From: Streptomyces sp. 846.5
GTDB taxonomy: Bacteria > Actinomycetota > Actinomycetes > Streptomycetales > Streptomycetaceae
Direction: 5' to 3'
Length of the DNA: 64,000 nt
Assembly: GCF_004365705.1 (NCBI RefSeq)
Contig: NZ_SOBN01000003.1
Coordinates: 124,001 to 188,000, forward strand
Below, in pieces: positions 1-64,000 of this stretch (position 1 is the first letter of the stretch; each line of letters begins with the position of its first letter). The notes below the pieces were generated by a model, which saw nothing but the letters and a program-made list of their open reading frames with translations, was not told where the DNA came from and did no database searches. Made by a program: the position numbers and the translations under genes.

Positions 1-273
1 TCTCTCCGTGCGGAGGGCCCGCGTGCTCCGTCCGGGTCCGCACCGCATCCTGCTTCGGAGCCTACGGGGCTCGTCCGGGCTCGCCTACCCGCCACGACGG
101 AGGGCGAACCAGGCAGGTGCGGGCGGGGGCGGGCGCGGGCCGGGGTCAGGTCGGGGGCGGGCCCGGGTAACGATTGGCGGAGCACCCCCCTACGTGCGCT
201 AATGTATGACCCGCAGCAAGCGCGGCCCAGCAGTCCGACCGAGTCGGGGCGACGGGTCCTCGCAGCCGCACCT
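1..273. other. GC-rich stretch before the tRNA genes, no supported gene
   Basis: I see no convincing gene here. A short open frame covers part of it, but its arginine- and glycine-rich translation looks like GC-driven noise. It should hold the promoter of the tRNA pair. TAATGT at 200-205 could be a -10 box, but its best -35 partner (TTGGCG, 174-179) is 20 bases away, so I do not call it. Confidence 0.4.
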
Positions 274-346
274 TCCCCCATAGCTCAATTGGCAGAGCAG
301 CCGACTGTTAATCGGCAGGTTATTGGTTCGAGTCCAATTGGGGGAG
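274..346 (+). tRNA. tRNA-Asn (GTT anticodon), copy 1
   Basis: A 73-base cloverleaf. The acceptor stem is TCCCCCA (274-280) with TGGGGGA (339-345), the anticodon loop carries GTT, and the T-loop reads GGTTCGAGTCC. No CCA is encoded. It is followed 32 bases later by a second copy that differs only by one compensatory acceptor-stem pair. Confidence 0.97.
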
Positions 347-378
347 CTGCCGGAAAGCCAGACCGGCATTGCGAACGA

Positions 379-451
379 TCCTCCATAGCTCAATTGGCAG
401 AGCAGCCGACTGTTAATCGGCAGGTTATTGGTTCGAGTCCAATTGGAGGAG
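379..451 (+). tRNA. tRNA-Asn (GTT anticodon), copy 2
   Basis: A 73-base cloverleaf, identical to the first copy except at the fourth acceptor pair, which is T-A (382 and 447) instead of C-G (277 and 342). The anticodon is GTT. Ten bases later comes a terminator hairpin, so both copies are probably made from one transcript. Confidence 0.97.
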
Positions 452-460
452 CTCCACACC

Positions 461-486
461 AGGGCCCCGACCACGGTCGGGGCCCT
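461..486 (+). terminator. Hairpin terminator after the tRNA-Asn pair
   Basis: Twelve-base perfect arms (AGGGCCCCGACC and its complement) close on a two-base loop directly after the second tRNA. No long U-tract follows, as is common for actinobacterial terminators. Confidence 0.7.
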
Positions 487-520
487 TGCCGTTGCGGGGC
501 GCAGCCGGGAGGGACCCGGG

Positions 521-973
521 ATGACGCAGGCTCAGATACTGGAGATTCTGGCCGCCGTGGCGGTCGCGGTGGCCGGCGCCCTCGGCTACGGGGGAGCCCG
601 CAGGCGCCGGCGCGGGTCGTCGCGTCCGACCCCGGCGGGGCCGTCCAGGACCGCTCCGTCCCGGCTGCCGCAGCCCCAGGAGATCTGGTGGGCGGACGTT
701 CCGTTCGAGGACGGCCCCGGATCCAAGGACCGCCCCTGCCTGGTGCTGCACCGCGGCGCCCGTACCGCCACGGTGCTGAAGATCACCAGCAAGCACCACA
801 CCGAGCGCCCCGGCGTCCTTCCGCTCCCACCCGGCAGCGTGGGCGACCGCGACAAGCGAGCCAGCTGGCTGGAGACCGACGAGCCGCGCGAGGTCCCGCT
901 GGACCACTTCCGCCGCCGGGTCGGCGCCGTCGACGGCCGGCTCTGGGCCCGGGTCCAGAAGGCCCTCGCCTGA
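521..973 (+). CDS. Membrane-anchored PemK/MazF-like protein
   Basis: A 150-residue protein. It begins with a hydrophobic segment (about residues 5-25), then an arginine-rich linker and a domain resembling PemK/MazF RNase toxins: a tryptophan-containing start strand (EIWWADVPF), the KDRPCLVL strand typical of the family's (K/D)xRPxxVL motif, and a later KITSKH segment. Known PemK/MazF toxins are soluble and cleave mRNA, so an N-terminal anchor is unusual. No antitoxin gene is adjacent: tRNA genes lie upstream and a reductase downstream. I chose ATG 521 because the longer frame to 428 would run through the second tRNA. RNase activity is inference; the fold assignment is fairly safe. Confidence 0.7.
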   Translation: MTQAQILEILAAVAVAVAGALGYGGARRRRRGSSRPTPAGPSRTAPSRLPQPQEIWWADVPFEDGPGSKDRPCLVLHRGARTATVLKITSKHHTERPGVLPLPPGSVGDRDKRASWLETDEPREVPLDHFRRRVGAVDGRLWARVQKALA

Positions 974-1073
974 GCCTGCCCGACTGTGCTCTGTGCTTGA
1001 CCTGGAGCGCGCTCCAGCAAGCAGACTCCCTGTCAGGGCCCGCAGGTGACGGGCCGTGACCAGAGGAGTCCCC

Positions 1074-2060
1074 ATGCGCAACCGTACGATCGGCACCGAC
1101 CCCGCCACCCGTCGTGACGTCAGCGTGCTCAGCCTCGGTGCCATGCTCTTCGGCAGCCGCACCGACGAGGCGACCTCCTTCGCCGTCCTGGACCGCTACG
1201 TCGAGGCCGGCGGCAACTTCATCGACACCTCCGACAACTACGCCTTCTGGGACGACGGAAGCCAGGGCGGCCAGAGCGAGGAACTGCTCGGCCGCTGGCG
1301 CCGCAGCCGTGGCATCGGGGACGAGATCACCATCGCCACCAAGCTGGGCGCCCGTCCGCTGGCCCCCGGCACCGGCTACATCGACAACCCCGAGGGGCTC
1401 TCGGCGAAGGTGATCCGCGAGTCCGCCGAGCGCAGCCGGGAGCGGCTGGGCCTGGACCGGCTGCCGCTGCTCTACGCCCACATCGAGGACCCGCGGGTGG
1501 AGCTGCGGGAGACCGTCGAGGGCTTCGCCGAACTGGTCGCCGAGGGCACTGTCGGCCTGCTGGGCGTCAGCAACCACTGGGCCTGGCGGGTGGAGCGGGC
1601 CAGGAGCATCGCAGCGGCGGCCGGACTGCCGGGCTACGAGGTGCTGCAGTACCGCCACACCTACCTCCGCCCCCGCGCGGACCTGCCGGGCCAGCTCTCC
1701 CTGGACGGCGACCACGGCCTGGTCGGCGCCGACCTGCTGAGCTATCTGCGGGAGCACCCCGAGCTGACCATGGTGGCCTACTCCCCGCTGATCGCCGGCG
1801 GCTACACCCGCACCGACAAGCCGCTGAGCCCCGCTTTCGACCACCCCGGCACGCAGGTCAGGCTGGCGGCCCTGCGCCAGGTCGCGGGCGAGACCGGAGC
1901 CACCGTCAACCAGGTCGTGCTCTCCTGGCTCATCGGCGGCGAGGTCCCGATCCTCCCCCTGGTCGGCGCCTCCTCAGTTGCCCAGCTGAACGAGTCCCTG
2001 GCCGCCGTCGACCTGGACCTGACACAGGACCAGCGAGCCCGCCTGGACGCCGCGCGCTGA
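1074..2060 (+). CDS. Aldo/keto reductase
   Basis: A 328-residue NADPH-dependent oxidoreductase of the aldo/keto reductase superfamily. The expected active-site groups are visible: Asp and Tyr in FIDTSDNYAFW, Lys in IATKLGARP, and His in LYAHIEDP. The late segments LLGVSN and PILPLVGASS fit the nucleotide-binding end of the barrel. The start is ATG 1074, with AGGAG at 1064-1068; an upstream in-frame GTG at 1056 lacks such a site. The gene stands alone, ending just before a terminator shared with the opposing tRNA. The substrate cannot be read from the sequence. Confidence 0.85.
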   Translation: MRNRTIGTDPATRRDVSVLSLGAMLFGSRTDEATSFAVLDRYVEAGGNFIDTSDNYAFWDDGSQGGQSEELLGRWRRSRGIGDEITIATKLGARPLAPGTGYIDNPEGLSAKVIRESAERSRERLGLDRLPLLYAHIEDPRVELRETVEGFAELVAEGTVGLLGVSNHWAWRVERARSIAAAAGLPGYEVLQYRHTYLRPRADLPGQLSLDGDHGLVGADLLSYLREHPELTMVAYSPLIAGGYTRTDKPLSPAFDHPGTQVRLAALRQVAGETGATVNQVVLSWLIGGEVPILPLVGASSVAQLNESLAAVDLDLTQDQRARLDAAR

Positions 2061-2105
2061 CGGGTCGGGGACGAGGTCGGCAGATGGACCCGTTCGAGTG
2101 GAAAA

Positions 2106-2135
2106 GGGCCCCGCGATGCATGCGTCGCGGGGCCC
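2106..2135. terminator. Bidirectional terminator between reductase and tRNA
   Basis: Eleven-base perfect arms (GGGCCCCGCGA and its complement) lie between the convergent reductase and the CAU tRNA. Read on the minus strand the hairpin is followed by TTTT, so it is a good terminator for the tRNA. Confidence 0.7.
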
Positions 2136-2176
2136 CTCAACTAACGTAGTGGCTGATAAAGCCCTACTGCCTGCGG

Positions 2177-2250
<74 letters not shown>

Positions 2251-2404
2251 CTGGCAACCCGGTCGGCGGACCGTCCGGGGTCCCTTGTACTGACCAGTTC
2301 TGGACATTCTGACTGATCGTCGTACAGCAGGACGAGCGGCTCTGGTGAGCACCGCTCGCCGCAGCATAGCTGGTGAGACGCGCTGTTCGCGCGGGGGGTT
2401 CCTA

Positions 2405-3814
2405 TTAGGTGGATCTTTCCAGGGGTGCGAGCGGGCATTCCCGTTGCGTCGGCAGCACCGCCGTGAGCCGCAGTTCCGCCGCGTGCCGGCAGCGCAGCAG
2501 CCGGGTCAACGCGACCCCGAGCAGGAGCAGGCCGAACAGGGAGTAGACGGAGGAGAGCGGCTGCTCCCAGGAGCGCAGCCGGAGGCTGGCGTCGGGGCTG
2601 TGCGGGGTCAGCCACATGCTGCAGGCCAGGAAGCAGACCAGGGCCCCGCCGAGCACGATGCGCCAGCGCAGACGGCGTGGACCGTGCGGGCGGGACTGCT
2701 CCGCCGCGGCCTCGGCGCCGAGCAGGACGATGATGGGGACGCACCAGACCCAGTGGTGGGTCCAGCTGATCGGCGAGATCAGCAGCGCGGTGACGGCCGC
2801 GCAGAGCACGCCCCAGGCCTCGGCACGGGGGAGGTGCTGCCGGTTGCGCACGATGGCGGCGGAGATGCCGAGGCCGGCCAGCGCCGTCAGCCCGGCGAGG
2901 ATGGCCCAGGACAGGGTGGGGTCGGGCTCGTGCAGCAGGCGGGCCAGGGTGCCCCGCACCGACTGGTTGTCGGAGATCTGGGTCCGCCCGACCCGGTGCG
3001 CGTCGTAGAGGTAGTGGGTCCAGAAGTGCCAGGAGTCGTTCGGCAGGGCGATCCCGCCGAGCAGCACGGTGCCGAGGAAGGCGGCGAAGGAGGTGAGCGC
3101 GGCCCGTGGGCGGCCGGTGAGCAGCAGGTAGACGCCGAAGAGGCCGGGGGTGAGCTTGATCCCGGCGGCGATGCCGATCAGCAGACCCTTGCGCCGCGAG
3201 CCGTCGGGCCGGTTCAGGTCGGCCAGGACCAGGCAGGCGAGCAGCAGGTTGATCTGCCCGTACCTGAGCGTCGTCCACACCGGCTCCAGCCAGACGCCGA
3301 ACCCCACGGCGGCGACCACGGCCTGCGGCCGCAGCGAGCGCCGGGGCCAGCCGACGAGCTGGAAGGCGAGCCGGGCCAGCGTGCCCAGCAGGGCGACGTT
3401 GCCGACGGTGACCAGCACCCGAAGCACCCCGACCGGGATGAGCGAGGTGGGGACGAACAGCAGCGCCGCGAACGGCGGGTAGGTCGCCGAGAGGTTGAAC
3501 TGCGGTACGACCATGGCGTAGAGGTCGCGGCCCTGGCGGACGGTGTCGCCCTCCGCGCGGTAGACGACCATGTCCACCATGTCGACCCGGGTGAAGTGCC
3601 GGACCAGCGCGTAGCCGAGCAGGGAGAGCACGGTGCCGCCGATGACCCAGCGGGTCGCGCGGGGCGTGCCGGGCCGGTTCAGGCTCTGGTTCCGGTTCGG
3701 GGATTCGTCCGTACGGCCGAGCCGCAGGCCGCTCCTCGGACGGCTGTCGCGGTCTTCGAAACTCTGGGTGGCCGTGCTCTGTTGACTGCCGTCTACTGCC
3801 ACATCCCCCGCCAT
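2405..3814 (-). CDS. Membrane glycosyltransferase, GT87 (DUF2029) type
   Basis: A 469-residue polytopic membrane protein. After an unstructured N-terminus of about 50 residues come roughly ten hydrophobic segments. Family-like landmarks are TYPPFAALLFVP (about residue 112), YGQINLLLACLVLADL, GIAAGIKLTPGLFGVYLLL, and the SDNQSVRGTLARL loop. These match polyprenol-phosphate-mannose-dependent alpha-mannosyltransferases of family GT87, which act on the outer face of the membrane on lipid- or glycan-linked acceptors. Start is ATG 3814. It lies between the tRNA and a MarR gene with no operon partner. The exact acceptor is unknown. Confidence 0.75.
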   Translation of the reverse strand: MAGDVAVDGSQQSTATQSFEDRDSRPRSGLRLGRTDESPNRNQSLNRPGTPRATRWVIGGTVLSLLGYALVRHFTRVDMVDMVVYRAEGDTVRQGRDLYAMVVPQFNLSATYPPFAALLFVPTSLIPVGVLRVLVTVGNVALLGTLARLAFQLVGWPRRSLRPQAVVAAVGFGVWLEPVWTTLRYGQINLLLACLVLADLNRPDGSRRKGLLIGIAAGIKLTPGLFGVYLLLTGRPRAALTSFAAFLGTVLLGGIALPNDSWHFWTHYLYDAHRVGRTQISDNQSVRGTLARLLHEPDPTLSWAILAGLTALAGLGISAAIVRNRQHLPRAEAWGVLCAAVTALLISPISWTHHWVWCVPIIVLLGAEAAAEQSRPHGPRRLRWRIVLGGALVCFLACSMWLTPHSPDASLRLRSWEQPLSSVYSLFGLLLLGVALTRLLRCRHAAELRLTAVLPTQRECPLAPLERST

Positions 3815-3990
3815 GTCCCCCGTTGGAATCGTGCGTCCGACGGGTCCCCTGTCGACTCGTCATCCGCGGGAGTCTAGCGGTTGGCTCACACGGGGAACGT
3901 CCCCCCGGGCGGGTGGGCAGAAGTCATCCTTTTGGACCACAAAGTTCTCTGATCTGCGCTTTTTCGTGCACCAACGCAGCCGCGTCGGAG

Positions 3991-4428
3991 TCAGCGCGGC
4001 TGCTGCGCACCCTCGACGATGCGCTGCAGCAGATCCCGCAGCTGCTCGCGCTCGTCCGGCTCCAGAGCAGCCAGCGGCGCCCGGGCGAAGTTCAGCGACT
4101 CGCGGAGCTCCGCGGAGGCGGCGCGGCCGGCCTCGGTGGCGGCGACCCGCTTGATCCGCCGGTCGTCGGGGTCGGCCTGACGGGTGACCAGGCCGCGCAG
4201 CTCCAGCCGGTCGACGATGCCGGTGATGTTGGACGGCTCGCAGCTCATGGTCTGCGCGATCTGGCGCATCGGCATCGGTCCGCGCCGCAGCAGGGCCAGC
4301 ACCTTGGCCTGGGCGCCGGTGAGCGAACGGGCCGAAGCGGCCTCCTCGTACTCCTTGTGGAAGAGCGCGACCAGGTTGGCCATCAGGTCGACGACTTCGA
4401 GGGAGAGCGGATCCAGCTGCTGCGACAT
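3991..4428 (-). CDS. MarR-family transcriptional regulator
   Basis: A 145-residue winged-helix repressor-type protein. The recognition region is QIAQTMSCEPSNITGIVDRL (about residues 57-76), followed by the wing with DPDDRRIKRVAAT, the characteristic D-x-R-xx-R signature. Flanking helices would form the dimer. It is divergent from the NADP-dependent oxidoreductase at 4538, with only about 110 bases between them, so it most likely regulates that gene and itself. A TTGAC-N3-GTTAA inverted repeat sits in the gap. The ligand cannot be inferred; phenols or oxidants are common for the family. Confidence 0.85.
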   Translation of the reverse strand: MSQQLDPLSLEVVDLMANLVALFHKEYEEAASARSLTGAQAKVLALLRRGPMPMRQIAQTMSCEPSNITGIVDRLELRGLVTRQADPDDRRIKRVAATEAGRAASAELRESLNFARAPLAALEPDEREQLRDLLQRIVEGAQQPR

Positions 4429-4449
4429 ACGCTCAGAGTAGCTGAATAT

Positions 4450-4462
4450 TTGACATGGTTAA
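4450..4462. promoter_or_regulatory. Candidate MarR operator in divergent promoter region
   Basis: An imperfect inverted repeat TTGACATGGTTAA (TTGAC / GTTAA arms) lies in an unusually AT-rich stretch (4440-4510) between the divergent MarR and oxidoreductase genes. TTGACA (4450-4455) could also serve as a -35 element for the rightward gene, which would make the site a natural repressor block. Confidence 0.4.
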
Positions 4463-4537
4463 CCTTTCTGGTGCAGGTTTACTTACTGATCTCAACTAAA
4501 GATGTAGTCAATGAACGAGAGAGTGAAGGAACCCGTC

Positions 4538-5560
4538 ATGGCGCAGCAGACCCTCCCCGCGACCGCCCGCGAGTGGCACCTGGCGGCCCGCCCCAGCGGT
4601 TGGCCGACCCCCGAGGACTTCGCGCTGGTCGAGGCGCCGGTCCTGGCGCCCGGCGCGGACCAGATCGTGGTCCGCAACGAGTTCCTGTCGGTCGACCCCT
4701 ACATGCGGGGCCGGATGAACGACGTGAAGTCGTACGTCCCGCCGTTCCGGCTCGGCGCGGTCATGGACGGCGGCGCGGTCGGCCGTGTGGTCGCCTCCGA
4801 GGCCGAGGGCTTCGCGGTGGGCGACGCGGTGCTGCACGGTCTCGGCTGGCGCGAGTACGCCACCCTGGACGCCGCCAAGGCGGTCAAGGTCGACGACTCG
4901 CTGCCGCTGCAGTCCTACCTGGGCGTGCTGGGCATGACCGGGCTCACCGCCTACGCGGGGCTGCTGGAGGTCGGCTCGTTCAAGGAGGGCGAGGCGGTGT
5001 TCGTCTCCGGTGCGGCCGGGGCGGTCGGCAGCATGGTCGGCCAGTTCGCCAAGCTGCGCGGCGCCTCGCTGGTGGTCGGCAGCGCGGGCTCGCCGGAGAA
5101 GGTGCGCCGGCTGGTCGAGGAGTTCGGCTATGACGCGGCCTTCGACTACAAGGCGGGCCCGGTCGCCGAGCAGCTCGCCAAGGCCGCCCCCGAGGGCATC
5201 GACGTCTACTTCGACAACGTCGGCGGCGAGCACCTGGAGGCCGCGATCGGCGCCCTCACACTCAGGGGCCGCGCGGTGCTGTGCGGCGCGATCGCCCAGT
5301 ACAACGAGACCGGCGCCCCGGTCGGGCCGCGCAATCTGGCGCTGGCGATCGGCAAGCGGCTGCGTCTGCAGGGGATGCTGGTGGGCGACCACTTCGGGCT
5401 GCAGCCGGCCTTCGCCGCCGAGGTCGGCGGCTGGCTGCGGGAGGGGAAGCTGCGGGTGGAGGAGACCGTGGTGGACGGCTTCGAGCACAGCGTGGACGCC
5501 TTCATCGGCATGCTGCGCGGGGCCAACACCGGCAAGATGCTGGTGCGTGTGGAGGTCTAG
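4538..5560 (+). CDS. NADP-dependent medium-chain oxidoreductase
   Basis: A 340-residue enzyme of the zinc-independent medium-chain dehydrogenase/reductase group, close to the leukotriene B4 dehydrogenase, prostaglandin reductase and curcumin reductase branch. Landmarks are VDPYMRGRMND near residue 50, the Rossmann loop AAGAVGSMVGQFAKLRG (about 150-166), YFDNVGGE (about 220), and the late GKMLVRVE. It probably reduces activated double bonds using NADPH. Start is ATG 4538, with GAAGGA at 4525-4530 seven bases upstream; the in-frame ATG at 4511 has no ribosome site. The divergent MarR gene is the likely regulator. Confidence 0.85.
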   Translation: MAQQTLPATAREWHLAARPSGWPTPEDFALVEAPVLAPGADQIVVRNEFLSVDPYMRGRMNDVKSYVPPFRLGAVMDGGAVGRVVASEAEGFAVGDAVLHGLGWREYATLDAAKAVKVDDSLPLQSYLGVLGMTGLTAYAGLLEVGSFKEGEAVFVSGAAGAVGSMVGQFAKLRGASLVVGSAGSPEKVRRLVEEFGYDAAFDYKAGPVAEQLAKAAPEGIDVYFDNVGGEHLEAAIGALTLRGRAVLCGAIAQYNETGAPVGPRNLALAIGKRLRLQGMLVGDHFGLQPAFAAEVGGWLREGKLRVEETVVDGFEHSVDAFIGMLRGANTGKMLVRVEV

Positions 5561-5597
5561 ACCCCTTCCCGGCTGCTGCGGCGGCCGGGCTGTCCCG

Positions 5598-5642
5598 CAC
5601 CCCGGCCGCCACCCTCCACGTCGGAGGGCGGCGGCCGGGGTG
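5598..5642 (+). terminator. Strong hairpin terminator after the oxidoreductase
   Basis: Arms of about 20 bases with one mismatch (CACCCCGGCCGCC, then CCCTCC, pairing with GGAGGG and GGCGGCCGGGGTG) close on a five-base loop. It separates the oxidoreductase from the arabinose operon promoter. Confidence 0.75.
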
Positions 5643-5693
5643 CGCCGGCGGGGCGAAAGGGTTTCGGCAGCCCGTTTACTTCTGCGCAATCTA

Positions 5694-5723
5694 TTGACGC
5701 TGCCCGCATGTGAGCGTTAACAA
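5694..5723 (+). promoter_or_regulatory. araBDA promoter with AraR operator 1
   Basis: TTGACG (5694-5699) and TAACAA (5718-5723) are separated by 18 bases. The 14-bp operator TGTGAGCGTTAACA (5709-5722) covers the -10 box, a textbook position for repression. The same promoter-operator arrangement precedes the LacI-family regulator at 13641. Confidence 0.7.
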
Positions 5724-5849
5724 TTGACCACGCCGCCAGCACGGAGGGGCCGGCGGACCCTCGGATCCGTCGGAAGAACCGCTGCGACGGCCCCTGTATG
5801 CCGTCTGTAACCTGTCCCGCTGGGATTGCCGCTTCCTCGGAGAGCCAAT

Positions 5850-5863
5850 TGTGAGCGTTAACA
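5850..5863 (+). promoter_or_regulatory. AraR operator 2, overlapping the araB start codon
   Basis: An exact second copy of TGTGAGCGTTAACA begins one base before the araB GTG, so the first four codons are part of the operator. With operator 1, 141 bases upstream, this could support DNA looping or a transcription roadblock. Confidence 0.7.
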
Positions 5864-7626
5864 TCACCACCCCCGTCACTGTGGGCATCGACTTCGGCAC
5901 GCTCTCCGGCCGGGCCGTCGTCATCTCCGTCGCGGACGGCACCCAGCTCGCCGACGCCGTCCACGAGTACCGGTACGGCGTGATCGACACCGTTCTGCCG
6001 GACGGGACGACCACGCTGGCGCCGGACTGGGCCCTCCAGCTCCCGGAGGACTGGCGGGACGTGTTGCGCAACGCCATTCCCAGGGCGTTGGAGCTCGCCG
6101 GGGTCACCGCGGACCAGGTCGTCGGCATCGGGACCGACTTCACCGCCTGCACCGTGCTGCCGACCACCACCGACGGCACCCCGCTCTGCGAGCTCCCCGG
6201 CCTGGCCGGCCGCCCGCACGCCTACCCCAAGCTCTGGCGCCACCACGCCGCCCAGCCGCAGGCCGACCGGATCAACGCGCTCGCGGCCGAGCTGGGGGAG
6301 CCCTGGCTGGCCCGCTATGGCGGGAAGATCTCCAGCGAGTGGGAGTACGCCAAGGCGCTCCAGCTGCTGGAGGAGGACCCCGAGCTCTACGCGGCCGCGG
6401 ACCGCTGGATCGAGGCGGCGGACTGGATCGTCTGGGAGCTCACCGGCCAGGAGAACCGCAACCTCTGCACCGCGGGCTACAAGGGCATCCATCAGCCCGA
6501 CCTGCTCCCCGCCGAGGACGGCGGCCGACCTGGCGCCGAGTACCTGAGCCGGCTCAACCCCGGCTTCGCCGGCTTCACGGCCAAACTGGACCACCCGCTC
6601 GCCGCCCTCGGCGACGCAGCGGGCACACTGACCGCCCGGGCGGCGGTGCTGACTGGGCTCAATGAGGGGACCCCGGTCAGCGTGGGCAATGTCGACGCCC
6701 ACGTAACCAACGCCGCCGCCCGGGCTCTCGACCCCGGGCACATGCTCGCCATCATGGGCACCAGCACCTGCCACATCCTCAACTCCGACGTCCTCGCCGA
6801 GGTCCCCGGCATGTGCGGGGTGGTACGCGACGGCGTCGTCCCCGGCCTGTGGGGCTACGAGGCCGGGCAGAGCGGGGTCGGCGACATCTTCGCCTGGGCC
6901 GTGCGCACCGCGGCGCCCGAGTCCTACGCCGTCGAGGCCCGCGAGCGCGGGCTGAGCCTGCACGAGCTGCTGACCGAGAAGGCCGCCGCCCAGCCGGTCG
7001 GCGCGCACGGCCTGGTCGCCCTCGACTGGCACAGCGGCAACCGCTCGGTGCTGGTGGACCACCACCTCTCCGGCCTGGTCCTCGGCCTCACCCTGGACAC
7101 CCGTCCGGAGGAGATCTACCGGGCCCTGCTGGAGGCCACCGCCTTCGGGACCAGGGTCATCGTCGAGGCGTTCGAGCAGGCCGGTGTCCCGGTGACCGAG
7201 TTCACCGTGGCCGGCGGGCTGCCCAAGAACCACTTCCTGATGCAGATCTACAGCGACGTGCTGCGCCGCCCGGTCAATGTCATCGGCTCCGAGCAGGGCG
7301 GGGCCCTGGGCTCGGCGATCCACGCCGCAGTCGCGGCCGGGGCGTACCCGGACATCCGTACCGCCTCGGCGGCCATGGGCCGGATCAACCTCGCCGTGCA
7401 CACCCCGGACGAGAAGCGCGCCGACGCCTACGACCAGCTCTTCGCCGAGTACCGCGAACTGCACGACCACTTCGGCCGGGGCGGCAGCGACGCGCTGCAC
7501 CGGCTGCGCGCCCTGCGCGACGCCGCGCGCACCGCGGCCCAGGCCGCCGCCGGTGCCGCCGGCACTTCCGGTGCTCCCGGCACCGACCCCGTTGACCCCG
7601 CTCTGTTGCTGGAGGAAGCCCGATGA
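5851..7626 (+). CDS. araB: Ribulokinase
   Basis: A 591-residue FGGY-family sugar kinase that phosphorylates L-ribulose to L-ribulose 5-phosphate in the cytoplasm. Visible landmarks are the N-terminal phosphate loop VGIDFGTLSGRAVV, GIGTDFTACTVLPT (family signature GTDFT.CT), MLAIMGTSTCHI, and VAGGLPKNHFLMQIYSDVL near the C-terminus. The length fits ribulokinases rather than shorter xylulokinases. It starts with GTG 5851, preceded by CGGAGAG, and this start lies inside an operator. The stop overlaps the next gene by ATGA. It is the first gene of araB-araD-araA. About 30 alanine-rich C-terminal residues look like a variable tail. Confidence 0.93.
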   Translation: MSVNITTPVTVGIDFGTLSGRAVVISVADGTQLADAVHEYRYGVIDTVLPDGTTTLAPDWALQLPEDWRDVLRNAIPRALELAGVTADQVVGIGTDFTACTVLPTTTDGTPLCELPGLAGRPHAYPKLWRHHAAQPQADRINALAAELGEPWLARYGGKISSEWEYAKALQLLEEDPELYAAADRWIEAADWIVWELTGQENRNLCTAGYKGIHQPDLLPAEDGGRPGAEYLSRLNPGFAGFTAKLDHPLAALGDAAGTLTARAAVLTGLNEGTPVSVGNVDAHVTNAAARALDPGHMLAIMGTSTCHILNSDVLAEVPGMCGVVRDGVVPGLWGYEAGQSGVGDIFAWAVRTAAPESYAVEARERGLSLHELLTEKAAAQPVGAHGLVALDWHSGNRSVLVDHHLSGLVLGLTLDTRPEEIYRALLEATAFGTRVIVEAFEQAGVPVTEFTVAGGLPKNHFLMQIYSDVLRRPVNVIGSEQGGALGSAIHAAVAAGAYPDIRTASAAMGRINLAVHTPDEKRADAYDQLFAEYRELHDHFGRGGSDALHRLRALRDAARTAAQAAAGAAGTSGAPGTDPVDPALLLEEAR

Positions 7627-8351
7627 CCACCCCTCTCGACCGGCTGAAGGCAGAGGTCTGCGCCCTGCACGCCGAACTGCTCCGTTGGGGACTGGTCGCC
7701 TGGACCAGCGGCAACGTCAGCGGCCGGCTCCCCGGCACCGAGCTGATGGTGATCAAGCCGAGCGGGCTCTCCTACGACGAGCTGACGCCCGAGCAGATGA
7801 TCGTCTGCGATCTCGACGGCAAGGTGATCGAGGGCGAGCTGTCCCCCTCCAGCGACACCGCCGCCCACGCCTACGTCTATCGCAACCGCCCCGACGTCGG
7901 CGGCGTGGTGCACACCCACTCCCCGTACGCCACCGCCTGGTCGGCGGTCGGGGAGCCGATCCCCTGCGCCATCACCGCCATGGGCGACGAGTTCGGCGAC
8001 GACATCCCGGTCGGCCCGTTCGCCCTGATCGGCGACGACTCCATCGGCCAGGGCATCGTGGCCACCCTGGACGGGCACCGCTCGCCCGCCGTACTGATGC
8101 GCCAGCACGGGGTCTTCACCATCGGCAAGGACGCCAAGTCCGCGGTGAAGGCCGCCGTGATGTGCGAGGACGTGGCCCGCACCGTCCATCTGGCCCGCCA
8201 GCTCGGGCCGGTGAGCCGACTGCCGCAGCAGGACATCGACCGGCTCTACGACCGCTACCAGAACGTCTACGGCCAGGCCAAGGCCCCGGCCCCGGATGAG
8301 GCCCAGGCTCAGGCCCCCGTGACTGTCGGCTCCAAAGGAGACCACGCATGA
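7623..8351 (+). CDS. araD: L-ribulose-5-phosphate 4-epimerase
   Basis: A 242-residue class II aldolase-fold epimerase converting L-ribulose 5-phosphate to D-xylulose 5-phosphate, which enters the pentose phosphate pathway. The metal-binding histidines are visible in [12 protein letters not shown] (His97 and His99) and in the later [21 protein letters not shown] near residue 30 and [11 protein letters not shown] near 45 are the usual substrate loops. Its ATG overlaps the araB stop and its own stop overlaps the araA start, which implies translational coupling. The C-terminal alanine/proline-rich 20 residues are probably disordered. Confidence 0.93.
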
Positions 8352-9856
8352 CCGCCTCCACCCCGTTCCCCACTCGCCAGGTCTGGTACCTCACCGGTAG
8401 CCAGGGCCTGTACGGAGAGGAGACGCTGCGTCAGGTCGCGGACCAGTCCGGGGAGATAGCCGCGACCCTGGCCGCGGGGCTGCCGGTGCAGCTGGTCGTC
8501 AAGCCGGTGCTCACCGACGCCTCGGCGATCCACCGGGTGATGCTGGAGGCCAACGCCGACGACGCCTGCATCGGCGTGATCGCCTGGATGCACACCTTCT
8601 CGCCGGCCAAGATGTGGATCGCCGGACTGGACGCGCTGCGCAAGCCGCTGCTGCACCTGCACACCCAGGCCAACGTCCAACTCCCGTGGTCCACCATCGA
8701 CATGGACTTCATGAACCTGAACCAGGCCGCCCACGGCGACCGCGAGTTCGGTTACATCCAGTCCCGGCTCGGAGTCGCCCGCAAGACGGTCGCCGGCCAT
8801 GTCAGCGACCCGGTGACGGTCGCCAGGGTGGCCGGCTGGGTCCGCTCCGCCGTCGGCCGCGCCGAGCTGCGCACCCTCAAGCTGGCCCGCTTCGGCGACA
8901 ACATGCGCGATGTCGCGGTCACCGAGGGCGACAAGGTCGAGGCCCAGCTGCGCTTCGGCCTCTCCGTCAACACCTACGGGGTCAACGATCTGGTCAAGGT
9001 GGTGGACGCGGCCACCGACGCCTCCGTCTCCGAGCTGGTCAAGGAGTACGAGGACCGCTACCGGGTCGCCCCCGAGCTGCGCCAGGGCGGCGAGCGGCAC
9101 GAGTCGCTGCGGTACGCGGCCCGGATCGAACTCGGCCTGCGCAGCTTCCTCGGCGAGGGCGGCTTCGGCGCCTTCACCACCAACTTCGAGGACCTGGGCG
9201 GCCTGCGGCAGCTCCCCGGCCTGGCCGTGCAGCGGCTGATGGCCGACGGCTACGGCTTCGGCGGCGAGGGCGACTGGAAGACCTCCGCGCTGCTGCGCAC
9301 CCTCAAGTCCATGGCGGTCGGGCTGCCCGGCGGCACCTCGTTCATGGAGGACTACACCTACGATCTGACTCCTGGTCAGGAGCTGATCCTGGGCGCCCAC
9401 ATGCTGGAGGTCTGCCCCACCATCGCGGTGGACACCCCCAGCGTGGAGATCCACCCGCTGGGCATCGGCGGCCGGGAGGACCCGGTCCGGATGGTGTTCG
9501 ACGCCGCGCCGGGCCCGGCGATCGTCGTCGGCCTCGCCGACCTGGGCGACCGCTTCCGGCTGGTGGCCAACGAGATCGACACCGTCGCCCCGCCGGAGCC
9601 GCTGCCGGAGCTCCCGGTCGCGCGTGCGGTCTGGCGCCCGCGCCCGGACCTGCGCACCTCCACCGAGTCCTGGCTCACCGCCGGCGGCCCGCACCACACG
9701 GTCTACTCCAGCGCGGTGGGCGCGGAGGAGCTCGCCGACCTCGCCGAGATGACCGGAACCGAACTGGCCCTGGTCGACGCGGACACCACCACCCGCAGGC
9801 TGACCCAGGAGCTCCGCTGGAACCAGGCCTACTACCGGCTGGCCCAGGGGTTCTGA
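8348..9856 (+). CDS. araA: L-arabinose isomerase
   Basis: A 502-residue enzyme interconverting L-arabinose and L-ribulose, the first cytoplasmic step. The manganese-binding and catalytic residues known from Escherichia coli (E306, E333, H350, H450) have counterparts at Glu307 ([10 protein letters not shown]), Glu334 (SFMEDYTYD), His351 (LGAHMLEVC) and His450 (GPHHTVYS). The start is ATG 8348 behind AAAGGAG, inside the araD stop (ATGA). It ends the tightly coupled araB-araD-araA block; a 137-base gap with a hairpin separates it from the arabinofuranosidase. Confidence 0.95.
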
Positions 9857-9922
9857 CGGGGCAGTGCCCTATCGTGCGTGGCGTGGCCCCTGCCCTGCGG
9901 GCCGCGCCGCGCAACAGGACCA

Positions 9923-9960
9923 GGTGCGGGGCCTTGAACCGATCCGACGGGCCCCGCACC
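9923..9960 (+). terminator. Hairpin between araA and the arabinofuranosidase gene
   Basis: Eleven-base perfect arms (GGTGCGGGGCC and complement) flank a 16-base loop. It may end or weaken transcription of the araBDA unit, or lower expression of the downstream gene relative to it. Confidence 0.5.
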
Positions 9961-9992
9961 CGCCGCACCTCCGCACTTCCCGAAAGGCAGCC

Positions 9993-11507
9993 ATGCCCAG
10001 CGACGCCCGTCTCGTCCTCGACCCCGCGTTCTCCGTCGGCACGGTGGACCCCCGCCTCTTCGGCTCCTTCGTCGAGCATCTGGGCCGCTGCGTCTACACC
10101 GGAATCTACGAGCCGGGCCACCCCACCGCCGACGCGGAGGGCCTGCGGACCGACGTCCTGGACCTGGTGCGCGAGCTGGGGGTCACCGCGATCCGCTATC
10201 CCGGCGGCAACTTCGTCTCCGGCTTCAAGTGGGAGGACAGCGTCGGTCCTGCGGAGGAGCGGCCGCGTCGGCTGGACCTGGCCTGGCGGTCCACCGAGAC
10301 CAACCGGTTCGGGCTCTCCGAGTTCATGGACTTCCTCCGCAAGGTCGAGGGCACCTCGCCGATGATCGCCGTCAACCTCGGCACCCGCGGCGTCCAGGAG
10401 GCTCTGGAACTCCAGGAGTACGCCAACCACCCCGCCGGTACCGACCTCGCCGACCGGCGGATCGGCCACGGCGACAAGGACCCCTTCGGGGTCCGGCTGT
10501 GGTGCCTGGGCAACGAGATGGACGGCCCCTGGCAGATCGGCGCCAAGGACGCCGACGAGTACGGCCGTCTGGCGGCCCAGACCGCCCGCGCCATGCGCAT
10601 GATCGACCCGGACCTGGAGCTGGTCGCCTGCGGCAGCTCGTCGCAGTCCATGCCCACCTTCGCCGCCTGGGAAGCGACGGTGCTCCAGCACACCTACGAC
10701 GTCGTGGACTACATCTCCATGCACGCCTACTACGAGGAACTGGAGGGCGACCGCGACTCCTTCCTGGCCTCGGCGGTCGACATGGAGTCCTTCATCGACA
10801 ACGTGGTGGCCACCTGTGACCACGTGGGGGCGCGGCTCAAGTCGTCGAAGAAGATCAACATCTCCTTCGACGAGTGGAACGTCTGGTACCTGACGAAGAC
10901 CCAGGCCGCCGAGCCGCTGAACTGGGAGGAGGCACCGCGGCTGCTGGAGGACGTCTACTCGGTCACCGACGCCGTCGTCTTCGGCTCGCTGCTGATCGCG
11001 CTGCTGCGCCATGCCGACCGGGTCACCGTCGCCTGCCTGGCCCAGCTGGTGAACGTGATCGCCCCGATCATGACCGAGCCAGGCGGCCCCGCGTGGCGGC
11101 AGACCACCTTCTACCCCTTCGCCCAGGCCTCGGCCTACGGCCGCGGCCGCGTGCTGACCGTCGACGTCGACAGCCCGACCTACACCACCGCCAAGTACGG
11201 CGAGGTCCCACTGCTGCACGCAACCGCCACCATCGACGACGAGACCGGCGCGGTCACCGTCTTCGCCGTCAACCGCAGCCAGACCGAGGCCCTCCCGCTC
11301 ACGGTGGACCTGCGCGGCCTGAACCACCTGACTCAGGTCATCGAGCACTCCGTCCTGACGGACGCCGACCCCGACGCCCGCAACACCCTCGACCAGCCGA
11401 ATCGGGTCACCCCGACGGGGGTCGAGGGAACCGCGCTGGTGGAAGCGGGGTCGACGCTGAACGCGGTGCTCCCGCCGCTGTCGTGGAACGTGATCCGGCT
11501 GGGGTGA
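9993..11507 (+). CDS. abfA: Intracellular GH51 alpha-L-arabinofuranosidase
   Basis: A 504-residue glycoside hydrolase family 51 enzyme without a signal peptide, so it should act on imported arabino-oligosaccharides. The acid/base Glu175 lies in LGNEMDGPWQ and the nucleophile Glu294 in SFDEWNVWY, the same numbers as in the Geobacillus stearothermophilus enzyme. The barrel start is marked by LFGSFVEHLGRCVY and YPGGNFVSGF. I chose ATG 9993 because GAAAGG precedes it and the longer frame adds only low-complexity residues. It follows araA in the same direction and feeds it with arabinose. Confidence 0.92.
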   Translation: MPSDARLVLDPAFSVGTVDPRLFGSFVEHLGRCVYTGIYEPGHPTADAEGLRTDVLDLVRELGVTAIRYPGGNFVSGFKWEDSVGPAEERPRRLDLAWRSTETNRFGLSEFMDFLRKVEGTSPMIAVNLGTRGVQEALELQEYANHPAGTDLADRRIGHGDKDPFGVRLWCLGNEMDGPWQIGAKDADEYGRLAAQTARAMRMIDPDLELVACGSSSQSMPTFAAWEATVLQHTYDVVDYISMHAYYEELEGDRDSFLASAVDMESFIDNVVATCDHVGARLKSSKKINISFDEWNVWYLTKTQAAEPLNWEEAPRLLEDVYSVTDAVVFGSLLIALLRHADRVTVACLAQLVNVIAPIMTEPGGPAWRQTTFYPFAQASAYGRGRVLTVDVDSPTYTTAKYGEVPLLHATATIDDETGAVTVFAVNRSQTEALPLTVDLRGLNHLTQVIEHSVLTDADPDARNTLDQPNRVTPTGVEGTALVEAGSTLNAVLPPLSWNVIRLG

Positions 11508-11784
11508 CGGCGGGCGGTCGGGGGAGGCGGGGCGTCGTCCGCTGGCCGTGGCGGGGTCCGTCTCGCGGCCGAGCCCCCGTCCCGACGCCGTGTTTGACGT
11601 GCGCGTTCGCTCCCGCTGGCCGTTCGTCGCCTCCGTGGGGCACGTTGGTCTGTTGCGGGCTGGGGTGGCTCGCTCCGCTCGCGGCAACCACGACGAGGGG
11701 GAGGTCGGCGGGGCGTGCGTTGCCGGGTGCGCGCCGGTGCCGGGGCCGCAGAAACGTTCCTCCCGCGTGTCTTGGCTGAACCGA

Positions 11785-12012
11785 GGTCACTTTTCGTACG
11801 CCGGGTCACTTTCGGTACACGAATCTCGGGATGAATCGGGCATAACGGCAAGATCAAGTGCCACCTTGTCCCAAAAGTGACCCCGGTTCGCCCGGTATAG
11901 ACGGTTTTGGGGTCACTCGACCTACTTTGGGGTCACTCGTCCGACAATTTCTGCCCGCTATGTCCGATATGGCGTCGAAAGAGTGACCCAAAGTAGGTCG
12001 AGTGACCCCAAA
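11785..12012. repeat. GGTCAC motif array with 32-bp inverted repeat
   Basis: GGTCAC occurs at 11785, 11804, 11911 and 11931, and its complement GTGACC at 11877, 11983 and 12002. Neighbouring copies are 19 or 20 bases apart. The arms 11906-11938 and 11981-12012 are inverted copies, identical except for one extra G, and enclose a 42-base loop. Each arm itself contains two tandem GGTCACTCG-like units. The order looks like a binding-site array or the ends of a small element, but I recognise no known family. Confidence 0.7.
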
Positions 12013-12090
12013 TCGGTGAACTCGCCCCACCCCGCGCCCCCGCCGCACGCTCCGCGCCGGACCCGGGCCGCCCCCGGCCCTTGTCGCGCG

Positions 12091-12463
12091 GCGAAGCCGC
12101 TTCTGTCCGGGCGGAGCCCGGGAGACGGCGGGCGACTCGCCCCACCACACGCTGCCGTTGCAACCGTGGAGCGCCACTCCCGCCCACCGCGAAACGCTCC
12201 GCACCAGAGCGCCCCACCCCCGCCCCAGTCGTCGGCGCGAAGCGCCTTCTGTCCGGGCGGAGCCCGGGAGACGGCGGCCAACTCGCCCCACCCAACGCTG
12301 CCGTTGCACGCGTGGAGCGTCCCCGTGCTGGAGCTTCGCTCGGCAATGCACGTCTCGCCCTGGATCCCGTCCCCTCCGCGTAGTTGGCGCCTTGCGGCGG
12401 AGCCGCGAGACGGTGGGTGCGATCGCGGCAGGGGTAGTGTCGTTGCAGGCGTGGGGCGCCACC
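12091..12463. repeat. Three-unit degenerate direct repeat (period about 140-146)
   Basis: Unit A (12091-12173) and unit B (12236-12319) share TTCTGTCCGGGCGGAGCCCG followed by GGAGACGGCGG, CTCGCCCCACC, CGCTGCCGTTGCA and GTGGAGCG, with an offset of 146 bases. Unit C (12391-12463) is more diverged but keeps GCGGAGCCGCGAGACGGTGG and GTCGTTGCAGGCGTGGGGCG, 139 bases after B. Between the units the sequence is poorly conserved. Confidence 0.65.
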
Positions 12464-12480
12464 AGCCAGCCGGCGCCGCT

Positions 12481-13383
12481 CTACCGCCGCTGCTCCGCCA
12501 GGACCTCGCGGATGATGCGTCTGGCCGTCGCCATGAGTACCGGGTTGGTGTTCCAGTAGTACGGCATGATGATCAGCGCGATGGACAGTGCCCAGCCGCG
12601 TCCTCGGGTCCAGGTGGCCTCGTCCGCGTCGACGGCGTCGCGGAAGGCGGAGCGGGACTCACCGGAGAAGAGGGCCCAGGCCGGGAGCATGTCGACGGCC
12701 GGGTCGCCGGTGCCCAGGGCGCCGAAGTCGATGACGGCGCTGAGGCGGCCCTGCTGGGCCAGGAGGTTGCCGGGGAGCAGGTCCCCGTGGAGCCAGACGG
12801 GTGGTTTCTGCCAGGCGGGGGCGTGCAGGGCGTTCGCCCACACCTCGGTGAGCGTGTCCAGGTCGTCCTGGGGCAAGCGTTCCCGCAGGGCGGCGAGGGC
12901 CTCGCGGGTGGGTGGGTCGCGGCGGGGCAGGGGTCTGCCTCGGCCGGCGGCGGGGGCGTCGGTGGGGTCGATCCGCCGTAGCGCGGTGATGAACCCGGCC
13001 AGCGCGGTCGCCGCCGCGGTGGGGTCCGCGAAGCGGGTGTCGGTCAGGGTCTCTCCGTCGAGCCAGCGGCAGACCGACCAGTGCCACGGATAGCCCTCGC
13101 CCGGTTCGCCGACCTCCAGCGGGGTGGGGATGGCCAGCGGGAGCTGTGGGGCGAGGCGCGGCAGCCAGTGCGCCTCCCTCTGCGCCTGGCCGGTGGAGCC
13201 CGGGATCCGGGGGAGCCGTACGGCCAGCTCCGGGCCCAGCCGGAACAGCGCGTTGTCCGTTCCGGCGGAGGGGACCCGGGAGAGGGGGAGGCCGGCCCAC
13301 TGCGGGAACTGCTCCCTGACCAGCCGCTCGACCAGCGCTGTGTCGATGGTCGCCTCGTTGGCGTGCATCTTGTCGACGGGCAT
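12481..13383 (-). CDS. Aminoglycoside phosphotransferase-family protein
   Basis: A 300-residue member of the APH/choline kinase fold. The catalytic loop is WLHGDLLPGNLL (about residues 199-210) and the metal-binding segment is VIDFGALGTGDPAVDMLPAW. An N-terminal nucleotide lobe contains the ALFRLG and AVRLPR strands. Such proteins phosphorylate small molecules with ATP, and many in actinobacteria are not resistance determinants; the substrate is unknown. Start is ATG 13383, preceded by GAAAGG. It is divergent from the araR-like regulator and converges on the repeat-rich gap. Nothing in its sequence links it to arabinose use. Confidence 0.82.
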   Translation of the reverse strand: MPVDKMHANEATIDTALVERLVREQFPQWAGLPLSRVPSAGTDNALFRLGPELAVRLPRIPGSTGQAQREAHWLPRLAPQLPLAIPTPLEVGEPGEGYPWHWSVCRWLDGETLTDTRFADPTAAATALAGFITALRRIDPTDAPAAGRGRPLPRRDPPTREALAALRERLPQDDLDTLTEVWANALHAPAWQKPPVWLHGDLLPGNLLAQQGRLSAVIDFGALGTGDPAVDMLPAWALFSGESRSAFRDAVDADEATWTRGRGWALSIALIIMPYYWNTNPVLMATARRIIREVLAEQRR

Positions 13384-13512
13384 GTGTGCCTTTCGGGGCA
13401 GGACCGGGCCTGACGGGCACTCAAGCAGTCAGCCGGGTATGGGCGCCACGGGTTTTCCGCGGGTCCCCGTGGGTGCGCTCCCAGGTAGCCGAAATGTGAC
13501 CTGCGCTACCCG

Positions 13513-13541
13513 TTGACGCGTTGTCATGTGAGCGTTAACAA
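13513..13541 (+). promoter_or_regulatory. Promoter of the araR-like regulator with its own operator
   Basis: TTGACG (13513-13518) and TAACAA (13536-13541) are 17 bases apart. TGTGAGCGTTAACA (13527-13540), identical to the two sites at araB, covers the -10 box. This implies autorepression. Confidence 0.7.
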
Positions 13542-13640
13542 TGCAGTGTCGGAAACGGCGAGGAAACAGATGCCGTACCTTGTCGAACAGTCCCGAGTGC
13601 TCAAGAACGCCGTATAGGCGCAGGTCGGAGTGAGGAATTC

Positions 13641-14675
13641 ATGGGAGCAGCGAACACCGTCAACGGGCGTCAGCCGGTCATGGCCGACGTCGCGCGGCTG
13701 GCGGGCGTCTCGCACCAGACGGTCTCCCGAGTGCTCAATGACAATCCGCACGTCAAGGAGGAGACCAGGGAGCGGGTGCTGGTCGCGATCCGGGAGCTGG
13801 ACTACCGTCCGAACTCGGCCGCGCGCACTCTGGTCACCCGCAGGTCGCAAACGCTCGGAGTGGTCAGCTTCGACACCACCCTCTACGGACCGGCCTCGAT
13901 GCTGTACGGCATCGAGCAGGCCGCCCGCAGCGCCGGGTACTTCGTCAGCATCGCGAGTCTGCGTTCGCTGGACGGCCGGTCGGTGCAGGAGGCCGTGGAC
14001 CGGCTCAGGGACCAGGCGGTGGAGGGTGTGCTGGTGATCGCGCCGCAGACCTCGGCCGTCGGGGCGCTGGCGCAGGTCCGCAGTGCGGTCCCGGTGGTCG
14101 CCGTCGGTTCGGGCACCCAGGCCCGGGTGCCGGGGGCCGCCGTCGACAACGAGGCCGGGGCGAGGGCGGCCACGCAGTACCTGCTCCATCTGGGTCACCG
14201 CACGGTGCACCATGTCGCGGGACCTTCGAACTGGCTGGACGCCCAGGCCCGACGCGCCGGATGGCGTGCTGTGCTGGCGGACGCGGGCGCCCCGGTGCCC
14301 GAGGTCGTCAGCGGGGACTGGAGCGCCAGGTCCGGCTACGAGGCCGGGCTGCACCTTCTGGAGAACCCTGAGGTCACGGCCATCTTCTGCGCCAACGACC
14401 ATATGGCGCTCGGGGTCCTCCGGGCGCTGAACGAGGCCGGTCGCGGTATCCCCGCCGACATCAGCGTGGTCGGCTTCGACGACATCCCCGAGGCCTCCTA
14501 CTTCACTCCTCCGCTCACCACCGTGCGCCAGGACTTCGGCGAGCTGGGCCGCCGCGGGCTGGAGCTGCTGGTGGCGCAGGTCGAGGGCGAGGCCGGCTCC
14601 AAGGATCGGGTGCTGGTCGCCCCTGAGCTGGTGCTCCGGGGGAGTACGGCGGCGGCACCGCGCGCCGCCGGCTGA
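13641..14675 (+). CDS. araR: LacI-family repressor, probable arabinose regulator
   Basis: A 344-residue LacI/GalR-family repressor. The DNA-binding helix-turn-helix is MADVARLAGVSHQTVSRVLN (residues 14-33), with hinge segment YRPNSAARTLVTRR, and the rest is a periplasmic-binding-protein-like effector domain including SVVGFDDIPEASYFTPPLTT. Start is ATG 13641 behind GAGGA. Its promoter holds the same 14-bp site found at araB, and the site has LacI-family symmetry, so control of the araBDA operon, the transporter and itself is a strong inference. Effector L-arabinose or a derivative is inferred from context only. The symbol is by role; this is not the GntR-hybrid AraR of Bacillus. Confidence 0.8.
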   Translation: MGAANTVNGRQPVMADVARLAGVSHQTVSRVLNDNPHVKEETRERVLVAIRELDYRPNSAARTLVTRRSQTLGVVSFDTTLYGPASMLYGIEQAARSAGYFVSIASLRSLDGRSVQEAVDRLRDQAVEGVLVIAPQTSAVGALAQVRSAVPVVAVGSGTQARVPGAAVDNEAGARAATQYLLHLGHRTVHHVAGPSNWLDAQARRAGWRAVLADAGAPVPEVVSGDWSARSGYEAGLHLLENPEVTAIFCANDHMALGVLRALNEAGRGIPADISVVGFDDIPEASYFTPPLTTVRQDFGELGRRGLELLVAQVEGEAGSKDRVLVAPELVLRGSTAAAPRAAG

Positions 14676-14780
14676 GGGCCGGCCGTACCGCACGCAGGTA
14701 CGGCAGTACGGAAAGCACGGCAGTACGGAAGTACGGAAGCACCTCCGCACACGCTCGAATGCACGTTGCACTTGTTCAAT

Positions 14781-14816
14781 TGTTAGCTGTCGTCTGCTCA
14801 ATTGTTAGCGCAAACA
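14781..14816 (+). promoter_or_regulatory. Variant AraR-type operator pair before the sugar transporter
   Basis: The palindrome ATTGTTAGCGCAAACAAT is centred in 14801-14818, with core TGTTAGCGCAAACA (14803-14816). A half-site AATTGTTAG lies 20 bases upstream (14779-14786). The core fits the consensus TGTKARCGYTMACA deduced from the other sites except at one position. It sits about 58 bases before the binding-protein start. Confidence 0.6.
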
Positions 14817-14873
14817 ATTCTGGCGGGGTGTTCGCTCCGCCGTGCCTGGAAACCGATCGAGAGGACCACCACC

Positions 14874-16034
14874 ATGCCGTCCGCACTCAACTCCAGCAGC
14901 ACGAGATCCAAGAAGCTCGCCGTCGTGGGCACCGCGCTGCTGCTCGCCCTCGGTGCCGCAGCCTGCAGCAAGACCGGCGCCGCCGGCGGCGGTACGTCGG
15001 CCGCGGCCTCCGGCGGGACCAGCTCCGCCCCGGCCGTCACCCTCTCGGGTGACATCTCGTTCAACGACGCCAACCTCACCAAGCTCGACGCCGCGATCAA
15101 GGCCGCGCTCGCGGGCAAGGACCTCTCCAAGCTGGACGAGGCCATGGTCGTCAACGTCGCCGTGGACTACTGGAACGCGGGCAAGGTCGGCTTCAACAAG
15201 GGCCTGTCCGACCTCGGCATCAAGGGCACCTTCCAGGCCCCGGCCAACGGCCGGCTGGACCAGCAGCTGTCGATCATCCAGACCCTGCGCGGCCAGGGCA
15301 TCACCGGCTTCACGGTCTCCGCCATCGACCCGACCGCCATCAAGGCCCCGATCGCCTCGGCCAACTCGGCCGGGATCCCGGTGGTGGCCATCGACTCCCC
15401 GCTGCCCGCCGAGGACGGCTCCGCGCTCTACCTCGGCAGCCTCAACGAGCAGTTGGGCGAGAAGGCCGGCGAGGCCATGAAGCAGGTCCTCAACAACCAG
15501 GGCGAGGTGGTGATCCTCACCGGGTCGCTGACCGCCTCCAACTCGCTGGAGCGCATCGCCGGGTTCAAGAAGGCCCTGGAAGGCTCCAACATCAAGATCA
15601 CGCAGACCCTGAACGACGCCACGGACGCCTCCAAGGCCCTGTCCAACGCGTCCACCTCGTTCCAGACCGACCCCAACGTCAAGGGCCTGTACGGGGTCTA
15701 CTCCTACGACGGCCCCGCCGCCGGGCAGGCCGTGCAGTCGGCCGGCAAGACCGGTGCGATCAAGGTCATCGCCTCCGACAGCGACGCGCAGACGCTCAAG
15801 TTCATCCAGAGCGGTGTCGTCCAGGCCACCGTGCTCCAGCAGCCCTACCAGCAGGGCTACACCGGCGCCTATCTGCTGGCGGCGTTCAAGGTGCTCGGCA
15901 AGGACGCGACCCTGGCGCTGGTCAAGCCCTACCTGGAGAGCGACGGCACCAGCCTCAGCACCGGCGCCGGCGTGGTGACCCAGTCCAACATCACGGCCTA
16001 CCAGGCCATGCTGACCCAGCTCGGCATAGGCTGA
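14874..16034 (+). CDS. Sugar-binding lipoprotein of a CUT2 ABC transporter
   Basis: A 386-residue exported solute receptor. Residues 1-30 form a lipoprotein signal with basic SSTRSKK, a hydrophobic core, and a lipobox ending at Cys in LGAAACSK, followed by a Gly/Ser/Ala-rich linker. The mature part is a type I periplasmic-binding-protein fold (TVSAIDPTAIKAPIASANSA, VVAIDSPLP, VIASDSDAQTLKFIQSG), like ribose and arabinose receptors. Start is ATG 14874 with GAGAGGA eight bases upstream. A longer TTG-initiated frame would place the operator inside the gene and is rejected. It is the first of three transporter genes; the ligand is probably L-arabinose, from the operator and neighbours. Confidence 0.88.
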   Translation: MPSALNSSSTRSKKLAVVGTALLLALGAAACSKTGAAGGGTSAAASGGTSSAPAVTLSGDISFNDANLTKLDAAIKAALAGKDLSKLDEAMVVNVAVDYWNAGKVGFNKGLSDLGIKGTFQAPANGRLDQQLSIIQTLRGQGITGFTVSAIDPTAIKAPIASANSAGIPVVAIDSPLPAEDGSALYLGSLNEQLGEKAGEAMKQVLNNQGEVVILTGSLTASNSLERIAGFKKALEGSNIKITQTLNDATDASKALSNASTSFQTDPNVKGLYGVYSYDGPAAGQAVQSAGKTGAIKVIASDSDAQTLKFIQSGVVQATVLQQPYQQGYTGAYLLAAFKVLGKDATLALVKPYLESDGTSLSTGAGVVTQSNITAYQAMLTQLGIG

Positions 16035-16044
16035 GGTAAACGAC

Positions 16045-17640
16045 ATGACAGCCGTGGAAGCACGGACCGCAGGGGACACGGCGGCTCGCGCCGCCGTGTC
16101 CCTTCGGGGAGTGAGCAAGAGCTACGGGCCGGTCAAGGTGCTGGACATCCCGGAGCTGGAACTGATCAGCGGTCAGATCGTGGGCGTGGTCGGCGAGAAC
16201 GGCGCCGGCAAGTCCACGCTGATGGGGGTGCTCTCCGGCACCGTGGCCGCCAGCACCGGCAGCATCGTGATCGACGGGCAGGAGCTGCACAGCGGTCGCC
16301 CGGACCACGCCCAGAGCCTCGGGGTCAGCCTGGTCGCCCAGGAGTTCCCCCTGGTCGGGCAGTTGAGTGTGGCCGAGAACCTGCTGCTGGGCCGCCGTCC
16401 CACCAGCAGCGAGGGCCGCCGCTTCGGCAGCTGGCGCTACGACCGGGCCGGCACCAAGGCCGAGGCCCGGGCGCTGCTGGCGGACGTCGGGGTCGAGGGC
16501 GTGGACGTCGACCGTCCGGTGGAGCGGCTGCCCGTTCCGGTCCGGCAGATGATCGAGATCGCCAAGGCATGGGGCCACCACCCGCTGGTGCTGATCCTGG
16601 ACGAGCCGACCTCCTCGCTGGGACCGGTGGAGGCGGACAAGGTGCTCGCGCTGGCGCGCCGGCACGCCGAGTCCGGCGGAGCGGTGCTGTTCATCGGGCA
16701 CCGGCTGGACGAGGTGCGTTCGCTGGCCGACCGGGTGATCGTGCTGCGCGGCGGTCGGCTGGTCGCCGACCTGACGCCGGACGAGGCATCCGAGGAGCGG
16801 CTGATCCGGGAGATGGTCGGCAGCGAGCTGGCCAAGGCCGACGTCAGCCCGCCGCCCTCGGTCGAGCGCGAGGTGGTGCTGCGGACCGAGGGTCTGACGG
16901 CCGACGGTCTCGGCCCGGTCGACCTGGAGGTGCGGGCGGGGGAGATCCTGGGCGTGGCCGGGCTGATGGGCTCGGGCCGCAGCCGGCTGCTGCACACCGT
17001 GATGGGCGCCCAGCCCAGGACCGGCGGCACCGTCGAGTTCAAGGGCGAGCCGTTCCACCCGCGCCATCCGGCCGACTCGGTCGCGGCCGGGATAGGTCTG
17101 GTGCCGGAGGACCGCAAGGAGCAGTCGCTGGTACTGGGCGCCTCGGTGCGCTGGAACATCACCCTGGCCACCCTGCGCCGGATCAGCCGCCGCGGGGTGC
17201 TGACCCCGCGCGCCGACCGCGAGCATGCGGCCCGGCTGGTCCAGGAGCTGGGCGTGCGGCTGCACTCGGCCGAGCAGCCGGTGGGCGACCTGTCCGGCGG
17301 CAACCAACAGAAGGTCGTCTTCGGCCGCTGGCTGGCCACCGAGCCGAAACTGCTGCTGCTGGACGAGCCGACCCGCGGCGTGGACGTGGGGGCCAAGGCG
17401 GAGATCTACGGGCTGATCGACGAGGCGGCCAAGGAGGGTCTGGCGGTGGTCGCGGCCTCGTCCGAGCTGGAGGAGCTGCTGTGGATCTGCCACCGGATCG
17501 TGGTGATGGCGAACGGCCGGGTGGTCGCCGACATCCCCAGGGAGCGGTTCAGCAAGGAACTGATCATGACGGCCGCGGCGGGGACGCAGAGCACCCAGTC
17601 CTCGGAAGCGCAGGCCGCAGCGAAAGAGGCGATGGCATGA
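16045..17640 (+). CDS. CUT2-type sugar ABC transporter, double ATPase
   Basis: A 531-residue ATPase with two fused nucleotide-binding domains, as in RbsA, XylG and AraG. The N-terminal half has Walker A GENGAGKST (about residues 51-59) and Walker B LVLILDEPTSSLG, but a degenerate signature (LPVPVRQMIEIAKA). The C-terminal half has a degenerate Walker A region (GLMGSGRSRLL), an intact signature LSGGNQQK, and LLLLDEPTRGVDVGAKAEIY. This asymmetry is normal for the family. Start is ATG 16045 behind GAGG, ten bases after the receptor stop, and the stop overlaps the permease start. It energises uptake of the sugar bound by the lipoprotein. Confidence 0.92.
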   Translation: MTAVEARTAGDTAARAAVSLRGVSKSYGPVKVLDIPELELISGQIVGVVGENGAGKSTLMGVLSGTVAASTGSIVIDGQELHSGRPDHAQSLGVSLVAQEFPLVGQLSVAENLLLGRRPTSSEGRRFGSWRYDRAGTKAEARALLADVGVEGVDVDRPVERLPVPVRQMIEIAKAWGHHPLVLILDEPTSSLGPVEADKVLALARRHAESGGAVLFIGHRLDEVRSLADRVIVLRGGRLVADLTPDEASEERLIREMVGSELAKADVSPPPSVEREVVLRTEGLTADGLGPVDLEVRAGEILGVAGLMGSGRSRLLHTVMGAQPRTGGTVEFKGEPFHPRHPADSVAAGIGLVPEDRKEQSLVLGASVRWNITLATLRRISRRGVLTPRADREHAARLVQELGVRLHSAEQPVGDLSGGNQQKVVFGRWLATEPKLLLLDEPTRGVDVGAKAEIYGLIDEAAKEGLAVVAASSELEELLWICHRIVVMANGRVVADIPRERFSKELIMTAAAGTQSTQSSEAQAAAKEAMA

Positions 17641-18659
17641 GCAGCAGCACGGACACCGCGCCCGCACCGGCGGCGCCGGCCGCCGCGCCGAAGCCGGGCG
17701 CAGGCCTGCTCCGGCGGCTGGTGGAGACGCCCGAGGTGGGCGTGGTCGTGGCCTGCGTGGTGGTGTTCACCGCGCTGGCGATCGACAAGTCGACCTTCGC
17801 AAGCGCGGTCAATCTGCAGGGCATGGGCTTCGACCTGGCCCAGTACGGACTGATCGCCATCGGTGAGTCGCTGGTGATCCTGACCGGCGGCATCGACCTC
17901 TCGGTCGGGGCGCTGCTGGGCACCAGCGTGATCCTGGCCTCCTGGTTCAACGTCAGGGCCGGGCTGCCGGCCGGGGTGGCGATCCTGTTCACGCTGGCGA
18001 TCTGCGGCACCGTGGGCCTGATCCACGGGCTGGCGGTGACCCGGCTGAAGATGCCGCCGTTCGTCACCACCCTGGTGACCTACACCGTCGCCCAGGGCGT
18101 GACCCTGGCCATCACCTCCGGCACCTCCATTCCCGGCATCTCCGGCTTCTTCGCGAACCTCGGCCAGAGCTACCTGGCCCAGATCCCGGTGCCGCTGGTG
18201 CTGTTCGTGATCGTGGCGGTGGCGGCCTGGTTCTTCCTGGAGCGCACCTACCAGGGCCGTCAGGTGTACGCGGTCGGCGGAAACGCCGAGGCCGCGCGGC
18301 TGGCCGGCATCCGGGGCAACCGCCGGGTGGTGTCCATGTACGTCACCAGCTCCCTCCTCTCCGGGCTCGGCGGCATGCTGGTGCTCGGCCGGATGGGCGT
18401 CGGCTCCGCGAGCGGGGTCGGCGTCGGCTGGGAGCTCTCGGCGATCGCCGCGGCGGTCATCGGCGGGGTCAGCCTGATGGGCGGCCAGGGACGCATCGTG
18501 GGCATCGTCGCCGGCGCGGTTCTGCTGGAGCTCATCAACAACGGCCTGACCACCCTGCAGATCAACTCCAACTACACCCAGATCGTGCTGGGCACGGTGC
18601 TCGGCATCGCCATCACCGCCGACCGGCTGCGGGCACGCCGACTGGCCAAGCGACGCTGA
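17637..18659 (+). CDS. CUT2-type sugar ABC transporter permease
   Basis: A 340-residue inner-membrane permease of the RbsC/AraH type. After an Ala/Pro-rich cytoplasmic start of about 25 residues come eight to ten hydrophobic segments. The conserved ILTGGIDLSVGALLGTS motif and the cytoplasmic coupling loop VGGNAEAARLAGI identify the family. It begins at an ATGA overlap with the ATPase gene. A single permease gene implies a homodimeric channel. The unit ends at a hairpin before the secreted arabinofuranosidase. Confidence 0.92.
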   Translation: MSSSTDTAPAPAAPAAAPKPGAGLLRRLVETPEVGVVVACVVVFTALAIDKSTFASAVNLQGMGFDLAQYGLIAIGESLVILTGGIDLSVGALLGTSVILASWFNVRAGLPAGVAILFTLAICGTVGLIHGLAVTRLKMPPFVTTLVTYTVAQGVTLAITSGTSIPGISGFFANLGQSYLAQIPVPLVLFVIVAVAAWFFLERTYQGRQVYAVGGNAEAARLAGIRGNRRVVSMYVTSSLLSGLGGMLVLGRMGVGSASGVGVGWELSAIAAAVIGGVSLMGGQGRIVGIVAGAVLLELINNGLTTLQINSNYTQIVLGTVLGIAITADRLRARRLAKRR

Positions 18660-18708
18660 ACAACCGTCCGAACAACTGACTGACCGTCTGGCAGCGGAGA
18701 GCTGACTC

Positions 18709-18741
18709 GGGTCGGCGACGGGGCATCCCGGTCGCCGACCC
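18709..18741 (+). terminator. Hairpin terminator after the transporter operon
   Basis: Eleven-base perfect arms (GGGTCGGCGAC and complement) enclose an 11-base spacer that can itself add three G-C pairs (GGG...CCC). It lies 50 bases after the permease stop. Confidence 0.65.
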
Positions 18742-18834
18742 GCGCGAGCCCTCGGCTCGGCATGCCCAGGCCCCTGGCTCGACCCCCACATCAGCACCGT
18801 ACGGATCGGGATCCATCGTCAGCTGAGAGGTGTC

Positions 18835-21800
18835 ATGTCCATATCACGCATGAGACGGGGGCGCGGCCGCGCCGTCGCTCTCACCGCCACCGTCGCGATG
18901 CTCTTCGGCGGCCTCACCACCGCCATCGGCAGCGGCACTGCGGGAGCGGCCACCACCGCCCCCAGCCTCGCCGCGCACCTGGCCCTGGACGAGGGCAGCG
19001 GCAGCAGCGCCGCCGACTCCTCCGGCAACGGCCACACCGGCACCCTCGGCAGCGGCGCCAGCTGGAGCGCCGGCCAGGTCGGGGCGCACGCGGTCAGCTT
19101 CAACGGCACCGTCAACGGCAACGTCGACATCCCCGCCCCGGTTGTCGACACCACCCAGAGCTTCACCGTCTCCGCCTGGGTCAAGCTCAACAACACCTCC
19201 GGCTACCAGACCGCCGTCAGCATCGACGGCACCAACGTCAGCGGCTTCTACCTGCAACTGCGCGGGGACACCGGCGACTTCGCCTTCACCCGGCTCTCCT
19301 CCGACAGCACCTCCGCCGCCACCTCGGCGATCGCCACCGACGGCACCGCCCCCTCCACCGGCACCTGGTACCACCTGGTCGGCGTCGACGACGAGAGCGC
19401 CGGCAAGCTGCACCTCTACGTCGACGGCGCGGCGCAGACCGACGCCGCCTACACCGGCGGCGGCTGGAAGGCCGCCGGGCACACCCTGATCGGGCGCGGC
19501 CTGTTCGGGGGCAACCCGGTGGACTTCGTCAACGGTTCGGTGGACGACGTCCAGTTCTACCAGGGGGCACTGACAGCCGATCAGGTCTCCGCGATCAACA
19601 CCTCCGCGCACTGGGGTCTGGACGAGGGCAGCGGCAGCAGCGCCGCCGACTCCTCCGGCAACGGCCACACCGCCACCCTCGGCAGCGGCGCGAGCTGGGC
19701 CACCCCGGGCCGGGTCGGCGCGCACGCGCTGACCCTGGACGGCACCGCCAACGGCAACGCCACCGCGACCGGCGCCGTGGTCGACACCCGGCAGTCCTTC
19801 TCGGTCTCCGCCTGGGTGAAGCCCACCACCGTCAGCGGCTTCCAGACCGCGGTCAGTGTCGACGGCGGCACCATCAGCGGCTTCTATCTGCAACTACGCG
19901 GAGACACCGGCAAGTTCGCCTTCACCAGGCTGGCCTCCGACTCCGACTCGGCGGCCGTCGCCACCGTCCCGGCCACCGCCGCGCCCACCGCGGGCCAGTG
20001 GTACCACCTTGTCGGGGTGGACGACGTGGCGGCGGGCAAGCTCTCGCTCTACGTCAACGGCGTGCTCCAGGGCAGCACCGCCTACACCGGGAACTGGCAG
20101 GCCACCGGGGACACCGTGATCGGCCGGGGCCGCTACAACGCCACGCCCGCCGACTTCTTCGGCGGCGGCGTGGACGACGTCCAGCTGTTCGACCACGCGC
20201 TCACCGCCGACGAGGTGCAGACCGTGGTCGGCACCTCCGGCGGCACCCTCAGCGTGGACGCCGCCAACCCGGCCCACGCGCTGCCCTCCACCTTCTTCGG
20301 GGTGATGACCGAGGACATCAACCACTCCGGCGAGGGCGGCCTCTACGCCGAGCTGATCCAGAACCGCTCGATGATGGCCAGCAGCACCAGCCCGGTCGAC
20401 TGGTCCGCGGTCGGCGACTCCGCCATCGCCCTGGACACCGCCAACCCGCTCAACACCGCGCTGACCCAGTCGCTCAAGGTCTCGCTCAACACCGCCACCA
20501 AGGACAGCCGGGCCGGGGTCGCCAACTCGGGCTTCTGGGGCATCCCGGTGGCCGCCAGCCGCAGCTACAAGGTCAGCTTCTTCGCCAAGGCCAGCGCGGG
20601 CTTCAGCGGCCCGCTCACGGTCGACGTCGAGGGCGCCGACGGCACCGTCTACGCCAAGGGCCGGATGGACGGGGTCGGCACCGGCTGGAAGCAGTTCACC
20701 ACCACCATCAGGACCGGCGACGACGCCCCGTCCACCGCCGCCGCCCGCTTCGTGGTCTCCGCGCAGACCGGCAGCGGCGCGACCCTGTGGCTGGACGACG
20801 TCTCGCTGTTCCCGCCGACCTACGGCAACGTCAAGAACGGTCTGCGCACCGATCTGATGACCAAGATCGCCGGGCTGAAGCCCTCGTTCATCCGCGAGCC
20901 GGGCGGCAACTACCTGGAGGGCAACACCCTCGCCACCCGCTTCGACTGGAAGAACACCATCGGCCCGGTCTGGACCCGCCCGGGCCACCAGGACGACGCC
21001 TGGGGCTACTGGTCCACCGACGGCATGGGCCTGCTGGAGTACCTGGAGTGGGCCGAGAGCCTCGGCGCCCAGCCGCTGCTCGCCGTCTACGCCGGCTACA
21101 ACCTCAACGGCAGCCATGTGGACGTGAGCCAGCTCGGCCCCTACGTCCAGGACGCCCTGGACGAGATCCAGTACGCCACCGGCTCCACCACGACGGTCTG
21201 GGGCGCCAAGCGCGCCGCCGACGGCCACCCCAAGCCGTTCAGCATCGGCTATGTCGAGGTCGGCAACGAGGACCAGTTCGACGGCTCCGGCAGCTACGAC
21301 GGCGACAACGGCCGCTTCGCGCAGTTCTACGACGCCATCAAGAAGGCCTACCCCGCCATCAAGGTCATCGCCACCACCACGGTCAAGTCCCGCACCCCGG
21401 ACGTGGTGGACGAGCACTACTACGAGACCCCGGCCTGGATGAACAGCCACGCCAACCTGTACGACTCCACCTCCCGCAGCGGCCCGAAGATCATGGTGGG
21501 GGAGTGGGCCTCGCAGGAGGGCAAGCCGACCCCTGACCTCAACGCGGCGCTCGGCGACGCCTCCTGGCTCACCGGCCTGGAACGCAACTCCGACGTCGTC
21601 ACCCAGGAGGCGTACGCGCCGCTGCTGGCCAATGTCAACAGCGTGCAGTGGAACACCAACCTGATCGGCTTCGACGCGCTGACCAGCTACGGCTCGCCCA
21701 GCTACTACGCCCAGTCGATGCTGGCCCAGCACCACGGGGACCAGGTGCTCAGCGCCGCCTATGCGGGAATCGGCGGCCTGAACACCGTGGTCACCAAGGA

Positions 21801-22059
21801 CTCCGCGACCGGCCGGATCTACATCGCCGTGGTCAACCCGGGCGGCACCGCCCAGCCCGTCACGGTCGACCTGGCCGGCGCCGGCACGGTCGCCGACACC
21901 GGGAGCCAGACGGTGCTCAGCTCGGCCCACCCGACCGACACCAACACCATCAGCGACCCCGCCCATGTCGTCCCGGTGACCAGTCCGGTGCACGGGCTCG
22001 GGACGACCTTCACCCGGACCTTCGCCGCCTACTCGCTCACCATCCTGACGGTGAACTGA
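18835..22059 (+). CDS. Secreted two-LamG GH51 alpha-L-arabinofuranosidase
   Basis: A 1074-residue exported enzyme. Residues 1-40 are a signal peptide (basic SRMRRGRGR, hydrophobic core, cleavage near GAATTA). Two LamG/concanavalin-like domains follow (about 42-245 and 252-455), each ending in a VDDVQ(F/L) motif. A GH51 region starts near 480 (LPSTFFGVMTEDINHSGEGG), interrupted by a carbohydrate-binding-like insert, with acid/base Glu812 in VGNEDQ and nucleophile Glu890 in IMVGEWAS. It should release arabinose from plant arabinoxylan or arabinan outside the cell, supplying the adjacent transporter. Start is ATG 18835 behind GAGAGG. No AraR-type operator precedes it. The LamG pair looks like a tandem duplication. 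Confidence 0.88.
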   Translation: MSISRMRRGRGRAVALTATVAMLFGGLTTAIGSGTAGAATTAPSLAAHLALDEGSGSSAADSSGNGHTGTLGSGASWSAGQVGAHAVSFNGTVNGNVDIPAPVVDTTQSFTVSAWVKLNNTSGYQTAVSIDGTNVSGFYLQLRGDTGDFAFTRLSSDSTSAATSAIATDGTAPSTGTWYHLVGVDDESAGKLHLYVDGAAQTDAAYTGGGWKAAGHTLIGRGLFGGNPVDFVNGSVDDVQFYQGALTADQVSAINTSAHWGLDEGSGSSAADSSGNGHTATLGSGASWATPGRVGAHALTLDGTANGNATATGAVVDTRQSFSVSAWVKPTTVSGFQTAVSVDGGTISGFYLQLRGDTGKFAFTRLASDSDSAAVATVPATAAPTAGQWYHLVGVDDVAAGKLSLYVNGVLQGSTAYTGNWQATGDTVIGRGRYNATPADFFGGGVDDVQLFDHALTADEVQTVVGTSGGTLSVDAANPAHALPSTFFGVMTEDINHSGEGGLYAELIQNRSMMASSTSPVDWSAVGDSAIALDTANPLNTALTQSLKVSLNTATKDSRAGVANSGFWGIPVAASRSYKVSFFAKASAGFSGPLTVDVEGADGTVYAKGRMDGVGTGWKQFTTTIRTGDDAPSTAAARFVVSAQTGSGATLWLDDVSLFPPTYGNVKNGLRTDLMTKIAGLKPSFIREPGGNYLEGNTLATRFDWKNTIGPVWTRPGHQDDAWGYWSTDGMGLLEYLEWAESLGAQPLLAVYAGYNLNGSHVDVSQLGPYVQDALDEIQYATGSTTTVWGAKRAADGHPKPFSIGYVEVGNEDQFDGSGSYDGDNGRFAQFYDAIKKAYPAIKVIATTTVKSRTPDVVDEHYYETPAWMNSHANLYDSTSRSGPKIMVGEWASQEGKPTPDLNAALGDASWLTGLERNSDVVTQEAYAPLLANVNSVQWNTNLIGFDALTSYGSPSYYAQSMLAQHHGDQVLSAAYAGIGGLNTVVTKDSATGRIYIAVVNPGGTAQPVTVDLAGAGTVADTGSQTVLSSAHPTDTNTISDPAHVVPVTSPVHGLGTTFTRTFAAYSLTILTVN

Positions 22060-22082
22060 ACCGAACTGAACCGAGCTGAACC

Positions 22083-22114
22083 GATGCCCCGTCCGACCGC
22101 TCGGACGGGGCATC
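22083..22114 (+). terminator. Terminator after the secreted arabinofuranosidase
   Basis: Fourteen-base perfect arms (GATGCCCCGTCCGA and complement) close on a four-base loop. Just before it, 22054-22084 is a short tandem repeat of TGAACCGAAC-like units; the first begins at the stop codon. Confidence 0.75.
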
Positions 22115-22189
22115 GTCATTCGGCAGACAGCAGACGAAAAGGCAATTAATAGGACATGAGTAGTCGTCACATTGCTGGGTGATTGTTCG

Positions 22190-22219
22190 TTGACAGCACG
22201 TCAGTACCTCCTGAAGGAT
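22190..22219 (+). promoter_or_regulatory. Candidate promoter of the secreted amidase gene
   Basis: A consensus TTGACA (22190-22195) and AAGGAT (22214-22219) are 18 bases apart in a stretch that is AT-rich for this genome. Transcription would start near 22226, about 50 bases before the preferred GTG. Confidence 0.45.
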
Positions 22220-22276
22220 GAGCACCTTCTGACCTTCTATTCACGGGATTGGTTGGTTCCAGTGGGGGATCGCATC

Positions 22277-24592
22277 GTGCGATGGCAGCGGGTGGTGAGT
22301 GCGGGAACCGCACTGCTGCTCGGGGCCGTGCTGGTGCCGCTGTCGTCGAGTACGGCGGCAGCGGTGAGTTGTGGAAGTACTCCGGAGTTCGGGCCGGTCA
22401 GGCCCACCAATCTCCAGGTGGCCGGGCTGGCCACCGGAGCGCCGGTCCTGTCGGGAATCGTGTCCTCGGACCTCGGCACCGGACTGGTGACCGGGAACAT
22501 CTTTCTGACGGACTCCACCGGGGCAGCGGTCGGCGGTACGCCGACGGCCACCGGCACGGTGCCCAGCGGCAGCCGCGTCAGCTGGCAGGTGCCGTCCGGT
22601 GCGCTGACGGCCGGGGCCAGCTACAACTGGAAAATGACCTCGCCCCGCGGCTGCGTCCAGGAGACGACCCTGGGCACCGGGTTCACGGTTCCCGGCGGCT
22701 CCGGCGGCACGGGGTCGGGCAGCACCGGCCCCTCCTCGGTCACGCTCAGCGGTGCGTCCCTGGTCGCCCAGACCGCGATCGCGGGCGGCTCGGGTGCGGT
22801 GGCCGGCGGTGCGTTCAGCGTCGGCGGCGACGGGACCAACCAGTGGGTGTCCTCGCTGAAGGCCGACCTGTCGTCGATCCCGACGGGTTCCTCGATCAAC
22901 AGTGCCACACTGAACCTGACCCCTGCGGCCTGCCTCGGCTCCTGCTCCGCAGACAGCCTGACGATCACTCAGGCGACCTCGGACGTGGCCGCCGCGAGCA
23001 CCGGTTCGGCGCTCTCCTCGGTGGGCGGCGGGATGAGCTTCACCGCGTCCGAGACCGCCTCCGCGGACGACATCAGCACCCTGGTCGGCGCCTGGTTCGC
23101 CGGGGACGTCCCCAACGACGGTCTGCTGCTGACCGGTTCGGCGAGCGCGGCGTCCGGTGAGAGGTACAGCGGCGCGAGCCTGACCGTGAACTACACTCCG
23201 CCCACTGCGGCCACCGCGCCGCAGACTCTCACCCTGACACCGGGCGACGGCGGGGTGATCGCGGGATGGGCCGAGCCGTCCTCGACCGGCTACATCGACG
23301 CGTCCGCCGGTACCGACGGCATCACCTCGTACACCGCGACCGCCACGGATCCGTCCGGGAAGGTGGTCGCCACGGCCACCACCACGGACACCTCGGCCGT
23401 GCTGTCCGGACTGAACGACGCGACATCCTACCTCGTCTCGGTCACCGCGACCAACCCGGTCGGGGTCAGCCCCGCGGTCACCGGCAGCGCCACCCCGGAG
23501 GCGGTCCCGGGCGGGAAGCAGCAGTACATCGACGCGGTGTCGCAGTTCCTCAACGCACGGAACGCCCTGCAGATGGGGGCGGCGACGACCGCCTCCGCCG
23601 CCACCGCGGCGGACACCCAGAAGGCGGCGATCACCACCTGGCTGGGCAACGAGGCCAGTGCGGACACCGCTGTGGCCGCCTACGCCACGTCCAACGGCCA
23701 GCAGGACACCAACGATGTGACCACCCTGACCAACGTGCTGGCCGCACTGGACCCGACCGGCTCGACGGTCAACGTCTACGCGACCGCCAACGAGTCGTTC
23801 ACGACGGTGGACACCAGCACCGGTACCGCCCAGTCGATCCCCGGTAGTGAGACCGACCCGGTCGAGTACAGCTTCTCGGTCGGCTCCAGTCCGGTGGTCA
23901 CCAACTTCACCGACGCGAGTGCCGTGGTCGTGCCGGTCAGTGCGAAGACCTCGAGCACGGCCTACTCGGCCGCGCTGGACGCCCCCGCGCCGACCGCTCC
24001 GGCACCGCTCACCGTGGACTCCACCGGTGACCACTTCGCCGCGGTTCCCAGCGGCACCGTGCAGCCGATGTACCACTACGGCAACCTGAACGGTATCGTC
24101 AACTGGGCCAACAACAACTGGAACGGCACCTCCAACGGCTTCGGCGACGACTGCACGGACTTCGCGTCCCGTGCCATGCACTACGGCGGCGGCATGCCGG
24201 AGAACGTGGCCCCCGCTCCGATCCTGCAGTACACCAATGACGCCTACTGGTTCCAGTACACCTACTGGTACGGCCTGACCAAGACCAGCTACTCCTGGGC
24301 CGGCGCCTGGCACCTGTCGGACTACCAGTACCATCAGGGCGCCTGGTTTGTCCCCTATGTCAGCTGGGCCGCCGCGGGCGACCTGATCTGGCCGAACTGG
24401 TCCGGCGGCGGGTGGACCGGGATCAGCCACACCGGGATCGTCGCCTACAACTCCGGCAGCAACCTCTACATCGACCAGCACACCAACAACCGCTACCACG
24501 AGCCGTTGTGGAAGGTCGCCGGCCAGCAGACCTGGCAGGGCAGCAATCCGCATCTGAGTCTGTGGGTGGCGCAGCCGTACGAGAAGAACTGA
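22277..24592 (+). CDS. Large secreted protein with C-terminal amidase_6-like domain
   Basis: A 771-residue exported protein. A signal peptide (about 1-33, VRWQRVVSAGTALLLGAV) is followed by a beta-rich region, a part resembling DNRLRE modules (about 185-300, LKADLSSIPTGSSINSATLNL), a fibronectin type III-like domain (about 305-405), a long Ala/Thr-rich spacer, and a C-terminal domain from about 600. That domain has DDCTDFASRAMHYGG, HLSDYQYHQ and ISHTGIVAYNSG, the Cys and His motifs of putative amidase_6/CHAP-like hydrolases that cut peptide or amide bonds in cell walls. GTG 22277 is chosen for the GGGGG eight bases upstream and for the clean signal peptide. Cell-wall activity is inferred. Confidence 0.7.
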   Translation: MRWQRVVSAGTALLLGAVLVPLSSSTAAAVSCGSTPEFGPVRPTNLQVAGLATGAPVLSGIVSSDLGTGLVTGNIFLTDSTGAAVGGTPTATGTVPSGSRVSWQVPSGALTAGASYNWKMTSPRGCVQETTLGTGFTVPGGSGGTGSGSTGPSSVTLSGASLVAQTAIAGGSGAVAGGAFSVGGDGTNQWVSSLKADLSSIPTGSSINSATLNLTPAACLGSCSADSLTITQATSDVAAASTGSALSSVGGGMSFTASETASADDISTLVGAWFAGDVPNDGLLLTGSASAASGERYSGASLTVNYTPPTAATAPQTLTLTPGDGGVIAGWAEPSSTGYIDASAGTDGITSYTATATDPSGKVVATATTTDTSAVLSGLNDATSYLVSVTATNPVGVSPAVTGSATPEAVPGGKQQYIDAVSQFLNARNALQMGAATTASAATAADTQKAAITTWLGNEASADTAVAAYATSNGQQDTNDVTTLTNVLAALDPTGSTVNVYATANESFTTVDTSTGTAQSIPGSETDPVEYSFSVGSSPVVTNFTDASAVVVPVSAKTSSTAYSAALDAPAPTAPAPLTVDSTGDHFAAVPSGTVQPMYHYGNLNGIVNWANNNWNGTSNGFGDDCTDFASRAMHYGGGMPENVAPAPILQYTNDAYWFQYTYWYGLTKTSYSWAGAWHLSDYQYHQGAWFVPYVSWAAAGDLIWPNWSGGGWTGISHTGIVAYNSGSNLYIDQHTNNRYHEPLWKVAGQQTWQGSNPHLSLWVAQPYEKN

Positions 24593-24599
24593 AGCGCCG

Positions 24600-25154
24600 A
24601 TGAGTCTTCGTGGAACGGTGTCGGCGGTCGCCCTGGTGGCGGCCGTCGGCACGGCGATCGCCGGTTGCGGCTCCAGTGCCTCGAAGCCGCAGCACACCCC
24701 CTACGTCGAGCTGAGCAGCGGCAGCTACCAGGGTTCAGCCTGGCAGCTGTTCGCCTGGCAGCAGGACGCCCAACTCTGTATGGCACTGCTGCCGGGCGGC
24801 GCGGACCCGGACCACCCCTCGCCGTCCTCCGGCGGCTCCTGGGCCGGCGCGGGAGGCGCCGGATGCGCCTTCAACAACCATGACTCCGGCACCGGCTACT
24901 ACGCGGGCTCGACCGGCCCGGCCGGGAGCCGCTTCGCCTACGGTCCGCTCCCGGAGACCGCCACCCAGATCCGGGTGGCGGCGAACGAGATACTGACCAC
25001 GGCACAGCTTCCCGGCGGCAAGGGACTGCCCGCCGGGCGGTACTGGATCCACCTGATGGCCAAGGACTGGCCCTCCGCCACGGACGGCGCGGCCCTGGAC
25101 ACCCCCCAGCCCCTGGACGCGCGCGGCGGGAAGGTCGCCTTCCAGGATTTCTGA
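24600..25154 (+). CDS. Small lipoprotein of unknown function
   Basis: A 184-residue protein with a lipoprotein signal: hydrophobic residues 7-20 and a lipobox ending in Cys at AIAGC (about residue 23), then GSSASKPQ. The mature part is Gly/Ser-rich with the segment TATQIRVAANEILTTAQLPGGKG and no enzyme motif I recognise. It starts seven bases after the amidase stop with no strong ribosome site, so it is probably co-transcribed and perhaps coupled. A perfect terminator follows at 25202. It may assist or anchor the amidase, but that is only context. Confidence 0.65.
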   Translation: MSLRGTVSAVALVAAVGTAIAGCGSSASKPQHTPYVELSSGSYQGSAWQLFAWQQDAQLCMALLPGGADPDHPSPSSGGSWAGAGGAGCAFNNHDSGTGYYAGSTGPAGSRFAYGPLPETATQIRVAANEILTTAQLPGGKGLPAGRYWIHLMAKDWPSATDGAALDTPQPLDARGGKVAFQDF

Positions 25155-25201
25155 CGGGTAATTAGGTTAATCATCCAAACCGATGAATGCGATCGTCCGA
25201 C

Positions 25202-25246
25202 AAGCACGCGCATTCCACCCTTCCGGGGTGGGATGCGCGTGCTTTT
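25202..25246 (+). terminator. Rho-independent terminator of the amidase/lipoprotein unit
   Basis: Nineteen-base arms (AAGCACGCGCATTCCACCC with its partner, one G-U pair) close on a five-base loop and are followed by TTTT. This is the most classical terminator in the left half of the window. Confidence 0.9.
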
Positions 25247-25540
25247 GGGTGGTTCCGATGGAGCGTCACCCACGGCGGGCCGTGGCGCGGTACCGTTTCC
25301 TCAGCATTCCGATGAGCGCTCAACTTCTTGATGGATCGACCGAATCGGGCCGATTTTGGCCACGGCGAGTGAGCCTCTGTCCGATTTGTTGAGATAATTG
25401 ACTGAGTAGTGTTTACGGAACGTCACTTCGGGTAGCCATCCCCATCGTGACGTGTTGACATCATGTCGACATCTGGAGTTCTCGGACGTGGCAACGAGGC
25501 CGCTGGGGAAGGCGCCCCTCGCACCACACTGGAGGTCCCG

Positions 25541-26035
25541 GTGACGACTCGTGGAGTTCTCTATCTGCACTCCGCGCCGCGTGCGCTCTGCCCGCATGTC
25601 GAGTGGGCCGCCGCCGGCGTGCTCGGCGTGCGCGTCAGTCTCGACTGGATTCGCCAGCCGGTCGCCCCCGGCACCTGGCGTGCCGAATTCTCCTGGCAGG
25701 GCGAGCCCGACACCGCCTCCCGGCTCGCCTCCGCGCTGCGCGGCTGGCAGTTGCTGCGGTTCGAGGTGACCGCGGAGCCCTCGACCGGCCTGGAGGGCGA
25801 GCGCTACTGCAGCACGCCCGATCTGGGCATCTTCCACGCCGTCACCGGTGTGCACGGCGACATCCTGATCCCCGAGGACCGGCTGCGCTCCGCCCTGCTG
25901 CGGGCCCGGATGGGCGAGGGGGATCTGGAGTCCGAGATCTCCCGGCTGCTGGGCAAGCCCTGGGACGACGAGTTGGAGCCCTTCCGGCATGCCGGCGAGG
26001 GAGCTCCGGTCCGCTGGCTGCACCAGGTCGTCTGA
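25541..26035 (+). CDS. DUF3145 family protein
   Basis: A 164-residue protein matching the actinobacterial DUF3145 family in length and in segments such as LYLHSAPRALCPHVEWA near the start, VSLDWIRQPVAPGTWRAEF, LGIFHAVTGVHGDI and the C-terminal GKPWDDELEPFRHAGEGA. Function is unknown; the family is highly conserved in streptomycetes and has no signal or membrane segment. I chose GTG 25541, with GGAGG at 25531-25535 five bases upstream; the frame extends to 25463 but the extra residues are not part of the family. It stands alone. Confidence 0.85.
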   Translation: MTTRGVLYLHSAPRALCPHVEWAAAGVLGVRVSLDWIRQPVAPGTWRAEFSWQGEPDTASRLASALRGWQLLRFEVTAEPSTGLEGERYCSTPDLGIFHAVTGVHGDILIPEDRLRSALLRARMGEGDLESEISRLLGKPWDDELEPFRHAGEGAPVRWLHQVV

Positions 26036-26454
26036 GCTGCTGGGGACAGGCCGCCGGAGGATGTGCGGAGGGGGCGCATCCGCATAATTCTGCGCCGGGC
26101 GTCGGCGCCGTGATCCAACTGATGGCCGCAACCAGGTCGGCCGACCATCATGTCCGGGTATATCCCCATCACGGAACCTCGAAGCGACCGCCCAGGGGAT
26201 GAGGGGCACCGCCCCTGACCCGCAGTTGTCCGATAATAGGCGCATTCCGCACCCATGGCGGACCGTCAGATGTCGCCTGTGTAAATCCCCCGTTGCATCC
26301 ACTCGGCGTGGTGGCAGGTCTGGAATCAGTTCTCGCTAACCCCTTGCGCCACAATTCTTGACCCGTGTACACATCACAGGGGTATTCCGAACGGGCGTTC
26401 ACGCGGGTCGCTCGGTCCCCCATGTCCTGACGGACCCTCACTCCTGGAGTCGTC
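26036..26454. other. Long leader region before the S53 peptidase
   Basis: About 420 bases with no credible gene. The GC content falls in 26090-26400. A candidate promoter is listed at 26358-26388. An in-frame stop at 26428-26430 limits how far upstream the peptidase can begin. Confidence 0.5.
26358..26388 (+). promoter_or_regulatory. Candidate promoter of the S53 peptidase gene
   Basis: TTGACC (26358-26363) and TATTCC (26383-26388), 19 bases apart, lie in an AT-rich stretch about 70 bases before the translation start. The spacing is long, so confidence is moderate. Confidence 0.4.
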
Positions 26455-28494
26455 ATTACCGATAACCAGTCCACACGCGGGCGGCGTACTCGCATAGCCA
26501 CCGCGGCGTTCGCCTCCATGGCTCTGGCCGGAGGCACGCTCGCGCTCGCTGTGCCGTCCCACGCAGCAACGGTCACGCCCACGGCCAAGACCCTCACGGG
26601 CAGCCACCCGGCCTGGGCCACCGCCAAGGCGGACCAGGGCGCCGTGGCCGCGGACACCGTGACCTCCGCGACCGTGTACCTGGCCGGCCAGGACCCGGCC
26701 GGCCTCGCCGCGTACGCGAAGGCGGTCTCCTCACCCGGCAGCGCCACCTATGGGAAGTTCCTGACGGCCGCTCAGGCCAAGGCCAAGTACCTGGCCACCC
26801 CGGCCCAGATCCAGACCGTGAAGGACTGGCTGACCTCGGCCGGCCTCACGGTCACCGGCGCCACCGACCACGCGGTCAGCGTGAGCGGCCGGACCTCGGC
26901 GATCCAGAAGGCCTTCAACACCCAGCTGCACCAGTACTCGGTGAACGGCAAGAAGGTCGACGCGCCGACCAAGGACGCGGTCGTGCCGGCTTCGGTCTCC
27001 GCTCTGGTCAGCGGCGTCGTCGGCCTCAGCGGCACCGCGCCCACGATCAAGCCGCAGTCGGTCTCGGTGAAGACCGCCGCAGCGGGCGCCGGCTCCACGT
27101 CGAGCGGCAGCCTGCCGACCGTGGCGACCTGCTCCGACTACTGGGGACAGAAGACCGTCAAGGGCGGCCCGACCGGTTACACCAAGAAGACCAGCTTCGA
27201 CGAGTGCTCCTTCCAGCCCTCGCAGCTGCGCAAGGCCTACGGCATCACCGCCTCCGGCCTGACCGGCAAGGGTGCGACCGTGGCCATCGTGGACGCCTAC
27301 GGCTCCACCACGATGGAGGCGGACGCCAACCAGTTCTCCACCAACCACGGTGACAAGGCCTTCAGGACCGGCCAGTACACCGAGGTCGTCACCCCGGCCC
27401 AGTGGAACAACCAGGACGCCTGCGGCGGTCCGGCCAACTGGGCGGGCGAGGAGGCCCTGGACGTCGAGATGGTGCACGGGCTCGCGCCCGACGCCAACGT
27501 CGTCTACGTGGGCGCCAACTCCTGCACGGACGCCGACCTTTCGGCCGCGCTGGCCAACATCGTCGACAACCACCTCGCGGACGTCGTCTCCAACTCCTGG
27601 GACGGCCTGATGCACGGCACCTGGGGCGACGAGCCCGCCGCGCAGGTCGCCGCCTACGAGCAGATCTTCGAGCAGGGCGCGATCGAGGGCATCGGCTTCG
27701 ACTTCAGCTCGGGCGACTGCGGCGACAACTCGCCGGCCGCGGCGGCCACCGGTGCCAACTGCGACGGCACCACCACCCGCGCCCAGACCGGTTTCCCCAG
27801 CGCGGACAACTGGGTCACGAGCGTCGGCGGCACCGCGCTGGCGGTCTCCAGCAAGAAGGGCACCTACGGCTTCGAGACCGACATGGGCACCCTGCGCTCG
27901 GTCCTGTCGGCGGACGGGACCTCCTGGTCGCCGTTCCCCGGCAAGTTCTACTTCGGCGGCGGCGGCGGCACCAGCGAGGACTTCGCCCAGCCGTGGTACC
28001 AGAGCTGGACCGTGCCGAGCTCGCTGTCGCACACCCTGATGACCGGTGCGACCAGCAAGACCGCGCAGCGGGTCACCCCGGACGTCGCGATGAACGGTGA
28101 CCTGTACACCTCGGTGCTGGTCGGCATGTCCAACGGCTCCCCGTACAGCGAGGGCGGCTACGGCGGCACCAGCGTCTCGGCGCCGGAGTTCTCCGCGGTC
28201 CAGGCCGACGCCATCCAGGCCCAGCACGGCCGTGCGATCGGCTTCGCCAACCCGGAGATCTACCTGAAGGCCGGCAGCAAGGCCTTCACCGACGTCGTCA
28301 ACAAGACGACCGCGCCGGGCAAGGAGCCGCTGAACGCGGTGTACGACGGCGGCATCGTCAACGGATCGCTCAAGATCCGTCTGGTCGCCTACGGCCGGGA
28401 CTACGGTCTGGCCGCCACCAAGGGCTACGACGACGCCACCGGCGTCGGCTCGCCCACCGAGGCCTACCTGGACTCGTTCAGCCACGGCTGGTAG
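26455..28494 (+). CDS. Secreted S53 (sedolisin/kumamolisin) peptidase, apparent ATT start
   Basis: A 679-residue pro-protease. It has a signal peptide, then a pro-kumamolisin activation domain (about 45-200, with LTSAGLTVTGATDHAVSVSG), then the catalytic domain. Visible catalytic elements are Glu332/Glu333 and Asp336 in AGEEALDVEMVHG, the oxyanion Asp in SSGDCGD, and Ser573 in GGTSVSAPEFSA. These enzymes are usually active at acid pH. No ATG, GTG or TTG lies in frame between the stop at 26428 and ATG 26518, but ATG 26518 would cut off the basic n-region RGRRTR of the signal peptide. ATT 26455, five bases after GGAG, restores a complete one, so I use it. A sequencing error is the alternative. 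Confidence 0.8.
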   Translation: MTDNQSTRGRRTRIATAAFASMALAGGTLALAVPSHAATVTPTAKTLTGSHPAWATAKADQGAVAADTVTSATVYLAGQDPAGLAAYAKAVSSPGSATYGKFLTAAQAKAKYLATPAQIQTVKDWLTSAGLTVTGATDHAVSVSGRTSAIQKAFNTQLHQYSVNGKKVDAPTKDAVVPASVSALVSGVVGLSGTAPTIKPQSVSVKTAAAGAGSTSSGSLPTVATCSDYWGQKTVKGGPTGYTKKTSFDECSFQPSQLRKAYGITASGLTGKGATVAIVDAYGSTTMEADANQFSTNHGDKAFRTGQYTEVVTPAQWNNQDACGGPANWAGEEALDVEMVHGLAPDANVVYVGANSCTDADLSAALANIVDNHLADVVSNSWDGLMHGTWGDEPAAQVAAYEQIFEQGAIEGIGFDFSSGDCGDNSPAAAATGANCDGTTTRAQTGFPSADNWVTSVGGTALAVSSKKGTYGFETDMGTLRSVLSADGTSWSPFPGKFYFGGGGGTSEDFAQPWYQSWTVPSSLSHTLMTGATSKTAQRVTPDVAMNGDLYTSVLVGMSNGSPYSEGGYGGTSVSAPEFSAVQADAIQAQHGRAIGFANPEIYLKAGSKAFTDVVNKTTAPGKEPLNAVYDGGIVNGSLKIRLVAYGRDYGLAATKGYDDATGVGSPTEAYLDSFSHGW

Positions 28495-28502
28495 GTAGTG
28501 CT

Positions 28503-29033
28503 TCACATCTGAGCGGTACCGGTACTCCAGGCACCGGGGCCGGGCGGAACGTTCCGCCCGGCCCCGGTGCTGTTCGTTGCACGCGTCCTGCGCCGGACGA
28601 CCAGGAACAGCACCACCCCGGCGATCAGCAGCAGTACGCCCGGAACGAGGAACAGCCAGGGGCTCCACTCGTCCGTGCAGCTGCCGCCCTCCGGGGTGCC
28701 GGAGCAGACCGTGCCAGGACCGCCCCGGTTGAGGTTGGCGATCCAGAGCAGCGGCAGCGCCGGACCCGACAGCGCCCCCGGCAACCCCACCAGCGCACCT
28801 CGGCGCGTGGCCAGCAGCACGGTCGCCGCCGCGGTCAGCGCCAACACGAAGACGCCGATGGTCAGCAGGGAGGCCAGCGCCAGCGCATAACCGCCGCCGA
28901 CCAGTACCCAAGCGCCGAACCAGAGCCACGAGCGGTCGAGCTTCACCGAACTCACCTGCGCTTTCGTTTGCTCCAGCTTCCCGGGGAGCGACCCCCCGGA
29001 CCCCCACGCCGTGCTGCTGCGGTGGAATTTCAC
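28503..29033 (-). CDS. Small membrane protein, four predicted helices
   Basis: A 176-residue protein I do not recognise. Hydrophobic segments lie near residues 37-53, 55-72, 78-98 and 122-144; the last ends in the basic stop-transfer VVRRRTRA. Two cysteines in the extracellular-looking loop (TVCSGTPEGGSCTDEW) could form a disulfide. It overlaps the TetR gene upstream by GTGA, so the pair is an operon and this is the likely target of that regulator. The first 30 residues may be an artefact of a 17-bp duplication: an internal GTG, in the second copy, would give a start at VSSVKLDRSW. A 40-bp palindrome lies in its last codons. Confidence 0.65.
   Translation of the reverse strand: MKFHRSSTAWGSGGSLPGKLEQTKAQVSSVKLDRSWLWFGAWVLVGGGYALALASLLTIGVFVLALTAAATVLLATRRGALVGLPGALSGPALPLLWIANLNRGGPGTVCSGTPEGGSCTDEWSPWLFLVPGVLLLIAGVVLFLVVRRRTRATNSTGAGRNVPPGPGAWSTGTAQM
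28531..28570. terminator. Perfect 40-bp palindrome, shared terminator inside a gene end
   Basis: Two perfect 20-base arms with no spacer, starting GCACCGGGGC, lie 37 bases after the S53 peptidase stop and inside the last codons of the opposing membrane-protein gene. It probably ends the rightward transcript and may also act on the leftward one. Confidence 0.7.
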
Positions 29034-29635
29034 CCTGGTGACCTGCGCTTTCGTTTGAAGATGTCCAGCAGGGAGGCGATCTTCCCGGCTCGGTCGAACA
29101 GGGCCAGTGCGGGTTCGCGCTCGCCCTCCAGGTTGGCCAGCAGCTCCAGCCCCAGGTACATCGCCACGATGCCGTGGGCCAGTTCGTCGGGCGGCAGCAG
29201 CCGGGCGGCGGGGGAGCCCGCCAGGGCGTCGCGCACCGTGCCGGCGGCGAACTCGCGCCAGGGCCGGATCCGGGCGGCGACCTCGGGGCGCAGCTCCGGG
29301 CTGAACTGGGCGGCGGCGATCATCTCGACCAGGACGGTGACATGGCCCTGGTCCAGGTCCTCGTCGAAGACCGACCTGGCCGCCCGCACCAGCCCGGTCA
29401 GACCCTGGGCCTCCGCCACCATGGCCCGGTAGCGCTGGTCGCGGGCCTCGCTGACGTGGTCCAGGGCGGCGAGCTGAAGCTTGGCCACCGTGCCGAAGTG
29501 ATAGAAGATCAGAGCCTGGTTGCAGCCCGCCCGTTGGGCGATCTCACGGGCGCTGGCCCCGGCGAAGCCGTTCTCCCGAAGCGCCGCGACGGCCGCCTGG
29601 ACCAGTGCCGCCCTGGTCTGTTCCGCCTTGCCCAC
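29030..29635 (-). CDS. TetR-family transcriptional regulator
   Basis: A 201-residue TetR-type repressor. The helix-turn-helix is ASAREIAQRAGCNQALIFYH (about residues 25-44), preceded by ALREN and followed by the usual all-helical ligand domain. Start is GTG 29635. A 35-base palindrome with two overlapping operator-like halves lies 25 bases upstream, indicating autoregulation. The next gene, a membrane protein, overlaps its stop by four bases and should be co-regulated. TetR-membrane protein pairs often handle toxic compounds, but nothing here identifies the ligand. Confidence 0.85.
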   Translation of the reverse strand: MGKAEQTRAALVQAAVAALRENGFAGASAREIAQRAGCNQALIFYHFGTVAKLQLAALDHVSEARDQRYRAMVAEAQGLTGLVRAARSVFDEDLDQGHVTVLVEMIAAAQFSPELRPEVAARIRPWREFAAGTVRDALAGSPAARLLPPDELAHGIVAMYLGLELLANLEGEREPALALFDRAGKIASLLDIFKRKRRSPG

Positions 29636-29659
29636 GCCGGCTCCCGTCGCGCTGTTCCT

Positions 29660-29694
29660 TTTGAGCAGTCGCTCAAATTGAGCGACTGCTCAAA
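29660..29694. promoter_or_regulatory. 35-bp palindromic TetR operator
   Basis: Two perfect 17-base arms (TTTGAGCAGTCGCTCAA and complement) flank a single A at 29677. Each arm alone is also a near-palindrome of the form TTGAGC-N4-GCTCAA, the usual shape of TetR-family sites, so two dimers could bind side by side. Confidence 0.8.
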
Positions 29695-29795
29695 GAATAG
29701 GAGTCGTCGGGACCGGGTGACAAGATGTCAGATCGAGCGGAGTCACTGTGACCTGAATCACTGGAACCCGGCGCGCCCTGCGGACAGGACAGGCT

Positions 29796-30431
29796 GTGGA
29801 ACACTCCCAACGCGCCCGGATCCGGGCCGGCGACGCCACGGCCTTCGCCGAGCTCTTCGATGCCCACGCCGGGGCCGTCTACCGCTACGCGGTCCGCGGC
29901 AGCGGTGACTGGGCTACCGCCGAGGACGTCGTCTCGCTGACCTTCCTGGAGGCCTGGCGGCTCCGGGAGAAGCTGCGGCCGGAGGGCGGCAGCCTGCTGC
30001 CGTGGCTGCTCGGCATCGCCACCAATGTGTTGCGCAACGCCGCCAGGGCGGCCCGCAGGCACCGCGCGGCCCTGGCCCGGGTGCCGGTCCGCGACACGGT
30101 CCCCGACTTCGCCGACGAACTGGTCGGGCGGATCGAGGACGCCGAGCAACTGGCCGCGGCCCAACGGGCGTTGGCCGCGCTGCGGCGCGGCGACCGCGAG
30201 GTCTTCATGCTCTGCGTCTGGTCGGGGCTCGACTACGCCGCCGCGGCCGAGGCGCTGGGCGTGCCGGTCGGCACGGTCCGCTCCCGGCTCTCGCGGGCCA
30301 GGGCCAGGCTGAGGGAGCTGGCGCAGAAGGAACGCGAAGACCGCGAAGACCGCAGGGAACCGCACCGGCCGGGCGGACAGCACCGGGTGGGACGCGTCGA
30401 GACGTCCCGGTCGACAGAGGAGAGGCACTGA
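29796..30431 (+). CDS. ECF-type RNA polymerase sigma factor
   Basis: A 211-residue extracytoplasmic-function sigma factor. Region 2 covers about residues 12-75 (FAELFDAHAGAVYRYAV, EDVVSLTFLEAWRLRE) and region 4 about 120-170 (RRGDREVFMLCVWSGLDYAA and GVPVGTVRSRLSRARARL). Start is GTG 29796; the frame has no good upstream alternative. The C-terminal 30 residues are charged and probably disordered. Its stop overlaps the ATG of the CU044_5270-type gene (TGATG), so they form an operon in which the second product is the natural candidate for controlling the sigma factor. Confidence 0.88.
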   Translation: MEHSQRARIRAGDATAFAELFDAHAGAVYRYAVRGSGDWATAEDVVSLTFLEAWRLREKLRPEGGSLLPWLLGIATNVLRNAARAARRHRAALARVPVRDTVPDFADELVGRIEDAEQLAAAQRALAALRRGDREVFMLCVWSGLDYAAAAEALGVPVGTVRSRLSRARARLRELAQKEREDREDRREPHRPGGQHRVGRVETSRSTEERH

Positions 30432-31447
30432 TGAGCGCCGATGAAGAACTGGCCCGGCTGCTGCCGGCGCCCGGCGACCCCGAACTCCCAGGCGACCGCC
30501 ATGCCCTGCTGAGGGAGCACCTGATGCGCGAGATCCAGTCCGACACCAGCACCGACACCACCCCTGCCCGCGCCCCGCACCGCCGTCCGGTCCGCCGATT
30601 CCTGGTCACGGCGGGGACGCTGACCGCGGCGGCCCTGGTGGCGGCGCTCGTGGTCGACCTGGGCGGGGCCTCCGGGCCGTCTCGGCAGGGCGGTTCGTCC
30701 GCCCCGGTCGTCGGCGTCGTGCCGGCCGGCAGTCATGAGCAGGCGGTGACGCTGCTCACCAGGATCGCCGAGGCCGCCGACACACAGTCCACCGGCGGGG
30801 TGAATGACCGTCAGTTCGTCTACATCGACAGCAAGGTCGCGTTCATGGGCACCTCGGTCGGCTCCTCCGGGACCACGGTGACCCTGGCGACGCCGCACGA
30901 CCGCAAGGTCTGGCTCTCGGTGGACGGCTCGCAGTCGGGGCTGCTGGAGGAGCCGCAGAACGCGGGCATGGCGCACCAGTCCCTGGGCGGCAACGCCCGT
31001 CCCGGCGTGGCCGACCCCACCTATCGCTACCTGGCCGGGCTGCCGACCGATCCGGCCGCGCTGCTGAAGCTGATCTACGCCCAGACCAAGGGCGAGGGCA
31101 GCGGTCCGGACGCGGAGGCGTTCGTGACCATCGGGGACCTGCTGCGCGAGTCGCTGGCGCCGCCGAAGGTCAGCGCCGCGATCTACCGGGCCGCCGCGCT
31201 GATCCCCGGAGTCGTCGAGGTGCCGGACTCGGTGGACGCCTCGGGACGGCACGGCGTGGCCGTGGCCAGGGTGGACCCGGCGGACGGCGTGCGCACCGAA
31301 TGGATCTTCGACAAGAAGACGCTCAGCTATCTGGGCGAGCGCGAGGTGCAGGTGGCCGACACCAAGGAGATCAAGCCCGGCACGGTGCTCGGCTATACGG
31401 CCGTGATCACCCGCGCGGTGGTCGACCAGGCCGGTCGGACGTCCTGA
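30431..31447 (+). CDS. CU044_5270-family membrane protein, partner of the sigma factor
   Basis: A 338-residue protein with a short cytoplasmic N-terminus (about 1-55), one membrane helix (about 56-76, FLVTAGTLTAAALVAALVV) and a large outside domain (RQFVYIDSKVAF, YLAGLPTDPAALLKLIYAQT, GRHGVAVARVDPADGVRTEW). This layout is typical of the CU044_5270 family that sits next to ECF sigma genes in actinobacteria. A role as anti-sigma or signal sensor is inferred from topology and the overlapping start; I see no zinc-binding anti-sigma HxxxCxxC motif in the N-terminus. Confidence 0.78.
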   Translation: MSADEELARLLPAPGDPELPGDRHALLREHLMREIQSDTSTDTTPARAPHRRPVRRFLVTAGTLTAAALVAALVVDLGGASGPSRQGGSSAPVVGVVPAGSHEQAVTLLTRIAEAADTQSTGGVNDRQFVYIDSKVAFMGTSVGSSGTTVTLATPHDRKVWLSVDGSQSGLLEEPQNAGMAHQSLGGNARPGVADPTYRYLAGLPTDPAALLKLIYAQTKGEGSGPDAEAFVTIGDLLRESLAPPKVSAAIYRAAALIPGVVEVPDSVDASGRHGVAVARVDPADGVRTEWIFDKKTLSYLGEREVQVADTKEIKPGTVLGYTAVITRAVVDQAGRTS

Positions 31448-31471
31448 CGGACTGACTTCCTGACAACGCAC

Positions 31472-31512
31472 AGCGCCCGGTCGCCGCAACTCCTCTGCGG
31501 TGACCGGGCGCT
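31472..31512. terminator. Bidirectional terminator between the sigma operon and fabF
   Basis: Seventeen-base arms (AGCGCCCGGTCGCCGCA and partner, one G-U pair) close on a seven-base loop between convergent genes. Confidence 0.8.
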
Positions 31513-31536
31513 GCCGGTGTGTCAGTTGACGCTGTG

Positions 31537-32805
<1,269 letters not shown>

Positions 32806-32951
32806 TGCAAATCTCCCACGTGTACGTCTGCTGGTTGACTTCTGGATCGGGCCGGCGGAGGGGGCGGGACGCCCCGGCCCGATACCGGACCGGGGGCGAC
32901 CCGGGTCGAACCGCTGAGGCTCGGCTGCTGGTGCGACTCAGCTACTGCGAC

Positions 32952-33194
32952 TCAGCTGTTGGCGAGGATGAAGTCCACGGCGTCGCCGACGGTCTTCAGG
33001 TTCTTGACCTCGTCGTCCGGGATCTTGACGCCGAAGCGCTCCTCGGCGGCGACGACGACCTCGACCATGGACAGCGAGTCGACGTCCAGGTCGTCGGTGA
33101 ACGACTTGTCCAGCTCGACGTCCTCGGCCGGGATCCCGGCGATCTCGTTGACGATCTCCGCGAGACCGGAAAGGACCTCGTCCTTGGTGGCCAT
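32952..33194 (-). CDS. acpP: Acyl carrier protein
   Basis: An 80-residue acidic four-helix protein carrying the growing acyl chain. The 4'-phosphopantetheine attachment residue is Ser40 in DDLDVDSLSMVE. Flanking landmarks are DEVLSGLAEIVNEIAG and PDDEVKNLKTVGDAVDFI. Start is ATG 33194 with AAGGAG upstream on the minus strand. It lies between fabH and fabF, the usual streptomycete order. Confidence 0.96.
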   Translation of the reverse strand: MATKDEVLSGLAEIVNEIAGIPAEDVELDKSFTDDLDVDSLSMVEVVVAAEERFGVKIPDDEVKNLKTVGDAVDFILANS

Positions 33195-33295
33195 GTCGGC
33201 ACTCCTTCGTGTTGTGCACTGTCCGTTCCCCGCCGGAATGCGGGGCACGGTCGTCATTTTCACAACCCCAGCAGGCCGGAGCCCGCGGGGGACTA

Positions 33296-34330
33296 CTAGG
33301 GGAGGGTAACGACAGCGGCTGCGTACACCAGACCCGCCCCGAACCCGATGATCAGGGCGAGGTCGCCGCTCTTGGCCTCCCCGCTCTGCAGCATGCGCTC
33401 CATCGCCAGCGGGATGGAGGCCGCCGAGGTGTTGCCGGTCTCCGCGATGTCGCGGGCGACCGGAACGCTCTCGGGCAGCTTCAGCGCCTTGATCATGGCA
33501 TCGATGATCCGCATGTTGGCCTGGTGCGGAATGAACGCGCCGAGTTGGTCGGCGGTGATCCCGGCGGCGTCCAGGGCCCGCTGTGCGGCCTTGGCCATGT
33601 CCCAGACGGCCCAGCGGAAGACCGCCTGACCCTCCATCCGCAGGGCCGGCCACTTCACCTCGTCGCCGGTGCCGTTGACGGCGTCCGGCTTGGCGAAAGC
33701 GGTGTCCCAGGCCTGCGTCTGGCTGATGACGTCCTTCTGCGAACCGTCGGAGCCCCAGATCACCTTGCCGATGCCGGGGGTCTCGGACGGGCCGACCACG
33801 ACCGCGCCGGCGCCGTCGCCGAAGATGAAGGCCGTCGAACGGTCCGTCACATCGGTGAGGTCGGACAGCCGCTCCACCCCGATGACCACGACGTACTCGG
33901 CGCTGCCGCTGCGCACCATGCCGTCGGCCAGGCTCAGGCCGTAGCCGAAGCCGGCGCAGGCGGCGGAGATGTCGAAGGCCGGGGCGGTGCCGCAGCCGAG
34001 CCGCTGGGCGATCTCGGTGGCGATGGCCGGGGTCTGCTTGAGGTGCGAGACGGTGGCGACGATCACGCCGCCGATCTGCTCGGGGGCGATCCCGGACTGG
34101 GCGATGGCCTTGGCCGCCGCCTGCACCGACATCTCGGCGACGCTCTCCTCCGGCCCGGCCCAGCGGCGCTCGGTGATCCCGCTGCGGGTGCGGATCCACT
34201 CGTCCGAGGAGTCGATCCAGTTCAGCACCTCGGAGTTGGGGATGACCCGGACCGGGCGGTAGCCGCCGACGCCCAGGATCCGCGCGAACGCGGCACCGGT
34301 GCTCGGGGTGATAGCGGGAACAATGGTCAT
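33296..34330 (-). CDS. fabH: Beta-ketoacyl-ACP synthase III
   Basis: A 344-residue initiating condensing enzyme that joins an acyl-CoA starter to malonyl-ACP; in streptomycetes it accepts branched starters. The catalytic residues are Cys125 in DISAACAGFGYG, His in FIPHQANMRI and Asn in ETGNTSAASIP. Its ATG (34330) overlaps the fabD stop by ATGA, implying coupling. About 100 bases separate it from acpP. Confidence 0.95.
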   Translation of the reverse strand: MTIVPAITPSTGAAFARILGVGGYRPVRVIPNSEVLNWIDSSDEWIRTRSGITERRWAGPEESVAEMSVQAAAKAIAQSGIAPEQIGGVIVATVSHLKQTPAIATEIAQRLGCGTAPAFDISAACAGFGYGLSLADGMVRSGSAEYVVVIGVERLSDLTDVTDRSTAFIFGDGAGAVVVGPSETPGIGKVIWGSDGSQKDVISQTQAWDTAFAKPDAVNGTGDEVKWPALRMEGQAVFRWAVWDMAKAAQRALDAAGITADQLGAFIPHQANMRIIDAMIKALKLPESVPVARDIAETGNTSAASIPLAMERMLQSGEAKSGDLALIIGFGAGLVYAAAVVTLP

Positions 34331-35277
34331 GTAGCGGCCCCCTCGGGTGCGGCGTGCTCAGCGATCAACTCGCGGGCCTTGTCGAGGTCGTCCGGAGTCT
34401 TCAGAGCGAGGGTAGCCACCCCCTTCAGGTTGCGCTTAACCAGGTTGGTCAGCGTCCCAGCAGGTGGGACCTCGATCACACAGGTGGCGCCCAGCCGCTC
34501 CAGAGCCTCCATGCAGAGGTCCCAGCGGACCGGGTTGGAGACCTGCGAGACCAGCCTGCTCAGCACCTCGGCGCCGCTCTCCACGGTCTTGCCGTCCGCG
34601 TTGGAGACATAGGCGGTCAGCGGGTCCCGCACGGTGAGGCCGGGGGCGAGCTTCGCCAGCCGCTCCACCCCGGCGGCCATGTGCGCGGTGTGGAAGGCGC
34701 CGGCGACCGAGAGGGCGATGATCCGGGCCCTGGCGGGCGGGTCGGCCTTGAAGGCGTCCAGCTGTTCCAGGGTGCCGGCGGCGACGATCTGGCCGCCGCC
34801 GTTGTTGTTCGCGGCGGTCAGGCCGTGCTCGGCGAGCTTCGCGGCCACCTCGTCCGGGTCCCCGCCGAGGACCGCGCACATCCCGGTCGCGGTCTCCGCG
34901 GCGGCGCCGGCCATGGCCAGGCCGCGCTGCCGGACGAAGGCCATCGCCTGCTCGGGCGACAGCACCCGGGAGAACGCGGCGGCGGTGATCTCACCGACGC
35001 TGTGCCCGGCGACCGCGCCCAGTCGGCCCGCCGACAGCGGTCGGGAGGCGGGGAACAGCACGGAGCCCGCGGCCATCCCGGCGGCGACCAGCAGCGGCTG
35101 GGCGACGGCGGTGTCCTTGATCGTCTCCGCGTCGGCCTCGGTGCCGTAGTGCACCAGGTCGAGCCCGGCCACGGCGGACCACCAGTGCAGCCTGTCGGCC
35201 ACACCGTCGACCTCGAGCCACGGGGCGAGGAAACCTGGAGTCTGGGCACCCTGTCCGGGAGCAACGATTACGAGCAC
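34327..35277 (-). CDS. fabD: ACP S-malonyltransferase
   Basis: A 316-residue enzyme transferring malonyl from CoA to the acyl carrier protein. The serine nucleophile is Ser93 in VAGHSVGEITAA; APGQGAQTPGF at the N-terminus and the late GAFHTAHM histidine motif complete the active site. Start is GTG 35277. It follows the regulator gene at about 100 bases and overlaps fabH, opening the fatty acid synthase unit. Confidence 0.94.
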   Translation of the reverse strand: MLVIVAPGQGAQTPGFLAPWLEVDGVADRLHWWSAVAGLDLVHYGTEADAETIKDTAVAQPLLVAAGMAAGSVLFPASRPLSAGRLGAVAGHSVGEITAAAFSRVLSPEQAMAFVRQRGLAMAGAAAETATGMCAVLGGDPDEVAAKLAEHGLTAANNNGGGQIVAAGTLEQLDAFKADPPARARIIALSVAGAFHTAHMAAGVERLAKLAPGLTVRDPLTAYVSNADGKTVESGAEVLSRLVSQVSNPVRWDLCMEALERLGATCVIEVPPAGTLTNLVKRNLKGVATLALKTPDDLDKARELIAEHAAPEGAAT

Positions 35278-35380
35278 AGAACCAACCTTCTCTCGCCGGA
35301 CCTACCGGACGCGGGTGGGGACGGCGACCAATAACCGCAGTCGTCGTTGTGGATTCCCTACAGTTGGGCGTTTGCCCAGG

Positions 35381-36718
35381 TCATGACGGCTGGAGTCGGC
35401 CCAGGGCCAGGGCGATGCGCAGGGTGAAGGCAGAACGGACGTCGCTGGGCGCATACCCGGTGACGTCGGTCACACGCCGCAGCCGGTAGCGGACGGTGTT
35501 GGGGTGCACGAACAGCATTCGCGCCGCGCCCTCCAGCGAGGACGCCTGCTCCAGATAGACCGACAGGGTGTCCAGCAGCGCGGACCCGGCCTCGTCCAGC
35601 GGGGTGTAGATCTCCTCGACCAGCTGCGCGCGGGCCGCCTGGTCCCCGGCCAGGGCCCGCTCCGGGAGCAGGTCGTCGGCCAGCACCGGACGGGGCGCGT
35701 CGGGCCAGGCGGCGCAGGCGCGCAGCCCGGCGGCGGCGGCCTGGGCGGAGCGGGTCGCCGACAGCAGGTCGCCCACGGTGGGGCCGATCACCACCGGACC
35801 CGCGGCGAACTGTCCGATCAGCGCGCGGGCGGCCGGGACCGGGTCCCAGACCCGGTCCGGGTTCTTTCCGCCGTCGCCGACCACGACGACCAGCCGGGCC
35901 CCCAGCACCCCGGTCAGCACATGCAGCTTGGCGTGCCGGGCCGCCCTGCGGATGGCCTCGACCACCAGCTCGCTGTCCCCGGCGGGCGCGCTGCCCATCA
36001 CCACCATCACCCGGTCGGGCGATCCCCAGCCGAGCGCCGCGGCCCGGGAGAGCACGCCCTCGTCGGCGTCCCCGGACAGCAGCGAGTTGACCACCAGGGC
36101 CTCGAGCCGGGCGTCCCAGGCGCCGCGCGCCTCGGCGGCCTGCGCGTACACCTGCGCCGTGGCGAAGGCGATCTCCCGGGCGTAGACCAGCACCGCCTCG
36201 CGCAGCCCGTCCTCGCCGCCGGGGGCCGCGACCTCGTCGATGGCCTCCTCGACCACCTCGATGGTGGTCCGGATCATCTCCACGGTCTGGCGCAGCGTCA
36301 CCGCCCGGGTCAGCTCGCGCGGGGCCGTCCCGAAGACGTCGGTGCTGATCGCCTGGGGGGCCTCCGGATGGCGGAACCACTCGGTGAACGCGGCGATACC
36401 GGCCTGGGCGACCAGGCCGATCCAGGAGCGGTGCTCCGGCGGCATGTTGCGGTACCAGGACAGCTGCTCGTCCATCCGGGCGATCGCCGCGGTGGAGAGC
36501 TTCCCGGCCGCCTTCTCCAGCCGCTTGAGCGTGGCGGCATGCCGCTCGGCCCGCTCGGCGGCGGTCCGGCGCTCTATCGCCGTCCCCCGGGGCGACCCCC
36601 GGCGCTCGGGCTCCGGCTCGGGGCCGTCCGGCGGCGCGGCGGGCGGCGTCGCCCGGGCTGCGGCCTTCTTGGCGGACTTCTTCGCTGGCTTATCGACTGG
36701 GACGGCTGGCACAGGCAC
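35381..36718 (-). CDS. fasR: PucR/CdaR-type regulator of fatty acid synthesis
   Basis: A 445-residue regulator. A basic, proline-rich N-terminus (about 1-60) precedes a helical region (RSWIGLVAQAGIAAFTEWF), a GGDEF-like central domain, and a C-terminal PucR helix-turn-helix with ARMLFVHPNTVRYRLRRVTD. It matches FasR, reported in streptomycetes as the activator of the fabD-fabH-acpP-fabF cluster that it precedes here. The start is uncertain: GTG 36718 gives the long low-complexity N-terminus, and an internal start such as the ATG encoding MDEQLSWYRN would give a more usual length. Confidence 0.85.
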   Translation of the reverse strand: MPVPAVPVDKPAKKSAKKAAARATPPAAPPDGPEPEPERRGSPRGTAIERRTAAERAERHAATLKRLEKAAGKLSTAAIARMDEQLSWYRNMPPEHRSWIGLVAQAGIAAFTEWFRHPEAPQAISTDVFGTAPRELTRAVTLRQTVEMIRTTIEVVEEAIDEVAAPGGEDGLREAVLVYAREIAFATAQVYAQAAEARGAWDARLEALVVNSLLSGDADEGVLSRAAALGWGSPDRVMVVMGSAPAGDSELVVEAIRRAARHAKLHVLTGVLGARLVVVVGDGGKNPDRVWDPVPAARALIGQFAAGPVVIGPTVGDLLSATRSAQAAAAGLRACAAWPDAPRPVLADDLLPERALAGDQAARAQLVEEIYTPLDEAGSALLDTLSVYLEQASSLEGAARMLFVHPNTVRYRLRRVTDVTGYAPSDVRSAFTLRIALALGRLQPS

Positions 36719-36810
36719 AAGACTGCCCTACCTACGGCGGGATGCGCGCCGAGCAGCAGCTTCCCGGTGCGTGGCAACGGTCACAACCGGGGCACGGTAG
36801 CGTCGGTCGC

Positions 36811-37557
36811 GTGTCCGAGCAGCCCGCCCCCGCCCTCACGGTCCACCTCGCGTTCGAGCGCTACGCCTCCGCGCCGGAGCCGGGGGTGATGACCCGGCAC
36901 GCGTTCTCCTTCGCGGGCCACTACGACCCTGCGAACACCCATTTCGGGGCGCTGCTGGCCTGCAACGAGGAGAGCCTGGCGGCCGGCGCCGGGTTCGCCC
37001 CGCACAAGCACCGCGACACCGAGATCCTCACCTGGGTGCTGGACGGGGCGTTGGCGCACCGGGACGACCACGGCCACGCGGCCGTGGTCAGGCCGGGCCA
37101 GGTGCAGTACCTGGGCGCGGGCAGCGGAGCCGTCCACAGCGAGTCCAATGTCGGCGGCGCGGCCGGGCCGGTGCGCTTCGTCCAGTTCTGGCTGCAGCCG
37201 GACGCGTTCGGGACGGAGCCGCGCTACGCCCTGCGACCCGCGCCGACCGGCGCCGGGCTGCTCACCCTCGCCGACCTGGGCGAACTGCGGCGCGCCGACG
37301 CTGCGCTGCACCTGCTGCGGGTCGGGCCGGGCGCGGCGCTGCCGGCGCTGCCCGCCGCCGACTACCGCTATCTGCATGTGCTGCGCGGCGGCCTCGGCCT
37401 TCGCACCGCGGGCGGGCCGCGCGGGGTGGGACGGGAGCTGGGCCCCGGCGACAGCCTGAGGATGACCGGGGCGGCCGGGCCGGTCGACCCGGTGGCGGGC
37501 CCGGAGGGCGTGGAAGCACTGCTCTGGGAGATGCACTCTCCGCTGCGCTACGGCTGA
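36811..37557 (+). CDS. Pirin-family protein
   Basis: A 248-residue bicupin. The N-terminal cupin carries the metal-ligand pattern HKHRDTEILTWVLDG (about residues 66-80) and HSESNVG, as in pirins with quercetinase-type or regulatory roles; the second cupin is weaker. Start is GTG 36811; the frame runs further upstream to 36742 but without family sequence. It is divergent from fasR and converges with a serine hydrolase. No substrate can be inferred. Confidence 0.82.
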   Translation: MSEQPAPALTVHLAFERYASAPEPGVMTRHAFSFAGHYDPANTHFGALLACNEESLAAGAGFAPHKHRDTEILTWVLDGALAHRDDHGHAAVVRPGQVQYLGAGSGAVHSESNVGGAAGPVRFVQFWLQPDAFGTEPRYALRPAPTGAGLLTLADLGELRRADAALHLLRVGPGAALPALPAADYRYLHVLRGGLGLRTAGGPRGVGRELGPGDSLRMTGAAGPVDPVAGPEGVEALLWEMHSPLRYG

Positions 37558-37586
37558 GCCGGCGGATTCTGTCTCGGATCGTAGTG

Positions 37587-37650
37587 GGCTGGTCGCGCAG
37601 GTCCCCGCGCCCTACGGTGCCCAGGGGCGCGGGGAACTGCGCGAACAGCC
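37587..37650. repeat. Long imperfect palindrome between convergent genes, copy 1
   Basis: GGCTGGTCGCGCAGGTCCCC pairs with the complement of a stretch ending GGGGAACTGCGCGAACAGCC, with a short spacer between. The same element is found at 40131 and, split by an insertion sequence, at 54721/56229. It probably acts as a terminator for the pirin and serine hydrolase genes. Confidence 0.75.
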
Positions 37651-37679
37651 ACGCACACGCCGCACGTCAGACCCCCCGT

Positions 37680-38507
37680 TCAGCCGGCCAGCTCCCGCAG
37701 CACCGCGTCGGTGAACGGGGGCCACAGCTCCGCGGCCCAGGTGCCGAAGGGACGGTCGGTGAGGGCGACGCAGGCGGCGCCGGCGACCGGGTCCACCCAG
37801 AGGAAGGTCCCGGTCTGGCCGAAGTGGCCGAAGGCGGTGGGGGCGCTGTGCAGGCCCATCCAGTGCGGCGCCTTGTGGCCGCGCAGGTCGAAGCCGAGGC
37901 CCCAGTCGTTGGGCCGCTGGTGCCCGAACCCCGGCAGCACGCCGTCCAGCCCGGGGAAGGCCACCGTGGTCGCCTCCGCCAGGGTGGACGGGTGCAGCAC
38001 CCTGGGCGCCTGCAGCTCCGCGGCGAAGCGGGCCAGGTCGGCGGTGGTGGAGACGCCGCCCGCGCCGGCCGGGCTCTTGGACGCCGGGTCGATCAGGGTG
38101 TCGGCCATGCCCAGCGGCTCGAACACGGCCTCCGCGGCGTACTGCGGGAAGGGGATGCCGGTGGCCTTCTCCACGGTCTCGGCCAGCACGTCGAAACCGG
38201 CGTTGGAGTAGAGCCTGCGGGTGCCGGGCGCGGCCATCTGCCGGTGCTCGTCGAAGGCCAGCCCCGAGGTGTGGGCCAGCAGATGACGCACCGTCGAGCC
38301 CTCGGGGCCGGCCGGCTGGTCCAGCTCGACCGCCCCCTCCTCGACCGCGACCAGCACCGCGAAGGCGCTGAGCGGCTTGGTGACCGACGCCAGCGCGAAG
38401 GCGTGCTGCTGCGGCCCGCGCGCCCCCGCCAGGGTGCCGTCCCGCAGCACCACGGCGGCGGCCGCCGTCGGCACCGGCCACTTGTCGATCATCAACAGGC
38501 TGTCCAT
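37680..38507 (-). CDS. Serine hydrolase, beta-lactamase/class C-like
   Basis: A 275-residue penicillin-binding-protein-like hydrolase (S12 type). The active-site motifs are Ser41-x-x-Lys44 (ASVTKPLS), Tyr100-Ser-Asn102 (LYSNAGFD), and HFG near residue 215 in place of the KTG box. There is no signal peptide, so it is probably cytoplasmic, as in many esterase or peptidase relatives. I chose ATG 38507; a GTG six codons upstream is possible and neither has a strong ribosome site. Substrate unknown. Confidence 0.82.
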   Translation of the reverse strand: MDSLLMIDKWPVPTAAAAVVLRDGTLAGARGPQQHAFALASVTKPLSAFAVLVAVEEGAVELDQPAGPEGSTVRHLLAHTSGLAFDEHRQMAAPGTRRLYSNAGFDVLAETVEKATGIPFPQYAAEAVFEPLGMADTLIDPASKSPAGAGGVSTTADLARFAAELQAPRVLHPSTLAEATTVAFPGLDGVLPGFGHQRPNDWGLGFDLRGHKAPHWMGLHSAPTAFGHFGQTGTFLWVDPVAGAACVALTDRPFGTWAAELWPPFTDAVLRELAG

Positions 38508-38647
38508 GCCGGACAGCCTATCCACGACCCCACTCGGCCGGTGACCGCCGTCAGCCGATGACCGCGGTGCCGGTGGTGCCGGTGGTGGCGGTGTCGGTGG
38601 CGCTCGCCGAGGCGGTGGCGCTGTCCGTGGCCGCCGGGCCGGTGTGC

Positions 38648-38678
38648 TTGCTTAGAGCGCACTCAAAGTCGGTAGGTT
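38648..38678 (+). promoter_or_regulatory. MerR-type promoter with 19-bp spacer
   Basis: TTGCTT (38648-38653) and TAGGTT (38673-38678) are 19 bases apart, the stretched spacing MerR proteins use. The spacer begins inside the near-palindrome CTTAGAGCGCACTCAAAG (38651-38668). The -10 ends six bases before the MerR ATG, so the transcript should be leaderless. Confidence 0.75.
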
Positions 38679-38684
38679 CGAAGC

Positions 38685-39104
38685 ATGTCACTGGCGATGG
38701 CCGCAGAACCGGCAGAACCGACGGAACCCGACGACACCCCGCGCCACACCATCGGCGAGGTCGTCGCCCGGACCGGGCTCACCGCGCACACGCTGCGCTG
38801 GTACGAGCGGATCGGCCTGCTGGAGCATCCGGCCCGCTCGCACTCGGGCCAGCGGCGGTTCAGCGAGCGCGACCTGGTCTGGCTGGAGTTCCTCAACAAG
38901 CTCCGGCTGACCCAGATGCCGGTGGCGGACATGGTCCGCTACGCCGAGCTGCGCCGCGAGGGCGAGCACACCGCCGCCGCCCGCCAGGAGCTGCTGGTCC
39001 AGCACCGCGACGAGGTGCGCCAGCGGATCGCGGACCTGCAGGCCACGCTGATGATCATCGACTGCAAGATCGACCTTTATGCGGAGAGGCAGACGCAGGT
39101 ATGA
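38685..39104 (+). CDS. MerR-family transcriptional regulator
   Basis: A 139-residue MerR-type activator. The winged helix (about residues 23-60) contains TIGEVVARTGLTAHTLRWYE and IGLLEHPARSHSGQRRFSE; a coiled-coil dimer helix follows and the C-terminal effector region is short, without metal-binding cysteine clusters (only one Cys, near the end). Start is ATG 38685, immediately after the -10 of its own MerR-type promoter. Its stop overlaps the following aldo/keto reductase by ATGA, so it controls an operon with that enzyme; regulators of this type often answer electrophiles or oxidants. Confidence 0.88.
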   Translation: MSLAMAAEPAEPTEPDDTPRHTIGEVVARTGLTAHTLRWYERIGLLEHPARSHSGQRRFSERDLVWLEFLNKLRLTQMPVADMVRYAELRREGEHTAAARQELLVQHRDEVRQRIADLQATLMIIDCKIDLYAERQTQV

Positions 39105-40117
39105 GCAGCAACAGCACCATCCCGACCACCACCCTCGGCACCGGCGGCCCGGTGGTCGGCGTCCAGGGCCTCGGCTGCATGGGCATGAGCGACTTCTACG
39201 GCGAGACCGACACGGCCGAGGCACTGGCCACCCTGGACCGGGCCCTGGAGCTCGGTGTCACCTTCCTCGACACTGCCGACATGTACGGCCACGGCGAGAA
39301 CGAGAAGCTGATCGGCCCGTTCGTCCGGGCCAACCGGGACCGGGTGGTGGTCGCCACCAAGTTCTCCATCGAACGCCGGATCGACGACCCCACCTACCGG
39401 GCCGTGCGCAACGACCCCGCGTACATCCGGCAGGCCGTCGACGCCAGCCTGGGCCGTCTCGGCGTGGACGTCATCGACGTGTACTACATGCACCGCCGCA
39501 ACCCCGAGGTGCCGCTGGCCGAGTCGGTCGGCGCGATGGGCGAGCTGGTGACGGCTGGGAAGGTCAGGTACCTGGGCCTGTCCGAGGTCACCGGCGCGGA
39601 GCTGCGCGAGGCGCACGCGGTGCACCCGATCACGGCCCTGCAGTCGGAGTGGTCGCTGTTCTCCCGGGACGTGGAGCGGTCTGCCGTGCCGGCGGCGGCC
39701 GAGCTCGGGGTGGCCTTCGTGCCCTATTCGCCGCTCGGCCGGGGGTTCCTGACCGGGGCCTTCGCCAACGCGAGCGAGCTGGGGGCGGCCGACTTCCGCA
39801 ACTACCAGCCCCGCTTCACCGGCGACAACGCCGCGCAGAATGCTGCGCTGCTGACCCCGGTCCACAAGATCGCCGCGGCCCACGGAGCGACGGCGGCGCA
39901 GGTTGCTCTCGCCTGGGTCCAGCAACAGGGCGAGGTCCACGGCCTCGCGGTGGTGCCGATCCCCGGCACGCGGCGTCGGAGCCGGCTTGAGGAGAACGTG
40001 GGGGCGACGGCGCTGCACCTCAGCTCCGAGGAGCTGGCTGCGCTGGAGCCGATTGCCGCCGCGGTGGTGGGCGACCGGTATGCGGATATGACCGGGACGT
40101 CGGCCGCGCGCGAGTAG
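39101..40117 (+). CDS. Aldo/keto reductase under MerR control
   Basis: A 338-residue NADPH-dependent reductase. The active site is visible as Asp and Tyr in FLDTADMYGHGENE, Lys in VVATKFS, and His in YYMHRRNP; the cofactor end is PIPGTRRRSRLEEN. It belongs to the YakC/AKR13-like group by the segments GLGCMGMSDFYG and NYQPRFTGDN. The start overlaps the MerR stop (ATGA), so it is the output gene of that regulator. A long palindrome lies just after it. Confidence 0.88.
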   Translation: MSSNSTIPTTTLGTGGPVVGVQGLGCMGMSDFYGETDTAEALATLDRALELGVTFLDTADMYGHGENEKLIGPFVRANRDRVVVATKFSIERRIDDPTYRAVRNDPAYIRQAVDASLGRLGVDVIDVYYMHRRNPEVPLAESVGAMGELVTAGKVRYLGLSEVTGAELREAHAVHPITALQSEWSLFSRDVERSAVPAAAELGVAFVPYSPLGRGFLTGAFANASELGAADFRNYQPRFTGDNAAQNAALLTPVHKIAAAHGATAAQVALAWVQQQGEVHGLAVVPIPGTRRRSRLEENVGATALHLSSEELAALEPIAAAVVGDRYADMTGTSAARE

Positions 40118-40130
40118 GCGTTTGGTTACC

Positions 40131-40174
40131 CGCGCAGTTCCCCGCGCCCCTGCAGGGGCGCGGGGAACTGCGCG
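40131..40174. repeat. Perfect 44-bp palindrome between convergent genes, copy 2
   Basis: Two perfect 22-base arms beginning CGCGCAGTTCCCCGCGCCCC meet without a spacer, followed by ACAAGCC. It is the best-preserved copy of the repeat family and lies between the reductase and the convergent DUF1023 hydrolase, so it should stop transcription from both sides. Confidence 0.85.
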
Positions 40175-40203
40175 ACAAGCCCACCACTGAGCTGCACCCG
40201 AGG

Positions 40204-41406
40204 TCAGAGCCCCGAAATGCACCCGCCGTTGTTGTTCGAACAGACCACATCCGCATAGCGGTCCAGCGCGATGTCCGCGAAGTTCCGCAGGCTCGCCGTC
40301 CCCGCGGACAGGTACCCGTTGTGCCCGCTGGCCCCGGTCGAGGCGATCACCCGGGAGCCGAAGTCCGTGCTGGTCGGATCGGCCCCGTGGCCGAGCCCGG
40401 CGACCTCCAGGTACGGAACGTTGCCGATCCAGTCGCCTGGGTTCCGCGCCGTCGCCCACAGCCGCACGCCGGTGCCGAGCGCCGCCGCGTCGGGGACGTC
40501 CATGCCGGGGCTGCCGAAGACCACCATGTCGGTGACCCCCTGCGGCGCGTCGATCTTCGGTGCGGCGATCCCGCACACCACCGAGCCGTAGGAGTGGCAG
40601 TACAAGGACGGCGCCGTCTCCGGGTGCGAGGTGATCTTGAGCCCGTCCAGCAGGCTCTCCAGCCGCGGCGCGGCAGCCTGAGCAAGGCGGGCCGTGGCCG
40701 CGTCCGCGCCCAGGCCGACCGGGGTGACATAGCCGGACCACGCTATGACCGCCGTGCTGGTGTCCGGCGAGACCTTGGCCTCCTCCGCGCGCAGCGCCTC
40801 CGCCATCCCGGCGGCGCCCTTGAGCGGCTGGTCGGTGCGCACGAAGTGGGCCAGGTCCATGTCGGAGCCGGGGACCACCACGGACACCCGCTGCGCGGTG
40901 GACAGGTTGCCGAAGACCTCGGCCACCAGACCGCGTCCGCGCGGGTCGAAGGCCAGGATCTGGCGGTCGGGGGTGAGCAGGGTGTTCAGGATCCCGGCCC
41001 GTCCGGCAGCCGTGGCGCGGTCACCGGCGCTGAGCGAGGTGTCCGCGGCGCGGGCCTTCTGGGTGGCGAGCTCCTGCTCCATGGCGATCGCGTTGGCCTG
41101 GTAGCGCAGCGCCAGCGGCGCGCCGTCGAAGTTGCCGACCACCAGCGGATAGGCGTGCACCAGACGCTGCTGCTGGGCCCTGGTGAGCGAGGCGAAGAAC
41201 GCGGCGACCTCGGTCGCCGTGGCCTTGGCCGGGTTCGGGAGGTCGCGGTCCAGCGAGTGGTCCTGTGTCCAGGCCTTGCTGCCGGCCGGCGGAGTGGTGA
41301 TCGCGATCTGCTCGTCGGAGACCGCGGCTCCTGCGGCTGCCGCCCCGGTGCCCGCGAGAACAGTGAAGGACACCATCGCAGCTATCAGCGTGCGCCTGAA
41401 CCGCAT
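40204..41406 (-). CDS. Secreted alpha/beta hydrolase, DUF1023 type
   Basis: A 400-residue exported hydrolase. A signal peptide (about 1-28, FRRTLIAAMVSFTVLAGTGA) precedes a helical region and a DUF1023-type alpha/beta hydrolase domain with VSVVVPGSDMDLAHF, the nucleophile elbow YCHSYGSVV, and a late GHNGYLSAGTASLRNF carrying the histidine. Start is ATG 41406, ten bases after GGAG; the frame upstream lacks a ribosome site. Substrate is unknown; the family is abundant in streptomycetes. A C-terminal CSNNNGGC could form a disulfide. Confidence 0.82.
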   Translation of the reverse strand: MRFRRTLIAAMVSFTVLAGTGAAAAGAAVSDEQIAITTPPAGSKAWTQDHSLDRDLPNPAKATATEVAAFFASLTRAQQQRLVHAYPLVVGNFDGAPLALRYQANAIAMEQELATQKARAADTSLSAGDRATAAGRAGILNTLLTPDRQILAFDPRGRGLVAEVFGNLSTAQRVSVVVPGSDMDLAHFVRTDQPLKGAAGMAEALRAEEAKVSPDTSTAVIAWSGYVTPVGLGADAATARLAQAAAPRLESLLDGLKITSHPETAPSLYCHSYGSVVCGIAAPKIDAPQGVTDMVVFGSPGMDVPDAAALGTGVRLWATARNPGDWIGNVPYLEVAGLGHGADPTSTDFGSRVIASTGASGHNGYLSAGTASLRNFADIALDRYADVVCSNNNGGCISGL

Positions 41407-41670
41407 ACGCGTGATTCTCCTTGGGCGTGGGGCGACCGTCAGACGGGCCGTGCCCGGAGGTCTTGCTGAGATGTTCTGCGTCAGCCTAAGCGCAATACCG
41501 GTCTGCGTACGCCGTACTCGGCGTAACCAAACTGCGACAACCGTCACAACCAGCGCCAATCGGCCCACAGATTCACGGCTGCTTCACAGATTGGGAACCA
41601 GGTCGGGCCCGTACTCCCAACCGGGGGTACGGGCCCGACGCAGTGGAGCAGTGGAGCAGTGGCGCTGGGG

Positions 41671-42441
41671 TCAGCTGTGCTTCCAGGTCACGGTGAAGGC
41701 GTTGCCGCCGGACAGGGCGGAGGTGGTGGCCTTGGTGGTGGAGCCGGAGACCATGTTGATCTGGTCGGGGGAGTAGTTCCCGATCGGCTGGCCGTTGGCG
41801 GTGGCGCTGGTGAACGACGCGGTGCCGAAGTTGGTCAGCGGCAGCACGCCGGAGCTGCTGGACGGGGCCTCGGCGATGACCTCGGCGGAGGCCAGCGCGG
41901 CGCTGCTCAGGGTCTTGGTGACGGTCCTGGTCCAGCCCTGGGTGCTGTCCGTGAGGACCAGCTTGAAGGAGTGGCTGCCGCTCTCGGTGACCGAGGAGGT
42001 GAAGTGGTCGCCGGGCTTGACCGTGTTGGAGAAGTTCACCGGGTAGGCCGGGTACATCTCGTACCACGCGTAGTACTGCGGGGAGCCGCCGGAGCAGTCG
42101 ACCTCGCTGCCGGTCTGCTCCACCGTGCTGCTGCCGTCGCCGTCCAGGCCGATCCAGAAGCTGGAGTAGGTCGTGGCGCTGGTGCACTTGCCGGTGGGCT
42201 GCACCCAGCTGGCGCTGACGCTGGTGAACGTGGCGCCGGTCGCGGCGTAGCCGGACCAGTTGGAGGAGGAGCTGTTCCGGACTCCGCCGACCTGCGCGAC
42301 CATGTGGTGACCGGCGGGGGACGACAGCTGCAGCGGCGCGTCGCCGAACGCGGGGGCCGACGCGGCCAGTCCAGGGGCGGCGGAGCCGAGGACGGCCAGC
42401 AGGCCGGCGGACAGAGCGGTGACGCGACGGGTTGTCGACAT
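41671..42441 (-). CDS. Secreted G1 (glutamic) endopeptidase
   Basis: A 256-residue exported peptidase. The signal peptide is residues 1-26. The mature part shows the eqolisin signatures SSNWSGYA, FWIGLDGDGSS, VEQTGSEVDC (Gln corresponding to the catalytic Gln of fungal glutamic peptidases), YYAWYEMYP and AEVIAEAP (corresponding to the catalytic Glu). Alignment to the fungal residues is by eye. G1 enzymes are generally acid-active and unaffected by pepstatin. It is monocistronic, with ATG 42441. Together with the S53 peptidase it points to proteolysis in acidic surroundings. Confidence 0.88.
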   Translation of the reverse strand: MSTTRRVTALSAGLLAVLGSAAPGLAASAPAFGDAPLQLSSPAGHHMVAQVGGVRNSSSSNWSGYAATGATFTSVSASWVQPTGKCTSATTYSSFWIGLDGDGSSTVEQTGSEVDCSGGSPQYYAWYEMYPAYPVNFSNTVKPGDHFTSSVTESGSHSFKLVLTDSTQGWTRTVTKTLSSAALASAEVIAEAPSSSSGVLPLTNFGTASFTSATANGQPIGNYSPDQINMVSGSTTKATTSALSGGNAFTVTWKHS

Positions 42442-42539
42442 GGTGCTCCTTCTCGCGATGGGGATCCCGATGTTGTCGGAGTACGGACAACGTAGCGGCT
42501 GCTGACACCCCGCACAGTGGTTTAACAGAAAGTCACAGC

Positions 42540-42582
42540 AAAAAACCTCGGCCCGGCGACTGGTGAAGTCGCCGGGCCGAGG
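42540..42582 (-). terminator. Rho-independent terminator of aceE
   Basis: Perfect 15-base arms (CCTCGGCCCGGCGAC and complement) with a seven-base loop, followed on the minus strand by six T residues. It lies 40 bases beyond the aceE stop. Confidence 0.92.
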
Positions 42583-42620
42583 CCGGGTACTGCGGGGGAA
42601 CTACCGGGGCTGACTGCCGG

Positions 42621-45371
42621 TCAGGCGTCGCCGCCGGCCGCGCCCGGGTGGGCCGCCGAGACGTCCAGCAGCTGGTAGCGGTCGATGGCCGCCTTCAGTG
42701 CCGAACGGTCGATCTTGCCCTGCTTGGCGAGCTCGGTGAGCACACCGAGGACCACCGACTGGGCGTCGATGTGGAAGAAGCGACGGGCCGCGCCACGGGT
42801 GTCGGCGAAGCCGAAGCCGTCCGCGCCCAGCGACTGCCACTGGCCCGGGACCCAGCGCGAGATCTGGTCCGGCACCGCGCGCATCCAGTCCGAGACGGCC
42901 ACGAACGGGCCCTCGGAGCCGCTCAGCTTGCTGGTGACGTACGGGACGCGCTGCTCCTCCTCCGGGTGGAGCAGGTTGAACTCCTCCACCGCGATGGCGT
43001 CGCGGCGCAGCTCGGTCCAGGAGGTCGCGGACCAGACGTCGGCCTTGACGTTCCACTCCTCGGCGAGGATGCGCTGGGCCTCCAGGGCCCATGGCACGCC
43101 CACACCGGAGGCGAGGATCTGCGCCGGGATCTGGCCGCCGGTCGCCGGGGCGTACTTGTGCAGGCCCTTGAGGATGCCGTCGACGTCGACGTTCTCGGGC
43201 TCCGCGGGCATCAGCATCGGCTCGTTGTAGACCGTCATGTAGTAGAAGACGTCCTCGCCGTGCGGGAACTCGGCGCTGCTGCCGTACATCCGGCGCAAGC
43301 CGTCCTGCACGATGTGGGCGATCTCGAACCCGAAGGCCGGGTCGTAGGCGACCACGGCCGGGTTGGTCGAGGCCAGCAGGTGGCTGTGGCCGTCGGCGTG
43401 CTGCAGGCCCTCACCCGTGAGGGTGGTGCGGCCGGCGGTGGCGCCGAGGACGAAGCCGCGCGCCAGCTGGTCGGCCATCTGCCAGAACTGGTCGCCGGTG
43501 CGCTGGAACCCGAACATCGAGTAGAAGACGTAGACCGGGATCAGCGGCTCGCCGTGGGTCGCGTAGGAGGAACCAGCGGCGATCAGCGAGGCGGTGCAGC
43601 CGGCCTCGGAGATGCCGTCGTGCAGCATCTGCCCGTTCGGCGACTCCTTGTAGGCGAGCAGCAGTTCGCGGTCCACCGACTCGTACAGCTGGCCCTGCGG
43701 GTTGTAGATCTTCGCCGAGGGGAACAGCGAGTCCATGCCGAAGGTGCGGTACTCGTCGGGGGCGATCGGCACGAAGCGCTTGCCGATCTCCTTGTCCCGC
43801 ATCAGGTCCTTGAGCAGCCGGACGAAGGCCATGGTGCTGGCCATCTCCTGCTTGCCGGAGCCCTTCTTGAGCAGCTTGTAGGTGTCGTCGCCGGGGAGCT
43901 CCAGCTTGACCGGGCGCACCTTGCGGGTGGGCATGTAGCCGCCCAGCTCGCTGCGCCGGTCGTGCATGTACTGGATCTCCTCCGAGTCCTTGCCCGGGTG
44001 GTAGTAGGGCGGGTAGCCCTCGTCCAGCTGCTTGTCGGTGATCGGCAGGTGCAGCCGGTCGCGGAAGCGCTTGAGGTCCTCGGTGGTCAGCTTCTTCATC
44101 TGGTGGGTCGCGTTGCGGCCCTCGAAGTTGGGACCGAGGGTCCAGCCCTTGACGGTCTGCGCCAGGATCACGGTCGGCTGGCCGACGTGCTCGCGGGCCG
44201 CCTTGAACGCCGCGTAGACCTTGGCGTGGTCGTGGCCGCCACGGCCCAGGTGCTGGATCTGCTGGTCGGTCAGGTCCTCGACCATCTTCCGCAGCCGCAG
44301 GTCGCCGCCGAAGAAGTTCTCCCGGATGTACGCGCCGGACTCGGTGGCGTAGGTCTGGAACTGGCCGTCCGGGGTGGTGTTCAGCTTGTTGACCAGGACG
44401 CCGTCGCGGTCCTGCGCCAGCAGCGGGTCCCAGTTACGGTCCCAGATCAGCTTGATGACGTTCCAGCCGGCGCCGCGGAACTGCGACTCCAGCTCCTGGA
44501 TGATCTTGCCGTTGCCGCGGACCGGGCCGTCCAGGCGCTGCAGGTTGCAGTTGACCACGAAGGTCAGATTGTCCAGGTTCTCGCGGGCCGCGAGGGACAG
44601 CTGGCCCAGCGACTCGGGCTCGTCCATCTCGCCGTCGCCGAGGAAGGCGTAGACGTGCGACTGCGAGGTGTCCTTGATGCCGCGGTGCTGCAGGTAGCGG
44701 TTCATCCGCGCCTGGTAGATCGCGCCCAGCGGGCCCAGGCCCATGGAGACGGTCGGGAACTCCCAGAAGTCCGGCATCAGCCGCGGGTGCGGGTAGCTCG
44801 ACAGGCCGTAGGGGGCCTTCGACTTCTCCTGGCGGAAGGAGTCGAGCTGCTGCTCGCTCAGCCGGTCCAGCAGGAAGGCGCGGGCGTAGATGCCGGGGGA
44901 GGCGTGGCCCTGGAAGAAGATCTGGTCGCCGGACTCGCCGTCGGCGTCCTTGCCCCGGAAGAAGTAGTTGAAGCCCACGTCGTAGAGGGACGCGGAGGAG
45001 GCGAAGGTGGCGATGTGGCCGCCCACGCCGATACCGGGTCGCTGCGCGCGGGAGACCATGACGGCCGCGTTCCAGCGGGTCGCGTTGAGGACCTTGCGCT
45101 CGATCTCCTCGTTGCCGGGGAAGAACGGCTCGTTCTTGGTCGCGATGGTGTTGATGTAGTCCGTGCTGCGCATCTCGGGCACGGCGACACGCTTCTCGCG
45201 GGCGCGCTCGATGAGCCGCAGCATCAGGTAGCGGGCGCGTTCACGGCCCCGCTCGTCGATGGCGGCGTCGAGCGATTCCAGCCACTCGCTGGTCTCCTCG
45301 GGATCGAAGTCCGGGACCTGGCTGGGCAGGCCGCCAATGATGATCGGGTTGCGATCGGATCCGGAAGCCAC
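42621..45371 (-). CDS. aceE: Pyruvate dehydrogenase E1, homodimeric type
   Basis: A 916-residue thiamine-diphosphate enzyme that decarboxylates pyruvate and acetylates the lipoyl E2 component. The cofactor motif is [11 protein letters not shown] followed by [24 protein letters not shown] and the late [15 protein letters not shown] are typical of the AceE family found in actinobacteria and proteobacteria. Start is GTG 45371 behind GAAGGA. It is transcribed alone, away from the DUF3052 gene, with a classical terminator. E2 and E3 genes are not in the window. Confidence 0.95.
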
Positions 45372-45911
45372 GCTGTTCCTTCACTGTCGGTCGAACTGAG
45401 GTGGTGTCGCGCCGCCTCCATCGTGGACCGCAGGTCGAGAAACGTCATCTCTACCAGTGGGTAACCGGTTCGTGCCCTGGGATGTCTCCATCCAAAAGCT
45501 CCCCATTAGGGTGAAACCGGCCCAGCTGTTGCAGTCGGAACCCTGGGTGGGGGTCCTGGCTGCGACTTGGCGGCCGACCGAAACCACGACGTTGTGGTGG
45601 TAGGAGGCTGGGGAGGGCCAATCAAGAACTGTACGCCCGGAGCGGGAGTGCTCTGGAACGGGTGTCCTGGGAGTGAGCAGGCGGCGTTGGGGGTACATCA
45701 GACGGCAATCCGCTGCGCGGATCCGCCGCACCGCTTGATACTGGGGCAAATGGGCGTGATGTGTGTCACGCTCGGCGGCGTGTCGCGTTGCGGCGCAGCA
45801 TCGCCGGTACGGGATCGGGCAGCGGGTACTTGCGCTGAACGCCCCGCCCGTGTGGACTACGGCCACAGCCCTGCCTTCAGGAGGCAGGGTCGGATATAGG
45901 AGGCAATTCCC
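45372..45911. other. 540-base divergent regulatory region with a Crp-like site
   Basis: This gap separates aceE and the DUF3052 gene and should hold both promoters. GTGATGTGTGTCAC at 45756-45769 fits GTG-N6-GNCAC, the consensus I recall for streptomycete Crp. Near the right end GGAGGCA occurs twice (about 45878 and 45898); the second is the ribosome site. A 110-codon open frame inside the gap looks like chance. Confidence 0.5.
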
Positions 45912-46358
45912 GTGAGCGCGACCGCGGACCCCGCGGAGGACAGGACCAACCCGGCAAACCGGTTGGGATTCCAGCCCGGACAGGTGGTCCAGGAGCTCGG
46001 CTACGACGACGACGTCGACCAGGATCTGCGTGAGGCCGTGGAGGACCTCACCGGAAGCGAACTCGTCGACGAGGACTACGACGACGTCGCGGACGCCGTG
46101 CTGATGTGGTTCCGCGAGGACAGCGAGGACGGCGACCTCACCGACGCCCTCGTCGACGCCCAGGAGTACCTGGTGGAGGGCGGCCTCGTCTGGCTGCTCA
46201 CCCCCAAGACCGGGCGTACCGGGCACGTCGAGGCCAGCGACATCGCCGAAGCGGCGCAGACCGCCGGCCTCTCCCAGACCAGCACCGTCGCCGTCAGCAA
46301 GGACTGGCAGGCGGTTCGGCTGGCCACCCCCAAGGCCGCCAAGGCAGGCCAGCGCTGA
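45912..46358 (+). CDS. DUF3052 family protein
   Basis: A 148-residue, very acidic protein. Family-type segments are NPANRLGFQPGQVVQELGYD near the start, DYDDVADAVLMWFREDSEDG in the middle, and the late WQAVRLATPK. It has no signal or membrane helices. Start is GTG 45912, preceded by GGAGG. Function is unknown; it is conserved in actinobacteria and lies beside aceE here, divergently transcribed. It might share regulation with pyruvate dehydrogenase, but nothing in the protein shows this. Confidence 0.82.
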   Translation: MSATADPAEDRTNPANRLGFQPGQVVQELGYDDDVDQDLREAVEDLTGSELVDEDYDDVADAVLMWFREDSEDGDLTDALVDAQEYLVEGGLVWLLTPKTGRTGHVEASDIAEAAQTAGLSQTSTVAVSKDWQAVRLATPKAAKAGQR

Positions 46359-46485
46359 TCAGCTGACGGCGTAACAGAGGGACCGACAGCTCAACACGGT
46401 GACGGCTCGCCGTACCGGTCGCCCGGCTCCACGGGTGCGGCCGGTACGGCGGGCCGTTGCGTTCTGCAACGGGCAGAATGCTGGG

Positions 46486-47322
46486 ATGGACCATCATCGC
46501 GGCGTCGCCACCGGGCCGCCCGCAGCACTCGCGGAGCGGACCCTGGGGGCCTGGGACGCGCTCCTCGACCTGGCCGCGACGGCGCCGCCCGGGGCTGTCG
46601 GCCGGCTGGCGGAGCTGGGCTCCTGGCCCGAGCGCCCGGTGCTGGGTCGGTTGATGGCACAGGCCAGGGGCTTTACTCAGGAGGAGGCGCCGCGGCGGGA
46701 CCACTCGGGCGAGCTCCGGCCGGGGGTGCTGGCGGCGCTGGGCGAGGCCCGGCGCAGGGTCGCCGAAGCGCTGGCGGAGATCGCGGAGCAGCCCGGGCTG
46801 GGCCTGCTGGAGCTGGACTCGGCGCTGGGGCCGCTGCCGCTGCTCACCCAGATCCACGCCTCCGCCCATGAGATCGCGGTGGCGGCTCTGGGCTGCTTCC
46901 CGGACCGCGCCGCCGCCCGGTCCGGGCTGGACCGGGCGGTCACCGACGCCGGGATCGCCGCGCTGGTGGACGTGGTCGGGGCGCTGGCGTACCGGCAGGG
47001 GGTGCGCGCCGAGGCCGGGGTGTGGGGGGCGGGGACCGGCGGCTGGGTGTTCCACGCCGATGCCGACGGCTGGCGGACCGAATCGGGGAGCGGGGGCGTG
47101 CCGGGCATCGAGGGCGCCGCGGTGACCGTGCTCGGCGTACCGACCGGGCGGGCGGCGCTGCCCTCGCTGCTGGCCAAGGGGGAGATCCGGCTGCACCGGA
47201 TCGGCGGGCTGATGGCGCTGGCCCCGCTGGTGGAGCAGGTGCCGGGGCTGCCGGGGGGCGCGCTGCTGCGGCGTGCGGTGGGTGTGGTGGGAATGCTCGG
47301 GCGGCTGCCCGGGCTCCGGTGA
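46486..47322 (+). CDS. Conserved-looking protein of unknown function
   Basis: A 278-residue protein that I do not recognise with certainty. It is rich in Ala, Leu and Gly and has no signal peptide. An N-terminal helical part (AERTLGAWDALLDLAATAPP; GLLELDSALGPLPLLTQIHA, ASAHEIAVAALG) recalls the four-helix DinB/mycothiol-maleylpyruvate isomerase-like proteins, and the C-terminal part (IRLHRIGGLMALAPLVEQVP) could be a sterol-carrier-like tail, but both are guesses. ATG 46486 is preferred; the frame upstream to 46399 has no homology-like sequence. It lies in line with the peroxiredoxin gene 97 bases downstream. Confidence 0.5.
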   Translation: MDHHRGVATGPPAALAERTLGAWDALLDLAATAPPGAVGRLAELGSWPERPVLGRLMAQARGFTQEEAPRRDHSGELRPGVLAALGEARRRVAEALAEIAEQPGLGLLELDSALGPLPLLTQIHASAHEIAVAALGCFPDRAAARSGLDRAVTDAGIAALVDVVGALAYRQGVRAEAGVWGAGTGGWVFHADADGWRTESGSGGVPGIEGAAVTVLGVPTGRAALPSLLAKGEIRLHRIGGLMALAPLVEQVPGLPGGALLRRAVGVVGMLGRLPGLR

Positions 47323-47418
47323 CTTCGGGGCGGGTGGCAGGATGAGCGCGGGCACGACGACCGACAGGGTTCCGCGGCGCTGAGCCGGGGGCCCGCGACC
47401 ATCTCTGAGAGGTAAGCA

Positions 47419-47877
47419 ATGGCTATCGAGGTCGGCACCGAGGCTCCGGACTTTGAGCTCAAGAACCAGCACGGCGAGCTGGTCAGGCTCTCCGACTTCC
47501 GCGGCGAGAAGAACGTCGTGCTGGTCTTCTACCCCTTCGCGTTCACCGGTGTCTGCACCGGCGAGCTGTGCAGCCTGGAGAAGGACCTGCCGCAGTTCCA
47601 GAACGACGACGTGCAGATCCTGGCCGTCTCCAACGACTCGCCGTTCACGCTCCGCGTGTTCGCCGAGAAGGAGGGCCTGGAGTACCCGCTGCTGTCGGAC
47701 TTCTGGCCGCACGGCGCCGCCTCCCGTGCCTACGGCGTGTTCGACGAGGAGAAGGGCTGCGCGGTGCGCGGCACCTTCGTCATCGACAAGGCCGGCGTGG
47801 TCCGCTGGACCGTCGTCAACGGCCTGCCGGACGCGCGCGACCAGCAGGAGTACCTGAAGGCGCTCGCCGCCCTCTGA
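47419..47877 (+). CDS. ahpE: Peroxiredoxin, AhpE type
   Basis: A 152-residue thiol peroxidase that reduces hydroperoxides. The peroxidatic residue is Cys46 in YPFAFTGVCTGELC, and Thr and Arg partners fit the PxxxTxxC pattern. The length and the sequence FYPFAFTGVCTGE match actinobacterial AhpE one-cysteine peroxiredoxins; Cys51 lies five residues later. Start is ATG 47419 behind GAGAGG. It precedes the TerD genes and may belong to the same stress response, though the 171-base gap argues for separate transcription. Confidence 0.9.
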   Translation: MAIEVGTEAPDFELKNQHGELVRLSDFRGEKNVVLVFYPFAFTGVCTGELCSLEKDLPQFQNDDVQILAVSNDSPFTLRVFAEKEGLEYPLLSDFWPHGAASRAYGVFDEEKGCAVRGTFVIDKAGVVRWTVVNGLPDARDQQEYLKALAAL

Positions 47878-48048
47878 GCGGCGACGCCCGGAATTCCCGG
47901 GTAAGACCCCTCCGCGGTGCGGCTTGCGGTATGCGTGATCCCGACATTTTAGGGAACTGGCCACTACGATCGATCCGTTGGCTGGACAGAAACCGCAACC
48001 GCACCAACGGGGGCACGGTGAAGTGCTCCCCCTGCATCTGGAGGACTC

Positions 48049-48624
48049 GTGGGTGTCAGCCTCAGCAAGGGTGGCAACGTCTCGCTCAGCAAGGAGGCGC
48101 CCGGCCTGACCGCGGTCCTCGTCGGCCTGGGCTGGGACGCTCGTACCACCACCGGCGCAGACTTCGACCTGGACGCCAGCGCCATCCTCACGTCCGAAAC
48201 CGGCAAGGTCGTCTCGGACAAGGACTTCGTCTTCTACAACAACCTCAAGTCCTCGGACGGCTCGGTCGAGCACACCGGTGACAACACCACCGGTGAGGGC
48301 GAGGGCGACGACGAGGTCATCAAGGTGAACCTGGCGAGCGTCCCCGCCAATGTCGCCAAGATCGTCTTCCCGGTCTCCATCTACGACGCGGAGACCCGGC
48401 TGCAGAGCTTCGGCCAGGTCCGCAGCGCCTACATCCGGATCGTCAACCAGTCCGGGGGCCAGGAGATCGCCCGCTACGACCTCACCGAGGACGCCTCCAC
48501 CGAGACCGCCATGGTCTTCGGCGAGCTGTACCGCAACGGGACCGAGTGGAAGTTCCGCGCCATCGGCCAGGGCTACGCCTCCGGGCTGCGCGGCATCGCC
48601 CAGGACTTCGGCGTCAACGTCTGA
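48049..48624 (+). CDS. terD: TerD-family stress protein, copy 1
   Basis: A 191-residue calcium-binding TerD protein of the tellurite/stress-response family. The N-terminus [17 protein letters not shown], the calcium-site acidic motif [30 protein letters not shown] and the C-terminal [15 protein letters not shown] are all classical. Start is GTG 48049 with GGAGGA upstream. It is followed by a second TerD about 80% similar by eye. Both are cytoplasmic or membrane-associated and work with TerC-type membrane proteins. Confidence 0.95.
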
Positions 48625-48739
48625 CGTCGGGCCTGGTTCCCACCGGCTGCCCGCGGCGCGCCGCGGGCAGCCGACTCGCCCCACGTGTTCGGCAGTACCT
48701 GCTTTCTCAGCAGTAGATGTCCCAGGGAGGGAAGAACAG

Positions 48740-49318
48740 ATGGGTGTCACGCTCGCCAAGGGCGGCAACGTCTCGTTGTCCAAGGCCGCCCCCAACCTCA
48801 CCGCCGTGCAGATCGGGCTGGGCTGGGAGGCGAGGGCGACCACCGGTGCCGACTTCGACCTGGACGCCAGCGCCCTGCTCTGCTCCAACGGCCGGGTGCT
48901 GGGGGATGAGTACTTCATCTTCTACAACAACCTCAAGAGCCCCGAGGGTTCGGTCGAGCACATGGGCGACGAACTCGTGGGCGGTACCGGCGCGGACGAC
49001 GACGAGGTCGTCAAGGTCAATCTGACCCAGGTCCCGCCGCAGGTCGACAAGATTGTTTTCCCGGTTTCGATCTATGACGCCGAGGCCCGGCTGCAGAACT
49101 TCGGCCAGGTCCGCAATGCCTACATCCGGGTGCTGAACCAGGCCGACGGCGCGGAGTTGGCGCGCTACGACCTCTCCGAGGACGCCTCCAACGAGACCGC
49201 GATGATTTTCGGCGAGCTGTACCGCTACAACAACGAGTGGAAGTTCCGCGCGGTGGGGCAGGGGTACGCGTCGGGGCTTCGGGGCATCGCCCTAGACTTC
49301 GGAGTTAACGTTCAGTAA
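48740..49318 (+). CDS. terD: TerD-family stress protein, copy 2
   Basis: A 192-residue TerD paralogue. It has the same layout as copy 1: [51 protein letters not shown] and [15 protein letters not shown]. Start is ATG 48740 behind GGGAGGGAAG. The 115-base spacer from copy 1 and the similarity suggest an old tandem duplication. It lies upstream of the DUF475/TerC-like membrane protein, a frequent partner. Confidence 0.95.
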   Translation: MGVTLAKGGNVSLSKAAPNLTAVQIGLGWEARATTGADFDLDASALLCSNGRVLGDEYFIFYNNLKSPEGSVEHMGDELVGGTGADDDEVVKVNLTQVPPQVDKIVFPVSIYDAEARLQNFGQVRNAYIRVLNQADGAELARYDLSEDASNETAMIFGELYRYNNEWKFRAVGQGYASGLRGIALDFGVNVQ

Positions 49319-49439
49319 GAAAATCTTGCGGGCAGGGCGGGGATTGTCGGGGATCGCTCCCACGGCGTGACGGACACGTCGTGAAGGGCGGTCCCCGCGA
49401 CTGTGGCTGCGCGCGCTACAGAAAGGTTCAGGCCCTTCC

Positions 49440-50549
49440 GTGCTCCTCCGTACCTTCGGGTGGTCCTTCGGGATCACCCTGATCGGCCTCGCGGCTGCCG
49501 CGTATTTCTGGGGGGCGGACGGCTTCGGCGTCGTCCTGATCCTCTCTGTCCTTGAGATCTCGCTGTCCTTCGACAATGCCGTCATCAACGCGACCATCCT
49601 CAAGCGGATGACGCCGTTCTGGCAGAAGATCTTCCTCACCGTCGGCGTGCTGATCGCCGTGTTCGGCATGCGCCTGGTCTTCCCGCTGCTGGTGGTGGCG
49701 CTGACCGCGCACATCAGCCCGGTCAGCGTGGTGCAGCTGGCACTTGACTCCACCAAGACCCAGGCCGGGCTGACCTACGCCCAGCACCTGGACGCGGCGC
49801 ATCCGGCGATCGCCGCGTTCGGCGGGATGTTCCTGCTGATGATCTTCCTGGACTTCATCCTCGGTGAGAAGGAGATCCAGTGGCTCGAGTGGCTGGAGAA
49901 GCCGCTGGAGAAGATCGGCAAGCTGGACCAGCTGTCGGTGGTCGTCTCGCTGATCGTGCTGATGCTCTCCGCCCGCTTCTTCGCCGAGGGCGGCGCGGAG
50001 ACCGTCCTGCTGGCCGGCGTCGCCGGACTCACCACCTACCTGGCCGTGGGCGGCCTGTCCAACCTCTTCGAGAGCGCAGGCGAGGACGACGAGGACGAGG
50101 AGGACGACGCGGAGGAGGCAGCCGTCGCGACCCCGCCGACCCGCAACGGCAAGCCGGCCATCCTGGTCGCCGGCAAGGCCGCGTTCTTCCTCTTCCTCTA
50201 CCTGGAGGTGCTGGACGCCTCGTTCTCCTTCGACGGCGTCGTCGGCGCGTTCGCCATCAGCCAGGACATCTTCCAGATCACCCTGGGCCTGGGCATCGGC
50301 GCCATGTACATCCGCTCCCTGACGGTCTACCTGGTCCGCCAGGGCACCCTGGACGACTACGTCTACCTGGAGCACGGCGCGCACTACGCCATCGGCGCGC
50401 TGGCCATCATCCTGATGGTCTCCATCAAGTACACGATCCCGGAGATCGTCACCGGCCTGATCGGCGTAGCCTTCATCGGCCTCGCCCTGGCCTCCTCGAT
50501 CCTCCGCAACAAGCGCCTGGCCGCCGCGGGGGACGTCCCCCCTTTGTAG
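49440..50549 (+). CDS. TerC-like membrane protein, DUF475
   Basis: A 369-residue polytopic membrane protein. Nine or so hydrophobic segments are seen, with two copies of the TerC-type acidic motif in helices: LEISLSFDNAVINATIL (about residues 38-54) and LDASFSFDGVVGAFAIS (about 258-274). The long cytoplasmic loop carries an acidic run (EDDEDEEDDAEEAA) near residue 222. Such proteins partner TerD in metal or stress homeostasis, perhaps manganese export. Start is GTG 49440; GAAAGG lies 13 bases upstream, which is long. It closes the first TerD group. Confidence 0.88.
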   Translation: MLLRTFGWSFGITLIGLAAAAYFWGADGFGVVLILSVLEISLSFDNAVINATILKRMTPFWQKIFLTVGVLIAVFGMRLVFPLLVVALTAHISPVSVVQLALDSTKTQAGLTYAQHLDAAHPAIAAFGGMFLLMIFLDFILGEKEIQWLEWLEKPLEKIGKLDQLSVVVSLIVLMLSARFFAEGGAETVLLAGVAGLTTYLAVGGLSNLFESAGEDDEDEEDDAEEAAVATPPTRNGKPAILVAGKAAFFLFLYLEVLDASFSFDGVVGAFAISQDIFQITLGLGIGAMYIRSLTVYLVRQGTLDDYVYLEHGAHYAIGALAIILMVSIKYTIPEIVTGLIGVAFIGLALASSILRNKRLAAAGDVPPL

Positions 50550-50600
50550 CCGGGGACAACCCCGTCACGAGTCCAAATCTCGTAGCCTCCGCAGATCCCC

Positions 50601-50634
50601 GAGGGCCCGCACCGTTCCGACGGAGCGGGCTCTC
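50601..50634 (+). terminator. Hairpin terminator after the DUF475 gene
   Basis: Ten-base arms (GAGGGCCCGC and GCGGGCTCTC, one G-U pair) flank a 14-base loop. It separates the Ter gene from the toxin-antitoxin remnant. Confidence 0.6.
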
Positions 50635-50675
50635 TGCGTCGCTGGAGTGCACCCTGGCGCTCCAGGTCCTTGCCT

Positions 50676-50707
50676 ATATGCTCGACTATCTATACAGTCA
50701 GCTATAT
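50676..50707 (+). promoter_or_regulatory. AT-rich inverted repeat at the toxin-antitoxin promoter
   Basis: ATATGCTCGACT (50676-50687) and AGTCAGCTATAT (50696-50707) form an imperfect inverted repeat with one bulged base, reaching the toxin ATG. This is the usual position for antitoxin autorepression. TATCTATAC between the arms could contain the -10. Confidence 0.55.
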
Positions 50708-51013
50708 GGACGATGGCTGGGAGATCGAGATCGAACCGGAAGTCCGCCACTGGCTGGACAACCTGTCCGACCGCGACTACCTCCAGGCTGAGCATGCGGC
50801 TGAACGCCTGCTCGACGCCCCGACCACCCTCTCCGAGCCGTACTCGCGACACCTTGGTGACGGGTTACGTGAACTACGGTTCACACTTGGCCATGACAGC
50901 AGTGCCATTCGTGGGTGGATCGCGCGAAGCAGGCCAGAAAGGTCTGCGAAGCCGAGCGCCACGCCGCGCATGACGAGTTCACACGCGATGTCACGAAGGG
51001 AGAAGGCTCATGA
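50706..51013 (+). pseudogene. Broken RelE/HigB-type toxin gene
   Basis: Residues 1-69 (DDGWEIEIEPEVRHWLDNLS, SEPYSRHLGDGLRELRFTLG, ending HDSSAIR) match the N-terminal half of RelE/ParE/HigB-type toxins. After about 50912 the family sequence disappears. In the next frame from 50915 the typical C-terminus resumes (VDRAKQARKVCEAERHAAHD, FTRDVTKGEGS) and ends with a TGA overlapping the antitoxin ATG. The middle strands, normally around TYWLAP and LLTVFRKT, are absent, so an internal deletion of roughly 80 bases with a frameshift has destroyed the gene. The uninterrupted first frame runs on to 51041 with unrelated sequence. It is presumably inactive as an RNase. Confidence 0.8.
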
Positions 51014-51342
51014 ACCACACCCAGTGGAAGCTTGCCCGTGACCGGAAGGCCCTCGAGGGTTACACCGAGGCGCCCGAGGTCGAAACGATGCGAACCGAGA
51101 TCCGTATGGCCTTCGATCTCGGTCAGGCGGTCTACGACCGCCGCGTCGAGCTGGGCATTTCTCAGACAGAACTGGCCAAGCGAGCCAACATGACCCAGCC
51201 TCAGGTCTCGAAGCTCGAACTCGGCGGCACTGTTCCTACGCTCCCCCTGCTGGCCCGCCTTGCCAAGGCGCTGGACGCATCGCTGAACATCGCTCTGGAT
51301 GGCGACACCTCCACGGTCGCCTTCATCGCGCATGCTGCATGA
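51010..51342 (+). CDS. XRE-family antitoxin, intact orphan
   Basis: A 110-residue HigA-like DNA-binding protein. An N-terminal part (residues 1-40) precedes a Cro/CI helix-turn-helix, ISQTELAKRANMTQPQVSKL (about 51-70), and the following ELGGTVPTLPLLARLAKAL. The ATG overlaps the ancestral stop of the toxin (ATGA), showing that the pair was once coupled. The toxin is broken, so this antitoxin is now an orphan and may survive as an autoregulator or by neutralising related toxins elsewhere. Confidence 0.85.
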   Translation: MNHTQWKLARDRKALEGYTEAPEVETMRTEIRMAFDLGQAVYDRRVELGISQTELAKRANMTQPQVSKLELGGTVPTLPLLARLAKALDASLNIALDGDTSTVAFIAHAA

Positions 51343-51459
51343 GTCCGTTGCTCGACCCGGACAAGGAGGGGAGCTTGGCCAGGTCTTCGAGTAGCTCGGG
51401 CATGGCGCCGGGGCGAGCTGTGGTGCGGGGGTCAGATGATCACCTCCTCTCCTGCCGTC

Positions 51460-52641
51460 CTACGGTCTGCGGTGGCCTGGGGTGGCGAAGCGGAGGGTGA
51501 GGATTTGTTCCAGGGCGGCGCGCGTGGCTACGGAGACTGCGCCGGTGAGTACGGCGGCGTCGCCGAGGGCGGAGACCTCGATGCGGGGTGGGTAGGGGAC
51601 CCGGGCGGCCAGTCGTTCCCGGATGCGGTCCAGCAGGAGGTCGCCGTTGAGGCCGATGCCGCCGCCCAGGACCACCAGTTCCACGTCCACCACGGCGGCG
51701 ACCGGGGCCAGGTAGCCGGTGATGCGCCTGGCCTCCTCGTCCACCACCGAGCAGGCGCCCGGGTGGCCGTCCCGGGCCAGGGCGAAGACCTGTTCGGTGG
51801 TCAGCGCGCCCCGGGCGGCCTCCTCGGGGAGCCGGGTGACGGCGTAGCGCAGCAGTGAGGCGGCGCAGGGGTCCTGGTCGTCGAAGTCCGCGGGCTCGAC
51901 CGCGCAGTCCAGTTCGCCGGCCGCGCCGGCGAACCCCCGGTGCAGTTCGCCGTGCAGGACCAGGCCCGCGCCGACGCCGGTGCCCACCGAGAGGAAGGTG
52001 AAGCTGTCGGCCGCCGTGCCGTTGCCGCGGCGCTGTTCGCCCAGCGCGGCCAGGTGGATGTCGTTCTCCACGGTGGCCGGCATGGAGAGGGCCTCCTCGA
52101 ACGCCTCCTGGACCGCGAAGCCGTCCAGGGAGGGGATGTTGGCGCCCTGCCAGATCCGCCCGTCCCGGCGGTCGACGACCCCGGGCACGCCCACGGCCGC
52201 GTGCTGCAGCGCCTCGCGGGGGATACCGGCCTCGGCGCAGAGCTCCTCGGCGAGCTCGGCGCCGGTCTGCACGATCCGCGGCGCGTCCAGGCCCTCGACC
52301 AGGACGTCGCGGCGGATCCTGATGGTGCCGTCCAGGTCGGCGACCGCGCCCCGGAGCCGCCGGGCGCCGACGTCCAGCGCCAGCACATAGGCGGCCTCGG
52401 GGCGCGGGGCGAAGAACAGCGCGCCGTAGGTGGGCCCGAGTTCGGCCCGGACCGTCTCCGACACCAGGCCCATCTCCAGGAGGTCCTGGAGCAGAGCGGA
52501 GACGGTCGGCTTGGAGATTCCGGTCCGCCTGGCGATCTCCGCACGGGAGACCGGGGCCTCGGCGCGGATCACGTCCAGGACGGTCCGAAGGTTGATCTCC
52601 TTGAGCGTGGAGGAGGTCGCGGGCCTGGCAATCATGCACAC
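51460..52641 (-). CDS. ROK-family transcriptional regulator
   Basis: A 393-residue ROK protein. The N-terminal winged helix (about residues 15-70) contains VSRAEIARRTGISKPTVSAL. The sugar-kinase-like domain follows with LALDVGARRLRGAVADLDG, VENDIHLAALGE and LSVGTGVGAGLVLHG. The usual zinc motif CxCGxxGCxE is not seen: the region reads ELDCAVEPADFDDQDPC, so the metal site is degenerate. Start is GTG 52641 or ATG 52635; neither has a ribosome site, and CACTTTAGTG at 52640-52649 is a short palindrome at the start. It probably senses a sugar. It has no kinase-operon partner here. Confidence 0.8.
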   Translation of the reverse strand: MCMIARPATSSTLKEINLRTVLDVIRAEAPVSRAEIARRTGISKPTVSALLQDLLEMGLVSETVRAELGPTYGALFFAPRPEAAYVLALDVGARRLRGAVADLDGTIRIRRDVLVEGLDAPRIVQTGAELAEELCAEAGIPREALQHAAVGVPGVVDRRDGRIWQGANIPSLDGFAVQEAFEEALSMPATVENDIHLAALGEQRRGNGTAADSFTFLSVGTGVGAGLVLHGELHRGFAGAAGELDCAVEPADFDDQDPCAASLLRYAVTRLPEEAARGALTTEQVFALARDGHPGACSVVDEEARRITGYLAPVAAVVDVELVVLGGGIGLNGDLLLDRIRERLAARVPYPPRIEVSALGDAAVLTGAVSVATRAALEQILTLRFATPGHRRP

Positions 52642-52701
52642 ACTTTAGTGCCCCCGGCCCGCGTCCCTCCCGGTCGGTGGATCATCAGCCGAACTGCCGG
52701 C

Positions 52702-53706
52702 TCAGCCGAACTGCTGCTCCAGGTCCTTGAGCTTCTTCTCCAGCGAGTCGAGCCGGGGCAGCGGCGAGTCGCCGTCGTCCGAGCCGGTCGAGGACATCGG
52801 GGCGGTGCTCTCCAGCGCGTCGTGCCGGCGGCGGCGCGGCAGCACGCCGCGGGTCGAGGCGGGCTCCAGCGCGGCAGCGGTCTCGGAGCTGCCGGACGCC
52901 TCCAGCGTGGTCAGCTCGCGCAGCGGCGCGGACCGCGAGATGGCCTTCAACTCGGCACGCTCGCGCCGGTTCTCCATGCGCTGCCGGGCCGCGGCGGCCT
53001 CGCGCTCGCGCTTGTCCTCGCGAACCTCCTCGACCGCGTCGTCCAGCGTGCGGACGTTCTCCAGCAGCATCAACGACCAGGCCTGGTAGGTCTCGACGGG
53101 CGCGCGGAGCCAGCGGACCATGCGGATCTGCGGCAGCGGACGCGGCACCAGGCCCTGCTCGCGCAGCGCCGCCCGGCGGGTCTGCTTCAGCGCCCGGTCG
53201 AACAGCACCGCGGCCGACAGCGACATGCCGGCGAAGAACTGCGGGGCGCCGTTGTGGTCGCCGCCGCGCGGGGCGTGCACCCAGTTGAACCAGGCGGAGG
53301 CACCGGCGAAGAGCCAGACCAGCATGCGGGAGCCGAGCGCGGCGTCACCGTGGCTCGCCTCGCGGACCGCGAGCACCGAGCAGAACATCGCGGCGCCGTC
53401 GAGGCCGAAGGGGACCAGGTACTCCCAGCCGCCGGAGAGGTTCAGGTTCTGCTCGCCGAAGCCGACCAGCCCGTGGAACGACAACGCGGCGGCGACCGAG
53501 GCACAGGCGAACAGCAGGACGTAGGACGCGCTGCCGTAGATGGTCTCCTTGCGGCGGCGGCGTGCCTCGCCGCGCTCCCAGGAGTCGGCGGGCTCGGCGG
53601 CGTGCTTGGGCTTCTTGGTGCGCAGCAGGCCCATGACGACCGCGATGACCAGGGCGATCGCACATCCAACGGCCAGCCACACCAGCTGTATGGAGGAAAG
53701 GTTCAT
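52702..53706 (-). CDS. DUF2637-type membrane protein
   Basis: A 334-residue protein with four probable membrane helices (about residues 6-28, 60-80, 92-112 and 130-150), then a long cytoplasmic part rich in Arg, Glu and Ala with coiled-coil character (VEEVREDKREREAAAARQRM and LDSLEKKLKDLEQQ at the C-terminus). This layout matches DUF2637 proteins of streptomycetes, some of which are linked to plasmid transfer (SpdB-like), though chromosomal ones are common. Start is ATG 53706; the frame upstream to 53838 adds a basic unstructured stretch. It is 60 bases upstream of the ROK gene on the same strand. Confidence 0.72.
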   Translation of the reverse strand: MNLSSIQLVWLAVGCAIALVIAVVMGLLRTKKPKHAAEPADSWERGEARRRRKETIYGSASYVLLFACASVAAALSFHGLVGFGEQNLNLSGGWEYLVPFGLDGAAMFCSVLAVREASHGDAALGSRMLVWLFAGASAWFNWVHAPRGGDHNGAPQFFAGMSLSAAVLFDRALKQTRRAALREQGLVPRPLPQIRMVRWLRAPVETYQAWSLMLLENVRTLDDAVEEVREDKREREAAAARQRMENRRERAELKAISRSAPLRELTTLEASGSSETAAALEPASTRGVLPRRRRHDALESTAPMSSTGSDDGDSPLPRLDSLEKKLKDLEQQFG

Positions 53707-53970
53707 AAGCGGGATAGCCTCGGCTTCGGGTCGGGCGGCACGGGGGGCCATGGACTGGGGGGACGGGGTCGGGCAGCGGTGCGACGACGGTGTCCCCCGG
53801 AGGCGGCGCAGTTGACGCCTCGACACGCGTGCGTGCATGACGATATCGCGTCAGCAGAGAACGCATCGTACGCCTGAGCCTGTTGTGACCACTAGTCAGG
53901 GGTGCGGGAAGGCCGGTGGATGGGTAATCGGCTGGTTGGGTGCTCGGGAGAAGTGCGGAGGGGTGGGGAC

Positions 53971-54702
53971 ATGGCGGGTATTCGGGACTTCATGCGCAGG
54001 ACGGACCAGACCTTCGGTCCAGGGGTGGACCGGCTGACGCTCACCAAGGGCTCGCCCCGGGTGTCGCTGAGCGATCTGGGGGCGGTGAACGGGACCATGC
54101 AGGTCAATCTGCACTGGACCGCACGGGAGGCGGAACCCTCGGCCCGGCCTGCGGGGGAGCGGCTGCGGGGGCTGCTGCGCCCGACCTTGTTCCGGCCGAT
54201 GACGATGCCTCAGTCGGCGAACCAGATCCTGGCCGTGGACCTCGACCTCGGGGCGCTGTACGAACTGGCCGACGGCACCAAGGGGGTGGTGCAGCCGCTG
54301 GGCAACTTCTACGGCGATCTGCAGCACTCGCCGTACATCCGGCTCAGCCGGGACGACCGCTCCGGGGCTCCGTCCGGGGAGATGCTCTACATCGACCTGG
54401 AGAAGAAGGACCACTTCAAGCGGATCCTGATCTTCGTCTACATCTACGACGAGACCCCGGCCTTCGACCGCACCCACGCGGTGGTCACCCTGGCGCCGCC
54501 CGGCGGCCGGCCGATCGAGGTGCGGCTCGACCAGCGGGCCTCGCAGGCCCGGTCCTGCGCGGTGGCGCTGATCGAGAACAAGGGCGGGAACCTGACGGTC
54601 CGCCGGGAGGCCCGGTACGTCTACGGCTTCCAGGCGGAGCTGGACCGGCTCTACGGGTGGGGGATGCAGTGGCAGCGGGGCTACAAGCCGGTCGGTGCAT
54701 GA
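53971..54702 (+). CDS. TerA-like tellurium resistance protein
   Basis: A 243-residue protein of the TerD superfamily. After about 20 residues the segment RLTLTKGSPRVSLSDLG parallels the TerD start; MQVNLHWTAR, VDLDLGALYELADGTKGVVQ and CAVALIENKGGNLTVRREAR are TerA-like. Start is ATG 53971 behind GGAGGGG; the frame upstream to 53902 shows no family sequence. It faces the third TerD gene across a repeat and an insertion sequence. It probably joins the Ter membrane-associated complex, by family knowledge. Confidence 0.82.
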   Translation: MAGIRDFMRRTDQTFGPGVDRLTLTKGSPRVSLSDLGAVNGTMQVNLHWTAREAEPSARPAGERLRGLLRPTLFRPMTMPQSANQILAVDLDLGALYELADGTKGVVQPLGNFYGDLQHSPYIRLSRDDRSGAPSGEMLYIDLEKKDHFKRILIFVYIYDETPAFDRTHAVVTLAPPGGRPIEVRLDQRASQARSCAVALIENKGGNLTVRREARYVYGFQAELDRLYGWGMQWQRGYKPVGA

Positions 54703-54720
54703 CGCCTGCGGCGTGTGCCT

Positions 54721-54750
54721 GGTTTGTCGCGCAGTTCCCCGCGCCCCTAG
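54721..54750. repeat. Left half of palindrome copy 3, split by an insertion sequence
   Basis: GTTTGTCGCGCAGTTCCCCG followed by CGCCCCTAG is the left arm of the palindrome family seen at 37587 and 40131. The element ends at the CTAG that was duplicated by the insertion. The other arm is at 56229-56257, beyond the insertion sequence. Confidence 0.85.
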
Positions 54751-56194
54751 TAGGGCTTTGTTAGGTCCTGTGGCGTGGTTCTGGCGTCGGCGCGGGTTGG
54801 CCGCATATGGAGCAGGCGCCGGTCCAGGTGGCCAGGAGTGCCTGGAGTTCGCGGAGGACCGCGTACAGGGTCAGGCCGGCGCAGGGGCTTTTGGGTCGAG
54901 TCGCAGGAGGGTGCAGAAGGCCTGGGCGAGGGCGGCGAGGGTGACGTGGCGGTGCCAGCCGGGGTAGCTACGTCCTTCGAAGTGGTCCAGCCCCAGGCCG
55001 TCTTTGAGTTCGCGGTAGTCGTGCTCGACTCTCCAGCGGATCTTGCAGATGCGGACGAGTTCGCGCAGCGGCGTGTCGGCGGGAAGGGTGGAAAGCCAGT
55101 AGTCGGTGGGCTCGGCTGCGTCGTGCGGCCATTCGGCGATCAGCCAGCATTCGGGCAGGGTGCCGTCGGCGGCGCGGGGGATGTCCCGGTTGGCCGGACG
55201 TACCCGCAGGGCGGTGAACTGGGAGCGCATGTCGGCGGTGGGGTTGCGCCTGCCGGTCCTGGTTCCCTGGCGCCAGGTGACGGTGCGGCGTGCTGATCGT
55301 CCTGCTTCCAGGGCGAGTTGGCGCAGGGAGCGTGGCTTGTCCGGGTAGCCGGGGACGGGTGGGCGGCCGCGGCCGCTGTAGGGCGCACGTACCGGTTCGG
55401 CGGTGCCGGGATGGGCGGTGGTCGCGGACTTGACGGCCACCGCGTAGGTCAGTCCGCGTTCGGTCAGGCCCTGGCGGAAGCCGGTGGCGTCGCCGTATCC
55501 GGCGTCGGCGGCGACCGGCAGGTCGGGCAGGCCCCAGTCCTCGCGGGCCTCGTCGAGCATGTCCAGGGCCAGGCGCCACTTCTCGCGGTGCCGCACGTCT
55601 TGGGGGATCTTTGCCCGCTCGCGCCGGCGCGCGATCGCTGCGGCCAGCAGCGGATCGTCGGCGTTCTTGGTGTCGTCCCAGCTCTCGGGGATGAACAGCC
55701 GCCAGTCGATCGCCGAGGACGCCTGCTCGCTCGCGAGGTGGACGCTCACCCCGATCTGGCAGTTGCCGCGCTTGCCCAGCGCACCGCAGTACATCCGCGC
55801 CACGCCCGGCGAGTCCATGCCGTCCTTCGGGAACCCGGTGTCGTCGATCGTGTACGCCTCGGGAGCGATATGCACGTTCGCCCACCGGGCCACGTTTCGG
55901 CGTACCTGCGCATAGTCCCAGGTCGACGAGGAAACGAACTGCTGGAGTTGCTGGTGGTCCACGCCCAGCCGCTCGGCCATCGGCTGCATCGACTTGCGCT
56001 TGCCGTCCAGCATCAGCCCACGCAGATACAGCTCGCCCTTGGCCCGCTGGTCACGACGCGCCAGCGGGCCGAGCATCTCCTCCGCGAACGCCTCCAGGCG
56101 CGGGCGGACCTGTTCCATCTCCTCAGGTGTCACACCTGACAGAAGATCACAACATACCCCAGCAAAGAGAACTGGGGTACCTAACAAAGCCCTA
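54751..56194 (-). mobile_element. Complete IS701-type insertion sequence
   Basis: A 1444-base element with perfect 16-base terminal inverted repeats (TAGGGCTTTGTTAGGT at the left, its complement at the right) and a 4-base target duplication CTAG (54747-54750 and 56195-56198). CTAG fits the YTAR target pattern I recall for the IS701 family. It encodes one intact transposase on the minus strand. Matching termini and duplication imply fairly recent insertion. Confidence 0.93.
54871..56133 (-). CDS. IS701-family transposase
   Basis: A 420-residue DDE transposase. The N-terminal helical part (EMEQVRPRLEAFAEEMLGPL) is followed by YLRGLMLDGKRKSMQPMAER and the first catalytic strand AYTIDDTGFPKDGMDSPGVA; later VAADAGYGDATGFRQGL and the C-terminal RWRVEHDYRELKDGLGLDHF with the expected Glu complete the active site. 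It has no frameshift, so it may be active. I chose GTG 56133; the frame continues upstream but leaves the element. The start lies in a palindrome, TCAGGTGTGACACCTGA, that could control expression. Confidence 0.9.
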   Translation of the reverse strand: MTPEEMEQVRPRLEAFAEEMLGPLARRDQRAKGELYLRGLMLDGKRKSMQPMAERLGVDHQQLQQFVSSSTWDYAQVRRNVARWANVHIAPEAYTIDDTGFPKDGMDSPGVARMYCGALGKRGNCQIGVSVHLASEQASSAIDWRLFIPESWDDTKNADDPLLAAAIARRRERAKIPQDVRHREKWRLALDMLDEAREDWGLPDLPVAADAGYGDATGFRQGLTERGLTYAVAVKSATTAHPGTAEPVRAPYSGRGRPPVPGYPDKPRSLRQLALEAGRSARRTVTWRQGTRTGRRNPTADMRSQFTALRVRPANRDIPRAADGTLPECWLIAEWPHDAAEPTDYWLSTLPADTPLRELVRICKIRWRVEHDYRELKDGLGLDHFEGRSYPGWHRHVTLAALAQAFCTLLRLDPKAPAPA

Positions 56195-56228
56195 CTAGGG
56201 GGCTGCAACTGGGCCAGTTGCACTAGCT

Positions 56229-56257
56229 GGGGGCGCGGGAAACTGCGCGACAAGCCC
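56229..56257. repeat. Right half of palindrome copy 3
   Basis: GGGGGCGCGGGAAACTGCGC followed by GACAAGCC is the right arm belonging to 54721-54750. An internal segment (56199-56228) between arm and duplication contains its own small palindrome GCAACTGGGCCAGTTGC. This copy lies between the convergent TerA-like and third TerD genes. Confidence 0.75.
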
Positions 56258-56283
56258 CCTACGGTCCGCACCCGAAAACGGAC

Positions 56284-57066
56284 CTAGCGCTGGCCCCCCT
56301 GGAACTGCGGACCCTGAAGCGGGAGGACGAAGCCCTCGGGTTCGGGGAGCAGCGCCGGCTGGTACGGCGGCGGGTAGCCGTACCCGTGGGAGGCGGCCGG
56401 AGCCGCAGGCTCGACCGCCGGTTGGGGCTTCGGCGGCGTCGGCGGGTGGCTCGGCGGCGGGGGGATGACCAGCTCCGGCTCGGCCGCGGCCGCCGCAGGC
56501 GGCTCCTCGACGGCCGGCTCGTCCTCGTCGATGGTGATGCCGAAGTCGGTGGCCAGTCCCACCAGCCCGGACGAGTACCCCTGCCCGATGGCCCGGAACT
56601 TCCAGCCCCCGCTCCGCCGGTAGAGCTCGCCGCAGAGCAGCGCGGTGACCCCGCCGGTGTCGGCGATGTCGAAGCGGGCGATGGCCTCGGCCCCGGGGCC
56701 GCCGGCGATGTCGAACAGCAGGATCCGCAGCTCGGGGATCTCGTCGAAGTCGCCGTGCTCGACCGAGCCGCCCACCACCACCCGGTCGATCTCGGTGGGC
56801 AGCAGCGCCAGGTCGATGTCGATGGTCTCGGTGACGTCCTCGCCGATCCTGGCCTTGGACCGGTGCCGGACCAGCCCGGACGGGTGCCGGGGCTGGTTGT
56901 AGAAGACGAAGTCGTCGTCCGAGCCGACCCTGCCGTCCACGCCGAGCAGCAGCGCCGACACGTCCACGTCGGGAGCGCCGGGGACGACCCGCCAGCGCAG
57001 CACCGCTCGCACCGCGTCCACCTTGGTCAGCGGAGTGTTGGAGCCCTTGGGCATGACCTTGGTCAT
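56284..57066 (-). CDS. TerD-family protein with proline-rich tail
   Basis: A 260-residue TerD paralogue. The N-terminal ~175 residues form a TerD domain, more divergent than the pair at 48049 and 48740: MPKGSNTPLTKVDAVRAVLR, VDVSALLLGVDGRVGSDDDF, FVFYNQPRHPSGLVRHRSKA and GYSSGLVGLATDFGI are visible. The last ~80 residues are Pro/Ala/Glu-rich (EPPAAAAAEPELVIPPPPS), probably a flexible or surface-anchoring arm. Start is ATG 57066. It is divergent from the HpcH-type gene. Confidence 0.88.
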   Translation of the reverse strand: MTKVMPKGSNTPLTKVDAVRAVLRWRVVPGAPDVDVSALLLGVDGRVGSDDDFVFYNQPRHPSGLVRHRSKARIGEDVTETIDIDLALLPTEIDRVVVGGSVEHGDFDEIPELRILLFDIAGGPGAEAIARFDIADTGGVTALLCGELYRRSGGWKFRAIGQGYSSGLVGLATDFGITIDEDEPAVEEPPAAAAAEPELVIPPPPSHPPTPPKPQPAVEPAAPAASHGYGYPPPYQPALLPEPEGFVLPLQGPQFQGGQR

Positions 57067-57461
57067 AGCTGGTTGACGCTCTCCCTCTGTCTCAGCGCTG
57101 CTGCGGACGGCACGGGCGGGAAACCTTCGACGGGCACCAGGGTAGGCGGCGGGGAGGCACCGGCGGAACTGGCCCGGGCCCGCCCGCGCGCCGGTCTGTC
57201 GCTGCCGGGTTGCCGTTCACCAGGACGGCGAGCAGTATGGCCGAGAACCGACGTGTACGACCGGTGCGGGAGTTGATCCGCCGGTGTGCCCGGGCGATGT
57301 GTTAACCGGATGCCACGCTTCCAAGAACAGCTCGTTTCCTGACTGGATTCTTACCGCTGGATCCGTACGATTACCGTCACGGCCTCCGTGGTCCCGGACG
57401 TCCCACTCTCCGCAGCAGAGAACAACCGTGCTGTCACGCCCAGGAATCCCGAGGAGGGGCC
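57067..57461. other. 395-base divergent promoter region in the Ter locus
   Basis: The gap lies between the third TerD gene and the lyase operon, which are transcribed away from each other. The right half (57300-57440) is AT-richer than the left. I find no clear -35/-10 pair or gene. Confidence 0.5.
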
Positions 57462-58640
57462 ATGCGCCATTTCAGTCAACTCGACGCCGAGACCCGTGAG
57501 CGCCTCTTCCTCCGGGAACCGGCTGAATTCGATCGCTCCAGCGATCCCTCCATCCTGTCGACCGCGCTGGGCGCCACCCTCTACTCGCCGGCCACCCGGC
57601 CCCGGCTGTACGACGACGTCCGCAAGCAGGCCGCCAACGGCGTGGTGTCGATGGTGCTCTGCCTGGAGGACGCGATAGACGACAACGAGGTCGCGGCGGC
57701 CGAGGACAATCTGGTCCGGCAGCTGCCGCTGCTGCTGGAACGCGTCGAGGCCGGGGAGCAGCTGCCGCTGCTGTTCGTCCGGGTGCGCCGTCCCGAGCAG
57801 ATCGTCGACCTCTCGGCGCGGCTCGGCCCCGCGCTGGCGGTGCTGTCCGGCTTTGTGATGCCCAAGTTCACCGAGGAGAGCGGCCTGCCGTTCCTGGAGG
57901 CGCTGGAGCAGGTCCGCAGCGCCACCGGGCGGCGGCTGTTCGCGATGCCGGTGCTGGAGTCCCCGGAGCTGGCGCATCTGGAGACCCGCAGGGAGACCCT
58001 GGCCGGGATCTCGCTGGTCCTGGAGAAGCACCGGGAGCAGGTGCTCGCGGTCCGCCTCGGCGTCACCGACCTCAGCTCCGCCTACGGGCTGCGCCGCCCA
58101 CCGGACCTCACCGCCTACGACGTCCAGCTGGTCGCCTCGGTCATCGGCGACGTGGTCAATGTGCTGGGACGGGCCGACGGCACCGGCTACACCGTCACCG
58201 GACCGGTGTGGGAGTACTTCCCGGTCCAGGAGCGGAAGTTCAAGCCGCAGCTGCGCTCCACCCCGTTCGCCGGGACGGAGCCGCCGACCGAGGGGGTCCG
58301 GCAGAAGCTGATCGAGCACGACCTGGACGGGCTGATCCGCGAGATCGAACTGGACCGCGCCAACGGCCTGCTCGGCAAGACCTGCATCCACCCCAGCCAC
58401 GTCCCCGCCGTGCACGCACTGTCCGTGGCCAGCCACGAGGAGTGGTCGGACGCGGCGGACATCCTGCACCAGGACCGGGCCGGCGGCGGGGTGATGCGGT
58501 CGGCCTACACCAACAAGATGAACGAGGTGAAGCCGCACCGCGCCTGGGCGCAGCGGGTGATGCTGCGGGCCTCGGTGTTCGGTGTGGCGCGCGAGGGCGT
58601 GACCTTCGCGGAACTTCTGGCTGCCTGTCTGTGCCCCTGA
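57462..58640 (+). CDS. HpcH/HpaI aldolase/citrate lyase-type enzyme of the Ter module
   Basis: A 392-residue TIM-barrel lyase. Landmarks are SMVLCLEDAIDDNEVAAAED (metal-binding acidic residues), LLFVRVRRPEQIV, KLIEHDLDGLIREIELDRAN and the late CIHPSHVPAV. The family cleaves or forms C-C bonds in small carboxylic acids, often CoA esters. Comparative genomics links this branch to Ter systems together with phosphoribosyltransferases and a HAD phosphatase, the same three neighbours as here. Start is ATG 57462 with GAGGAGGGG upstream. It is probably the first gene of the 57462-62097 operon. The substrate is unknown. Confidence 0.85.
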   Translation: MRHFSQLDAETRERLFLREPAEFDRSSDPSILSTALGATLYSPATRPRLYDDVRKQAANGVVSMVLCLEDAIDDNEVAAAEDNLVRQLPLLLERVEAGEQLPLLFVRVRRPEQIVDLSARLGPALAVLSGFVMPKFTEESGLPFLEALEQVRSATGRRLFAMPVLESPELAHLETRRETLAGISLVLEKHREQVLAVRLGVTDLSSAYGLRRPPDLTAYDVQLVASVIGDVVNVLGRADGTGYTVTGPVWEYFPVQERKFKPQLRSTPFAGTEPPTEGVRQKLIEHDLDGLIREIELDRANGLLGKTCIHPSHVPAVHALSVASHEEWSDAADILHQDRAGGGVMRSAYTNKMNEVKPHRAWAQRVMLRASVFGVAREGVTFAELLAACLCP

Positions 58641-58741
58641 CGAGGGCTGCGGGACATCTGACGGTCACTCCCCCGTGATGGACTGGGGGAGTGGACAGAC
58701 ATGCGCATGTGCACGGTTGAACGATCGACGAAAGCAGGACG

Positions 58742-61243
58742 ATGACGGCTGAGCAGCAGACCCAGGGGCGGAAGAGCGGCACCGTATGGCCGGGGGAGTG
58801 GGTCGAGCAGCGGCTCGGCGTCCGGTTGCCGGAGCCCTCCGTGCGGGAACTGCTGGGCCTGGCGCTGCGGCAGAATCCGCGCCGGGCGCATCTGCTGGTC
58901 TCCCAGGTGCTGGGCAAGCATGTGCCGCAGCGGCCCGAGGTGGTGTACGGGGCCGGCTACCGGCTCGGCGAGGCGGTACGGGAGCTGCTCGGCCCGCAGG
59001 CGCGGCCGGTGGTGCTCGGCTACGCGGAGACGGCGACCGGCCTCGGCCACTGCGTCGCGGACGGCCTCGGCGGCGCCTCCGGGGCGGCCGCCCCCTATCT
59101 GCACTCGACCCGCCGTCCGGTCGCCGGCGTCGAGGCGGTCGAGTTCGAGGAGGAGCACTCGCACGCCACCTCCCACCTGCTGCTCCCGGCCGATCCGGGC
59201 TTCCTCGGCGGTGACGGGCCGCTGGTCCTGGTCGACGACGAGCTGTCCACCGGCCGCACCGTGCTGAACACCGTGGCCGCCCTGCACGGGCGCCACCCGC
59301 GCGGCCACTACGTGGTCGCCGCGCTGATCGACACCCGCAGCCCCGAGGACCGCGAGGCGTTCGACAAGACCGCCGCCGACCTGGGCGTCCGCATCGACGT
59401 GGTGGCCACCGCCGGCGGCTCGGTCGAGCTCCCGGAACGGGTACTGGAGCGCGGCGCCGCGCTGGTCGCCGCCGAGGAGACCCGTCAGGGCTGCGCGGTG
59501 CCCGAGGCCGGGCCGCTCGCCCCGCTGGCCCGGGTCGAGCTGGGCTGGCCGGCCGGGCTGCCGGACGGCGGCCGGCACGGCTTCACCGCCGCCGACCGGG
59601 AACGGCTGGAGCAGGCGCTGCCGGAGATGGCCGCGCGGCTCGCGGAGCAGCTGTCACCGGGGCAGGCGGGCGCGCGGCAGTCGGACGGATCGCCGCGCCG
59701 GGTGCTGGTCCTCGGCCAGGAGGAGCTGATGTACGCGCCGCTGCGGCTCGCGGGCGCGCTCGCCGAGCGGCTCGGCGCCGCCAGCGAGGTCCGCTTCTCC
59801 ACCACCACCCGCTCCCCGGCGCTGACCGTCGACCACCCCGGCTACGCCCTGCGCACCCGTCTCGCATTCCCCTCGCACGACGCCCCCGCCGACGGCGAGG
59901 GCCGCCGCTACGCCTACAACGTCGCCCCCGGCAGCGACCCGTCCCGGCGCTTCGACGCGATCGTGCTGGTCGTCGACGACCACGGCGACCGGGCGCCGCT
60001 GCACGCCCCGGGACGCGGACTTCTGGACCGGCTGCGCGGCGTCACCGACCGGGTGCTGCTGGCCGTCGTGCCCGCACACCGCCCGCGCCGGGCGCCCGCG
60101 CCCTCCACCGCGCCCGCGCCCGCAGGCTCGCTCCCTCAGCCGCTGTACGGGCCCGCCTTCTCCTCCTACCGCGCCGAGGAGGTCTCCTGGCTGCTCAAGG
60201 ACCTCTCCGAGGTCACCCTGGAGGCCCCCACCGAGGAGCGCGAGGAGGCCATCCAGCAGGGCGGCGCCCACTACGCCGAGTCGCTGCCGGTCGAGTACCA
60301 GCCCACCGCCGCCTACCAGGAGCTGTTCCAGCAGGCCCTGCGCGAGTCCGCGGGACGGATGGCGGAGGCCGTGGCCGTGGTCACCGAGACCGTGCTCGCC
60401 GAGCGCGGCCGCGGCGTCGTCCTGGCCTCGCTGGCCCGCGCCGGAACCCCGGTCGGCGTGCTGATGCGGCGCTGGGCGCAGTACGCGCACGGCATCGACC
60501 TGCCGCACTACGCCGTGTCCATCGTCCGCGGCCGGGGCATCGACGCCGTCGCCCTGCGCTATCTGGCGGACCGTCACAACGCCGCCGACGTGGTGTTCGT
60601 CGACGGCTGGACCGGCAAGGGCGCGATTACCCGCGAGCTGGCCGAGGCACTGGCGGGCACCGGGTTCAACCCGGAGATGGCGGTCCTCGCCGACCCGGGC
60701 CACTGCGTGCGGACCTTCGGGACCAGGGAGGACTTCCTGATCCCCTCGGCCTGCCTCAACTCCACCGTCTCCGGGCTCATCTCCCGCACCGTGCTGCGCT
60801 CCGACCTGATCGGCCCGGACGACTTCCACGGCGCCAAGTTCTACCGCGAGCTCGCCGACGGAGACGTCTCCGAGCAGTTCCTGGACGCGATCACCGCTTG
60901 CTTCCCCGATGTCAGCGCCACTGCCGCCGCCGACAGCCCCGACCGCGAACCCGACTGGTCCGGCTGGGCCGCCGTGGAGCGCATCAGCGAGGAGTACGGC
61001 ATCAACAGTGTGAACCTGGTCAAACCAGGGGTGGGCGAGACCACCCGGGTCCTGCTGCGGCGGGTCCCCTGGAAGGTACTGGTCCGGCGCGGGGCCGAGG
61101 CCGAGCTGCGCCACGTCCGGCTGCTGGCCGAGCAGCGCGGCGTACCCGTCGAGGTGGTCGACGGCCTCCCGTACAGCTGCGTCGGACTGATCCACCCCCG
61201 GTACACCCGGGGCGCCACCGGAGACGAGGGCACCGCGGTATGA
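58742..61243 (+). CDS. Fused phosphoribosyltransferase-TRSP-phosphoribosyltransferase (Ter module)
   Basis: An 833-residue fusion. Residues ~30-240 form a PRTase_2-like domain with the PRPP loop VLVDDELSTGRTVLN (about 162-176). Residues ~318-430 resemble a TRSP domain (RRVLVLGQEELMYAPLRLAG and YALRTRLAFPSHD). Residues ~470-830 form a second phosphoribosyltransferase-like domain of the type annotated as StiP precursor (PRTase_1), with ARAGTPVGVLMRRW, PHYAVSIVRGRGIDAVAL and VVFVDGWTGKGAITREL. In other genomes these are often separate genes. The Ter literature predicts a nucleoside-like product. Start is ATG 58742 and the stop overlaps the HAD gene by ATGA. Confidence 0.8.
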   Translation: MTAEQQTQGRKSGTVWPGEWVEQRLGVRLPEPSVRELLGLALRQNPRRAHLLVSQVLGKHVPQRPEVVYGAGYRLGEAVRELLGPQARPVVLGYAETATGLGHCVADGLGGASGAAAPYLHSTRRPVAGVEAVEFEEEHSHATSHLLLPADPGFLGGDGPLVLVDDELSTGRTVLNTVAALHGRHPRGHYVVAALIDTRSPEDREAFDKTAADLGVRIDVVATAGGSVELPERVLERGAALVAAEETRQGCAVPEAGPLAPLARVELGWPAGLPDGGRHGFTAADRERLEQALPEMAARLAEQLSPGQAGARQSDGSPRRVLVLGQEELMYAPLRLAGALAERLGAASEVRFSTTTRSPALTVDHPGYALRTRLAFPSHDAPADGEGRRYAYNVAPGSDPSRRFDAIVLVVDDHGDRAPLHAPGRGLLDRLRGVTDRVLLAVVPAHRPRRAPAPSTAPAPAGSLPQPLYGPAFSSYRAEEVSWLLKDLSEVTLEAPTEEREEAIQQGGAHYAESLPVEYQPTAAYQELFQQALRESAGRMAEAVAVVTETVLAERGRGVVLASLARAGTPVGVLMRRWAQYAHGIDLPHYAVSIVRGRGIDAVALRYLADRHNAADVVFVDGWTGKGAITRELAEALAGTGFNPEMAVLADPGHCVRTFGTREDFLIPSACLNSTVSGLISRTVLRSDLIGPDDFHGAKFYRELADGDVSEQFLDAITACFPDVSATAAADSPDREPDWSGWAAVERISEEYGINSVNLVKPGVGETTRVLLRRVPWKVLVRRGAEAELRHVRLLAEQRGVPVEVVDGLPYSCVGLIHPRYTRGATGDEGTAV

Positions 61244-62097
61244 GCGTCCCCCTGCACGGAAGCGACCGCTACCTGGTCGGCAGCGACCTGGACCGGACCC
61301 TGATCTACTCGCCGCGGGCCCTGGCCCTGGACATGTCCGACGAGACGGCGCCCCGGCTGCTGGCCGTCGAGGTCCACAACGGCAAGCCGCTGTCCTTCAT
61401 GACCGAGCACTGCGCCGAGCTGCTGACCGAGCTGATCAGCGCGGCCGAGTTCGTCCCGGTGACCACCCGCACCCGGGCCCAGTACCAGCGGGTGCACCTG
61501 CCGGGACCCGTCCCGGGCTGGGCCCCCCGCTACGCCATCTGCGCCAACGGCGGACGGCTGCTGGTGGACGGGCTGACGGACGAGGACTGGACCGCGCACA
61601 TCGCGTCCACCCTGGCCACCAGCTGCGCGCCGCTGGACGAGATCGTGCACCACCTCGCGCTGGCCGCCGACCCGGAGTGGACGCTGAAGCGGCGGGTCGC
61701 CGAGGAGCTCTTCGCCTACCTGGTGGTCGAGCGGGAGCAGCTGCCCGAGGGCTGGGTCGCCGAGCTGACCGGCTGGGCCGACGAGCGCGGCTACACCGTC
61801 TCGCTGCAGGGCCGGAAGATCTACCTGGTCCCGCAGCCGCTGACCAAGTCGGCGGCGCTCGCCGAGGTCGAGCGGCGGACCGGGGCCTCCACGGTGCTCA
61901 CCGCGGGGGACTCGCTGCTGGACGCTGAGCTGCTGCTGGCCGCGGACGCCGGCTTCCGGCCCGGGCACGGCGAGCTGGCCGACACCGGCTGGACCGCGCC
62001 GGGCGTCACCGCGCTGCCGCAGGTGGGCGTGGCAGCTGGCGAGGAGATCGTCCGGCGACTCCTCGCCCGGGTCCGGGTGCGCACACCGGTGCGCTGA
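61240..62097 (+). CDS. HAD-family hydrolase (Ter module)
   Basis: A 285-residue Cof/phosphomannomutase-like HAD phosphatase. The nucleophile and acid Asp are Asp16 and Asp18 in VGSDLDRTLIYS; motif II lies at FVPVTTRTRAQY, the Lys in RKIYLVPQPLTKSAALAEV, and motif IV in TVLTAGDSLLDAELL. Start is ATG 61240, overlapping the PRTase stop (ATGA), so the two proteins are coupled and probably act in one pathway, the phosphatase removing phosphate from a nucleotide-like intermediate. That pathway is inferred. Confidence 0.87.
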   Translation: MSVPLHGSDRYLVGSDLDRTLIYSPRALALDMSDETAPRLLAVEVHNGKPLSFMTEHCAELLTELISAAEFVPVTTRTRAQYQRVHLPGPVPGWAPRYAICANGGRLLVDGLTDEDWTAHIASTLATSCAPLDEIVHHLALAADPEWTLKRRVAEELFAYLVVEREQLPEGWVAELTGWADERGYTVSLQGRKIYLVPQPLTKSAALAEVERRTGASTVLTAGDSLLDAELLLAADAGFRPGHGELADTGWTAPGVTALPQVGVAAGEEIVRRLLARVRVRTPVR

Positions 62098-62146
62098 CGT
62101 CTCGGCGGGTTCTGCGGAATCTGTGGGCTCTCGGCTCTACGGGGTC

Positions 62147-62368
62147 TCAGCCGCAGCAACCGCCGCCGCAGCAACCGCCTCCGCCGCCCTGGGCGGGGGC
62201 GGCGCTCGCGCTGCCGGAGGCCGTACCGGTCACGGCGACCATGGACATCAGCTTGACGGCGTCGTCGTGACCGGCCGGGCACATCGCCGGGGCGTCCGAC
62301 TGGGACATCGGGCGGCGGAGTTCGAACGTGGCACCGCAGGTGCGGCAGCGGTAGTCATAGCGAGGCAT
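62147..62368 (-). CDS. FmdB-type zinc ribbon protein
   Basis: A 73-residue protein. The N-terminus MPRYDYRCRTCGATFEL and the CPAGH segment at about residue 30 match the FmdB/zinc-ribbon regulator family; Cys8, Cys11 and Cys30 with His34 could bind one zinc. The C-terminus ends in Gly/Cys clusters (GGGGCCGGGCCG). It is encoded on the opposite strand to the HAD gene and converges with it 50 bases away. Function unknown. Confidence 0.78.
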   Translation of the reverse strand: MPRYDYRCRTCGATFELRRPMSQSDAPAMCPAGHDDAVKLMSMVAVTGTASGSASAAPAQGGGGGCCGGGCCG

Positions 62369-62406
62369 GCCGCCAACTCTACGGCCTGCGGGCCTGCCGG
62401 TGGTGG

Positions 62407-63651
62407 CTACCGGTGTCCCGCTCCGCGCTCCTCGCGGATCGCCTGGACCACCTGGGCCGCGGTCTCCCGTACCGCCGCCAGCTCGGTCAGGAAGTGCCAG
62501 TAGTCGGGATGACGGCCCGTCAGCGCCTCGGCGGCCCGGTCCAGCCGCTCCACGGCGGCGTCCAGCGGACCGGCATGGCGCGGATCGGGCGCGCTGCGCC
62601 CGGCCATCGCCAGCCGCTGGGCGTCCCGCAGCGCGAAGCGGGTGCGCTCGATCTCGGCCTGGGGCGCGCGCTGGGCCTCGTTGAGGGAGTGCAGCCGCTC
62701 GTTGACGGTGGCCACGGCCCCGTCCGCGGTGTTCAGCAGGGTGCGGGTGGTCGCCAGGATGCTGACCGCGTCCGGCCAGCGCTGCTCGTCCCTGGCCTTG
62801 GCCGCCTCGGCCAGCCGCTGCTGCGCGTTGCGGACCGCCGCCTCGGTCTGCTCGGGGACGTTCTGCAGGTCCACCCAGCAGGCCGAGCTGAAACGGCGGC
62901 GCAGCTCGCTCAGGGTGGGCCCGATATTGCCGGCCCGGGTCTCCAGCGCCTGGGTGCGGGTGCGCAGCGACGCCAGCCGCTGGTCGATCTCCCGGGCCTG
63001 CTCCGGCAGCCGCTCGGCCTCGGCGCGGATCGCCTCGGCGCTGCGCTGCACGTCGGTGGCGGTACGGAGGACCGCCTGCACGCCGTGCTTGCCCGCTCCC
63101 TCGCCGAGCAGCGTCAGCTGCGGGCCGAGCGCGGCCAGCCGCCGGGACAGGTCGTCGGCGCCGATCCGGGCGGCCTTGACCGCGTCCAGCGCGTTGCTGG
63201 CGGCCAGCCAGGACTGCTTGGCCCGCTGCACGGCCGGGCCGACCTGCGCCAGCTGGGTCTCGGCCGCGGCGACCAGCGGCTGCAGAAAGCCGGCGAAGCG
63301 CTCCAGCTCCGTCCGCACGTCGACCAGCTGCTGCCGGGCGTGGTCCAGCTGCTGCCGGGCCTGGTTGGCGGATCCGTGGTCGAGGTCCTCGGCGTCCAGG
63401 TCATGGGCGTCCAGGGCGGTGATGTACTCGCTGCTGACCTGGTCAATCCTGGTGCCCAGCGCGGCGAAGTCCGCGATGGCCCGGCGGGCGTTGGGGGAGT
63501 TGTCGGAGGCGGCGACCGCCTCCACCGAGATCCGCACGTCCCGCTGGACGGTGTCCAGCTCCAGGAACGCCTGCGCAGCCGCGTCCTTGGCCGCCTGCGC
63601 AGCCGCGCGCCCAGCATCGCCACGCCCCCATCGCGCTGATCCCGACGCCAC
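62407..63651 (-). CDS. Long coiled-coil protein associated with the Ter locus
   Basis: A 414-residue, almost wholly helical, Ala/Arg/Glu/Gln-rich protein, with heptad-like stretches such as QARQQLDHARQQLVDVRTEL (about residue 80), LASLRTRTQALETRAGNIGP (about 240) and AAVRNAQQRLAEAAKARDEQ (about 275). There is no signal or membrane segment. Long coiled-coil proteins accompany Ter genes in streptomycetes; a scaffold role is a guess. I chose GTG 63651, with GGAG five bases upstream; the frame upstream is glycine-rich noise. It is on the minus strand after FmdB. Confidence 0.72.
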   Translation of the reverse strand: MASGSARWGRGDAGRAAAQAAKDAAAQAFLELDTVQRDVRISVEAVAASDNSPNARRAIADFAALGTRIDQVSSEYITALDAHDLDAEDLDHGSANQARQQLDHARQQLVDVRTELERFAGFLQPLVAAAETQLAQVGPAVQRAKQSWLAASNALDAVKAARIGADDLSRRLAALGPQLTLLGEGAGKHGVQAVLRTATDVQRSAEAIRAEAERLPEQAREIDQRLASLRTRTQALETRAGNIGPTLSELRRRFSSACWVDLQNVPEQTEAAVRNAQQRLAEAAKARDEQRWPDAVSILATTRTLLNTADGAVATVNERLHSLNEAQRAPQAEIERTRFALRDAQRLAMAGRSAPDPRHAGPLDAAVERLDRAAEALTGRHPDYWHFLTELAAVRETAAQVVQAIREERGAGHR

Positions 63652-63874
63652 GTCTTCTCCCGCTCCACGTGCCCTGCCATCAGGCCACGTCGGCCCGTCG
63701 CCCCCATCCTCGCACCCCGGCCCACACCCCCGCACTCACCCTGACACGCCACGAACACCGCCCCGAGCCCGCCCCCGTCCCGGCCCCTAGGACCCCCACC
63801 CGGGCCCGGCCTCCGCCCCGAGCCCCGCCCCGACACTGGGCACCCGCCGGAGCAGGTATCCTTAGCTCTCGCAC
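63652..63874. other. Upstream region of the coiled-coil gene and tRNA-Val
   Basis: A very GC-rich, proline- and arginine-coding stretch in which I see no gene. TATCCT at 63857-63862 could be the -10 of the tRNA, 12 bases before it, but a good -35 is not evident. Confidence 0.4.
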
Positions 63875-63946
63875 GGGCGCATAGCTCAGCGGTAGAGCGC
63901 CGCCCTTACAAGGCGGATGTCGGCGGTTCGAAACCGTCTGCGCCCA
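63875..63946 (+). tRNA. tRNA-Val (TAC anticodon)
   Basis: A 72-base cloverleaf: acceptor GGGCGCA (63875-63881) with TGCGCCC (63939-63945), anticodon stem CCGCC/GGCGG around the loop CTTACAA, and T-loop GGTTCGAAACC. The anticodon TAC reads GUA and GUG valine codons. No CCA is encoded. Confidence 0.97.
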
Positions 63947-64000
63947 CAAGATCATGTAAACCTGCAGGTCGGACGATTGGCCGAGTCGCAAGGCGAGACT

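Follow-up and report, generated by a model that had tools for sequence, protein, structure and literature searches.

Organisation of the locus

The window, a stretch of 64,000 nucleotides from the genome of Streptomyces sp. 846.5, contains a toxin-antitoxin pair in which the toxin gene is interrupted by a deletion and the downstream antitoxin gene is whole. The pair lies within an insertion between two genes that are neighbours in related genomes; coordinates are collected in Table 1.

Table 1. Features of the toxin-antitoxin locus and its surroundings, in window coordinates
Feature	Position	Strand	Evidence
Insertion of about 900 bp, flanked by a TerC-family gene (49440-50549) and, on the minus strand, a ROK-family gene (51460-52641)	50550..51457	.	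gene families; pair absent beside TerC in 13 of 13 congeners
Fragment of the tRNA-Ser(GGA) 3' end, an att-like remnant, which follows the TerC stop directly and opens the insertion on the left	50550..50594	+	85% identity to own tRNA-Ser locus
Hairpin like the one behind own tRNA-Ser gene	50601..50634	+	folding energy -26.9 kcal/mol (z -2.7); own tRNA-Ser followed by such a hairpin at the equivalent point
Proposed promoter, TTGCCT and TACAGT spaced by 17 nt, 7 nt upstream of toxin ATG	50670..50698	+	predicted from the sequence, which relatives conserve
Toxin codons 1-69 (strand 1, helices 1-2, strand 2)	50706..50912	+	profile positions 1-69, E 4e-37; Pfam Gp49 below cut-off
111-codon frame from toxin start, ending 31 nt inside the antitoxin gene	50706..51041	+	translation
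Junction of 79-bp deletion	50912..50913	+	alignment with 10 relatives
Remnant of the toxin C-terminus, in another frame, whose stop overlaps the antitoxin start in ATGA	50918..51013	+	profile positions 95-126, E 4e-12
Shine-Dalgarno-like AAGGGAG of the antitoxin	50996..51002	+	sequence; similar in aligned relatives
HigA-like HTH antitoxin, 110 aa, intact	51010..51342	+	Pfam HTH_3 6.2e-14; relatives up to 91% identical

In 8 of 13 congeners the TerC and ROK genes lie within about 200 bp of each other, and the two nearest congeners have CCTACGGTCTGCG in common with the right edge of the insertion in the window. The first 45 nt of the insertion resemble the 3' end of tRNA-Ser(GGA), and the hairpin comes next; the stretch containing this fragment is 85% identical over 87 nt to the tRNA-Ser locus of the same genome, situated on another contig (G000:C1:4391656-4391738). 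A pattern scan found no terminator with a T run at the hairpin, and an Rfam scan returned only two chance-level matches. The tRNA copy is present on the left side only and is truncated at its 5' end, the upstream half of the usual repeat being missing, and no right-hand copy was found; direct tRNA 3'-end repeats occur on both sides in Actinacidiphila loci such as L302. The structure of the window site thus does not demonstrate a plain integration there. The preliminary description of this DNA missed both the insertion and the tRNA context of the pair.

The broken toxin gene

Alignment with 10 relatives revealed one 79-column gap in the toxin gene, and the distance between the start codons of toxin and antitoxin is 304 nt in the window vs 383 nt in the intact relative L004, which sizes the deletion at 79 bp. 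Since 79 equals 26x3+1, the frame is shifted and no complete toxin reading frame remains. Translation from the toxin ATG runs past codon 69 into 42 unrelated codons before a stop inside the antitoxin gene, while the last 31 codons of the old toxin persist in another frame and end in the ATGA overlap. The frameshifting deletion near 50912 and the loss of the central strands (strands 3-4) claimed in the preliminary description are thus borne out, and its proposal that complete homologues be used for sizing the deletion proved workable; the relatives are longer and none was found to carry the deletion, which disposes of the idea that the short form is usual in the family. The claimed survival of the C-terminal code and of the ATGA junction holds for the sequence, but not for the translated toxin frame: the junction is kept as letters, but ribosomes on that frame would no longer stop at it, and the translational coupling of toxin and antitoxin is probably lost. 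A deletion reaching the toxin 3' end would hit the overlapping antitoxin gene, so that a selective reason for keeping this end is not separable. By profile positions, the same pair of break points occurs in none of the other 119 distinct loci described below, and a repeat search gave no convincing microhomology at the deletion ends.

The toxin of L004 was assigned to PF05973 (Gp49-like) with 43.9 bits against a cut-off of 23.9, as were all four intact relatives scanned (41.9-45.7 bits); the N-terminal part remaining in the window scores 22.9 bits, slightly under the cut-off. NCBIfam provided no name for the intact toxin, and matches to PDB sequences were not significant (E 0.12-0.28). An AlphaFold2 model of the L004 toxin, built from 13 aligned sequences (pLDDT 78.5), has structural matches in 6af4 (S. 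pneumoniae HigB, E 2.8e-5), 5jaa (V. cholerae HigB2) and 7nbu (M. tuberculosis HigB1). From profile and model, the intact relatives are predicted to be RelE-superfamily toxins of the Gp49/HigB kind, of which the window holds a fragment only.

Projected on the L004 model, the deletion removes residues of about 70 to 96: strand 3 (67-75) is mostly lost, strand 4 (79-87) is missing completely, and helix 3 (93-109) lacks its beginning. The residues F86, R87 and K88, invariant in the 13 aligned toxins, fall inside the deleted stretch. Judging by spacing rather than by an alignment tool, F86 and K88 would correspond to F93 and K95 of HigB-TAC, in which the exchange K95A is reported to inhibit toxicity (PMC9098466). 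The intact toxin is probably a ribosome-dependent mRNA nuclease, and the window copy is probably dead.

Promoter region and antitoxin gene

Counterparts of the TACAGT element that precedes the toxin ATG by 7 nt, of the form TAnnnT, occur at about the same distance from ATG or GTG in many relatives, as judged by eye. The 7-nt spacing of this element from the toxin ATG predicts a leaderless toxin mRNA; in another toxin-antitoxin system, 5'-RACE is reported to have shown such an mRNA for the regulator gene paaR2 (PMC8630535). A generic sigma-70 promoter scan found no promoter at the locus. The preliminary description had proposed an intact inverted-repeat operator. The promoter region is indeed intact and conserved in relatives, but its palindromic dyad is no better than chance: among dyads with 17-nt arms near the promoter, the best has 10 of 17 positions paired, 294 of 5000 single-base shuffles do as well, and the repeat search around the promoter listed only an imperfect direct repeat. 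The inverted-repeat operator is thus not supported.

The antitoxin was rightly described as still readable, since it is a full 110-aa HTH_3 protein whose frame is open and constrained. It matches HigA in the PDB (6af3_B, E 3.7e-4) and qualifies as a Cro/C1-type HTH protein, and its score against the HigA equivalog of NCBIfam is 15.4 bits, far under the cut-off of 47.7. A phage origin was dropped, as nothing in the phage collection matched the antitoxin at E 1e-5. The antitoxin is probably still made and probably binds its own promoter. Nothing in these data shows that it retains a function without the toxin.

Toxin loss across relatives

The antitoxin was searched in 394 Streptomycetaceae genomes, 86 of which gave a match at E 1e-25, in the 14 genomes of the genus and in GTDB contigs, which yielded 49 loci. 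The 141 loci analysed comprise 97 from the family search, 29 of the 49 contig loci (20 distant ones, L031-L050, being left out) and 15 of 30 genus loci (15 weak ones being left out). Removal of 21 exact repeats, mostly one genome present in two collections and in one case (L158) a second identical copy in the same genome, left 120 distinct loci. Toxins were classified with a profile from 13 intact relatives and a start-codon check.

A whole toxin with its start codon was found at 66 of the 120 distinct loci. Three more have a full toxin frame that lacks a usable start, since L002 reads ATA there and a frameshift falls at codons 3-4 in L007 and L012, and the class of one, L173, is unclear. Toxin remnants occur at 32 loci: 8 frameshifts, some of which may be sequencing errors, 6 internal losses (the window locus among them), 15 reduced to C-terminal parts or to pieces, and 3 truncated or stopped near one end. 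The remaining 18 have no recognisable toxin (17 and L056, whose match overlaps the antitoxin); they may include lone HTH genes that never had a toxin and were left out of the main ratio. Toxins are thus disrupted at 35 of the 102 distinct loci with recognisable toxin sequence, or 35 of the 101 classifiable ones. Among the 28 loci with a best antitoxin match of at least 75% identity, 12 toxins are whole, 12 are disrupted and 4 are absent.

No two loci were found with the same break, as compared by profile positions and BLAST rather than base by base. Loci with shared flanks differ in the state of the toxin: it is broken by an inversion in L088 and whole in L003, L004, L005, L082 and L085, which have a similar upstream flank; it is lost in L017 and L020 and kept in L015, L016 and L018; and it is lost in L024 and mostly kept in L012. 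At L088 (1081-1500) the central part of the toxin gene, about 146 bp, is inverted in place beside an intact antitoxin. There are no long inverted repeats at the ends of this segment, and an invertible switch was rejected in favour of a chance inversion.

A reciprocal, toxin-anchored search gave 125 matches (counted by hand), of which 79 loci were inspected (30 given, 49 fetched); two of them (L198 and L256) are one place, leaving 78, and nearly all of the other 46 matches are neighbours of antitoxins already in the first set. At 77 of the 78 places the antitoxin reading covers 70 profile positions or more. The sole exception, L226, has an intact toxin and a frameshifted antitoxin, and belongs, like L007, to a single 76%-complete assembly. 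The difference between disrupted toxins (35 of 101) and disrupted antitoxins (1 of 78; Fisher p 2e-9) supports rather than proves an asymmetry. Some of it comes from the search design, as each search favours its own anchor gene and depends on this being mostly whole, and the two sets overlap. At 16 loci (L209-L214, L216-L220, L223-L225, L227 and L243) the toxin relative is followed by two successive HTH readings, as if the antitoxin had been doubled.

Selection on the pair

Selection was estimated with an own two-ratio codon model (GY94, F3x4). For 30 antitoxins (L014, partial, L023, hybrid, and L159, frameshifted, being left out) dN/dS is 0.053 overall and 0.049 on the 9 branches with toxin remnants, where a value of 1 is rejected (-4396.75 vs -4348.42). 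On the window branch it is 0.098, not different from the rest (2dlnL 1.36) and different from 1 (2dlnL 7.3). For the toxin, codons of 26 loci were used; gapped pieces from L013 and L053 were left out, and L002, L007 and L012 were counted as whole despite their lost starts. The value is 0.096 on whole branches vs 0.104 on 8 broken branches. For the remnant on the window branch it is 0.086; a value of 1 is rejected (lnL -4486.12 vs -4479.40) and 0.3 is 2.3 log units below the best. The remnant codons thus still look constrained, which indicates a young break and, together with the absence of the deletion from relatives, supports the claim that toxin decay was caught at an early stage. As the measurable breaks are young, antitoxin dN/dS cannot tell whether the antitoxin keeps a use.

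Loci with a full antitoxin and no toxin vary. At L106 the antitoxin shows no constraint (dN/dS 1.29, 2dlnL 17.2), and L020 (0.123) and L024 (0.079) are not different from the rest, with no significant relaxation. A rule that toxin loss frees the antitoxin from selection was dropped, since the value of 0.226 for these three loci stems from L106 alone. L159 carries a toxin remnant and a frameshifted antitoxin, so that both genes are lost.

Decay of the toxin and competing explanations

The window locus is very probably a toxin-first, HigBA-like type II locus in which a 79-bp deletion has recently broken the toxin and left the antitoxin whole, a young decay inside an insertion beside a tRNA-Ser fragment. 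As read from the DNA, this is ordinary toxin-antitoxin decay, with a probably dead toxin beside a live-looking antitoxin in a mobile setting. The sequence shows the pair inserted between two genes that are neighbours in relatives, next to the tRNA-Ser 3'-end fragment. It also shows a deletion that took out the greater part of the beta3-beta4 hairpin together with the beginning of the last helix and put the remainder out of frame, leaving promoter region, antitoxin Shine-Dalgarno and antitoxin gene whole. The toxin would be lost first, since prior loss of the antitoxin would harm the cell, and the antitoxin would go later. That later step is seen elsewhere, in L159, where both genes are broken, and in L106.

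Selection of the antitoxin in its own right, whether for anti-addiction protection from related toxins that arrive with incoming DNA or for the regulation of other genes, appears rather unlikely. The antitoxins beside toxin remnants are as constrained as the rest, those of L020 and L024 would fit a kept function, and relatives of the toxin, about 40-42% identical, occur on 5 plasmid records. However, the equal constraint on remnant toxins means that the measurable breaks happened too recently for the antitoxin value to be very informative, and the unconstrained antitoxin of L106 points the other way. Within the genome itself the L004 toxin finds the window locus only, at E 1e-20; PF05973 finds nothing at E 0.001, but the same search misses the fragment in the window.

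A working short toxin, produced for instance by programmed frameshifting or serving as an antitoxin-binding corepressor, is highly improbable: the N- and C-terminal toxin codons are both conserved, and L122 and L177, despite internal losses, retain both ends within a single open frame, but these are only 2 of 6 internal-loss loci, which gives no sign of selection for a mini-protein, and break positions differ from locus to locus. Programmed frameshifting in particular was rejected, since any product would still lack 26 residues, strand 4 and F86-K88 included. A sequencing or assembly error is hardly credible either, for although poor assemblies often carry frameshifts, as the one with L226 and L007 may, a 79-bp loss is no base-calling slip and the assembly of the window is 100% complete and 0.08% contaminated, with 5 contigs and 9.03 Mb.

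For one small family, toxin loss could be counted across many species, with breaks by deletion, frameshift, start loss and inversion, and in places the order of toxin first and antitoxin later is visible in the family of the window pair. Such toxin-first decay is expected in theory and is known from single systems. A working pair should not be presumed from an intact HTH antitoxin gene, as 54 of the 120 distinct loci have no confirmed whole toxin.

tRNA-Ser(GGA) arrays in related genomes

Besides the window, the tRNA-Ser 3'-end stretch of about 41 nt was found at 12 of the 120 loci, all in the Actinacidiphila genus group; it precedes the pair, follows it at about 140 nt, or does both. In Actinacidiphila, units containing the pair are arranged in tandem and delimited by the tRNA-Ser 3' end, behind which there is often a hairpin-like stretch; genome G018 has 9 such repeats in 40 kb, and G099 has 13 in 73 kb. 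The gene before tRNA-Ser is dnaX in G018 (Pfam) and, by eye, also in G063, G066 and G000. A 35-nt core of the repeat (at most 3 mismatches) is present in 391 of the 394 genomes, with at least 5 copies in 30 (counted by hand) and up to 15 per genome; the reversed control pattern scored 0 in the rows listed. Units in the tandem arrays inspected (L302-L305, L307, L311, L312, L318, L320 and L324-L326) range from 1.6 to over 20 kb, and many small ones hold toxin-antitoxin-like pairs or WXG100-like proteins. One unit of about 3.1 kb, encoding a WXG100-like protein and an unnamed partner, is repeated (L307:12761-15150, with copies in L302, L304 and L311), the two genes possibly being a polymorphic toxin with its immunity gene.

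Units under 4 kb were surveyed in G099, G018 and G063 with crude gene calling (n=21). A toxin-antitoxin-like pair is present in 10 of them, and one further unit ends in a lone HigA-like gene. The 10 pairs include 3 HigBA-like (one with the lost start of L002), 3 Phd-like, whose partner is named by no library, 3 with a PIN-domain toxin and a small RHH-like partner, and 1 HTH-PIN, the PIN and RHH-like matches being in part weak or made by eye. At L303 (14347-14841), a lone HigA-like gene has its first codons replaced by unrelated sequence, with a tRNA repeat behind it. Of 10 genomes searched, 5 (G057, G084, G099, G117 and G134) have a tyrosine integrase at a distance of 1.5-5.2 kb from a repeat, and in the 4 of these that were checked the adjoining repeat is the tRNA-Ser gene itself; in the other 5 genomes no tyrosine integrase was listed near a repeat.

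We tentatively suggest, as a possibility still open to considerable doubt, that tRNA-Ser(GGA) behind dnaX may head an integron-like cassette array in Streptomycetaceae. Its units of 1.6-3.6 kb, bounded by the tRNA 3' end and a hairpin, would be added and moved by the tRNA-adjoining tyrosine integrase, and a distal toxin-antitoxin pair would prevent the loss of many of them; the window locus would be a former unit of the array which, once outside it and free of the hold of addiction, lost its toxin. If the arrays behave as a cassette system, they would be of wider interest than the toxin decay. No published report of a tRNA-Ser(GGA) array was found in the literature searched, which is no proof of absence.

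Comparison with known systems

In HigBA systems the toxin gene comes first. The same order, with the toxin gene upstream of the antitoxin gene and overlapping or adjacent to it, is seen in intact relatives such as L004 and in the remnants of the window. The family further resembles HigBA of M. tuberculosis (HigB-TAC/HigB1, Rv1955), V. cholerae (HigB2) and S. pneumoniae (6af3/6af4) in the RelE-like fold predicted for the toxin and in the HTH antitoxin. Unlike these, its toxin has no significant sequence match in the PDB, and the window copy is broken.

The chromosomal ccdO157 toxin-antitoxin system is reported to decay in E. coli (Mine et al. 2009, via PMC7167474 and PMC2654758), and on those accounts it is likewise a chromosomal type II locus degenerating in place across related genomes. 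That system is CcdB/CcdA, whereas the family of the window is toxin-first, HigBA-like and found in Streptomycetaceae, with disruption of 35 of 101 classifiable toxins across species.

The setting recalls the integrative and conjugative elements of actinomycetes, described as accreting at a tRNA gene, in Streptomyces at tRNA-Arg (PMC9513070). Tandem elements, direct repeats at a tRNA gene and decayed members are common to both. The arrays found here differ from that description in using tRNA-Ser(GGA), in reaching 15 core copies per genome and in consisting of many units of only 1.6-3.6 kb, with a toxin-antitoxin-like pair in 10 of the 21 units under 4 kb of three arrays.
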